From NCBI GenBank assembly GCA_903877125.1, contig CAIRCM010000231.1, positions 1 to 39,627 on the forward strand: DNA of 39,627 nt. The letters run 5' to 3'. Each line of letters starts with the position of its first letter. Positions within the stretch are counted from its first letter, which is position 1. Of this stretch, positions 1 through 39,627 are shown in pieces. The notes under the pieces were generated by a model, which worked only from the letters and a program-made list of their open reading frames with translations, ran no database searches and had not been told where the DNA came from. The DNA is from an uncultured Acetobacteraceae bacterium. GTDB lineage: Bacteria; Pseudomonadota; Alphaproteobacteria; Acetobacterales; Acetobacteraceae. The translations under genes and the position numbers were made by a program.

Positions 1-533
1 ATTCAACCGAAGTGTTCTTCGACAACATGATCGTCCCGGCCGAGAACCTGCTGGGCGTCGAAGGCCGCGGTTTCCGCTACATCCTCGATGGCATGAACGC
101 CGAACGGCTGCTGATCGCGGCGGAATGCATCGGCGATGCGAAGTGGTTCCTCAAAAAAGCCACCGAATACGCGCGGGAACGGCAGGTCTTCGGCCGCCCG
201 ATCGGCCAGAACCAGGGCATCCAGTTCCCCCTTGCCCGCGCCTACGCCCAAATGCGCGCCGCCGAGTTGATGGTGCAGGAAGGCTGCCGCAAATTCGAAG
301 CCGGCCAAACCCCTGGCGAGGAGGCCAACATGGCCAAAATGCTCGCCGCTGAGGCATCCTGGGCTGCCGGAGAAGCATGCATCCAGACCCATGGCGGCTT
401 CGGCTTCGCCGAGGAATACGACATCGAACGCAAATTCCGCGAAACCCGCCTCTATCAGGTCGCTCCGATCAGCACGAACCTGATTCTTTCATACATCGCG
501 GAGCACGTTCTGGGCCTGCCGCGCAGCTACTGA
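1..533 (+). CDS. Acyl-CoA dehydrogenase, C-terminal part (gene enters from the left edge)
   Basis: The reading frame is open from base 3 to the TGA at 531-533 and supplies about 176 C-terminal residues. It would oxidise an acyl-CoA thioester with FAD, passing electrons to ETF in fatty-acid or amino-acid catabolism. The visible part is the all-alpha C-terminal domain of the family: the ARERQVFGRPIGQNQGIQF helix start, the AKMLAAEASW stretch, and the FAD-contacting QTHGGFGFAEEYDIERKFRE segment. Where many members have a RIYEGTSEI-like stretch this one has LYQVAPISTNLI, a variant seen in a subgroup of acyl-CoA dehydrogenase-like proteins, so the substrate cannot be guessed. The start and N-terminal domains are outside the window. 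The apparent internal start at 12 is a GTG valine codon inside the protein, not a true start. Confidence 0.9.
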   Translation, partial: STEVFFDNMIVPAENLLGVEGRGFRYILDGMNAERLLIAAECIGDAKWFLKKATEYARERQVFGRPIGQNQGIQFPLARAYAQMRAAELMVQEGCRKFEAGQTPGEEANMAKMLAAEASWAAGEACIQTHGGFGFAEEYDIERKFRETRLYQVAPISTNLILSYIAEHVLGLPRSY

Positions 534-640
534 CATGCGGGGTTCTCGCATATCGATCGCGGCTCATTGGCCGATCATGCGCATCGGCGACGACAAACGC
601 GTCGGGCAGAACGCGATTGTCAAAACGAAGACCGTCCGGA

Positions 641-682
641 CCCACGAAGCATCCATCGCGGGGTCGATGCATGCTTCGTGGG
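641..682. repeat. Large hairpin (18-bp arms) in the gap between the acyl-CoA dehydrogenase and hpnN-like genes
   Basis: The arms at 641-658 and 665-682 are complementary over 18 bases with one mismatch and flank a 6-base loop. There is no T tract, so a factor-independent terminator is unproven, although it sits 108 bases after the dehydrogenase stop. The right arm contains GCATGCTTCGTGG, which recurs at 39372-39384. The following bases 772-821 match 39390-39439 at about 40 of 50 positions, so this is part of a dispersed repeat. The rest of the 342-base gap (534-875) holds no gene I can support. Confidence 0.6.
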
Positions 683-875
683 ATGTGAAAATTCATCCCA
701 ACGGCGGCTGGGATTGTTGCCGTTATTTGGCAAGTCCGAGCGGAACCTCCGCGCATTTCTCGTGCGGACTCGGTGTTCTTCGTGGTGAAAAGCGCGGCCT
801 GCCAATCCGGCTTGTCGCTGGCGGTGGCGCTCAAACTTGGCCAACCGACGGCAAGCCGGCACGCCGGCCAACCCA

Positions 876-3466
876 ATGCTGAACCACCTCCTGATCCGCC
901 TCGTCGACACCAGCCGCCGCAACCCGTGGCGCGTCATGCTCGGCGCCCTCCTGCTGGCCGCGTTCTCAGCCTGGTTTGCCGCCGGCCATCTCGGCGTCAG
1001 CACAGATACCGATCTGATGTTCGCCCCAACCCTGCCATGGCGCCAGCGCGCCGAGGCCATGGACAAGGCCTTCCCCCAATTCCGCGACCTCCTCGTCGCC
1101 GTCGTCGATGCACGCGAACCCGAGGAAGCCGACGCTACCGCCGCCGAACTCGCCACAGGCTCGCCGCCGACACCACCCATTTCGCCACCGTCCGCCGTCC
1201 CGACGCGCTGCCCTTCTTCCATAAGGAAGGCCTGCTGTTCCTGGAGCCGAAGCAACTCACCGCCCTGATGGACCAGACCATCGACGCCCAGCCCTTCCTC
1301 GGCCAGCTCGTCGCCGATCCCTCCATCCGCGGCCTCTTCGCCGCCCTCTCGTTGCTCGGCATGGGCGCCGCGCGAGGGGAGGGGGATCTGACCCCTTACC
1401 TGCCCGCCATCGCCAGCTTCCATACCGCCATGGCCAGCGTCCTGGCCGGCAAGGCCGAACCGCTGTCCTGGCAGAAACTCCTGGGCGGTGGCCTCAGCGA
1501 ACTCGCCGGCCCCTACCGTTTCGTGCTGGTCCAGCCACGCCAGAATTTCGGCGACCTCCAGCCCGGCGGCGACGCGACCGACGCCATGCGCGCCGCCATC
1601 GCCCAACTGGAATTCGTCAAATCCGGCAACGCGCACGTCCGCATCACCGGGCAGGTCGCCCTCGCCGATGAGGAATTCGCCACCGTCGCCGAAGGCGCGG
1701 TCGAGGGTCTGATCGGCAGCGTCGTGCTGATCACGGTCTGGCTGCTTTTGGCCGTCCGCACATGGCGCCTGATCGTGCCGATCCTCCTGACCTTGGCCCT
1801 GGGACTGATCCTGACCGTTCTGTTCGCCGCCGCCGCTGTCGGCACCCTCAATCTCGTCTCGGTCGGATTCGGCGTGCTGTTCGTCGGAATCGCGGTCGAT
1901 TTCGCCATCCAATTCTGCGTCCGCTATCGCGACAAGCGCCATGAAACGCACGACCTGCCAACCGCCATGCGCGCCACCGCCGCACAGGCCGGCGATCAGA
2001 TCCTCGTCGCCGCCCTGGCAACCGCCGCCGGGTTCCTCGCCTTCGTCCCAACCGACTTCTCCGGCGTCGCCGAACTCGGCCTGATCGCCGGCGTCGGTAT
2101 GCTCATCGCCTTCGCCTGCACCCTGACCTTCCTGCCCGCCGCCATCACCCTCTTCCGTCCCCGCGACGAAGCGGCCGAGGTCGGGTTCGCCTTCGCCCGA
2201 CGCCTCGACCCGCTCGCCGTGCGCCACCGCCGCCCCATCCTCGCGGCCTGTGCCGTCCTCGCCATCATCGCTTGCATCCTCGCACCGCGGCTGCAATTCG
2301 ATTCCGACCCCCTCGACACCAAAAACCCGAACACCGAAGCGATGCGGACCCTGCGCGACCTCATCGCCAACCCCATCACCAATCCCTACACGATCGATAT
2401 TTTGGCAGCGTCCGAGGCCGAAGCGGTGGCGCTGAGCGCCAAATTGAAGACCCTGCCGACCGTCGCCGAAGTGCGCAGCATCGATAGTTTCATCCCCGAC
2501 GATCAAACCGCTCGGCTCGCCACGATCGCCGATGCCAACACCATCCTCGCCGCGACGATGGCACCCCGCGATGCCGCCGCGCCGGTCACACCTGATCAGA
2601 TGCGAATGGCCGCGCAAACCGCGCTGGCACAAATCGAACCGGCGCTGCCCAAACTCCCCGCCAGCCACCCGCTCGCCGCCATCGCCGTCGATCTGCGCGC
2701 CCTCGCCAAGGCACCTGACCCGCTGCTGAACGCCGCAAACGCCGCCCTGACCCGATTCCTGCCGAATCAGCTCGACAGCCTTCGCGACGCCCTCTCCGCC
2801 GAACCGATCACGCCCAATAAGCTGCCGGACGATCTGACCCGCGACTGGCGCCTGCCGAACGGACGGGTGAGGGTGCAGGTGGTGCCGACCGATGTCGCAC
2901 GGACCAATGCCGGCCTGCGAACCTTCGTCGCCGAGGTGACCAGGGTCGCGCCCGAAGCCGGCGGTTCCGCCGTCACCATCCAGGCCACCACCAACACCAT
3001 CGTCGGCGCCTTCCGATCCGCCGCCATCGGCGCCCTGATCGCCATCGCCATCATCCTGTGCGTGACCTTGCGCCGGCCGGGCGACGTCGTGCTGGTGCTC
3101 GCCCCGCTGCTGCTGTCCGCTCTGCTGACCCTGCTGATCGCGGTTCTGCTGCCGCTGCCGCTCAACTTCGCCAACATCATCGCCTTGCCGCTGCTGTTGG
3201 GCGTCGGCGTCTCCTTCAACATCTACTTCGTCATGAACTGGCGCGCCGGACGCCGCGATCCGCTGGGTTCGGCAACCGCCCGAGCCATCGTGTTCTCGGC
3301 ATTGACGACCGGATCGGCGTTCGGGTCGCTGGCATGGTCGGCCCATCCGGGCACCGCCAGCATGGGCGCCCTCCTGCTCATCAGCCTGGCCTGCACCCTG
3401 TTTGCCAGCCTGGTTTTCATCCCAGCGTTGCTGGCGAGCCTGTCGCGATCGGGTACCGAATCGTGA
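876..3466 (+). pseudogene. hpnN: HpnN-like hopanoid-associated RND exporter, frameshifted near base 1154
   Basis: This matches the MMPL/RND family used to move hopanoids to the outer membrane (HpnN). ATG at 876 begins MLNHLLIRLVDTSRRNPW, the usual start of the family, followed by the first transmembrane segment. The frame runs to about base 1154 and then continues one frame back from HRLAADTTHF to the TGA at 3464-3466. The span is 2591 bases, one short of a multiple of three, and inserting a single C in CGCCACAG (1151-1158) restores about 863 codons, the normal family length. Downstream are two clusters of transmembrane segments (roughly bases 1700-2160 and 3010-3460) separated by a large periplasmic part. 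No other hopanoid gene is in the window. It may be a true mutation or a base-calling error. The ATG at 876 is chosen over a TTG at 837 because it matches family starts. Confidence 0.82.
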
Positions 3467-3615
3467 GGCGACGCCTCTGATTCGCGGCTATTGAAACAAA
3501 TAGAGAACAAAGATATATCCCGCTGTGCCCTTTCGCGAGACGCGATAACGGTTTGGAGTCGCGTTCCATGGGATGAGAATGTTGCGTGACGTTTAAGCCA
3601 CACCGATGGGGCGGG

Positions 3616-3663
3616 ATCGTCTATCTGGTGGGCGAAATGGGGTGTGCCCTCCATATATGGTGG
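3616..3663 (+). promoter_or_regulatory. Putative pair of NrdR boxes upstream of the ribonucleotide reductase gene
   Basis: The 16-mer at 3648-3663, CCTCCATATATGGTGG, is an almost perfect palindrome and aligns with the NrdR box pattern (acaCwAtATaTwGtgt). A weaker copy lies at 3616-3631, whose right half CTATCTGGTGG matches ATATATGGTGG. The two starts are 32 bases apart, about three helical turns, as is usual for paired NrdR sites. NrdR represses class I-III ribonucleotide reductase operons in response to nucleotide state. The nearest candidate start of nrdA is at 3687, 23 bases downstream. The first box is degenerate in its left half, so the pair is a motif-based prediction. Confidence 0.55.
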
Positions 3664-3686
3664 ACGGCGCCGATGGCCGCTCTACA

Positions 3687-5600
3687 ATGAGGACTCTTGC
3701 GGAACAGATGCCAGGGGAAACAGCCGTGCTCGACGCAGTCCAAATGCCAGGTCGCCATCAAATTCGGATCGACCGCTCGCGGGATGCGTTGCTGACAGAT
3801 TTCGGCAGGGCCACCCTGTCCGATCGCTACCTCATGCCCGGCGAGGATTTCCAAGACCTCTTCGCCCGCGTTGCCTCGTTCTACGGCGACGAGGCCGCCC
3901 ACGGCCAGCGCCTCTACGATTACATGAGCTAGATGTGGTTCATGCCCGCCACCCCCGTGCTGTCCAATGGCGGCACCCAGCGCGGCCTGCCGATCTCCTG
4001 CTTCCTCAATGAAGCCTCGGACAGCCTCGACGGAATCGTCGGCCTCTGGAACGAAAACGTCTGGCTGGCGTCCAAAGGCGGCGGCATCGGCTCCTACTGG
4101 GGCAATCTCCGCTCGATCGGGGAGAAAGTTGGCGCCGTCGGCAAAACCTCCGGCGTCATCCCCTTCATCAGGGTGATGGATTCGCTCACCCTCGCCATCT
4201 CCCAGGGATCCCTCCGCCGCGGTTCGGCCGCCGTCTATTTGCCCGTCTGGCATCCAGAGATCGAGGAGTTCATCGAAATCCGCCGCCCCACCGGTGGCGA
4301 CCCCAACCGCAAGGCCCTCAACCTCCACCACGGCATCCTCATCCCCGACGCATTCATGCGCGCCGTCGAGGCCGACGACACCTGGAACCTGCTCTCGCCC
4401 AAGGACAGCTCGGTCGTCCGCAGCATCTCCGCCCGCAATCTGTGGATTCGCATCCTCACCGCCCGCATCGAAACCGGCGAGCCGTACCTGATCTTCTCCG
4501 ATCACGTGAACAACGCCCGCCCCGAACACCACAAACTCGCCGGGCTGGAAGTCAAAACCTCCAACCTGTGCAGCGAAATCACCCTGCCCACCGGCCGCGA
4601 CCAGCACGGCAAGGACCGTACCGCCGTCTGCTGCCTCGCCTCCCTGAACCTGGAAAACTGGTTCTCCTGGGAGAAACACCCCACCTTCATCGAGGACATC
4701 ATGCGATTCCTCGACAACGTCCTGCAGGACTTCATCGACCGCGCCCCCGACGGGATGGAAAAAGCCCGCTACTCCGCGATGCGGGAACGCTCCGTCGGCC
4801 TCGGCGTCATGGGTTTCCACGGCTTCCTGCAATCGTTGATGGTACCCTGGGAAAGCGTCGTCGCGAAATCCTGGAACAAGCGCATGTTCAAACACATCCG
4901 CGGCCAGGCGAACGACGCATCGGTCGCATTGGCGCATGAACGCGGCGCCTGCCCCGACGCGCATGAATACGGCGTCATGGAGCGCTTCTCTCACAAGATG
5001 TCGCTGGCGCCGACCGCCTCGATCTCCATCATCGCCGGCAATGCATCCCCGGGGATCGAGCCGATTGCCGCCAACGTCTTCCTGCAGAAAACCCTGTCCG
5101 GCAGTTTCTCGGTCCGCAACCGCCACCTTCAAAAGCTGCTCGCCGAACGCGGGCAGGACACCGATGAGGTCTGGTCGTCCATCACCACCACGAAGGGCAG
5201 CGTGCAACATCTGGACTTCCTGACCCAGCACGAGAAGGACGTCTTCAAGACCGCCTTCGAACTCGACCAACGCTGGATCGTCGAGCACGCGGCCGACCGG
5301 GCACCCTTCATCTGTCAGAGCCAGTCAGTCAACGTCTTCCTGCCGGCGAATGTTCACAAGCGCGACCTGCACCAGATCCATTTCATGGCCTGGAAGCGCG
5401 GCGTCAAATCCCTCTACTACTGCCGCAGCCTCTCCATCGCTCGGGCTGACACCGTCAGCGACAAGGCCGTCGCGCCGGCGGCATTCACCGCCGTACCGGG
5501 CCTGTCCACGCCCGCGAACGACGGCCAGATGCCCTTGCCGCTGGTGGCCGGCGGGGCGGCGAACCCGAACGATTACGATGAATGTCTCGCCTGCCAGTAG
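3687..5600 (+). pseudogene. nrdA: Ribonucleoside-diphosphate reductase alpha subunit (class I), interrupted by in-frame TAG at 3930-3932
   Basis: The large subunit reduces ribonucleotides to deoxyribonucleotides. The frame reads from ATG 3687 (alternative ATG 3708) through ...RLYDYMS, meets TAG at 3930-3932, and continues in the same frame from ATG 3933 (MWFMPATPVLSNGG) to the stop at 5598-5600, leaving a 555-aa open piece. Homologues have Lys or Arg at the TAG position, so one base change would explain it. All catalytic elements lie after the TAG: the cysteine in LPISCFLNEA, the N-x-C-x-E of TSNLCSEI, the partner cysteine in AVCCLASLN, the electron-transfer tyrosines in KSLYYCRS, and the C-terminal CxxC of DECLACQ. 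There is no N-terminal ATP-cone and no nrdB nearby. Conservation after the TAG suggests a recent mutation, an error, or restart at 3933. Confidence 0.85.
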
Positions 5601-5661
5601 GCGGGCTATCGGGACGGGCACGCACCGACATGCCTAACCGATAAATTTCAGGCGATGCTCA

Positions 5662-5774
5662 ATACCAGCCCGTATAAACTTTGCCTTACTGGCCGACCGA
5701 ATCACGTCATGCCGGCGAATGCCGGTATGACGGGTCGGCAGCCGCCACGAGTCAATCATTGCGCGGGCTGGTAT
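5662..5774. repeat. MITE-like element, short copy, with 11-bp perfect terminal inverted repeats
   Basis: The ends ATACCAGCCCG (5662-5672) and CGGGCTGGTAT (5764-5774) are exact inverted repeats. Inside is CGTCATGCCGGCGAATGCCG, also present in the copies at 17876-18045 (same orientation) and 9915-10083 (opposite orientation), and the shared tail CGAGTCAATCATTGCG. This copy lacks the central ~50 bases of the other two. There is no coding capacity. It occupies much of the gap 5601-5892 between the convergent nrdA and glycosyltransferase genes. Confidence 0.7.
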
Positions 5775-5827
5775 AATACCAACAACAGGCATAAAATCTA
5801 ACGCGCGGCGCGCTGAGCCTCACGTCA

Positions 5828-5848
5828 TGGCCCGGCTTGTCCGGGCCA
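5828..5848. terminator. GC hairpin between convergent nrdA and glycosyltransferase genes
   Basis: TGGCCCGG (5828-5835) and CCGGGCCA (5841-5848) form an 8-bp perfect stem with a 5-base loop. It lies 44 bases past the end of the minus-strand glycosyltransferase gene and downstream of nrdA. There is no T run. A related hairpin with the same CATGGCCCGG core is at 12446-12480, so it is also a dispersed repeat. Terminator function is inferred from position and shape only. Confidence 0.4.
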
Positions 5849-5892
5849 CCCATGGCGGCACCTGCATGCACCGCGGCGCAATAAGCCCCGCG

Positions 5893-6927
5893 CTACCGAG
5901 CCTTGGCGATCAATTCCTCATACAGGTTCAGGTAGTCCTCGGCCATCCGGCGGGAAACCCAGCGCCGGTCGAAGGTTTCGCGCACCTTGGCCCGATCCAG
6001 CGTCGGCACTTTCGCCACCGCCGCCACGGCCTCGTCGATATTGTTGACGATGAAGCCGGTCAGACCGTCATCCATCACCTCGGGCACCGAACCGCAGTTG
6101 AACGCGATGACCGGCGTGCCGCAGGCCATCGATTCGATCATCACCAAGCCGAAAGGTTCCGGCCAGTCGATCGCAAAAATCGTGCAAATCGCGCCGGACA
6201 GGAAGGCCGGCTTCTGCGCATCGTTGATCTCGCCGATGAATTCGACATTGTCGTGGCTGTCGATCAGCGGCTTGATCTTCGATTCGTAATATTCACGGTC
6301 GGCGTTATCCACCTTGGCAGCGATCTTCAGCTTCAGCCCGGCGCGCGTCGCGATCTCGATCGCCCGGTCGCAGCCCTTTTCCGGGGAAATGCGGCCCAGG
6401 AACGCAGCATATTCCTGCTTCACCGGCTGAGGAGTCAGGATGTTCGCCGGCATGCCGTGATGGATCGTGCGCACCCAGTTCAAGTTCGGAATGGGCTTGC
6501 GCTGGTTGTCGGAAATCGACACGAACGGCGATTCCAGGAACGTGCCATACGTTTCGACAAACTCCGGCACATCCAGCCGGCCGTGCACCGTGGTCAGATA
6601 CGGCGTCTTCTGCCGGCTGAAAAGCTGAAGCGGGAAATAATCGATGTGGAAATGGATGACGTCGAAATCGTCCTTGCGGCGATAAATCAGTTCCACCATC
6701 CGATAATACGTCGCGACCCAGTCCTTCACCGTCGGGTCGAGCCGCAGTGCCTGCTCCCGCATCGGCGCCAGACGGGCCGAGGTGATCGAATCGCCGCTGG
6801 CGAACAGGGTCACATCATGCCCCATTGCCACCAGTTCCTCGGTCAGCGAATACACAACGCGTTCGGTGCCCCCATAAAGCTTGGGCGGGACGGCTTCGAA
6901 CAAGGGAGACACCTGGGCAATACGCAT
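5893..6927 (-). CDS. Glycosyltransferase family 4 protein (GT-B fold)
   Basis: The 344-aa protein should transfer a sugar from an activated donor to a glycan, lipid or small acceptor in the cytoplasm; the acceptor is unknown. ATG at 6927 gives MRIAQVSPLFEAVPPKLYGG, the typical N-terminal Rossmann start with the GGxER loop of GT4 enzymes. The C-terminal domain has AFLGRISPEKG (donor-binding region) and the EX7E motif in PEPFGLVMIESMACGTPVIA, then GSVPEVMDDGLTGFIV. Upstream in-frame starts at 7050 and between would add a non-homologous tail and are rejected. It is divergent from the ABC exporter gene at 7056 with 128 bases between them. It resembles the group of stand-alone GT4 proteins often found in Rhizobiales and Acetobacteraceae. 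The family assignment is secure; the pathway is not. Confidence 0.88.
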   Translation of the reverse strand: MRIAQVSPLFEAVPPKLYGGTERVVYSLTEELVAMGHDVTLFASGDSITSARLAPMREQALRLDPTVKDWVATYYRMVELIYRRKDDFDVIHFHIDYFPLQLFSRQKTPYLTTVHGRLDVPEFVETYGTFLESPFVSISDNQRKPIPNLNWVRTIHHGMPANILTPQPVKQEYAAFLGRISPEKGCDRAIEIATRAGLKLKIAAKVDNADREYYESKIKPLIDSHDNVEFIGEINDAQKPAFLSGAICTIFAIDWPEPFGLVMIESMACGTPVIAFNCGSVPEVMDDGLTGFIVNNIDEAVAAVAKVPTLDRAKVRETFDRRWVSRRMAEDYLNLYEELIAKAR

Positions 6928-7055
6928 GTAGGGCGGGCCTGATTGGCTGGGGTTACGTCGCAATCGTGTTAGCGGTGGAATATGGCGGAATGTCGGCGTC
7001 TTCAAGTCGCCACACTCCGGCGCGATAAAGGGCTTACCGCAGGAGCCCAACCTTG

Positions 7056-8819
7056 ATGCTGACCAACCTTCGATCCCGGCCGCTTGCCTACCTGTTCCAC
7101 TACATCGGGGGGCACAAGGCCGGGCATCTGACCGTGCTGATCGCGGTCATGATCGCCGTGACCTGCTCGACATCCTCGCAGTACGGCATGAAGCACCTGA
7201 TCGACGTCGTCTCCATGGGGCTCGAAGCGGGGCGGCCGCACGTCTGGGGCGCCTTCGCGCTACTGTGCGGGCTGGTGGCGGCAGACAATCTGATGTGGCG
7301 CGTCGGCGGCTACGCGGCCCATCGCACCTTCGTCGCGGTCACCGGCGACATCAGGCGGGACCTCTTCGCGCATCTCGCCGGCCACGCGCCCAGCTACTTC
7401 GCCGAACGCCTCCCGGGGTCGCTGTCCAGCCGCGTCAGCTCCACCGCGCTCGCCGCCTTCACGCTGGAAAACACCGCCGTCTGGAACGTCATCCCGGCCT
7501 GCTTCGGGGTAATCCTCTCAATCGCGTTCATCGGCACGGTCAACTGGCCGCTGATGCTCGTCCTCGTCGGCGTCGCCGGCAGTCTCGGCACCCTCGTCTT
7601 CTGGCTCGCCCGCCGAGGCACTGCGCGGCACACGCTGTATGCTCAGCACGCCGCCGCCGTGGATGGCGAACTCGTCGACGTCATCGGCAATTTCGCCGTC
7701 GTCCGAGCCTTCGGCGCCACCTTCCGCGAACAGTCCCGCATCGCCGCGACGATGGACCGGGAAATGGCCGTCCGCCGCCGCAGCCTCTATTACATGGAGC
7801 ATCTGCGCCTGATCCACGCCATCCTGACCGGGGTCATGACCGCCGGCGTGGTCGGCTGGGCAATCCTCCTGTGGGAGGCCGGGCGCGCCACCGTCGGCGA
7901 CATCGTGCTGCTGACCTCCCTGGCATTCAACATCCTGCACGGAACCCGCGACCTCGCCGTCTCGCTCGTCGACCTGACCCAGCACGTCGCCCGCCTCGGC
8001 GAGGCAATCGAGACCCTGCTGGTCCCCCACGATCTCCCGGACCGGCCGAATGCGGTCGCCATGCGGCCCGGCGCGGGGGAGGTGACGTTCGACGATGTCA
8101 CCTTCGCCTATCCCGGCCGCAAGCCGGTGCTGTCGTCGTTCACCCTCCGGATCGCGGCCGGCCAGCGGGTCGGGCTGGTGGGCTACTCCGGCGCGGGCAA
8201 ATCCACCGTGCTGTCGCTGCTGCAACGGTACTACGACGTCAGCAGGGGAAGCATCCTCATCGATGGCCAGGACATTCGCGACGTCACCCAGACCAGCCTG
8301 CGCCAATCCATGGCCATCGTGCCGCAGGACATCTCGATGTTCCATCGCTCGGTCCTGGAAAATATCGGCTACGCCCGCCCCGAGGCGACCGAGGCCGAAA
8401 TTCTCGCCGCCGCGGAAATGGCCCATTGCCGCGATTTTATCGAAGCGCTGCCCGAAGGCTTCGCCACCATGGTGGGGGACCGCGGCGTCAAGCTGTCCGG
8501 CGGCCAGCGCCAGCGGCTGGCGATCGCCCGCGCCCTGTTGAAGGACGCACCGATCCTGCTGCTGGATGAGGCAACCAGCGCTTTGGACACCGAATCCGAG
8601 CAGGCGATCCAGGCCGCGCTGGACCGGCTCATGACCGGCCGGACGGTCATCGCCATCGCGCACCGGCTGTCCACCCTGCGCAGCTTCGACCGCATTATCG
8701 TCATGGATGCCGGCCGGATCGTCGACGACGGCGCGCCCGACGCATTGGCGAACCGCCCCGGTCCCTACCGGGACCTGCTGCGCAAGCAGCACATGGCAAG
8801 CACCGAGGCAGCGGTGTAG
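7056..8819 (+). CDS. ABC exporter half-transporter (fused permease and ATPase)
   Basis: This 587-aa protein has an N-terminal six-helix type IV exporter domain (residues about 20-325) followed by the nucleotide-binding domain. Visible ATPase motifs are Walker A GYSGAGKST (about 376-384), the ABC signature LSGGQRQR (about 480-487), Walker B ILLLDEATSALD (about 500-511) and the H-loop AIAHRLST. It should work as a homodimer, or with a partner half, pumping lipid or drug-like substrates out of the inner-membrane leaflet; the substrate cannot be read from sequence. The ATG at 7056 is preferred to the TTG at 7053 because AGGAG at 7041-7045 is 10 bases upstream. The hisC gene follows 34 bases later on the same strand, so co-transcription is possible though functionally unrelated. 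Confidence 0.9.
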   Translation: MLTNLRSRPLAYLFHYIGGHKAGHLTVLIAVMIAVTCSTSSQYGMKHLIDVVSMGLEAGRPHVWGAFALLCGLVAADNLMWRVGGYAAHRTFVAVTGDIRRDLFAHLAGHAPSYFAERLPGSLSSRVSSTALAAFTLENTAVWNVIPACFGVILSIAFIGTVNWPLMLVLVGVAGSLGTLVFWLARRGTARHTLYAQHAAAVDGELVDVIGNFAVVRAFGATFREQSRIAATMDREMAVRRRSLYYMEHLRLIHAILTGVMTAGVVGWAILLWEAGRATVGDIVLLTSLAFNILHGTRDLAVSLVDLTQHVARLGEAIETLLVPHDLPDRPNAVAMRPGAGEVTFDDVTFAYPGRKPVLSSFTLRIAAGQRVGLVGYSGAGKSTVLSLLQRYYDVSRGSILIDGQDIRDVTQTSLRQSMAIVPQDISMFHRSVLENIGYARPEATEAEILAAAEMAHCRDFIEALPEGFATMVGDRGVKLSGGQRQRLAIARALLKDAPILLLDEATSALDTESEQAIQAALDRLMTGRTVIAIAHRLSTLRSFDRIIVMDAGRIVDDGAPDALANRPGPYRDLLRKQHMASTEAAV

Positions 8820-8853
8820 GTTCGCCGCCCGTCATTGCCATGAGTCCCTCGCC

Positions 8854-9915
8854 ATGAACCCGTTTTGGAGCCAGTTGGCTCGCGATCTGTCGCCCTACGT
8901 CCCCGGCGAGCAGCCGCGTGTCGCCAATCTGGTGAAGCTCAACACCAACGAGAGCCCGTTTGGCCCCTCGCCGCTGGCACTCGCGGCAATGCGCGACGCG
9001 GCGAACGAGTCCCAACGCCTCTATCCCGATCCCGAGGCAACCGAACTGCGGACGGCACTCGCCGCCCATCACGGAGTCAAAACCCAGCAGGTCTTCGTCG
9101 GAAACGGCTCGGACGAAGTGATCGCCCACGCCTTCGCCGCCCTGCTGAAGCAGGACCGGCCGCTGCTCTATCCGGACGTGACTTACAGCTTCTACCCCGT
9201 TTGGGCGCAGCTGTTCGGCATCGCGGCCGAAACCGTCCCGCTGGACGAAAACATGCGGGTCCGCGTGGCCGATTATCGCCGTCCGGCCGGATCGATCGTC
9301 ATCGCCAACCCGAACGCCCCGACCGGCATCGCACTGCCCCCGGCGGAAATCGCCCAACTGCTGCGCGACCACCCCGATATTCCGGTGCTGATCGATGAGG
9401 CCTATGTCGATTTCGGCGGCGAAAGCGCCATCCCGCTGATCGCCGACCATCCAAACCTGCTGGTGGTGCAGACGATGTCGAAATCCCGCGCCCTGGCCGG
9501 GCTGCGCGTCGGCTATGCGATCGGCGATGTCGGACTGATCGAGGCGCTTCGGCGGGTGAAAGACAGCTTCAACTCCTACCCGCTCGGTCGTGCGGCACAG
9601 GCGGGCGCAACCGCATCGGTCCTCGACGATGATTATTTCCGCGTGAGCCGCGCCCGCGTCATTGCCGGGCGGGACGCGATGACGACGGCACTGGAACGTC
9701 TCGGTTTCGACATTCTCCCCTCCGCCGCGAATTTCGTGTTTGCGCGACATCCCCGCCTCGACGGTCAGCAATTGGCCGCCGCGCTGCGGGAACGGGCGGT
9801 GTTGGTCCGCCATTTCAACAAACCCCGTATTGCCGCGTATCTGCGGATCACCGTCGGAACAGAAGCCGATACGCAACGGCTGGTCGAGGCAGCGAAGGAC
9901 ATCCTCGGGAACTAA
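8854..9915 (+). CDS. hisC: Histidinol-phosphate aminotransferase (class I/II PLP aminotransferase)
   Basis: The 353-aa enzyme transfers an amino group between glutamate and imidazole acetol phosphate in histidine synthesis; many alphaproteobacterial HisC proteins also serve aromatic amino acids. Family landmarks are KLNTNESPFGPSP near the N-terminus, GNGSDE, ANPNAPTG (Asn154), the PLP-ring Asp181 in LIDEAYVDF, the Schiff-base Lys210 in TMSKSRALAGLR and the phosphate-binding Arg218. ATG at 8854 gives the standard N-terminus; the open frame upstream overlaps the ABC gene and is not used. The TAA stop (9913-9915) abuts a MITE-like element. No other his genes are nearby, so this could be a second, aromatic-type copy. 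Confidence 0.92.
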   Translation: MNPFWSQLARDLSPYVPGEQPRVANLVKLNTNESPFGPSPLALAAMRDAANESQRLYPDPEATELRTALAAHHGVKTQQVFVGNGSDEVIAHAFAALLKQDRPLLYPDVTYSFYPVWAQLFGIAAETVPLDENMRVRVADYRRPAGSIVIANPNAPTGIALPPAEIAQLLRDHPDIPVLIDEAYVDFGGESAIPLIADHPNLLVVQTMSKSRALAGLRVGYAIGDVGLIEALRRVKDSFNSYPLGRAAQAGATASVLDDDYFRVSRARVIAGRDAMTTALERLGFDILPSAANFVFARHPRLDGQQLAAALRERAVLVRHFNKPRIAAYLRITVGTEADTQRLVEAAKDILGN

Positions 9916-10083
9916 TACCAGACCGCGCAATGATTGACTCGTGGCGGATGCCCACCCGTCATGCCGGCGAATGCCGGTACCCACGCCTTTCGGAAGTCCC
10001 AGCCTCGCAAGGCGTGGATACCGGCATTCGCCGCCATGACGTGATCCGGTCGGCCGACTCGTTTAATTTTGGGCGTTGCCTAA
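9915..10083. repeat. MITE-like element, full-length copy in reverse orientation
   Basis: Its left end ATACCAGACCG starts in the hisC stop codon (TAA at 9913-9915). Read on the minus strand, the interior is nearly identical to 17876-18045, including the nested palindrome made of CATGCCGGCGAATGCCGGTA and its complement around CGAGGCTGGGACTTCC. The right end differs from the other copies: bases 10048-10083 are instead nearly identical to 12489-12524 (two differences in 36). No coding capacity is seen. It fills the gap between hisC and the DUF5666 gene. Confidence 0.7.
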
Positions 10084-10143
10084 ACCAGCCTCGTGGAAGG
10101 CTCACCCGCCGGCGCCCCCCATCGGGGCGGGTGCCCGAACCGG

Positions 10144-11424
10144 TCAGCGCGGCGGTAAGCCACCCGGTCTGGGCGGGATACGCGGCACCATCCGCGGCAG
10201 CGCGCCGCCAATACCCAGGGGTTGGCCAGGGGGGAGACCCGGGGGAGGATATGCGCCACCCGGCCCCAAAGCCGCTGTCGGTTGATTGATCGCCCCCGGC
10301 GGTGGCGGGACGGGGGCGGGACCCGGTCCGCCACCCGGCTGGCCGAGGGGCCCGCCGGGCGCCAACCCAGTCGGAACGGTCGGCGCATCCGGGGGCCGGG
10401 CGGTTGACACAGCCAGTCCGCCCGCGGGCAAGCCGCGTGACAGCAGCACGTCCGTCAACCCGAAGCCGCCGCCGGTTTGCGCGGTCAGATGCAGCACGAA
10501 CAACCCATCCTGACTCGCCGGCGCCGCGATACCCCCGATCCCTGCGCGATAGCCGCCGGCCAGACTGACGGAACCTGACCCGAAGCGGGCATGTGCCTGA
10601 ACGATCAACCGCGTCGTGCCCGCCCCGAACCAGGCCGGGGGATCGGTCAACAGAAGATCCGGCGCCACGGCATCGGCATGCAGCACACCGCGGTCGTAGA
10701 TGCCGCTCGCCGTCACAAAGGTGCCAGCCAACGCGCCGTTATCGCCGTTGGCCAGCAGCGCCAGCCCGCCGATCCACGATTGGCCGTCCAACCGCACCAT
10801 CGGTCCATGCACCAGGACGCGGCCTTGCGGTGCGCTATCCACGCGGCTGGCCACGATATCGCCCTCACTGTCGCGCAAGCCGCTGACCGAAACCCATGCG
10901 CCAACCTGGATTTGCGCCGAGCCGACGGTGCTCGCGCGCACTTTCACCCGCTGGCCCGCGACGGTGAATACCACGGGATTGACGCGTTCGATGGCCTCGA
11001 TCGGGCCCGTAACCTCATGCCGGACCGAAATGCGCAGCGCGCTGGCCGCATTGCCCGTACTCGTGGCGGCGATCGCGATCACTTGCCCAGCCCGCAGATC
11101 CCGCCTCGTCCCGGCGCTGCCGTCGATATCCACCGGCACGCGCGGGTCCAGCCCGACTTCCAGCCCATCGATGCAGACGCTGGCGAAGCCGGAAACAATG
11201 CCCACGATCCCGGTGCCGCCGCTGCCACGGTCGGCGAGCCCCCCCGTGCCCCCGCTGCCACGTTCCGCCACCATCCCCGTGCCGCCGCCGCCACGCTCGG
11301 CAAGCGGCGCCGATCCGTCCGGTTCAGCCCGGCACATCGCCGGCGTGACCGCGTACCGGGGCACGGGCGCGGTCTGGCAGCCGGCGGCGAGCAGCAGCAG
11401 CGTCAGGACCCCAAACCGCTTCAT
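10144..11424 (-). CDS. DUF5666-domain lipoprotein
   Basis: The 426-aa product starts MKRFGVLTLLLLAAGC, a lipoprotein signal with lipobox LAAGC and Cys16 as the predicted lipidated residue, so it should be anchored on the periplasmic side of a membrane. The mature N-terminus has three repeats of A(E/D)RG(G/S)GGTG (about residues 46-78). After these come beta-rich segments (GQRVKVRAS, GAWVSVSGLRDSEGDIVASRVD and similar) that look like the small beta-barrel repeats of DUF5666. The last 80 or so residues are Pro/Gly-rich and probably disordered. The start codon overlaps the stop of the DUF6502 gene by four bases (ATGA), so the two are translationally coupled; these two families are often neighbours. 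The biochemical role is unknown. An upstream start at 11499 would hide the lipoprotein signal and is rejected. Confidence 0.85.
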   Translation of the reverse strand: MKRFGVLTLLLLAAGCQTAPVPRYAVTPAMCRAEPDGSAPLAERGGGGTGMVAERGSGGTGGLADRGSGGTGIVGIVSGFASVCIDGLEVGLDPRVPVDIDGSAGTRRDLRAGQVIAIAATSTGNAASALRISVRHEVTGPIEAIERVNPVVFTVAGQRVKVRASTVGSAQIQVGAWVSVSGLRDSEGDIVASRVDSAPQGRVLVHGPMVRLDGQSWIGGLALLANGDNGALAGTFVTASGIYDRGVLHADAVAPDLLLTDPPAWFGAGTTRLIVQAHARFGSGSVSLAGGYRAGIGGIAAPASQDGLFVLHLTAQTGGGFGLTDVLLSRGLPAGGLAVSTARPPDAPTVPTGLAPGGPLGQPGGGPGPAPVPPPPGAINQPTAALGPGGAYPPPGLPPGQPLGIGGALPRMVPRIPPRPGGLPPR

Positions 11425-12287
11425 CGACCTTTCGTCTCCTCGTCGGCTTGGCCGGTGCCGTCGTCGCGATAGACGTAAAGCCCAAAATTGACCCGCCACC
11501 GATGCGGCTCGTCCGTCACCTCGTCAACCTCCGGCTTTCCTTCGGTCATCGCATCGGCGACGCGGGTCATGTCCGCGACCACCCGTGCCGCGGTCTCCCG
11601 GGCGGCTGCTTCCAAGGCGCGTGCGGTGCTTTCGTCCAACCGGTCGTAATGCACGGACCGGTCCAGAAAGGGCGGTGCGTCGGGCGCCGACACATTCGCG
11701 GCAGCAGCCTCCAGGTGGTCGCGCAGGTTGCGGCCAAAATAGAACATCTGTTCTGTGCGCCCGCCACGCGGAATGAACGAGACGGTGTTGAGGTGAACCC
11801 GGTCCTGTTCGTCCAGTGTCGCCACGCCCTGGGTCAGCCAGTCGTTCAGAACGGTACGGGGGCGCAAATCGGTCGTGACCGAGGCGATCAACGCGTCGAA
11901 GGATCCCTCGCCCGATCGTGGCAGCGGCTTGGGGGTGCCGTCAGCCTCGGCGAATTCGGGCATCGACAGCCAATGGGCGATGGCGCGCGTGCCTATGGTA
12001 ACGGTGGCGGGAACCGCGTCCGGTTCCGGCTGATCCGCGCGCAGCCGGTGCACCTCCCGACGTTGCAGGCCGGTGATCAGGCTCACGAGGCTGTCGGTGC
12101 GGTTCTTCTCGTGCCGCAACACGTCGTGGATCGCGACATCCACATAGAGCTGACGCAGCAGCTCCGCCATGGCCGGGAACGTGGCTCCGGCCTGAATGAG
12201 CAGGCGCACCAGCGGTCGCAGCATGCGGCGAGCCGCCCGCAGCAACGCGTCCGGCGGAGGGGGATTGGGCCGTTGAGTTCCGTCCAT
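11421..12287 (-). CDS. DUF6502 family protein, possible DNA-binding regulator
   Basis: The 288-aa protein has the family pattern LLRAARRMLRPLVRLLIQAG, then FPAMAELLRQLYVDVA and DSLVSLITGLQRREVHRLR, which resembles a winged-helix/helix-turn-helix arrangement in the first 80 residues. The rest is a helical domain with no motif I recognise. There are no signal peptide or membrane segments, so it is probably cytoplasmic. ATG at 12287 is chosen; a GTG at 12302 is possible. A perfect palindrome lies at 12330-12346, 42 bases upstream, and the same site precedes the PqqD operon. Autoregulation by this protein is therefore a testable inference. It is first in an operon with the DUF5666 lipoprotein gene. 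Confidence 0.8.
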   Translation of the reverse strand: MDGTQRPNPPPPDALLRAARRMLRPLVRLLIQAGATFPAMAELLRQLYVDVAIHDVLRHEKNRTDSLVSLITGLQRREVHRLRADQPEPDAVPATVTIGTRAIAHWLSMPEFAEADGTPKPLPRSGEGSFDALIASVTTDLRPRTVLNDWLTQGVATLDEQDRVHLNTVSFIPRGGRTEQMFYFGRNLRDHLEAAAANVSAPDAPPFLDRSVHYDRLDESTARALEAAARETAARVVADMTRVADAMTEGKPEVDEVTDEPHRWRVNFGLYVYRDDGTGQADEETKGR

Positions 12288-12329
12288 GCCGATTTCTAAC
12301 ACCAGGCGTTCGAAAAGGCAGCTTTGAAT

Positions 12330-12346
12330 GTGTGTAAATTACACAC
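12330..12346 (-). promoter_or_regulatory. Perfect 17-bp palindromic operator upstream of the DUF6502-DUF5666 operon
   Basis: GTGTGTAAATTACACAC has 7-base arms with a 3-base centre, and the symmetry extends to 19 bases (12329-12347). It differs at only three positions from the palindrome at 17681-17697, giving the consensus GTGTGYAAAWTRCACAC. It sits 42 bases before the DUF6502 start. Hexamers in the same positions as in the other promoter would be CATTTG and TTCAAA on the minus strand, which are weak. I found no third copy in the window. Confidence 0.75.
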
Positions 12347-12445
12347 AAATGACGATATCTCGATCGCCACCCCCAAGACAAAGTCCCAATCCATCCTAAG
12401 GCAACGCGCAAAAATGACCGCTCCAAGTCGCGGCGGTCTCGTTAC

Positions 12446-12480
12446 ATCGTCATGGCCCGGACGAGCCGGGCCATGACGAT
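12446..12480. terminator. Strong 15-bp hairpin between the two minus-strand operons
   Basis: ATCGTCATGGCCCGG (12446-12460) and CCGGGCCATGACGAT (12466-12480) pair perfectly around a 5-base loop. The hairpin lies 41 bases past the end of the urea-transporter/M23 gene and upstream of the DUF6502 operator, where it would separate the two transcription units. No T run follows on the minus strand. The core also occurs at 5828-5848 and is a dispersed repeat. Bases 12489-12524 next to it repeat 10048-10083. Confidence 0.5.
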
Positions 12481-12520
12481 TTGGGAGTGGTCGGCCGACT
12501 CGTTTCATTTTGGGCATTGC

Positions 12521-14710
12521 CTAATCTCCGCTCGGCGATCCCGGCTCGAAGGATAGTTGCGTGATCGCCAGCGCGCCGTCCGCCAGTTCCGCGCGCACCG
12601 CGATGGCGCCGCGCACCGGTGCCACCGTCGTCTCCACCGCCCGCACGGGAAACCCCGAACCCGCTTCCATCGCGGCCCGAACCACGACGGCGGCGCCGGC
12701 AACGAAGCGCATCGCAAGGGCGCGGCGCGGCGCCCGCCGGAACGGGCCGCTGGCGGCATTCGGCAGCGTGTCCGACCACATCAGGCCGTGCTCGCGCGCA
12801 TAAGGCACCGTCGCGAGCCCGAGGAACAGGCACGAAAGCAATGCCGTCGGCCGCCCTTCCACGGCCAGAACGCGAAACGCGGCGGGGCCGGCATGCGCCA
12901 CAAGGCGCGCGCAACCGTCCGTGAAGATTTGCCGCCCCGCGTCGTCCAGCGTGATCCGTATCGTGCCAACCCGTGTCGGAGCGCCCAACCAACGGCGGGC
13001 ACGCTCGCCCTCGGCGCGTAGAATGTAGCTGGCCTCGCCCGGCGCCATCCCCGCCAGCGCGGCAAGGCAGGCGGGATCGGGCAGCACCGGATGCACGAGG
13101 TCGCCATGCATCGGCAGACCGCTCGCCGACCAGACCGGTCCTTCGGCCGTGACGGTGACGTAGTTGGCGACCCGGAACGGGATCGTCGGCGCCCCGATCT
13201 CCGCCGTCGCCTGAACATGCATATGCAGATGCGGCACCGGCGAGCGGCCGGAATTGCCGAGCGCCCCGAGCGGCGTGCCGATCTCCACGCGCTGACCGGG
13301 TGCGACGGCGATGGAATGCTGGCGGAAATGCGCCAGGAGGACATAGCCACCCTGGTCCATCGCGATCGCAACGCAGTTGCCCCAGTTCGCCGCCAGGTTC
13401 ACCCCGCCCGGCGCATTATCGGCCACGCCATCGATAACCCGGACCACGGTGCCCGACGCGGGGGCATGGACCGGCACGCCGAAGCTCGCATAGGCCCCGA
13501 GATCGCCCTCGCACCCCGGCGGGCACGCTCGGTCTGCTGCGTCGTGGCATTCGAGGTCCAGCGCATGACGCCACGGCCCCCGATGGCTGAGCGAGCCGTT
13601 CTCGCCCTGGGTGACCCGCGCGGCCCGCGCGATCGGCAGGATGAGGTGCGGCAGATGCGCACCCGCGAACCGGGTCCTGGCTTCCTCGGCGGTGCGCCAG
13701 GTCTCGTCCGGGCCGGCCGCGGGGTTGGGGGCGAAGAATGGACGCGCATCGCCGTCGCGCAGACGCAGCGCCGCGATCATCGTCCAGGTCGTGAGAATGG
13801 AGGGAAGCGGCAGGAACGCCCAGCCGCCGCCGGTCCAGACATGCTGCTGCACGCAGGCAAGGCACGCGGCGAGCGCGCCGGCGATGGCCGCAAGCCCCAG
13901 CGCGCGCCAACCGGGCACGAGATAGATACCGCCGGTCGCGAGGCCGGCCAGCAAATAAGTGTGGGCGGAGGCAAGCCCGGCCCAAGGAACGTAAAGCGCT
14001 TCCAACGCCTCGATTATCGCCACACCGCCGCAATATCCCGCCACCGCGCAGACGAACGCCGTCCGCGACCAAACCAACAGCGCGGCGGCCACGATCGCCC
14101 CGGGGAGCGCGTGCGGCAGAAAAATCACCGTCCCCAGCGCGCGCAGAAACGCAAGCGGATACAGCCCGATCCATGCCGGTTCGGCGAAAAGCGCGGGGTG
14201 CTGCCCCACCGCCGTCCCCGCCCAGACCGGAAACAGCAGCAGCATCGAACCGAACACCAGACTGAACGCGAGACTGAGCGGCGGCATCCCCGCCAGCCGA
14301 GGCGCGAGATGCCAGCACGCCGCCGCCAGCACCAAGGCAACTATGACGACGGCCGCCAGAAGCAGGGCAATGACATGCGGCGCGACCGCGCTGCCCTCCG
14401 TGATCCATGCCACCGCCAGCCCGGCAAGCACCACGTTATAGAGCAACGTTCCGTTCGCGATCATCGCTTGGGGAAAGCCCAAAAGGCGGGCGAACCCGAC
14501 CCCGAACCCGGCAGCCGCCAGTGCGAAGCCGGCGAAGCGCGGATGCAGCGCCAGCGCGGCCAGCAGCACCGCGCCGAACCAGGGATGCGGCACGTAGAAC
14601 AACGCCCCGAACGCCCGAGCCAATGGCGCGACCGCCGGCAACACATGGGACAGCGACGGCAGGCGCGGCCAGCGCAAGGGCCGCGCGCCATCGAACGAAA
14701 CAACGTACAT
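12521..14710 (-). CDS. Urea-transporter-like membrane domain fused to an M23 (LytM-type) peptidase domain
   Basis: The 729-aa protein has an N-terminal hydrophobic half (residues about 20-315, roughly ten membrane segments) resembling the UT/SLC14 urea channel family, with NGTLLYNVVLAGLAVAW and LPSILTTWTM as the two pseudo-repeat signatures. Residues about 375-505 form an M23 metallopeptidase: His382 and Asp385 in RHALDLE, His461 in LLAHFR and the HxH pair 494/496 in PHLHMHV are the expected zinc and catalytic residues. The first ligand pair is spaced HxxD rather than the usual HxxxD. About 220 further C-terminal residues are unassigned. It is the last gene of the PqqD-led operon, 66 bases after the decarboxylase. 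The fusion suggests passage of a small amide or amine coupled to cleavage of a peptide, but the substrate and the side of the membrane are unknown. Confidence 0.85.
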   Translation of the reverse strand: MYVVSFDGARPLRWPRLPSLSHVLPAVAPLARAFGALFYVPHPWFGAVLLAALALHPRFAGFALAAAGFGVGFARLLGFPQAMIANGTLLYNVVLAGLAVAWITEGSAVAPHVIALLLAAVVIVALVLAAACWHLAPRLAGMPPLSLAFSLVFGSMLLLFPVWAGTAVGQHPALFAEPAWIGLYPLAFLRALGTVIFLPHALPGAIVAAALLVWSRTAFVCAVAGYCGGVAIIEALEALYVPWAGLASAHTYLLAGLATGGIYLVPGWRALGLAAIAGALAACLACVQQHVWTGGGWAFLPLPSILTTWTMIAALRLRDGDARPFFAPNPAAGPDETWRTAEEARTRFAGAHLPHLILPIARAARVTQGENGSLSHRGPWRHALDLECHDAADRACPPGCEGDLGAYASFGVPVHAPASGTVVRVIDGVADNAPGGVNLAANWGNCVAIAMDQGGYVLLAHFRQHSIAVAPGQRVEIGTPLGALGNSGRSPVPHLHMHVQATAEIGAPTIPFRVANYVTVTAEGPVWSASGLPMHGDLVHPVLPDPACLAALAGMAPGEASYILRAEGERARRWLGAPTRVGTIRITLDDAGRQIFTDGCARLVAHAGPAAFRVLAVEGRPTALLSCLFLGLATVPYAREHGLMWSDTLPNAASGPFRRAPRRALAMRFVAGAAVVVRAAMEAGSGFPVRAVETTVAPVRGAIAVRAELADGALAITQLSFEPGSPSGD

Positions 14711-14776
14711 CGCGTGAAATTCCTGCTGGAGCGGAAGGAGGGGCGATACCCGCTGGGACCGCCCCGCCTGTTTCGA

Positions 14777-16198
14777 TCAGGCCTGGAGCCAGGCCGGCAT
14801 GCGTTCGCCGCGCGTGACATCCTCCAGCGTTTCCCGTTCCCGGATCACCTCGATTTCGCCGTCCTCGCACACCAATACGACCGCCGGACGGTAGGTAATG
14901 AATTGCATCGACTGCGTGATGTTGTAGGCGCCCACCGGGTGCAGCACGAGGTGATCGCCCACATCCTGCGGCGGCAGAGCGACCTGTTCGCGCAGCACAT
15001 CGATATTCATGCAGAGACAACCGTAGAGTTTCACCAGACTCTTCGGTACATCGCCCGCCGGACGCGCCGGGCGGACATCGAACCGATACCAGGCGCCGGT
15101 GTAGAGAAGGTTCACGCCCGCATCCACAAGCAGCGACGCCGAAGAATCCTGGCCCAGAACCAGGTTGGCTTTCACGTCGCGCGCCGCGAGATCGGGCGAC
15201 CCGCCGCGCGTCCCGCCCTTCACGGCAACCACCGTCGTAATCAGCGATCCCGCCTCATCGACCAACGCGCGCCCGCTCTCCAGGAACAGCCGCGGGCGCC
15301 GGCCGCTCGGCAACGAATTCAGCACGCCGCAGATTGCTTCGGCATAATCCTCGATCGGCGGCACCGCTTCGTCGATCGGAAGTTGCGTGTAATGCAACGT
15401 GCTGCGGGACGGAAATCCGCCGCCAAGATTGATGAACGGCAACGTCCAGCCGAACGCCGCATGGATGCGCTCGAACATGCCCACGAGTTTCTCGGTGGCG
15501 GTGCGATAGGCACGTGGATCGAGAATATACGTGCCGATATGCGTGTGCAGCCCGGTCAGCACCAGCTTGCCCCCGCTCGCGGCGATGCGCTGCACGACAC
15601 GCCAAACTTCGCCATTCTCCAGCGCGAAGCCGAATTTCGACCAGATCGGACGGATGCCTGCGTCCAGCCAAACGCGAAGCGCGATCGAAACGGGTTCGCC
15701 GCGCGCCTCGGCGATCGATTCCAGGCACAGCAGTTCGTCCCAATTATCGACCTGGATATGCGCCCCCTCCGCCGTCGCGCGCTCGAGGATCGCTCGGGAC
15801 TTGTGCGGACCGTTGAAAATGATCTCGCGCCCCGGCACGCCGAGCGAGCGAGCCTTTTCGTATTCGAAATCGGATACGACCTCCGCGATGGAGCCCTCCT
15901 GGTGAAACACGCGACAGATCGCGCCGAGATAATTCGTCTTGTACGACCAGGCGAACGTCGTGTTCGGATAGCGCGACCGGAACGCGGCGCGGGCTCGGCG
16001 CACGGTGGCGCGCAACGTACGCTCCGAAAAGACGAACAAGGGCGACCCGAAACGCGCGGCGAGTTCGGATACCGCGACCCCGTCGATCGTTTCGGCTACA
16101 TCGGACGCGGGGCCAAGCGAAAAACGATTGCGCTCGGACATCGCATTGCTGGCGCTGGCGAGATCGCGGCCGATCGTGGGCGGAACATAGGCGGTCAT
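14777..16198 (-). CDS. Fold-type III PLP-dependent decarboxylase (diaminopimelate/ornithine decarboxylase-like)
   Basis: The 473-aa enzyme belongs to the alanine racemase/LysA fold and probably removes the alpha-carboxylate of an amino acid or amino-acid conjugate. PLP Lys87 is in AWSYKTNYL. HTHIGTY, FINLGGGFPS and FLESGRALV are the substrate and phosphate loops, and the C-terminal beta domain has GCLCMNIDVL (the catalytic C-x3-D element) and HPVGAYN. The VxGxC-S-GD pattern of true LysA is altered, so it is not a plain lysine-pathway enzyme; it is closer in style to PvsE-like and D-ornithine-type decarboxylases. ATG at 16198 is 28 bases after the ATP-grasp stop; an upstream start at 16282 would overlap that gene. 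It is third in the operon, so the ligase and decarboxylase probably act on one metabolite. Confidence 0.85.
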   Translation of the reverse strand: MTAYVPPTIGRDLASASNAMSERNRFSLGPASDVAETIDGVAVSELAARFGSPLFVFSERTLRATVRRARAAFRSRYPNTTFAWSYKTNYLGAICRVFHQEGSIAEVVSDFEYEKARSLGVPGREIIFNGPHKSRAILERATAEGAHIQVDNWDELLCLESIAEARGEPVSIALRVWLDAGIRPIWSKFGFALENGEVWRVVQRIAASGGKLVLTGLHTHIGTYILDPRAYRTATEKLVGMFERIHAAFGWTLPFINLGGGFPSRSTLHYTQLPIDEAVPPIEDYAEAICGVLNSLPSGRRPRLFLESGRALVDEAGSLITTVVAVKGGTRGGSPDLAARDVKANLVLGQDSSASLLVDAGVNLLYTGAWYRFDVRPARPAGDVPKSLVKLYGCLCMNIDVLREQVALPPQDVGDHLVLHPVGAYNITQSMQFITYRPAVVLVCEDGEIEVIRERETLEDVTRGERMPAWLQA

Positions 16199-16226
16199 GT
16201 CCTTGGGTCTCCGTATTGGTTGTGGA

Positions 16227-17321
16227 TCAGAGGAATGCTTGTGCGGCGCGTGGCGCGCGAGCGAGATGCCCCGCATGACCAAGCGCCGCGAGGTCGGCGA
16301 TATCGCCCGCGTAGTCGACGCAATGGCGGATGAAGATTCGCCCCGGCGGGCAGGCGGCGGGGGCCGGAACGGTGCCAGATCGCATCAGGTCCAACAGCGT
16401 CGCGGGTAGATTGCAGCCGAGTTGAGCGGGAAAATCGACCCAGGCGGGAAAACGCGGGTTCATTTCCAGCAGCTGATATTCTTCGGCGCCACTCGGCAGC
16501 AAAAATTCGAGTTCGAATGGCCCGTCCCATTTCAGCGCCGCGATCAAGGCCCCGGCCATCTCGGTCAGCACGGGATCGTCGATCGCGATGCCCGCGAAAC
16601 CCTTGCCCGCGCGACTGCGCAGCGTCTTGCGGATCGCACAGGCACCAAGAATGCCGCCGCCACCGTCGCCCAAGCCAACGACATTGTACTCCTCCCCAGT
16701 GAGCGCCTCCTGCAGCAGCACCGGCGTGCCCCATTGCGCGGACAGCTCCGCGAACGCCATCCGCAGCGCCGGCAGGTTCGTCACACGCTGCGCGTCGCAA
16801 TGCGCGCCCTTGACGTAGGCCGGCAGCCCAATATCGGCCGCGGCCAGAACAATATCGGCCTCGGACTGCAGCGCCGCCGTGCGCGGCGTGGAAACCCCCG
16901 CTTCGGCGCAAAGTTCCGTTAGGCGGGACTTCTCCCGGCGGGCGAAGGCACGCTTGCCCGGCAGGCAGCAGCCGATGCCAAGGGTCTCGAGCGTGTCGGT
17001 GATGGACATCAGCACCGGCAACTCGGCGTCGAGGCAGGGGATCAGCAGACCGATCGGATCGCGCGCGGCAATCGCGCCGAGGCGCGCCCGCCATGCCTCC
17101 GCCCCGGTCCCGGGGAACGGCATCGCGTAGACCGCGTCCAGGGTGTCCAGGCCGGTGGAGAAAATGCCGCTCTCCATCGTGTCGTAGGACAGACCGATGA
17201 TCCGGATGCCGGGATTCGCGCGGCGAAGGCTGGCCGCGACGGCGGAGCCGGGCTGAGGGCTCTCGCCCCGGTGCAGCCCGGTGACCGCGACAGTCGCGAT
17301 GGAGCGGTGCGGAGAATGCAT
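16227..17321 (-). CDS. ATP-grasp domain ligase
   Basis: This 364-aa protein should use ATP to activate a carboxylate and join it to an amine or thiol. Residues about 1-110 form an N-terminal Rossmann-like pre-ATP-grasp domain (TVAVTGLHRGESPQPGSAVA, LIPCLDAELP). Residues about 115-300 are the ATP-grasp domain, with PAYVKGAHCDAQRV (ATP-binding Lys), LLQEALTGEEYNVVGLGD and the metal-binding FELEFLLPSG...EMNPRFPAW. This is the carbamoyl-phosphate-synthetase-like subfamily that includes peptide and amino-acid ligases. It lies 4 bases after the PqqD-like gene and 28 before the decarboxylase. The neighbouring PqqD-like protein might present a peptide or carrier to it. The true substrates are not deducible from sequence. 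Confidence 0.85.
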   Translation of the reverse strand: MHSPHRSIATVAVTGLHRGESPQPGSAVAASLRRANPGIRIIGLSYDTMESGIFSTGLDTLDAVYAMPFPGTGAEAWRARLGAIAARDPIGLLIPCLDAELPVLMSITDTLETLGIGCCLPGKRAFARREKSRLTELCAEAGVSTPRTAALQSEADIVLAAADIGLPAYVKGAHCDAQRVTNLPALRMAFAELSAQWGTPVLLQEALTGEEYNVVGLGDGGGGILGACAIRKTLRSRAGKGFAGIAIDDPVLTEMAGALIAALKWDGPFELEFLLPSGAEEYQLLEMNPRFPAWVDFPAQLGCNLPATLLDLMRSGTVPAPAACPPGRIFIRHCVDYAGDIADLAALGHAGHLARAPRAAQAFL

Positions 17322-17325
17322 CGGA

Positions 17326-17616
17326 TCAGCCCTCGCCGCTGCGGTCGGACCAAAGCCCCAGCCCCACGAGATCGCTCAAAAAAAGCGCCACATCGCGCTC
17401 GGCCGCCGCACGCCGTACCTCGAACCGCGCGGCGAGATCGTCCGCGATCGCTCTCGTGTCCTGCCCCTCGCGCAGTCCCTCGATCACCAGCGCGCCCGTG
17501 TGGCTGAGGTTGAACATCGCCCCGCCAACCGGGTCGAACGCAAGGCCGTCGGCCAGAAGCCGCAAACCTGTGAGGCGCCTGCTCGCGCCACCGTGGACTG
17601 GCAATATGGCGTTCAT
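17326..17616 (-). CDS. PqqD-like small protein (RiPP-recognition-element fold)
   Basis: The 96-aa protein has the PqqD (PF05402) pattern: a beta-strand start with LLADGLAFDPVGGAMFNLSH, the TGALVIEGLREGQDTRAIADDL helix, and AERDVALFLSDLVGLGLW at the end. PqqD folds bind peptide substrates for modifying enzymes; in other systems they occur alone next to ATP-grasp or kinase-like genes. ATG at 17616 is supported by AAGGAA about 8 bases upstream. It is the first gene of the operon, 4 bases before the ATP-grasp gene. A sigma70-like promoter with a palindromic operator lies 58-86 bases upstream. No precursor peptide gene or radical SAM enzyme is visible nearby, so classical RiPP biosynthesis is not shown. 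Confidence 0.8.
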   Translation of the reverse strand: MNAILPVHGGASRRLTGLRLLADGLAFDPVGGAMFNLSHTGALVIEGLREGQDTRAIADDLAARFEVRRAAAERDVALFLSDLVGLGLWSDRSGEG

Positions 17617-17673
17617 ATTCGTTCCTTTCACTCGGCGGCGGGGCGAACCATTCACGCCCGATGCCTGTCGCAA

Positions 17674-17702
17674 TCAATATGTGTGCAAAATGCACACGTC
17701 AA
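17674..17702 (-). promoter_or_regulatory. Sigma70-like promoter with palindromic operator in its spacer, driving the PqqD operon
   Basis: On the minus strand the sequence reads TTGACG (17702-17697), a 17-base spacer, then TATTGA (17679-17674). The operator GTGTGCAAAATGCACAC (17681-17697, perfect 7-base arms) fills the spacer and overlaps the last base of the -35 element, the classical position for repression. It shares the consensus GTGTGYAAAWTRCACAC with the site at 12330-12346. The predicted leader to the PqqD-like ATG at 17616 is about 50 bases. The binding protein is unknown. Confidence 0.72.
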
Positions 17703-17875
17703 GTGCGGTTTTGTAATATCCGCGTGAACAAACGGTAATTGTGAATAGAAATAACGCAGTCGCCGAAAGGCCACGGCGCCGCGGAAAGCCGCACCGTCGC
17801 TATGCGCGTGGGATTGATGGGGTGCGGGTGGTCTGCCCGGTCGTCAGGCCTCAGCGCACCTGTCGCCGCCTCGTA

Positions 17876-18045
17876 ATGCCAGCCCGTATAAGCTTTGACG
17901 TACCGGCCGACCGAATCACGTCATGCCGGCGAATGCCGGTATCCAAGCCTTGCGAGGCTGGGACTTCCGAAAGGCGTAGATACCGGCATTCGCCGGCATG
18001 ACGGGTCGGTATCCGCGACGAGTCAATCATTGCGTGGGCTAGTAT
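17876..18045. repeat. MITE-like element, full-length copy
   Basis: The left end ATGCCAGCCCG (17876-17886) and the right end TGGGCTAGTAT (18035-18045) are degenerate inverted repeats of the ends seen at 5662-5774. The interior is a long nested palindrome: CGTCATGCCGGCGAATGCCG on the left and its complement on the right, flanking GAGGCTGGGACTTCC. It is almost identical to the reverse-oriented copy at 9915-10083. No coding capacity is seen. It occupies the middle of the gap 17698-18125, where I see no gene. Confidence 0.72.
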
Positions 18046-18125
18046 AACACGTGATGACACGCCAGAGATCGCGGCCCTGCACGGCCCCGCCGCACGCAAT
18101 GCCCGCAAACCGCTCTCGCCGCGGT

Positions 18126-19997
18126 TCAGAACCCGAACATATGATCCAGCGAAAACCCGCCGGCGTCGTCCATCAGCCCGTGATACCCGAACAGCCGAAC
18201 CTTGGGATCGCGCACCAGCACGTAGCCGCCCGACCCCGCCCGAGCCAAAGCCGCCTCGCCAAATATCTCATGCGGCCAGACCATCGCGGATCCCGAACAG
18301 GCGATCGGCACCGGCGACTCCGCGATCATCCGCCCCTCGCTGTCGAACAACTGCAACGACGTCGAAGACACCGCGTGCCAAGCCGCCGAGGCCGGATAAA
18401 TCAGCACCGCGAAGCTCCGCCGCCCCGCATCGCCGAGCTTGAGGAACAAACGTGTCGACAGACCCGGCGGCGGCCCGGAATAAGACTGCGGCTCATCCCG
18501 GTAGGTCATAACGGTATTGAAAATATGAGCGCCGAAACTGGATTCGGCCGCATGGCCAGACACGCGGTCCTCGTAACGGAACAGCGCATGCAGCCACCCG
18601 TCCGCCTCGCCCCCGTCCCGGAAATCGTAAACCAGCTCCGCGTGGCCGGCCTCGACGTCGATATCGTCGAAATCCAGCGCCAGGTCATGCAGCCGGGGCA
18701 GCCGCCCCAGGAAACGCTCGGCGACCTTACCCCCGCCGCGGTCGAACACGTCCAGCCGGATGGGCAGATTGGCCTGCGTCGTCGCCATCGGCGTCGGCTG
18801 GAAAATGCTGCGGAACCGGGCGCGCGGCAGGATCGGGAACGGCAGCAGATAGCCGCGGCCCAAAGCGGCCGGCAGCGTGGGAATGCCCGGATCGGCCTTG
18901 AGATTGTCGCGTTCGACATTGACATGGGCGATGCGGGTGCGGTTGCGCTGCGTAACCTCGTAACGCGGCCGGACAACATGACGGCCGGTCCGCACTTCGA
19001 TCTGCGCTGGCCAGCGCAGGTGCGGCAGCATCGCCGCGACGTCCAGCGCGACGGTGGCGAAGGGGCCGACTTCCTGGTCCAGCGTGACCGGACGTTCCGC
19101 GCCCATGCGGTCCAGCGCAACGGTGCCGGCGGGGATCGGCACGGCGTGGCTGTTCTGTAGCCACAGCACCACGCGCTCGCCCACATGCGGTGCCGGCAGA
19201 CCGGCGAAACGATCGGACGGCCAGGCGTTCGCGTCATGGGTGCAGGACAGCGACGCGCCAGTGTCGGACGCATAGGTGTCCAACGCGTATTTCACCACAT
19301 CGTGACCGGCCGCGCCGATCGCATGAACGAACAACTGTCCGGTGAAATCCCCCAGGCCGAACCGCTTCCGCACCGCACGGCTGTCGATCGAAAATCCGCC
19401 GGCCGCGCTGGGCAGCGGCTGCTCCCAGGTCGCCAGAACCCGCCCATCCCCGCCGAACAGCCGCAGCCAAAGCCGCATCGGCCCGGCACCGTAATTGGCC
19501 CAGTAGTTCGCCGATACCAAGCGGGTCGACAGCCCCTCCGCATCGCGGAAAAACGCGTAATTGGTCGCGAAGTTGAGCTTGTCGAGATACCGCGCGCGAA
19601 CCGAAATCATCTCCGCCGGCAGCCGTATCTCGTCAAGGCTGGTCACCCGCGCGCCCGCCGGCAGCAAACCGGCGATGCGCTCGATGATCCGCGCCGCGTC
19701 GAAAGCGGCGACCAGCACGGTTTTGGCCCCGCTGTCCGGCAGCCCCGTCAGCGGCTGCGTGGTCGTCCCGGCACGCACTTGCCCGACCTCGTTCACGTCG
19801 TGGACGAACAGCGAGTCGACCCGCAGCGGGTACATCGCCAGCAGTGCCTCGGCGATATGGTCCGGATCGTACAACGCGACAGGCCCCGTCAGGCCGGCAT
19901 ACACGCGAGCGATACCCTCGGCCGCCAGCGGGTGAGCCAGCGCCTTGTAGATGACATTGCCCCCCGCGCGTGCGTCGAAGGTTTGGATGTTCAGCAT
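18126..19997 (-). CDS. Conserved-looking protein of unknown function (623 aa), coupled to an ELM1-family gene
   Basis: I do not recognise this family. The product has no signal peptide, membrane segments or obvious catalytic motif. It is rich in beta-type segments, for example FVHAIGAAGHDVVKYALDTY (about residues 228-247), SANYWANYGAGPMRLWLRLF and a C-terminal GYVLVRDPKVRLFGYHGLMDD. It begins MLNIQTFDARAGGNVIYKAL. Its ATG (19995-19997) directly follows the TAA of the ELM1-like gene with no gap, so the two are very likely translationally coupled and functionally linked. Codon use matches its neighbours. A role in surface glycan or envelope biology is only a guess from the ELM1 partner. The alternative in-frame reading on the opposite strand is a GC-rich shadow. 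Confidence 0.75.
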   Translation of the reverse strand: MLNIQTFDARAGGNVIYKALAHPLAAEGIARVYAGLTGPVALYDPDHIAEALLAMYPLRVDSLFVHDVNEVGQVRAGTTTQPLTGLPDSGAKTVLVAAFDAARIIERIAGLLPAGARVTSLDEIRLPAEMISVRARYLDKLNFATNYAFFRDAEGLSTRLVSANYWANYGAGPMRLWLRLFGGDGRVLATWEQPLPSAAGGFSIDSRAVRKRFGLGDFTGQLFVHAIGAAGHDVVKYALDTYASDTGASLSCTHDANAWPSDRFAGLPAPHVGERVVLWLQNSHAVPIPAGTVALDRMGAERPVTLDQEVGPFATVALDVAAMLPHLRWPAQIEVRTGRHVVRPRYEVTQRNRTRIAHVNVERDNLKADPGIPTLPAALGRGYLLPFPILPRARFRSIFQPTPMATTQANLPIRLDVFDRGGGKVAERFLGRLPRLHDLALDFDDIDVEAGHAELVYDFRDGGEADGWLHALFRYEDRVSGHAAESSFGAHIFNTVMTYRDEPQSYSGPPPGLSTRLFLKLGDAGRRSFAVLIYPASAAWHAVSSTSLQLFDSEGRMIAESPVPIACSGSAMVWPHEIFGEAALARAGSGGYVLVRDPKVRLFGYHGLMDDAGGFSLDHMFGF

Positions 19998-20942
19998 TTA
20001 TCCGGGGTCCCGCAATCCAAGCCGGCGGCACACCTCGGCCGCCACCATCGGTGTATCGTTCAGCACATCGACCGGCCAGGGGGCAAATCGTCCCTCGAAC
20101 GGGCGGATGCGGCCGGCGCGCATCATCGTGTCGATGAAGATGCCCTGCCGGCGGGATTTGCCGGGAAGCGGGGCGAACATCACTGGCACGGCGGTGGCGG
20201 AGGCCTCGGAAATCATCGAAACGCTGTCCTGGGTCACGATGATCGCGTCGGCGAGGGCCAGCATGCCGAAATAAGGATTCTCCCCCGTGAAATCCCAAAC
20301 CCAGCCACCCACCGGCGCCAAGGCCGCACGCATCAGCGCCGTGACCGCAGGGTCGGTGCGCCGCGACGGGGTAACCGCGATGCCGACCCCATCCCGCCGC
20401 ACCATCGCGGCGAGGTCCGCGGCGAGGCGGCCGCCAACTTCCGTATTCAGGGTGTAGCGCCCGTTGTTGCCGCCCAGCAGGACCGCGACCAGGGGACGCT
20501 TCAAGCCCGCCAGCCGGTCACGCCAGATGTCCGCTTCGGCGAGCAGCCGCGCCTGCGTGACCCGATGCAGCGCGGTGCGGGCAACGACCACGTTCGGACC
20601 GGTCAGTTCGTCGTGGGTGTTCGCGACCACGAGGTCGAAGCGCTCGATCGGCATCCGGGGGTTCTGGACCTGTACGACACGCTGGCCGGTTTTCCGCAGG
20701 GCCGCCAGGACGGCGCCAGCCATACCGCCGCAGCCGATCGCGAGATCGGCGGTCGGCGGGGTCAAGGCATCGGCGACCACATGCAGTGGCCGGGGCCAAG
20801 TCCGGGCGGGGATGCGATTCCAGATGCCGGTCGGCTTAAGAACTCGGAGGTCGGCTGTCAGACCCGCGGCGTCCGCCAAGCCAAGGGCCTGTGCCTGCAG
20901 GCCGGCGTAGCCTTCGCTGAGAATCCAGGCGGGTTGCGACAT
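19998..20942 (-). CDS. ELM1 family (mitochondrial-fission ELM1-like, DUF1022) GT-B-like protein
   Basis: The 314-aa protein matches the ELM1/DUF1022 family, first noted through plant ELM1 but common in alphaproteobacteria, where a glycosyltransferase-like fold is suspected. Diagnostic segments are WILSEGYAGLQAQALGLADA at the N-terminus, ADLAIGCGGM, VQVQNPRMP, VAVLLGGNNGRYTLNTE, AVTPSRRTDP, NPYFGMLALADAIIVTQDSVSMISEA and GKSRRQGIFIDTM. The late D-S-V-S-M-x-S-E-A segment sits where GT-B enzymes hold the donor nucleotide. ATG at 20942 (MSQPAWIL) is preferred over an extension to 20978. It is first of a two-gene operon and abuts the unknown 623-aa gene. The cellular role is unproven. Confidence 0.83.
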   Translation of the reverse strand: MSQPAWILSEGYAGLQAQALGLADAAGLTADLRVLKPTGIWNRIPARTWPRPLHVVADALTPPTADLAIGCGGMAGAVLAALRKTGQRVVQVQNPRMPIERFDLVVANTHDELTGPNVVVARTALHRVTQARLLAEADIWRDRLAGLKRPLVAVLLGGNNGRYTLNTEVGGRLAADLAAMVRRDGVGIAVTPSRRTDPAVTALMRAALAPVGGWVWDFTGENPYFGMLALADAIIVTQDSVSMISEASATAVPVMFAPLPGKSRRQGIFIDTMMRAGRIRPFEGRFAPWPVDVLNDTPMVAAEVCRRLGLRDPG

Positions 20943-21096
20943 GGCGGGGCTTTTCGGCCGCGTGCCCGGCGGCGTCAATCGTCCCGCGTTCGGGAGCGGC
21001 CTGCTCGGCCGTTATCACAGTTCGGTGCGGTACTACCGAGCTCTGGCCGGCTGTGTTACGGATCGATCAATCTCATGGTGCGATAGGGAGTTCCGG

Positions 21097-21615
21097 GTGC
21101 CTTACAGCTTTTACGTCCATGGCTTCAGGCCGATCTATGCCCAGCCGACCGCCAACACCTGCTGGTCCGCCTGCTATTCCATGCTCCGGTCCTATCGAAC
21201 CGGCGTGAAATATCACACCTGCCGGGAGGGCATTCAGCCGATGGGCGACTACTGGTTGAAATTCTACGACACCGACACCCCGATACCGCAGTATATCGGG
21301 GAAAAATTCGTCGCCGCTACAAACCTGTCCGAGGAATCGCTCAGCCCGGACATCGCCGCCTGGAACCGCCTGCTGATCAGTTACGGATTGCTGTGGGTCT
21401 CGACGCTCATGCCGCAAGGACTGCACGACCGCGTGGTGGCCGGTATCGACGGCGACGGTTCCTCCAGCGGGACGAACATGCTCATCATGGATCCCAATGG
21501 CGGCAAAACGTACCTGCAGAACTACGGTGAATTCATGGCTCAGTTCGCCGCCCAGGGGTCGACCGGCAATTTCGGGAGCGACTATCAGATCCTGCACGGC
21601 GGCGGTTCCTCGTAG
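21097..21615 (+). CDS. Papain-like cysteine protease of the C70 (AvrRpt2-like) type
   Basis: The 172-aa protein shows the papain-like C70 pattern: oxyanion Gln16 and catalytic Cys22 in AQPTANTCWSACYSML, His110 in MPQGLHDRVVAGIDGDG and an Asp/Asn partner near 132 in LIMDPNGG. It would cleave a peptide bond; AvrRpt2 is the best known relative, but free-living bacteria carry many short members of unknown role. The start is GTG at 21097 with GGGAG at 21086-21090, six bases upstream. The open frame extends further upstream without homology. No signal peptide is visible. It stands alone, between the divergent ELM1 gene and a solute-binding-protein gene 79 bases downstream. The substrate is unknown. 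Confidence 0.75.
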   Translation: MPYSFYVHGFRPIYAQPTANTCWSACYSMLRSYRTGVKYHTCREGIQPMGDYWLKFYDTDTPIPQYIGEKFVAATNLSEESLSPDIAAWNRLLISYGLLWVSTLMPQGLHDRVVAGIDGDGSSSGTNMLIMDPNGGKTYLQNYGEFMAQFAAQGSTGNFGSDYQILHGGGSS

Positions 21616-21694
21616 ACTGTAGACGCCCCCCGCCGGCACACTTCCCGGTCCGACGCTTCACCGGCATACTCCCTGTTAAAAGGGAGACTCCGGA

Positions 21695-23284
21695 ATGAAA
21701 CGCCGCTCGCTCTTGGCCGCCTCGCTGGCCGCGCCCGTTCTCGGCCGCCTGTCCGCCCCAGCCATCGCCGCCGCGCCCGGCGCGGCGGTGCTGAAAGTGA
21801 TCCCAAGCGCCAATCTCACCTCGTTCGATCCGATCTTCACCACCGCCTACATCACCCGCAACCACGCGTTCATGATCTACGACACGCTCTACGGCTTGAA
21901 CGCCGCGCTCGAGCCTGTGCCGCAGATGGCGGCGGGCCACACGGTCGACGATGACGGGCTCACGGTAACGATCACCCTGCGGGACGGCCAGAAGTTCCAC
22001 GACGGCGAACCGGTCCGCGCCGCCGACGCCGTCGCCAGCCTGCGCCGGTGGATGAAGCGCAGCGCCTTCGGCCAGAAGCTGGACGCCGCGACCAACGAAC
22101 TGACGGCTCTCGACGACAAGCGCTTCCGGTTCCGCCTGAAAAAGCGTTTCCCAACCCTGTTGGATGCCCTCGCCTCCGTCCCCAACACGACGTTCGTGAT
22201 GCCCGAGCGGGTGGCCGCGACCGATCCATACAAGCAGATCGCCGAAACGATCGGCTCCGGCCCGTTCCGCTTCAAACGCGACGAGTTCAACTCCGGCAGC
22301 CTGGCCGTCTACGAGCGGAACCCCGATTACGTCCCGCGTCCGGACGGCGAAACCAGCCTGACGGCCGGCCCCAAGCGGGTGTTTTTCGACCGGATCGAAT
22401 GGCACATCGTGCCCGATGCCGCGACGGCGGGCGCCGCGCTGCAACGGGGGGAGGTCGATTGGTGGGAACAGCCCACGCCCGATTTGCGCCCGCTGCTCGC
22501 CCGCGACAAGGCGCTGGTGGTGGAGGCGATCGACAATGCCGGATCCCAGGGCATCCTTCGCCTCAATCATCTCCACCCGCCATTCGACAACAAGGCATTG
22601 CGGCGCGCCTTGCTGCCGGCGGTGAGCCAGGCCGATTACATGCAGGCAGTCGTCGGCACCGATCCGAACGACTGGCACGACGGCATCGGCGTCTTCGCGC
22701 GCGGCACGCCGATGGCCAACAGTGCCGGCCTCGAACCGTTCGCTGGCCCGCGCGACATCGATCTGGCGAAGCAACTGATGAAGGAAGCCGGCTATAACGG
22801 CCAAAAGATGCGCTTGATCGGCCCCACCGACTATCTGGCCCAGACCGCCGAAACCCTCGTCTCCGCCGATCTGTTCAACCGGCTCGGCTTCAATCAGGAC
22901 GTGGCGATCTCCGACTGGGGCACCGTCGTGCAGCGCCGCACCAGCCGCGAGCCGGTGGAAAAGGGCGGCTGGTCGGCGATGTACCTGGCCCCGACATCGT
23001 TCGACCTGCTCGATCCCGCTGTGAACGGCACCTTGCGCGCCAACGGCCTCGCCGCCTTTCCAGGCTGGCCCTCCGTTCCCGCGCTCGAAGCCCTTAACGA
23101 CAGTTGGTTTGACGCCCCCGATCTGGCCGGACGCAAAGCCATCGCCGCCGACATCCAGCGGCTCGCGATGGAGGAGGTCGTTTATATCCCGCTGGGCTGG
23201 TTCAAGAATTTCACCGCCTTGCGGCGCGATCTGACCGACCGTGTCCGGGGTTTCGCGATTTACTGGAACGTACGGCGGGGATGA
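21695..23284 (+). CDS. ABC transporter substrate-binding protein, family 5 (peptide/nickel/opine type)
   Basis: The 529-aa periplasmic protein carries a signal peptide MKRRSLLAASLAAPVLG...AIAA; the twin arginine followed by hydrophobic residues suggests Tat or Sec export, with cleavage near residue 26. Family features are SANLTSFDPIFTTAYITRNH, IYDTLYGL, the DDGLTVTITLRDGQKFHDGEPV segment and GSGPFRFKRDEF. Such proteins deliver oligopeptides, glutathione or metal chelates to an ABC permease. No permease or ATPase gene of that uptake system is in the window, so this is an orphan receptor. The start ATG at 21695 has AAGGGAG about ten bases upstream. The next gene converges 82 bases away; I see no clear terminator between them. 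Confidence 0.9.
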   Translation: MKRRSLLAASLAAPVLGRLSAPAIAAAPGAAVLKVIPSANLTSFDPIFTTAYITRNHAFMIYDTLYGLNAALEPVPQMAAGHTVDDDGLTVTITLRDGQKFHDGEPVRAADAVASLRRWMKRSAFGQKLDAATNELTALDDKRFRFRLKKRFPTLLDALASVPNTTFVMPERVAATDPYKQIAETIGSGPFRFKRDEFNSGSLAVYERNPDYVPRPDGETSLTAGPKRVFFDRIEWHIVPDAATAGAALQRGEVDWWEQPTPDLRPLLARDKALVVEAIDNAGSQGILRLNHLHPPFDNKALRRALLPAVSQADYMQAVVGTDPNDWHDGIGVFARGTPMANSAGLEPFAGPRDIDLAKQLMKEAGYNGQKMRLIGPTDYLAQTAETLVSADLFNRLGFNQDVAISDWGTVVQRRTSREPVEKGGWSAMYLAPTSFDLLDPAVNGTLRANGLAAFPGWPSVPALEALNDSWFDAPDLAGRKAIAADIQRLAMEEVVYIPLGWFKNFTALRRDLTDRVRGFAIYWNVRRG

Positions 23285-23366
23285 GACTGGAATGGGGTGA
23301 CCGAAACCATCGACCCCGATCCAACGCGGCATCTGAAAACCGCAATCGTTCCGTCAGAAGGCCCAG

Positions 23367-24308
23367 CTACGATGGTGGCACCGTCGCGAGTGCCCGTCGC
23401 CGAAATACGCCGATCGCGTTCAGAAGCCCCACCGTCACCAACAGAAGCCCCACGATTTGCACGGCGTTCGGTATTTCGCCCACGACCGGAATACCGATCG
23501 CCACCGACACCGCCGGCACCATCGCCGGAAACAGCACCGCTCTGCTCACTCCCAGGACGCGGATTGCCTGACTGTAAGCGGAAATCGCCAGCACGCCCTG
23601 CACGAAGCCCTGCACCACCGCCTGCACCGCCAACGGCCCGAGCGGCAGGGCCCGCACGTGACCCATCCCGTACCAGGCAAGATAGCACGGCACGACGATC
23701 CAAATCGATAGAAACGAAACGACCCCGATCGCCCGGATCGCATGCAGGCGCCAATATCGCACCAGCACCGTGAACCCGGCCCAAATAATGGCGGATGAGA
23801 AAAACAACAGATCGCCGATCCAGCTGCTCGCCCCGCTATATGCGTGCAGCCCTTGCCAGCTGATCAGCACGATCCCGCCGATCACCAGCGCCGCACCAGC
23901 CAGATGCGCGCCGCTCAGACGCTCTTTCAGCAACCAGGCCGCGATGCCGGTGCTGATGATGGTGACCGACGCCGGATGAATCACCGCCCCATGCGCCAAC
24001 GGCGCGAAAGCGTAGCCGCCAAGCTGCATCAGCGCGAAAGCCGGCCCCGCGAGCAGGGTCAGAATCAGCCCCTTGCGCCAGCCGATTCCGGCCAGGGCCG
24101 GCAGCCCGGACCCGATCCAGAATGGCAGCAACACGATGCCCGACACCCCGAATCGCATCAGGATCAAATCGCCGGGCGTCAACCCCGCGAGCACCCCGGC
24201 TCGGGCGGTCGCGAACGACAGCGACGCCCCCAGAGCCAGGACGCACCCGCAGAAATAGCCCCATGCATCGGATTGTGTATCCGGCAGGAAGCGGCGAAGG
24301 CTGCTCAT
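23367..24308 (-). CDS. EamA/DMT-superfamily transporter
   Basis: The 313-aa membrane protein has about ten hydrophobic segments in two EamA halves (residues about 15-150 and 165-300), with the conserved LILMRFGVSGIVL of the first half and AWLLKERLSGAHLAGAALVIGGI at its end. Members export metabolites, amino acids or drugs across the inner membrane. It is the last gene of the TetR-GST-YghU-EamA unit, 27 bases after yghU, which suggests export of a conjugate or toxic compound. ATG at 24308 has AGGGGGA just upstream. The substrate is not deducible. Confidence 0.87.
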   Translation of the reverse strand: MSSLRRFLPDTQSDAWGYFCGCVLALGASLSFATARAGVLAGLTPGDLILMRFGVSGIVLLPFWIGSGLPALAGIGWRKGLILTLLAGPAFALMQLGGYAFAPLAHGAVIHPASVTIISTGIAAWLLKERLSGAHLAGAALVIGGIVLISWQGLHAYSGASSWIGDLLFFSSAIIWAGFTVLVRYWRLHAIRAIGVVSFLSIWIVVPCYLAWYGMGHVRALPLGPLAVQAVVQGFVQGVLAISAYSQAIRVLGVSRAVLFPAMVPAVSVAIGIPVVGEIPNAVQIVGLLLVTVGLLNAIGVFRRRALATVPPS

Positions 24309-24335
24309 GGCCGCTTCCCCCTTGTCGTGCCGGAA

Positions 24336-25190
24336 CTAGATCTTATCCTGCGTTTTCGTATCGAAATCGCTGGCATCGTGCCGTTCGTGCAACTGGCTCG
24401 ACAATTCCCCTCGCACGCGGTTCACCATGCGGCCGCGTTGCACCGCCTTACGTTCCAGAATCGCATCGGCCCAACGCACGACGTTCTTGTATTCGTGTAC
24501 TTGCAGGAACTCGGCCGCGTCGTAGCTCCAGCCCTTCACCATGCCGCCGTACCACGGGAACACGGCGATATCCGCGATCGTGTATTCCGCACCGCCGAGA
24601 TAGGCGTTGTCCGCGAGACGCCGGTCGAGCACGTCGAGCTGCCGCTTCGTCTCCATCGCGAACCGGTCGATCGCGTATTCGATCTTGATCGGCGCATACT
24701 GGTAGAAATGTCCGAACCCGCCGCCCAGATACGGCGCGCTGCCCATCTGCCAGAATAGCCAGGACAGGCATTCGGCCCGCGCCGCCGGATCGGTCGGCAG
24801 GAAAGCCCCGAATTTCTCGGCCAGATAAACCAAAATCGCCCCGGATTCGAACACCCGGATCGGTGTCGGACCGGAACGGTCCTGCAATGCCGGGATTTTG
24901 GAATTCGGATTGATGCCGACAAACCCGCTGCCGAACTGGTCGCCATCGCCGATCTTGATCAGCCACGCGTCGTATTCCGCGCCTTCATGGCCAAGGGCCA
25001 ACAGCTCCTCCAGCATGATCGTCACCTTCACGCCGTTGGGCGTGCCGAGCGAATAAAGCTGCAACGGGTGGCGCCCGACCGGCAGTTCCTTTTCGTGCGT
25101 CGCGCCGGCGATGGGGCGGTTGATACCGGCCCATGCGCCGCCGTTTTCTTGATTCCAGGCCCAGACTTTCGGGGGAGTGTATTCGGTCAC
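24336..25190 (-). CDS. yghU: YghU-like glutathione S-transferase / disulfide-bond oxidoreductase
   Basis: The 284-aa protein follows the YghU pattern closely: the N-terminal extension TPPKVWAWNQENGGAWAGIN, then the thioredoxin-like domain with LGTPNGVKVTIMLEELLALG, GDQFGSGFVGINPNSKIPAL, the glutathione gamma-glutamyl site FESGAILVYLAEKFG, and a helical C-terminal domain with YTIADIAVFPWYGG. YghU reduces disulfides and organic peroxides using two glutathiones. The start is GTG at 25190, supported by AAGGAG about nine bases upstream. It is in an operon with another GST 22 bases upstream and a DMT exporter downstream, under a TetR regulator, pointing to electrophile or oxidant defence. Confidence 0.92.
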   Translation of the reverse strand: MTEYTPPKVWAWNQENGGAWAGINRPIAGATHEKELPVGRHPLQLYSLGTPNGVKVTIMLEELLALGHEGAEYDAWLIKIGDGDQFGSGFVGINPNSKIPALQDRSGPTPIRVFESGAILVYLAEKFGAFLPTDPAARAECLSWLFWQMGSAPYLGGGFGHFYQYAPIKIEYAIDRFAMETKRQLDVLDRRLADNAYLGGAEYTIADIAVFPWYGGMVKGWSYDAAEFLQVHEYKNVVRWADAILERKAVQRGRMVNRVRGELSSQLHERHDASDFDTKTQDKI

Positions 25191-25212
25191 GGGTGCTGCT
25201 CCTTCGTTTGGG

Positions 25213-25917
25213 TTAAGCGGCGGGCGGATAATTGGACGGGAAAAGCGCCCGCAGCGCCTGCTCGTCGCGTTCGGTTTTGAACGCGTGGTCGGTCCCGACC
25301 TTCCGCGCCCGCGCGACCGCCGGACGGGCGTCGATCGCGGCGAACCAGCGCGCGATGTTCGGGTAGGCAGCGAGCGGATCGGCTGCGCCGTGCATGACCC
25401 GGGACGCGCGATCGATCCAGCCCCATAACGACATGTCGGCGATCGTATAGCCGTCGTCCACCATGTAGTCGCGTCCTGCGAGATGATCCTCGATCACCTG
25501 GTAGTGGCGTTCCGCCTCTCGGCGGTAGCGGTTCTTGGCGTAGTCCAGGCCGGCCGGGGCGGCGAGCTGGAAATGCACGGCCTGACCGGAGAACGGGCCA
25601 AGACCGGAGGCGATAAAGAACAGCCACGACAAAAGTTCGGTACGATCTTCCGCCGTGCCACCGAATTTTCCGGTTTTGTCCGCGAGATAAAGCAAAATCG
25701 CGCTTGAATCGAAAACCCGAGCCTCCTTGCCGCCGGGACCGTCGGTGTCGACGATGGCGGGAACTTTGGCGTTCGGATTGATCTTTTTGAACGCCGGCGT
25801 GTGCTGCTCGCCCTTGCTCGTATCGACCGGAACGATTTCGTAGGGCAGGCCCGTCTCCTCCAGAAACAGCGAGATTTTCAGCGGGTTCGGCGTCGGATGA
25901 TAATAGAAGCGGATCAT
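25213..25917 (-). CDS. Glutathione S-transferase family protein
   Basis: The 234-aa GST has an N-terminal thioredoxin fold (MIRFYYHPTPNPLKISLFLEETGLPYEIVPVDTSKGEQ is split by its active-site Asn/Pro-Leu turn), INPNAKVPAIVD with the cis-proline, FDSSAILLYLADKTGKFG for glutathione binding, and the helical C-terminal domain with YTIADMSLWGW. It is closer to YfcG/Nu-class enzymes than to detoxifying alpha/mu classes. The ATG (25915-25917) overlaps the TetR stop by four bases, so it is translationally coupled to its likely regulator. It should act in the cytosol on reactive electrophiles or disulfides. Confidence 0.9.
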   Translation of the reverse strand: MIRFYYHPTPNPLKISLFLEETGLPYEIVPVDTSKGEQHTPAFKKINPNAKVPAIVDTDGPGGKEARVFDSSAILLYLADKTGKFGGTAEDRTELLSWLFFIASGLGPFSGQAVHFQLAAPAGLDYAKNRYRREAERHYQVIEDHLAGRDYMVDDGYTIADMSLWGWIDRASRVMHGAADPLAAYPNIARWFAAIDARPAVARARKVGTDHAFKTERDEQALRALFPSNYPPAA

Positions 25918-26525
25918 GGTGCATTCCCTGGTGTTGTCGTTGTCGGGGGGGCGCCGAGGACACTCAGCGCTTGACGCGCCGCGCCTTCCAGCAGCGATCG
26001 TTGCGGATAGCCACGCGCCAGAACCCGCAGGCCCATGACGGTTGTCAGAAGCAATTGCGCGGTCGCGATTGGATCGACCGTTCCGGAAACCGATCCGTCG
26101 CGTTGCCCCGCGACCACGCTGCGCCGGAAAAACCCTTCCAGCTCGGCCATGCGTTCCGCGACGACATCGGCGATGTCCGCATCATGCGGTGCGACCTCCA
26201 AAGCGGCATTGGCCAACAGGCACCCAAGCCGGCTTTCAAGCGACCGTTCCACGATCTCATGCAAAAACGCCTCGATCGCCTGACGCGGCGGCAGCGTGGT
26301 CTCCAACCGAGCGATGCGCGCCCGCATATTGGCGTCGAGGTAATGGTCGAGGCATCGGGTGAACAACGCCCGCTTCGCGCCGAACGCATTGTAGACGCTG
26401 GCTTGGCTCAGCCCCATGGCCGCGCCAAGGTCGCGCACCGATGTGGCCGCGTACCCGTCCGCCCAAAAACGCTGCATGGCGGCTTCGAGGGCGGTGCCTT
26501 CGTCGAATGCGCGTGGTCGTGCCAA
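25914..26525 (-). CDS. TetR family transcriptional regulator
   Basis: The 203-aa protein has a typical TetR N-terminal helix-turn-helix, MARPRAFDEGTALEAAMQRF then TSVRDLGAAMGLSQASVYNAFGAKRALFTRCL, and a helical ligand domain. TetR proteins usually repress their own operon until a small molecule binds. The only fitting start is TTG at 26525 with AGGA about nine bases upstream. It heads the GST-YghU-EamA unit. The divergent gap to the puuE-like gene holds an inverted repeat and GACCGGTC (26575-26604), reasonable operator candidates. The ligand is probably an electrophile, by analogy with NemR-type regulators, but that is inferred from the GST neighbours. Confidence 0.88.
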   Translation of the reverse strand: MARPRAFDEGTALEAAMQRFWADGYAATSVRDLGAAMGLSQASVYNAFGAKRALFTRCLDHYLDANMRARIARLETTLPPRQAIEAFLHEIVERSLESRLGCLLANAALEVAPHDADIADVVAERMAELEGFFRRSVVAGQRDGSVSGTVDPIATAQLLLTTVMGLRVLARGYPQRSLLEGAARQALSVLGAPPTTTTPGNAP

Positions 26526-26574
26526 GGCTGAGTCCTGGTGGGGGTTGATCTGGAGCGACCGCTACAGAATCCAT

Positions 26575-26604
26575 CCGGGTTTGGCAACCCGGGTCTGACC
26601 GGTC
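26575..26604. promoter_or_regulatory. Candidate TetR operator region
   Basis: Between the divergent tetR and puuE-like genes are CCGGGTT-4-AACCCGG (26575-26592, 7-base perfect arms) and the 8-base palindrome GACCGGTC (26597-26604). The position within 80 bases of both starts fits regulation by the TetR protein. No recognisable promoter hexamers were assigned. Either element could be the site, or neither. Confidence 0.4.
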
Positions 26605-26680
26605 GGTCGGCCACCGAATCTCCTCGCACACCCCTGCCAGCCACCGTATCCTCCCCGCATCAGATGGGGAGACAGACACC

Positions 26681-27598
26681 ATGAACCGCGACCTGATCGG
26701 CTATGGCGGAAACCCACCCGACCCGAAATGGCCCGGCGGCGCCCGCATCGCAGTCAATTTCGTCGTCAATTTCGAGGAAGGGTCGGAAGCCTCCATCCCC
26801 GATGGCGACAAGGAATCCGAATGGGGCCTGACCGAGTATGGCGCGGTGAACCCCGGCGTCCCCGGCCGCGACCTCGCCGCCGAGGGCATGTTCGCCTTCG
26901 GTGTCCGCGTCGGCTTCTGGCGCATCCGCCGTCTGTTCGCCGAACACGGCTGGCCGCTGACGGTCTTCGGCTGCGCCCTGGCGCTGGAGCGCAATCCGCC
27001 CGCCGTCGCCGCCATCAAGGAGGCCGGCTGGGACGTCTGCTGTCATGGCTGGCGCTGGGAAAAACACTATTTGATGGACGAGGCGACCGAACGCGCCCGC
27101 ATCGCCCGCGCCGTCGCCTCCATCCAATCCACCATGGGCGAACGACCGCTCGGCTGGTACTGCCGCAGCGGACCCGGTGTGAACACTCGCCGCCTGCTCG
27201 TCGAAGAAGGCGGGTTTCTTTACGACTCCGATGCCTATGACGACGAACTGCCGTACTGGACGACAGTGTCCGGCAAGCAGCACCTCGTCGTCCCCTACAG
27301 CCTGACCAACAACGACACCAAGTTCGGCCGCGGCACTTTCTCCACCGGCGACGACTTCTTCCATTTCTGCCGCGATGCCTTCGACATGCTGTATCAGGAA
27401 GGCGCGACCCAGCCGAAGATGATGTCGATCGGGCTGCACCAACGGCTCATCGGGCATCCCGGCCGTGCCGCCGGGTTGCAGCGGCTGATGGACCATATCG
27501 CGAAGTTCTCGGGCGTGTGGGTGACGCGACGCCTCGATATCGCGCAACACTGGGTTGCGACGCACCCGGCGCCGCTTGTCGCAACGGGAGCGGGCTGA
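26681..27598 (+). CDS. puuE: PuuE-like polysaccharide-deacetylase-family allantoinase
   Basis: The 305-aa protein belongs to the NodB-like deacetylase fold in the PuuE branch, which hydrolyses allantoin in purine breakdown without the metal centre of classical allantoinase. Seen features: RDLIGYGGNPPDPKWPGGARIAVNFV start, EWGLTEYG, FWRIRRLFAEHGWPLTVFGCALAL, CCHGWRWE, GWYCRSGPGVNTRRLLVEEG, DSDAYDDELPYW and SIGLHQRLIGHPGRA. ATG at 26681 has GGGGAGA ten bases upstream. No other urate or allantoin genes are in the window, so a role in another amide hydrolysis is possible. It lies divergent to the tetR gene. Confidence 0.85.
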   Translation: MNRDLIGYGGNPPDPKWPGGARIAVNFVVNFEEGSEASIPDGDKESEWGLTEYGAVNPGVPGRDLAAEGMFAFGVRVGFWRIRRLFAEHGWPLTVFGCALALERNPPAVAAIKEAGWDVCCHGWRWEKHYLMDEATERARIARAVASIQSTMGERPLGWYCRSGPGVNTRRLLVEEGGFLYDSDAYDDELPYWTTVSGKQHLVVPYSLTNNDTKFGRGTFSTGDDFFHFCRDAFDMLYQEGATQPKMMSIGLHQRLIGHPGRAAGLQRLMDHIAKFSGVWVTRRLDIAQHWVATHPAPLVATGAG

Positions 27599-27634
27599 TA
27601 GGTCCAGGCGTATGCCGCATCGCAGCAAAACGCC

Positions 27635-28369
27635 ATGAATACCGGAGGCCTGGGCCGCTGGACCCGCCTCCGCCGCCTCCTCGGCGCGTGGCTCAACGAC
27701 CGCCGCCAATTCCGTGCCGGCCGGCTGGACCGGACCTGCCCGATCTGCGGCTACCACGGCGTGTTCATCGCCGTCGGCCACCCCGGCCGCTGGGATGCCC
27801 GCTGCCTCAGCTGCGGATCGCGGGAACGGCACCGTCTGCTGCACCTCTGGGTGACCGAGGGCGGCGGCGACCGGTTCGCCGGCAAACGCATCCTGCACTT
27901 CGCGCCGGAAAAGGTGATCATGCGCCGGATGCGCGGCAATCCGCTCTACGAAACCGCCGACCTGATGCAGCAGGGCGTGACCCACAAGGTCGACATCACC
28001 GCCATCCCGCTCCCCGATGCCGTCTACGACGTGGTGATGGCCAATCACGTGCTCGAACACATCCCTGACGACCGTAAGGCGATGGCCGAACTGTTTCGCC
28101 TGCTGAAACCGGGCGGGATCGGCCTGTTCACCGTGCCGATCAACGCGACACGGCAAACCACCTACGAAAACCCCGCCATCGCCGGCAAAGCCGAACGCTG
28201 GGCGCATTTCAGCGCCCACGATCACCTGCGCTACTACGGGCTGGATTTCGCCGATCGTCTCACCGGCGCCGGCTTCGCCGTCGAGACCTTCCGCATGACC
28301 CCCGAGCAGGAGGTCCAGTACGGCCTGTTGCGCGACGAGTGGCTGTACGTCGCACGTAAGCCAACATGA
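27635..28369 (+). CDS. Class I SAM-dependent methyltransferase with N-terminal zinc ribbon
   Basis: The 244-aa protein starts with a Cys4 zinc-ribbon (CPIC at 35-38 and CLSC at 57-60), then a Rossmann methyltransferase domain: HFAPEKVIMRRM (motif I region), VDITAIPLPDAVYDVVMANHVLEHIPDD (motif II/IV) and LLKPGGIGLFTVP. It would methylate an unknown cytosolic substrate with S-adenosylmethionine. Similar proteins often accompany glycan or polysaccharide genes. The stop overlaps the start of the MFS exporter by four bases (ATGA), so the two are coupled. ATG at 27635 is the first good start after the puuE stop, 37 bases away. Confidence 0.85.
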   Translation: MNTGGLGRWTRLRRLLGAWLNDRRQFRAGRLDRTCPICGYHGVFIAVGHPGRWDARCLSCGSRERHRLLHLWVTEGGGDRFAGKRILHFAPEKVIMRRMRGNPLYETADLMQQGVTHKVDITAIPLPDAVYDVVMANHVLEHIPDDRKAMAELFRLLKPGGIGLFTVPINATRQTTYENPAIAGKAERWAHFSAHDHLRYYGLDFADRLTGAGFAVETFRMTPEQEVQYGLLRDEWLYVARKPT

Positions 28370-29748
28370 CCGGTGCCGCTGGGACGACGGGCCCGCATGT
28401 TCCCGCCCCGGATGGCGTGCCGCTGCCCCAGCGCTACTGGGCAATCCTGACCATCGCGCTGGGCCTGACCCTCGCCGTGCTCAATGGCAGCATCGTCAAT
28501 GTCGCCCTGCCGACGATCGAGCGGGAAATGCAGACCTCGGCCGCCGTGTCGATCTGGGTGGTCAACGCATTCCAGCTCGCGGTCACCGTCTCGCTCCTGC
28601 CGCTGGCCTCGCTGGGCGAAATCTACGGCTACAAGCGGGTCTACAAGTTCGGGCTGATCCTGTTCACCGTCTCCTCCCTCCTCTGCGCCGTCTCCTCCTC
28701 CCTCGCGCTGCTGATCGTCGCTCGGGTGATCCAAGGCGTCGGCGCCGCCGGAATCATGAGCGTGAACGGCGCCCTGGTGCGCTTCATCTATCCCCGCGCC
28801 TGGCTGGGACGCGGGGTGGGCCTGAACGCAACCATCGGCTCGACCGCCTCCGCCGTCGGGCCATCGGTGGCCTCGGCGATCCTGGCCGTCGCCCCCTGGC
28901 ACTGGCTGTTCGCGGTGAACGTGCCGATCGGCATCCTGGCCATCGTCATCGCCTGGCACCATCTGCCGAACACCCCCCGGACGCGCGCGAAATTCGACGT
29001 CATCGGCGCCGCCCTGCAGGCGGTGGCCTTCGGGCTCCTGCTGATCGGTATTTCCGAGATGGGGCACGGCGACACCCCGTTTCTGGTCGCGCTGCTGATA
29101 CTCGGCGGGATCGGAATAGGCGCGGTGCTGGTGGTGCGGGAATTGAGCCGCACCGGCCCCCTGTTGCCGGTCGACCTCATGCGCATCCCCCTGTTCGCCC
29201 TGTCCGTCGCAAGCTCGGTCTGCTCGTTCATGTCGCAGTCGATGGCGATCGTGGCACTGCCGTTTTTGCTGCAGCGGACCTACGGGTTCGATCAGGTGAC
29301 GACCGGTCTGCTGATGACGCCCTGGCCCCTCAGCGTCGCGGTGATCGCGCCGTTCGCCGGGCGGTTGGCGGATCGCTACCCCGCCGGGCTGCTGGGCGGC
29401 TGCGGGATGGCGTTGATGGCGGTGGGGATTGGCCTGATGGGCTTTCTGCCCGCGCATCCCTCGCCGTTGGAAATCGGCTGGCGGATGATGGTGGCTGGGA
29501 TCGGCTTCGGATTCTTCAACACGCCGAACAATCGGGCAATCATCGGCTCAGCGCCGCCCCACCGCGCCGGCGGCGCCAGCGGCATGCAGGCAACCGCCAG
29601 GCTTTCCGGCCAGACAACCGGGGCGGCCCTGGTCGCGTTGGTGTTCGGGGCAGCAACGACGAACGGCCCGATCATGGCATTGATCGTCTCCGCCGCACTC
29701 GCTGCGCTGTCGGCAGCGGTCAGCTTCAGCCGGATGATGGCGCGCTAG
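28366..29748 (+). CDS. MFS exporter, DHA2 (EmrB/QacA-like, 14 TM) family
   Basis: The 460-aa membrane protein carries about 14 hydrophobic segments. Family motifs include LAVLNGSIVNVALPTIEREM in TM1, the VARVIQGVGAAGIM stretch, and the antiporter motif C region GSTASAVGPSVASAILA. Proton-driven export of drugs or metabolites is typical. Its ATG overlaps the methyltransferase stop by four bases; the pair could modify and export the same compound. The 3' end overlaps the convergent hepT gene by 23 bases. Confidence 0.9.
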   Translation: MTGAAGTTGPHVPAPDGVPLPQRYWAILTIALGLTLAVLNGSIVNVALPTIEREMQTSAAVSIWVVNAFQLAVTVSLLPLASLGEIYGYKRVYKFGLILFTVSSLLCAVSSSLALLIVARVIQGVGAAGIMSVNGALVRFIYPRAWLGRGVGLNATIGSTASAVGPSVASAILAVAPWHWLFAVNVPIGILAIVIAWHHLPNTPRTRAKFDVIGAALQAVAFGLLLIGISEMGHGDTPFLVALLILGGIGIGAVLVVRELSRTGPLLPVDLMRIPLFALSVASSVCSFMSQSMAIVALPFLLQRTYGFDQVTTGLLMTPWPLSVAVIAPFAGRLADRYPAGLLGGCGMALMAVGIGLMGFLPAHPSPLEIGWRMMVAGIGFGFFNTPNNRAIIGSAPPHRAGGASGMQATARLSGQTTGAALVALVFGAATTNGPIMALIVSAALAALSAAVSFSRMMAR

Positions 29749-30100
29749 GCGGCGGCAACTCGTTCAACGCTGTTACGATCAGGCTTATGGCTGCTTTTAA
29801 CGGCGGCAAATGGACCTCCACGACATTCCACACGACCTTGTCGGACACGCGATGATATTCGTGCCTAAGCACGTTTCCAATGCCGATGATCTGGTCCCAG
29901 GGGATATGCGGCTGGGTCGCGCGCAGTGGAACGGGGATGCGCCGCGCGGCCTCGGAGATGATTTCCAGTCCGCGTTGAACGCCGTGGCGGAGTAGCCACT
30001 CCGACTGGAACGCATCGAATGTCTTGCCGCTGACTGACGCTTCGATCCCGGCGATCGAATCGACGATAGCCCGTAACGCCGGATGCACCAGCCGATCCAT
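29726..30100 (-). CDS. hepT: HepT-like ribonuclease toxin (DUF86)
   Basis: The 124-aa helical protein matches the HepT/DUF86 family, a HEPN RNase toxin inhibited by oligo-AMPylation from MNT. Diagnostic parts are SGKTFDAFQSEWLLRHGVQRGLEIISEAARRIP and the active-site neighbourhood IGIGNVLRHEYHRVSD, giving H-x-Y. The Arg that usually opens the Rx4-6H motif appears as Gly here (GNVLRHEY), with an Arg next to the His instead; related DUF86 proteins also show this variant. Its ATG shares one base with the MNT stop. Its 3' end overlaps the MFS gene by 23 bases on the other strand. Confidence 0.85.
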   Translation of the reverse strand: MDRLVHPALRAIVDSIAGIEASVSGKTFDAFQSEWLLRHGVQRGLEIISEAARRIPVPLRATQPHIPWDQIIGIGNVLRHEYHRVSDKVVWNVVEVHLPPLKAAISLIVTALNELPPPSAPSSG

Positions 30101-30396
30101 CAGAAGATGCGTTCCGCCAAGGTCTCGATGCTACATCGCAGCAAAGGATCCAGACTGTCGCGTGTCGTCACATCGATCGTTGTTTGCAAGCGGCTTTCCA
30201 GCAGCAGCTTGATTCCTATCAGTTCCACAAGGGAAAATTGTCCGTTCAGATCGTAATCGACGAACAGGTCGATATCGCTGTCGGGCTTCGCCCGGTCGCG
30301 AGCGGTGGAGCCGAACAGATACATCGACGTCGCCCCGAACGCCTTGACGGCTTCGGCCTGGGCAGCAAGGCCGGCGATGGCATCCTGTTTGCGCAT
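30100..30396 (-). CDS. mntA: MNT-type nucleotidyltransferase antitoxin
   Basis: The 98-aa protein is a minimal nucleotidyltransferase with GSTARDRAKPDSDIDLFVDY, the GSx10DxD signature of MNT antitoxins. In the best-studied pairs MNT transfers AMP residues to a HepT tyrosine near its active site. ATG at 30396 begins MRKQDAIAGLAAQ; longer upstream reading has no homology. The stop overlaps the hepT start by one base (TGATG), standard for the antitoxin-first order of this module. The adjacent sbcD-like gene is divergent. Confidence 0.88.
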   Translation of the reverse strand: MRKQDAIAGLAAQAEAVKAFGATSMYLFGSTARDRAKPDSDIDLFVDYDLNGQFSLVELIGIKLLLESRLQTTIDVTTRDSLDPLLRCSIETLAERIF

Positions 30397-30557
30397 GAGC
30401 GGATTATAGGGCGTGATCGCCAAAGATGGAACCATATGGCCCGGTGAATCAAGCGATTGAACAAAGCCACGAGAACGCCGAGACTCCCGTTGAGATGATG
30501 GGGCCTCAGCCCCCAACCCTGCTTGACAACCCCCTACACCCACCGCCTCCTCCGCCC

Positions 30558-31763
30558 ATGAAGTTCATCCACACGGCGGACATCCACCTCGACAGCCCGC
30601 TGGCCGGGCTCCGCGCCCGTGGCGATCTGCCGGGGGAGGTGATCGCCCATGCCACCCGCCGTGCATTCACGGCGATGATCGATCTCGCGCTGGACGAAGA
30701 CGCCGCCTTCGTCATCATCGCCGGCGATCTCTACGACGGGGACTGGAAGGACTTCTCCACCGGCCTGTTCTTCGCACAGGAGATGCGCCGCCTCGGCCGA
30801 CCGTGCTTTCTGTTGCGCGGCAATCACGATGCCGCCTCCGTCATTACCAGCCGCCTCACCCTCCCCGACAATATCCGCGCCTTTTCCTCCCGAACCTGCG
30901 AAACCTTCCGGCTCCCGGACCTCGGCGTCGCGCTGCACGGGCATTCGTTTCCAAACCGCGCCGTGCCCGAGGATCTGTCGGCCGGCTATCCGGCCCCCGT
31001 CCCCGAAATGCTCAATATCGGCGTCCTCCACACCTCCGCCGACGATCCGGGGGATCACGCGGTCTACGCGCCCTGTTCGGCGCTCGGCCTCGCGCTCAAG
31101 GGATACGATTACTGGGCCTTGGGACATATCCATCAGCGGCAGGTGTTGTCGGAGACACCCTGGATCGTCTTCCCCGGCAATCTCCAGGGCCGCCACCCCC
31201 GGGAAACCGCCCCAAAGGGCTGCACGGTCGTCACGGTGGAAGACCGGAAGATCGTCTCCGTCGAGCATCGGTCCGTGGACGTCCTGCGCTGGGTCGCCCT
31301 CACGGTCGATGCCACCGGTCTGGACGACGCCGCCCTGGTCGCGGCGGCCGGCGAGGCGGTCCGCGCCGCCCTGGCCGAGGCCAATGACCGCCCGGTCCTC
31401 GCCCGCCTCACCGTGACCGGCCACGCCGCGATGCCAGACCCCGATCAACTCGCGGCCGAATGCCGGGCGGCGGCGATCGCGGCCGGGGGCGCCTTGTGGA
31501 TCGAATCGGTCAAAAACCGAACCCGTCCCATCGTTACGGCCGGGGAAGGCAGTCTGGCGGCGCTGCGCCAAGCCTTTCTCGCCGGGCTGGACGATCCCGG
31601 CATCGTCGACCGCCTGCGATCCGAATTCGATTCCCTGCGCCAGAAGCTTCCAGCCCCGGCCCGCGCCGACTTGGCGCTGCCGGCGGATACGGCGTCCTTA
31701 CACGAATTGGCCGAGGAAGCTTGGCAGCTCGCCGCCGAAGCCATCGCGAGAGCGGAACGATGA
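30558..31763 (+). CDS. SbcD/YhaO-like metallophosphoesterase (DNA repair exonuclease)
   Basis: The 401-aa protein is a calcineurin-like nuclease with the two-metal motifs Asp8/His10 (TADIHLDSP), Gly56-Asp57 (IIAGDLYDGD), GNHD at 88-91, and GHIH at 189-192. It should form a complex with the ATPase encoded immediately downstream and degrade or trim DNA ends, as SbcCD or YhaNO-type complexes do. ATG at 30558 (MKFIHTADIH) is the family start; a longer frame to 30426 is not supported. The stop overlaps the next ATG (ATGA). Confidence 0.9.
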   Translation: MKFIHTADIHLDSPLAGLRARGDLPGEVIAHATRRAFTAMIDLALDEDAAFVIIAGDLYDGDWKDFSTGLFFAQEMRRLGRPCFLLRGNHDAASVITSRLTLPDNIRAFSSRTCETFRLPDLGVALHGHSFPNRAVPEDLSAGYPAPVPEMLNIGVLHTSADDPGDHAVYAPCSALGLALKGYDYWALGHIHQRQVLSETPWIVFPGNLQGRHPRETAPKGCTVVTVEDRKIVSVEHRSVDVLRWVALTVDATGLDDAALVAAAGEAVRAALAEANDRPVLARLTVTGHAAMPDPDQLAAECRAAAIAAGGALWIESVKNRTRPIVTAGEGSLAALRQAFLAGLDDPGIVDRLRSEFDSLRQKLPAPARADLALPADTASLHELAEEAWQLAAEAIARAER

Positions 31764-34700
31764 GGATCCGCCGCCTCGATCTGCTGCGCTACGGCCATCT
31801 CGCCGACCTCGCGCTCGAATTCCCCGCCGACGTCGCCCTGCACGTGGTGCACGGCGCCAACGAAGCGGGGAAATCGACCGCCCTCTCCGCCATCTCCGAC
31901 GCCCTCTTCGGCTTCGCCCATCGCTCGGACTACGATTTCCGCCACGGCGGGACCCAACTGCGCATCGGCTTCACCCTCGTCGCGGAAGACGGGACCGAGG
32001 CCGCGTTCATCCGGCGCAAGGGCCGGACCAATACCCTGACCGACCCCTCGGGTGAGCCGATGCCCGACGTCGCGCTGCGCCGCTTCCTCGGCGGAATCGA
32101 CCGAAAGGCGTTCGAACAGGGCTTCGGCCTCAACGCCACCCGCCTGCATGCCGGCAGCGACGCTTTGCTCCACAGCGATGGCGAAGCCGGCGAGAGCCTC
32201 CTCGCCGGTGCCGGTCAAATGAACCTGCGCGCCGCGCTGGCAAGCCTGGATGAAGAAGCCAGAACCTTGGTCGGCGACGGTCGCGGCAAACGCCGCCTGT
32301 CGGAAGCCACGGAAGCCTGGCGTTTGGCCCAACGCGCAACCGACGAAGCCGCTATCGCCCCCCGTGCCTGGCAGGATGCCGAGGCCAGCCACACCACCAT
32401 CACCGCCGACCTCGCCCGGGTACAGGCCGAAACCCGCGACCTCCACGCGGAGAACAACCGCCTCCAGCGCGTCCGCCGGGTGTTTCACGAACTCAACGCC
32501 CTCGCGTTCGCGCGCCAACGTCTGGCGGAACTGAAAGATGTCCCGGACCTCCCCCACGACGCCGCCGAACGCCGCGACACCGCGGAAGCCGCCCGCCGGG
32601 AAGCCGCCCGCGACGCAAAGCGGGAAGGGGAGGAAGCTGCCCGCCTGACCGCCGAACGCGATGCGCTGCCCCGCGATCCCGATGCGCTCGCGCTCCGGGA
32701 TGCGATCGGCGCGCTGGCCGACCGCCGGCCGGTCGCATGGCAGGCCGCGACCGATCTGCCAAAGGTCCAAGCCTCCGCCGCGGCCCACCGAACGAAGGTC
32801 GCCGATGCCATGCGGGACCTCGGCCAGGACATCGCGCCCGAGGCCGCCCGCGATGCCGTGCCGCCCGCCGGTATTCGCACCTCCGTCCAACGCCTGATCG
32901 CCGACCAGGCCGGTCTGGCCGCCAAGGCAACAGCCGCCGCCGATGCGCTCGCGGCGGCACGCCGCCGGCGGGACCGGGCGGCCGAGGCGGTCGATGCCGC
33001 ACCCCCCGTCCCAGCCCCGGATTTGCTGCGCCGTACGATCGAAGCCGTCCGGGCCGAGGGCCGCCTCGACTCGCTCCACGATCAGGCCGCGCGAGCAGCC
33101 GAAGCAGCGAATCGGACGATGGCCGCCGCCCTGGCCGCATTGCCGTTATGGACCGGCGATGCCGCCGCGCTGGCCGCCTGCCCGATACCCCTGCCGGCAC
33201 AGGCCGAAGCAGCCGGCGCGTGCCTGGCGGCAACGGACAAAACGCTCGCCGACGCACGAGCCTCGGTTGCCCGGCTGACCGAGGAACTGGCCGCGGTCGA
33301 CGGGAAAATCGACCTTCTATCCCGGGGCGACGTCGTGCCGACGCCCGAAGCCGTCGCCGCCGCCCGCCACACCCGCGACCAATCCTGGTTGCAACTCAGA
33401 TCGGCGCTCGAAGCCGGCACAGCCCCGGTCGCCGCCGCTGCAGTTGTCCGCTTCGAAGACCTCCGCGATGAAGCCGACCGCCTCGCCGACCGCCGAGCCG
33501 ATGAGGCCACGCGGGTGGCTGACTACCTCAGTGCGGCAGCCCAACGCGAAGCGCTCCATCGGCAGCACCGGGCCGCCGAGGCAGCCACCGCAGCCGCTGA
33601 GACAATGGCGGCCGAAGCCTCCGCCGCCTGGCAGACATTATGGGTACCGGCCGGGATCCAACCCGCGCTCCCGGCGGCGATGGTGGAGTGGCGGCGGCAG
33701 CGCGACGACCTGCTGAAAGCCGCCGAACGCGCGGCGGAGGCCAGTCAGCAGCGGGATGACCTGACCGCCCGCCGGAATCGCGCGCGCACCGTGCTCGGCG
33801 GCGACCCCGCGGGGGCGGGCACCGTGGAAACGCTGTTGCTGCGGGCGGAAACCGACTGCGCGGCCGCCGAGGCAGCCGCCGCGGCGCATCGCCACCGACT
33901 GGAAACGCTGGCCCGCGAGGACGCACAGCTGCCCGAACTGCAAGCCGCCGCCGAAACCGCCGCCGCCGCACTGCGCGCCTGGGCCAGGCAATGGGGCGAA
34001 GCGATCGCGGCCTTCGGTCTGCCACGCAGCGCCACCCCGGCGGTGGCCGAGGCCGCGCTGGCCGCCTGGTCGCGAATCGCCGAATCCGCACCCGCCTGGC
34101 GGTCCGATTCGGACCGGGTCGTACAAATGTCGGCAACCGTCGCCGCGTTCGCCCAGGAGGCCGATGCGGTGCGGGTCAAACTGCGGGAACCCGATCGCGG
34201 TGAACCGGCCGAAACGGTCGCGGCCCAGGCTGCCCGGCGGCTGGCAGCGGCGGAGGCGGCGGAACAACGCGCGGAGGAATTAACGACCCGAATCGCCGCA
34301 CATCGTCTGGCAACCGAAACCGCCACCCGCCGGCACGATGACGCCGAGGCCGATCTCGCCGCGCTACGTGCCGCCGCCGGGGCCCAAGATGACGCCGCCC
34401 TGGCCCATGTCATCGCACAATCCGTCCTCCGCCGCGAAACCGCCGCCGACATCGCCGCTCGGGAAAAGGTCCTGCTGTCCCACGGCGATGGACAGACCGA
34501 GGAAACCCTGCGCGCCGAAGCCGCGGCCATCGACCCCGACACCGCCGCCGCCCGCGTGGCCGAAATCGAAGCACGCCTCGCCGAACTCGGCAGCCGCCGT
34601 GAAGCCCTGAGCGCCGAACTCGCCCGCGCCGAAGCCAAACTGGCCGAAATGCGCCAAGGCCACGACGCCGCCGCCAAGGCGCAGGACGCGCGCGACGCCC

Positions 34701-35212
34701 TCGCCGACGCCCTCGCCGCCGCCGAGCGATACGCGCGACTGCATGTCGCACGGGAGTTGCTGCGCGCGGGCATCGACCGTTACCGCCGAGAACAGCAGGA
34801 TCCGCTGCTGAAAGCCGCCAGCGCCCATTTCGCCCTCCTCACCGGCGGTCGCTATGTCCGGCTCGGCATCGATGAGGATGCGGGTGAACGGAAGACCCTC
34901 TCGGCGATCGATGGGGCAGGGGGCACCTGCCCGCTCGTCGGATTGAGCGAAGGCGCGCGCGACCAGCTTTACCTCGCCCTGCGGGTCGCCGCGATCGAGG
35001 CCCATGTGTCGCGCGCGGAACCCCTGCCGTTCGTGGCGGACGATCTGCTGGTGACGTTCGACGATACCCGAGCGGCGGCGGCGCTGCGTCTGCTGGCCGA
35101 GTTGGGCCAGAAGACGCAGGTCATCTTGTTCACCCATCACGATCACATCGCCGCGTTGGCCGGGCGGCAGCCCGGTGCGTCCGTGCTCCGCCTGCCCCGC
35201 GCTACGACTTGA
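31760..35212 (+). CDS. YhaN/SbcC-like AAA ATPase with long coiled coil
   Basis: The 1150-aa protein has an N-terminal ABC-type half with Walker A GANEAGKST (32-40), a very Ala/Glu/Arg-rich coiled-coil middle (about 170-1010), and the C-terminal half with signature LSEGARDQ (about 1062) and Walker B PLPFVADDLL (Asp1094/1095), then FTHHDH. This is the SMC/Rad50-like architecture of YhaN-type DNA-repair ATPases. It is translationally coupled to the SbcD-like gene. Its last 11 bases overlap the convergent VOC gene. Strong coiled-coil bias explains the many shadow frames in this region. Confidence 0.9.
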   Translation: MRIRRLDLLRYGHLADLALEFPADVALHVVHGANEAGKSTALSAISDALFGFAHRSDYDFRHGGTQLRIGFTLVAEDGTEAAFIRRKGRTNTLTDPSGEPMPDVALRRFLGGIDRKAFEQGFGLNATRLHAGSDALLHSDGEAGESLLAGAGQMNLRAALASLDEEARTLVGDGRGKRRLSEATEAWRLAQRATDEAAIAPRAWQDAEASHTTITADLARVQAETRDLHAENNRLQRVRRVFHELNALAFARQRLAELKDVPDLPHDAAERRDTAEAARREAARDAKREGEEAARLTAERDALPRDPDALALRDAIGALADRRPVAWQAATDLPKVQASAAAHRTKVADAMRDLGQDIAPEAARDAVPPAGIRTSVQRLIADQAGLAAKATAAADALAAARRRRDRAAEAVDAAPPVPAPDLLRRTIEAVRAEGRLDSLHDQAARAAEAANRTMAAALAALPLWTGDAAALAACPIPLPAQAEAAGACLAATDKTLADARASVARLTEELAAVDGKIDLLSRGDVVPTPEAVAAARHTRDQSWLQLRSALEAGTAPVAAAAVVRFEDLRDEADRLADRRADEATRVADYLSAAAQREALHRQHRAAEAATAAAETMAAEASAAWQTLWVPAGIQPALPAAMVEWRRQRDDLLKAAERAAEASQQRDDLTARRNRARTVLGGDPAGAGTVETLLLRAETDCAAAEAAAAAHRHRLETLAREDAQLPELQAAAETAAAALRAWARQWGEAIAAFGLPRSATPAVAEAALAAWSRIAESAPAWRSDSDRVVQMSATVAAFAQEADAVRVKLREPDRGEPAETVAAQAARRLAAAEAAEQRAEELTTRIAAHRLATETATRRHDDAEADLAALRAAAGAQDDAALAHVIAQSVLRRETAADIAAREKVLLSHGDGQTEETLRAEAAAIDPDTAAARVAEIEARLAELGSRREALSAELARAEAKLAEMRQGHDAAAKAQDARDALADALAAAERYARLHVARELLRAGIDRYRREQQDPLLKAASAHFALLTGGRYVRLGIDEDAGERKTLSAIDGAGGTCPLVGLSEGARDQLYLALRVAAIEAHVSRAEPLPFVADDLLVTFDDTRAAAALRLLAELGQKTQVILFTHHDHIAALAGRQPGASVLRLPRATT

Positions 35213-36125
35213 CCTCGACGATCTCGATCGCCTCGCGGCTCGGCCCCTCGATCATGAATGCCCTTGTATGGCCAAGCTGGTAGGGCGGTTCGAGGAAGGT
35301 GACGGATTCGGCCCGAAGCTTCGCCTCCCAGGCATCGAGGTCCTCGACGGCGAAGGCAAAATGGTCCTGCAACTGCCCCCGGGATGGCGCCAGCGGCTGC
35401 TCCCACTGGTTGCCATACCAGGTCAGAACCACATCCCCGAAGACCACCCCCGCTCGGGGTTCGCGGAACATGCCGTCCTGGGTGAGGGACGGCCAGGATT
35501 TGTCCGGACCGCGCTTCACCGCACGTTCCGCCGGTGTGGGCGGGGTGAAACCGGGGCGGACGGGGGCGTTGAGGTGCGTTTGGTACCAGTCCAGTGCAGC
35601 GAAAGGATCCTCCTGCCAGAGGTGGACGTGATCGAAGTGTTCGGCGGGGAAATCGCCGACATACTCGACCAGGGCACCGTCCGGGCCATCCATGTAGGCA
35701 AACCCGCCGCCGCCGGGCGGTTGGACGTTGGCGGCCATCGCCTCGGCGATCTGCGCCCTGGTCAGACCCGGCGCCTTTCCCTTCGGCGCGGGCCAGGTGT
35801 CGCTGTTGATCAGCACGAACCCACCTGCGTCGGTGGTGTAAAGCGGCCGCAACGCCACCTCGGAGCGGGTCTTGTAGGCCTCGATATTGCCCCGGACGTC
35901 GGTGACGTGCCATCCGAAGTGCCAGATCGCGCTTTGCGGCGATACGGGCGGCGGCGCGTCGACCCGATCGAACAAAATCATGACGTTATGGGGGGAGAGC
36001 AACGCCTTGTGCCCGGCCCATGTGCCGGCCGCGGTGCTGGGGAACTGCCGCGTGTAGAACCCGATGGCGGCGTCGGGATCGGTCGCGTTCAGATGCAGAT
36101 GATGGAAGCGGGGCGTAGCCAGCAC
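35202..36125 (-). CDS. VOC (glyoxalase/dioxygenase-fold) family protein with two VOC modules
   Basis: The 307-aa protein has two vicinal-oxygen-chelate modules: residues about 1-165 (HHLHLNATDPDAAIGFYTRQF...YMDGPDGALVEYVG) and about 165-305 (FDHVHLWQEDPFAALDWYQTHL...LQDHFAFAVEDLDAWEAKL...IEGPSREAIEIVEV). The His and Glu positions typical of metal ligands are present. The fold covers glyoxalases, dioxygenases and resistance proteins; the substrate is unknown. The start is GTG at 36125 with AGGAGA nine to fourteen bases upstream. The 3' end overlaps the YhaN-like gene by 11 bases, convergent. Confidence 0.83.
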   Translation of the reverse strand: MLATPRFHHLHLNATDPDAAIGFYTRQFPSTAAGTWAGHKALLSPHNVMILFDRVDAPPPVSPQSAIWHFGWHVTDVRGNIEAYKTRSEVALRPLYTTDAGGFVLINSDTWPAPKGKAPGLTRAQIAEAMAANVQPPGGGGFAYMDGPDGALVEYVGDFPAEHFDHVHLWQEDPFAALDWYQTHLNAPVRPGFTPPTPAERAVKRGPDKSWPSLTQDGMFREPRAGVVFGDVVLTWYGNQWEQPLAPSRGQLQDHFAFAVEDLDAWEAKLRAESVTFLEPPYQLGHTRAFMIEGPSREAIEIVEVKS

Positions 36126-36221
36126 CGGATGTTCTCCTGGATGAGTCCCTCGGGGGGCGAATGGTATCCAGGATCATGCGACCGGGCCGTTCGGCTGGCC
36201 AGAGTACAAAAGAGAGGGTGG

Positions 36222-36259
36222 TACAAAAGAAAGGGTCCGGTCGATAAGGACCGGACCCT
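36222..36259 (-). terminator. Rho-independent terminator of the flp gene
   Basis: On the minus strand, AGGGTCCGGTC and GACCGGACCCT (36232-36259) form an 11-bp perfect stem with a 6-base loop, followed by TTCTTTTG. It lies 33 bases past the flp stop. Next to it, GTACAAAAGA-type sequences repeat directly (36204-36218 and 36221-36235, one difference). Confidence 0.8.
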
Positions 36260-36291
36260 GATTCTCAAGTCTGATGTAGTAAGCGGAATTC

Positions 36292-36462
36292 TTAGAGCGA
36301 GCCGCCAACGCTGCCGAAGTAGGAGCTGAGGTCACCGGCGAAGGTGGTGAAGCCAGCGGCGATCGTGCCAACGATAACGGCAGCGATCAGAGCGTATTCA
36401 AGGGCCGTAACGCCGCGACGGTCAGACGCGAGCGACAGCAAAGTCTTAACGTGATTGATCAT
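36292..36462 (-). CDS. flp: Flp/Fap-type IVb pilin (orphan)
   Basis: This 56-aa protein begins MINHVKTLLSLASDRRG and has the prepilin cleavage site G|VTALEY followed by a hydrophobic helix ALIAAVIVGTIAAGFTTFAG. That G-x4-EY pattern is characteristic of Flp pilins, which polymerise into adhesive tad pili. The start ATG at 36460-36462 has GGGGAAAG about 6-13 bases upstream. Unlike its neighbours it uses T-ending codons (GCT, GTT, CGT), suggesting very high expression. No tad/cpa assembly genes are in the window, so it would depend on a distant locus. It has its own promoter (36619-36648) and terminator. Confidence 0.9.
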   Translation of the reverse strand: MINHVKTLLSLASDRRGVTALEYALIAAVIVGTIAAGFTTFAGDLSSYFGSVGGSL

Positions 36463-36618
36463 TTACTTTCCCCATTGATTCCAGATTTCGACGCAGCACA
36501 ACGCTTTTTACTGACGTTGATTGCTACTGCTATCATCGGGTTGTTTTCGGGTACCCTCGAACTTGCCGATCCAACCAGCTTTCCCCAACTGGTTGACGAT
36601 TTTGGTCGCAACATCGTT

Positions 36619-36648
36619 AAATTAGGGTGCGGTCCCCAAACCTGTCAA
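36619..36648 (-). promoter_or_regulatory. Sigma70-like promoter of flp
   Basis: The minus strand reads TTGACA (36648-36643), an 18-base spacer, then TAATTT (36624-36619). The start site would be near 36612, giving an unusually long leader of about 150 bases before the flp ATG. The -35 element is one arm of the nested palindrome at 36643-36675. Confidence 0.55.
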
Positions 36649-36675
36649 GCGACCATTTGCGATGGTTATTTGACA
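36643..36675. promoter_or_regulatory. Nested palindrome overlapping the flp -35 element
   Basis: Around centre 36659 the outer arms TGTCAA (36643-36648) and TTGACA (36670-36675) and the inner arms ACCAT (36652-36656) and ATGGT (36662-36666) are both perfectly symmetrical. The outer left arm is the -35 hexamer of flp read on the minus strand. This placement fits an operator or a divergent promoter pair; I do not recognise the motif. Confidence 0.4.
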
Positions 36676-37286
36676 GCGAGTCATTTACGGCCAAATACCT
36701 GAGTGGTAGCGGGGTTCGCACGAATTTTTGAACCGTGGCGATCTCGTGGGGGCACGCAAAACGGCCCGATTCGCACGCACTGTCAGTGCGTTTCTTTGGC
36801 GGCTTGGCGTCAATTCGGGCGCCGCGCATGTCTGAATGCATTTCCTTGCGAGAAAATACGGAGAAACGACTGGATATTATCGCATGTGCGTCGTTTTTGG
36901 ATAAGTTCCACGGGGTCGTCCGGCAGGGCCGTCCGCCCCACTGGTTTCAGCAACCCCGCCCGCCTCATGCAGCCGATTCCCGCCAATGATCGACAACTTC
37001 ACTATATGTTGGTTGCAAAATTCCAGAGACTGCCCGATATGGTTGTGTGCCCCGTGCGTACCATTGGATTAAACCGAGGCGATTTGGCGGCGAAAGGGCA
37101 TGCATATCCGGTGCAGACCGAACACCGCACCAGGATCGGGCCATTCACGGGAACGTTACCATTGCTTGGTTGTCATGACACGAGCATGTCCCGCATCGGC
37201 CTGGCAGCCACGGAACGGCGGCGTGAATCACGCAATCAAACAAAGATTTATAGAGCAAGATTGGGTCAACTTGACCCTGCCGTGCT
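36676..37286. other. Gap of about 0.6 kb without a supported gene
   Basis: The bases have lower GC than the rest of the window, and the frames open here do not resemble any family, lack good ribosome sites or run through on both strands. Read together with the flp leader, the gene-free stretch from 36463 to 37286 is over 800 bases. It could hold decayed sequence or a small RNA, but I see no specific evidence. Confidence 0.5.
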
Positions 37287-37748
37287 CTACGCCCGCTGCG
37301 TCGGTCGCACCCACGCCTTGAGGTGCGGATACAACTCATCGTCCGGAACCTTCGTCAGATCCTTCGACAGGGTCCCGACCAGCTTGCTGGCGGTGGGTGC
37401 GTCCAACCCGTCCCGCAACGTCCGCAGCACATGCGCCGGGGCCACCAGGACCAGGGCGTCGAAGGCGTCCGACGCGGATGCCTCGCAGACCTTGCCCGCC
37501 ACGAACCGTTCGAACGCCGTCTTCGCCATGTCGTGCGGATCGTGACGCGGCTCGATCGCGTGACGGGTAACCGAGGCACTCTCGAAGCTCCGCCCCGGAC
37601 GATCGCTGCCGAGGTCGCTGCTCTGGTGATGCACGTGCGTGGAGTCGAAACTGCCGCGCGTGTGCAGCGCATTGTCGGTGGCCGGATAGACGAAGCGGGC
37701 GTGGCCGCCGTCGGCGATGACGAAACAGGAAACGCGATGTTGGACCAT
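37287..37748 (-). CDS. Host-attachment-type protein (baeRF-like family)
   Basis: The 153-aa protein matches the host attachment protein family found in Alphaproteobacteria: SCFVIADGGHARFVYPA near the N-terminus, FDSTHVHHQSSDLGSDRPGRSFES, FERFVAGKVCEASASDAFDALVLVAPAHVLRTLRDGL, then LTKVPDDELYPHL. The family name comes from agrobacterial work on binding to plants; the fold is related to archaeal release-factor-like domains and the real activity is unclear. ATG at 37748 (MVQHRV) has GGAGG a few bases upstream. It is divergent from the alpha-hydroxy-acid oxidase gene with 171 bases between. Confidence 0.82.
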   Translation of the reverse strand: MVQHRVSCFVIADGGHARFVYPATDNALHTRGSFDSTHVHHQSSDLGSDRPGRSFESASVTRHAIEPRHDPHDMAKTAFERFVAGKVCEASASDAFDALVLVAPAHVLRTLRDGLDAPTASKLVGTLSKDLTKVPDDELYPHLKAWVRPTQRA

Positions 37749-37919
37749 GGGAACCTCCGGGTTCGACACACCCTGACCGGAAAGGCCCGATCGCGCATTG
37801 ACGCCGATCAACCAAGCCCGGCCCCCGCCCGCGCGCAGCACAGGGTTGGGCGGATACACTCTTGCCTTCGGCTGCCCGGCATTGTCGGATGGATGCCGAC
37901 CGTCAACCGGAGGAAACCC

Positions 37920-39041
37920 ATGAACGACGCCGCCGAAGCCAAGCACCTGTTCGAACCGACAGGCGATTTCCAGTGCCTGCACGAATTCATCCCCGCTGCC
38001 CGAAAGAAGCTGTCGGACCATATCTGGGGCTATCTCGTCGGCGCGACGGAAACCGAGACGACGTACCGCCGTAATCGCCTCGCGCTGGACAGCCTCGCGC
38101 TGCGCCCCCGCGTCTGCGTCGACGTCTCGAAGATCGACACGTCCACCACCCTGTTCGGCCGCAAGCTGCGGATGCCGGTGATGCTCGCGCCGGTGGGGTC
38201 GCTGGAATCCTTCGATCCCGGTGGAGCAGCCACCGCCGGCGCCGCCGCCTCGGCCTTCGGAATTCCCATCATGTGCAGTTCCGTCACCCATCCGGGCCTG
38301 GAGGAGATCGCCGCCGCTACACCAGGGCCGAAAATCTTCCAGCTTTACGTCCGCGGCGACCTGCAATGGATGGACGACATCGTCAAACGCGCGGTGGACA
38401 AGGGCTACGATGCCTTCGCGATCACCGTCGATACCGCCGCTTATTCCCGCCGCGAACGCGACATCACCGGACGTTTCGTCAAACCCTGGCGCGCGGTCGC
38501 GACCGGTCAGTCCTATCAGGCGAGCTTCACCTGGGACAACGTCAAGCACTTCAAGGACAAGCATGCCATCCCGCTGATCCTCAAAGGCATCGGCACCGGG
38601 GAGGACGCGGCGCTGTGCTGCGAGCACGGGGTGGACGGCGTCTACGTGTCCAACCACGGCGGACGCCAGCTCGATCACGGCCGCGGCTCGATGGACATCC
38701 TGCCGGAGGTGATGGCGGCGGTGCGCGGGCGCGCCAAGGTCATCGTCGATGGCAGCATCTGCCGTGGCACCGACGTCGTGAAGGCCATCGCCATGGGCGC
38801 CGATGCGGTCGCCATGGGCCGGATGTACTGCTACGCGCTGGCCGCCGACGGGGCCGCGGGCGTGGTGAAGATGCTGGAACTGTTGGAACACGAAATGGGC
38901 GTGGCCATGGCCCTGGCCGGCGCGCGCAGCCTCGCCGAACTCGGACCGAACTTCATCTTCCGTAACGCGCCGATGGTCGCCCAGCCGCACCAGCACAGCG
39001 CCTTCCCGCTGTTGCAGACAACCCCGGAATACCAGGGGTAA
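37920..39041 (+). CDS. FMN-dependent alpha-hydroxy-acid oxidase/dehydrogenase
   Basis: The 373-aa TIM-barrel flavoenzyme oxidises L-lactate, glycolate, mandelate or a similar 2-hydroxy acid. Family residues are the FMN-binding MLAPVGSLESF, the Lys in LILKGIGTGEDA, the active-site SNHGGRQLDHGRGS (His and Arg) and FMN-phosphate segments VIVDGSICRGTDVVKAIAMGADAVAMGR. It lacks a signal peptide or membrane domain, so it is closer to lactate monooxygenase/oxidase-type proteins than to membrane LldD. ATG at 37920 has GGAGG a few bases upstream; an earlier in-frame ATG is weaker. A GC hairpin follows the stop. Confidence 0.9.
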   Translation: MNDAAEAKHLFEPTGDFQCLHEFIPAARKKLSDHIWGYLVGATETETTYRRNRLALDSLALRPRVCVDVSKIDTSTTLFGRKLRMPVMLAPVGSLESFDPGGAATAGAAASAFGIPIMCSSVTHPGLEEIAAATPGPKIFQLYVRGDLQWMDDIVKRAVDKGYDAFAITVDTAAYSRRERDITGRFVKPWRAVATGQSYQASFTWDNVKHFKDKHAIPLILKGIGTGEDAALCCEHGVDGVYVSNHGGRQLDHGRGSMDILPEVMAAVRGRAKVIVDGSICRGTDVVKAIAMGADAVAMGRMYCYALAADGAAGVVKMLELLEHEMGVAMALAGARSLAELGPNFIFRNAPMVAQPHQHSAFPLLQTTPEYQG

Positions 39042-39049
39042 CCGCTGCC

Positions 39050-39087
39050 GCCGCCGACCGATGGGCCTCGCCCCGCCGGTCGGCGGC
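39050..39087. terminator. GC hairpin after the alpha-hydroxy-acid oxidase gene
   Basis: GCCGCCGACCG (39050-39060) and CGGTCGGCGGC (39077-39087) pair perfectly with a 16-base loop, nine bases after the stop codon. There is no T tract, so terminator function is likely only by position. Confidence 0.45.
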
Positions 39088-39303
39088 ATCAACCCCATGC
39101 CCGCCGCGATAACGCGTCTGACCGCGCCGTCGTCGACCGAACCGGTTTTCTTCGGGGTTACACAATATTGATAGGTAATGAGATGATTCCGCACCAACCG
39201 CGTCGGTGCGTAGTGGCATTGACCGTCGCTTGCCAGTGACCTCAATTTCGAAGACGCCCTGGCGGGCCAGAACATATCGGACCCTTCGCGCCGGTCGATG
39301 GAT

Positions 39304-39440
39304 CGCGTTTTTCACCACCAAGAACCACCGAGGATGCACAAAGATTCATCGTCCAGCACAAAGCCTTCGTGCATGCTTCGTGGTTCTTGGTGTTCTTGGT
39401 GGTGAAAAATGCGGTCCTCCGATCCGGTCTGTCGCCGGGG
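39304..39440. repeat. Dispersed hairpin repeat with TTCTTGGTGGTGAAAAA arms
   Basis: GCGTTTTTCACCACCAAGAA near 39304-39325 is the inverted complement of TTCTTGGTGGTGAAAAATGC near 39393-39415. The right part (39390-39439) matches 772-821 at the left of the window at about 40 of 50 positions, and GCATGCTTCGTGG is also shared. The rest of the gap 39042-39508 contains nothing gene-like. Confidence 0.6.
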
Positions 39441-39508
39441 CGTAAGAGAATGCCTATTAAGCTAGGCAAGATGTAAATTCGCTCCGTCTATGTATGAATA
39501 CGGAACGT

Positions 39509-39627
39509 TCAACCCGCGTCCGGCGGCCGCTCGTCCAGAAAATGCGCCGGCACCGTCACCCCCGGAATCAACTCCGGCAGATACGCCACCGCCTCCCGAT
39601 ACCGAGGATCCTTCTCGTCCGTCAGAG
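39509..39627 (-). CDS. 3' end of an unidentified minus-strand gene (partial)
   Basis: The minus strand is open from the right edge to TGA at 39509-39511 and ends ...REAVAYLPELIPG...AHFLDERPPDAG. About 38 residues are visible. The codon pattern is typical of this genome and the frame has no stop, so it is probably a real C-terminus, but I cannot name the family from this length. Confidence 0.55.
   Translation of the reverse strand, partial: LTDEKDPRYREAVAYLPELIPGVTVPAHFLDERPPDAG

Follow-up and report, generated by a model that had tools for sequence, protein, structure and literature searches.

Which protein reads two near-identical palindromes that stand 5.35 kb apart, in front of two adjacent operons of an uncultured Acetobacteraceae bacterium, and does it join these operons into one regulon? 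The window, by which we mean the whole stretch of DNA analysed (39,627 nucleotides, contig CAIRCM010000231.1), had been examined from its letters alone, and this sequence-only reading took the two sites to imply a shared repressor and one regulon, with the DUF6502 protein as the candidate regulator. The features concerned are the following.

10144..11499, minus strand: DUF5666 gene, exported and lipoprotein-like, likely ATG at 11424 (Pfam PF18914, 1.1e-9)
11421..12302, minus strand: DUF6502 gene, the proposed regulator, likely ATG at 12287 (Pfam PF20112, 4.3e-25)
12330..12346, no strand: putative operator 1, GTGTGTAAATTACACAC, 43 bp upstream of the likely DUF6502 ATG (sequence and pattern scans)
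12521..14710, minus strand: urea-transporter-like membrane domain (UT) fused to an M23 peptidase domain (PF03253, 3.7e-23; PF01551, 3.1e-12)
14777..16282, minus strand: PLP-dependent decarboxylase related to LysA/FslC, likely ATG at 16198 (Pfam PF02784, 8.9e-32; TIGR01048, 7.4e-66, below cut-off)
16227..17321, minus strand: ATP-grasp-like ligase (NCBIfam carbamoyl phosphate synthase-like, 4e-18, and Pfam ATPgrasp_Ter, 1e-5, both below cut-off)
17326..17673, minus strand: PqqD-like gene, first of the proposed target operon, likely ATG at 17616 (Pfam PF05402, 5.1e-12)
17674..17679, minus strand: -10 element TATTGA, 17 bases from the -35 element (sequence; TA at the same spot in relatives)
17681..17697, no strand: putative operator 2, GTGTGCAAAATGCACAC, in front of the PqqD operon (sequence, scans and flanks)
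17697..17702, minus strand: -35 element TTGACG of the operator 2 promoter (sequence; flush TTGAC in relatives)

Domain searches agreed with the earlier gene calls for DUF6502, DUF5666, PqqD, the PLP decarboxylase and UT with M23, the ATP-grasp match lying below the Pfam cut-off. The stop codon of DUF6502 and the likely DUF5666 ATG overlap as ATGA (11424-11421), and downstream of operator 2 the genes run in the order PqqD, ATP-grasp-like, decarboxylase and UT/M23, with the likely PqqD ATG 64 bases away. The two palindromes lie where they had been placed and differ at three positions, as described; both had been called 7-3-7 palindromes, which holds for operator 2, whereas operator 1 pairs 8-1-8. 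A joint pattern with up to three mismatches matched only these two places in the window, in line with the claim that the motif occurs nowhere else there (four matches, the two places on both strands, against a mean of 0.16 and a largest value of 2 in 100 shuffles). Frequent and random placement in the genome, which the earlier reading had named as a danger to itself, was not seen: in the assembly of 5,154,967 bases (5.15 Mb, 97.9% complete) the patterns GTGTGYN5RCACAC and GTGTGN7CACAC each matched only the two window sites, and the reversed-pattern control gave no match in the whole assembly. By simple arithmetic, the probability for two random places in 5.15 Mb to fall within 5.35 kb is about 0.002.

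A genome search found one DUF6502 gene only, the product of which scored 88.5 bits against PF20112 over residues 19-280, the gathering cut-off being 27. Pfam reported DUF6502 alone at E <= 0.001 and NCBIfam reported nothing, hence no domain of the LacI, TetR, MarR, GntR, IclR or MerR type was found. An AlphaFold model based on a 53-row alignment, with a mean pLDDT of 76 and a low pTM of 0.44, predicted a helix at residues 70-77, a turn and a second helix at residues 81-89 with a local pLDDT of about 90, and the same helices were obtained when the N-terminal part was modelled alone; the helix-turn-helix is seen in the model only. Residues 80 and 82 are found at the beginning of the second predicted helix, and the recognition helix of the window protein reads GLQRREVHRL, with Q80 and R82 (hereafter QRR, or QRRE). 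Foldseek gave no significant fold match (best E 0.28 for the whole model and 2.3 for the N-terminal part), and a sequence search of the PDB found no relative (best E 0.52). Regulators with a helix-turn-helix domain were common among the weak Foldseek matches.

Conservation of the motif in related genomes had been expected, and for the letters this expectation failed. GTGTGYAAAWTRCACAC itself was not conserved among 200 genomes of the window's family, and GTGTGYN5RCACAC, which occurred in 33 of the 200, nearly always with other cores and about as often as its reversed control, was rejected as the conserved form since its counts were at background. What the relatives keep is shape and position: their DUF6502 genes are preceded by a palindrome, GTGGGANNNNNTCCCAC, that equals those of the window in length and form. 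DUF6502 was present in 34 of the 200 family genomes, and GTGGGAN5TCCCAC was found in 22 of these 34 versus 5 of the 166 without the gene (Fisher p 2.8e-16, an overstated value, as rows of one genus are not independent), whereas its reversed control displayed no link to DUF6502 (16/34 and 61/166, hand count). Genomes with this control outnumbered those with the pattern among the 200, and raw genome counts alone are thus uninformative. Within the window's genus, 17 of the 22 DUF6502 genes have an HRKE helix, each with a GTGGG site, the window gene has QRRE with GTGTG, and four genes with HRKD, HRKL or NRKL have no GTGGG site. When GTGGGN7CCCAC was used for a first regulon scan, tRNA T-loops (GTGGGTTCGAATCCCAC) swamped the matches and left the scan uninformative. 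GTGGGAAAATTTCCCAC was recorded as a site of the GTGGG type.

The recognition helix of each DUF6502 gene was compared with the 450 bp upstream of it, in a set drawn from family, genus and phylum searches together with 80 named loci kept of 367; near-duplicates were removed (267 to 160 genes) and one gene with no assigned helix was dropped, leaving 159. One of two symmetric palindrome types lay within 450 bp of 122 of them, TGGGN7CCCA upstream of 108 (mean 2.0 and largest 5 in 50 dinucleotide shuffles) and TGTGN7CACA upstream of 14 (mean 0.54 and largest 2, likewise in 50). The HRK helices went with TGGGN7CCCA in 108 of 120 cases and with TGTGN7CACA in none, the QRR helices with TGTG-N7-CACA in 11/11, HRR with TGTG in 2/4 and TRR with TGTG in 1/1. 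No symmetric site was found in the 450 bp upstream of 12 of the 120 HRK and 2 of the 4 HRR genes, or of those with NRR (0/15), NRK (0/3), TRK (0/3), YRK (0/1) and PRR (0/1). Some NRR genes have a lopsided site upstream.

It is residue 82 that separates the operator types, with no exception in 122 genes: K82 goes with 108 TGGG and no TGTG sites and R82 with none and 14, respectively (Fisher p 1.2e-18, kinship ignored). Among 250 alignment columns it alone has no residue common to both operator classes, accounting for 0.52 of 0.52 bits, and residue 80 ranks third; this test used 120 rows (106 TGGG and 14 TGTG), as two TGGG genes had apparently been merged by equal row names. Common descent was examined in a tree built from 118 rows after masking of the helix residues; the operator was resolved for 83 of these rows (69 K/TGGG and 14 R/TGTG, none crossed). 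Each trait changed five times, and the four supported independent pairs of changes (five on all branches) were all concordant, for which a sign test gives p 0.125, n being too small to reach 0.05. In this tree the window gene and its nearest QRR relative (G076, 53% identical) adjoin an HRK/TGGG relative (L202), which suggests that the switch from HRK to QRR/TGTG in the window's lineage may have been fairly recent.

The rule that pairs QRR with TGTG and HRK with TGGG had been fixed before 17 new genes of family f12 were added, two near-identical f12 genes with TGTG being already known. In the new genes QRR went with TGTG in 8/8 and HRK with TGGG in 4/5, none was crossed, and the QRR sites were often ATGTGYAAATTRCACAT, which has the core letters of the window. 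The new HRR genes had TGTG in 2/4 and no site in 2/4, so the weight of the rule moved from residue 80 to residue 82. In a second new set, nine plasmid genes from 74 plasmid records with a match, all helices were HRK and TGGG was found in 4/9; five Rhizobium/Mesorhizobium plasmid genes had no TGGG site, one of them showing a near match. The data suggest that DUF6502 may be a regulator family that has escaped notice and whose DNA code can be read, and the window sites very probably belong to this family-wide, residue-coded system. The candidacy of DUF6502 as the shared regulator is strongly supported by two observations: the operator keeps its shape and position upstream of relatives' DUF6502 genes, and its letters follow residue 82 of the recognition helix.

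A different protein could bind the sites, with DUF6502 merely a conserved neighbour and target, and a candidate exists in the HATPase-type, kinase-like gene that in some loci is divergent from DUF6502 and equally close to the site. A motif of this kind was seen in 16 of the 60 named loci examined, divergent from DUF6502 in 15 of the 16, and no homolog of the relatives' divergent kinase-like gene was found in the window (best E 0.06). However, the genes divergent from DUF6502 vary by lineage (two f12 loci have VWA-domain proteins there, and a third has one of the fasciclin/RTX type), and the operator letters follow residue 82 across lineages with such differing neighbours (kinase-like, VWA lipoprotein-like, fasciclin); moreover, the site is seldom present in genomes that lack DUF6502. 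We consider binding by another protein quite improbable. That the palindromes act as RNA hairpins, either terminators or leader structures, is suggested by the terminator scan, which lists the palindrome at 17681 (minus strand) as terminator-like. Over 174 TGGG sites, however, positions 6-8 pair poorly (0.57, 0.52 and 0.34) whereas the outer letters do not vary, operator 2 is part of a promoter and precedes the start, and a hairpin would not explain why the site covaries with a protein residue, so this explanation has a negligible likelihood. A DNA-binding DUF6502 protein, in contrast, would account for that covariation, and DUF6502 is most likely a helix-turn-helix autoregulator that has both window sites as its operators. 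In the comparison of upstream regions, operator 1 matches the self-operators of other RR-type DUF6502 genes in class and position.

The palindrome in front of the PqqD operon had been described as filling the 17-base spacer between TTGACG and TATTGA. The spacer is indeed 17 bases long, but it spans 17696-17680 and is thus one base off the palindrome, the outer G of which is the last base of TTGACG. On the minus strand the order is TTGAC, operator, ATATTGA, with the flanks TTGAC and ATA as in the relatives. Inspection of 196 sites upstream of DUF6502 genes (120 loci) revealed TTGAC flush with the operator at 58 (56 loci), always on the strand opposite DUF6502 and at none on the DUF6502 strand, and a -10 box placed 17 bases away would begin with TA at 39 of these 58 sites, compared with 14 of the remaining 138; both elements, with the operator between them, are thus found at operator 2 and at 39 of the 196 relatives' sites. 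The orientation of the flush TTGAC and the TA at the -10 position indicate that the operator would form the spacer of a divergent promoter. The same TTGAC flank was seen at 6 of 20 far sites examined, from 50 sites listed. A recognisable -35 or -10 element was not found at operator 1, and the stock promoter scan called no promoter at either operator.

A protein bound between the -35 and -10 elements usually blocks the polymerase, and the position of operator 2 as a promoter spacer favours repression by DUF6502, as the sequence-only reading had proposed. Activators of the MerR kind that bind the spacer do exist, and many HRK genes are preceded by a pair of sites whose spacing varies (25-82 bp, and one of 190), as might be expected if DUF6502 were an activator or a dual regulator; since at 58 of the 196 sites TTGAC and the -10 position are separated by exactly the operator, this seems unlikely, although it deserves to be kept in mind.

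The genome's two sites and its single DUF6502 gene fit one functional regulon, and the expectation that relatives carry the site in front of the same families holds for DUF6502, in both position and form, but not for the PqqD operon (0/2). Homologs of the decarboxylase (E <= 1e-60) were found in 3 of 150 family genomes, the window's own included. One of the other two operons has all four genes (G068) and the other two of them (G038, decarboxylase and UT/M23), and no palindrome of either type was found in front of these two; plasmid matches to the decarboxylase are distant (27-32% among the 15 matches listed). Control of the PqqD operon therefore looks peculiar to the window's genome, and the two operons that lack a site suggest that operator 2 may be a local gain, or may have been lost elsewhere. 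Their lack of a site would also agree with operator 2 being a chance look-alike and operator 1 alone functional. This is very improbable, however, since operator 2 is one of only two matches in 5.15 Mb, so close to the other, and its TTGAC-operator-ATA context is that of the 58 relatives' sites. Both window sites are very probably operators of DUF6502, with the PqqD operon as a local member of its regulon.

As a partner of DUF6502, a DUF5666 homolog lies 3' of it in 17 of 19 relatives' regions (the contig ends in one of the other two) and follows it in 6/6 plasmid loci with annotation there, while in three of the f12 loci examined (L379, L380 and L387) a short lipoprotein-like gene ending in GIGGTG takes its place. 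RgpF-like and glycosyltransferase genes are among the neighbours of far sites, and a surface or envelope theme among the targets is suggestive only. Other far sites adjoin unrelated genes. We tentatively propose, with the odds somewhat against the proposal in its entirety, that DUF6502 may be the regulator, and an exported partner the sensor (DUF5666, or a small lipoprotein with DGIGGTG at its end), of one module in Alphaproteobacteria and some other Pseudomonadota, a module that would control genes of the envelope and surface (kinase-like, VWA, fasciclin/RTX, glycosyltransferase, M23 peptidase), with its DNA specificity switched by the change of K82 to R, and that the rare PqqD/ATP-grasp/decarboxylase operon of the window may have been recruited through a promoter with the operator as spacer.

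Taken together, these data are best explained by palindromes that serve as operators of a dimeric helix-turn-helix DUF6502 protein controlling both operons, a reading to which we assign a probability of roughly 0.86 on the basis of sequence comparison. A DUF6502 dimer would bind both palindromes through its helix-turn-helix, with residues 80 and 82 setting the operator letters (H80/K82 for TGGGA and Q80/R82 for TGTGY). From operator 1 it would regulate the DUF6502 gene together with the co-transcribed gene of the exported DUF5666 protein, and from operator 2 the PqqD/ATP-grasp/decarboxylase/UT-M23 operon, where the bound protein would exclude RNA polymerase from the promoter until some signal released it.

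Palindromic operators of about 17 bp are usual for winged-helix regulators, and DUF6502 resembles MarR, PcaR, CRP and other winged-helix regulators, which appear among its weak Foldseek matches, in its N-terminal helix-turn-helix, modelled here; unlike for members of those families, no significant structural or sequence match was obtained, and we claim no family membership. The LacI-family study of Camas et al. (2010, PMC2978694) describes two amino acids and two nucleotides that covary in local regulation, with convergent events in support of a code, and the covariation of DUF6502 residues 80 and 82 with operator letters is similar to the recognition code given there. Experimental data exist for LacI, an established regulator family, whereas DUF6502 belongs to the unassigned families and only one of its residues is shown to be decisive. 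Comparative arguments of the same type have reportedly been made in factor-site correlation studies of MerR and IclR (PMC5045206, PMC8222616), which are different protein families, Pfam giving DUF6502 alone here. A literature search found no paper on DUF6502 or on the operator or accession strings, and none that combines PqqD with ATP-grasp, a urea transporter and M23; for DUF5666 it listed four papers.

DUF6502, a family of 'unknown function', would hereby gain a molecular role, a candidate site and a residue-level rule, and the uncharacterised PqqD/ATP-grasp/decarboxylase operon its first regulatory link. The family would offer a clean natural case of a regulator and its operators changing together, and with the rule, operators and hence regulons could be read off in the many genomes with DUF6502.

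A lopsided site such as GTGGGTAAAAGTYACAC was judged by eye to be common to at least 7 of the 15 DUF6502 genes of the NRR type (named from the recognition-helix letters starting at residue 80), in each case lying upstream of the gene:
lopsided upstream site, NRR-type DUF6502 genes at relatives' loci L059, L321, L327, L329, L247, L324 and L325.
From its bases, this site looks as if one half were of the TGGG kind and the other of the TGTG kind. At L153 and L248, an operator sits between two divergently oriented DUF6502 genes of one locus.

No TGGG or TGTG site was present at the DUF6502 genes with an NRKL or HRKL helix in the window's genus (L207, L231, L251, L258 and L266), and these proteins may have a third specificity or may have lost autoregulation. 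On the Rhizobium plasmids (L374, L376 and L377), flagellar hook-associated genes are followed in the same direction by DUF6502-DUF5666, and the self-operator is absent from these three loci.

Elsewhere in the window, a single protein (12521-14710) joins a urea-transporter-like membrane domain to an M23 peptidase domain, and inverted repeats with CGTCATGGCCCGG / CCGGGCCATGACG and GTCATGCCGGCGAATGCCGG / CCGGCATTCGCCGGCATGAC occur at 12450-12482 and 17920-18005, possibly representing terminator and REP-like elements.

Among operator-type sites far from DUF6502, one (L125:4961) adjoins a gene pair, an ABC transporter ATPase and a gene starting SVIGAGFGRTG, that is itself next to DUF6502 in another genome (L208). 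GTGGGAN5TCCCAC lies ∼40 bp upstream of RgpF-like genes in two different genera (L127:5066-6226 and L132:1528-2793), and the RgpF-like gene is a predicted distant target common to both.
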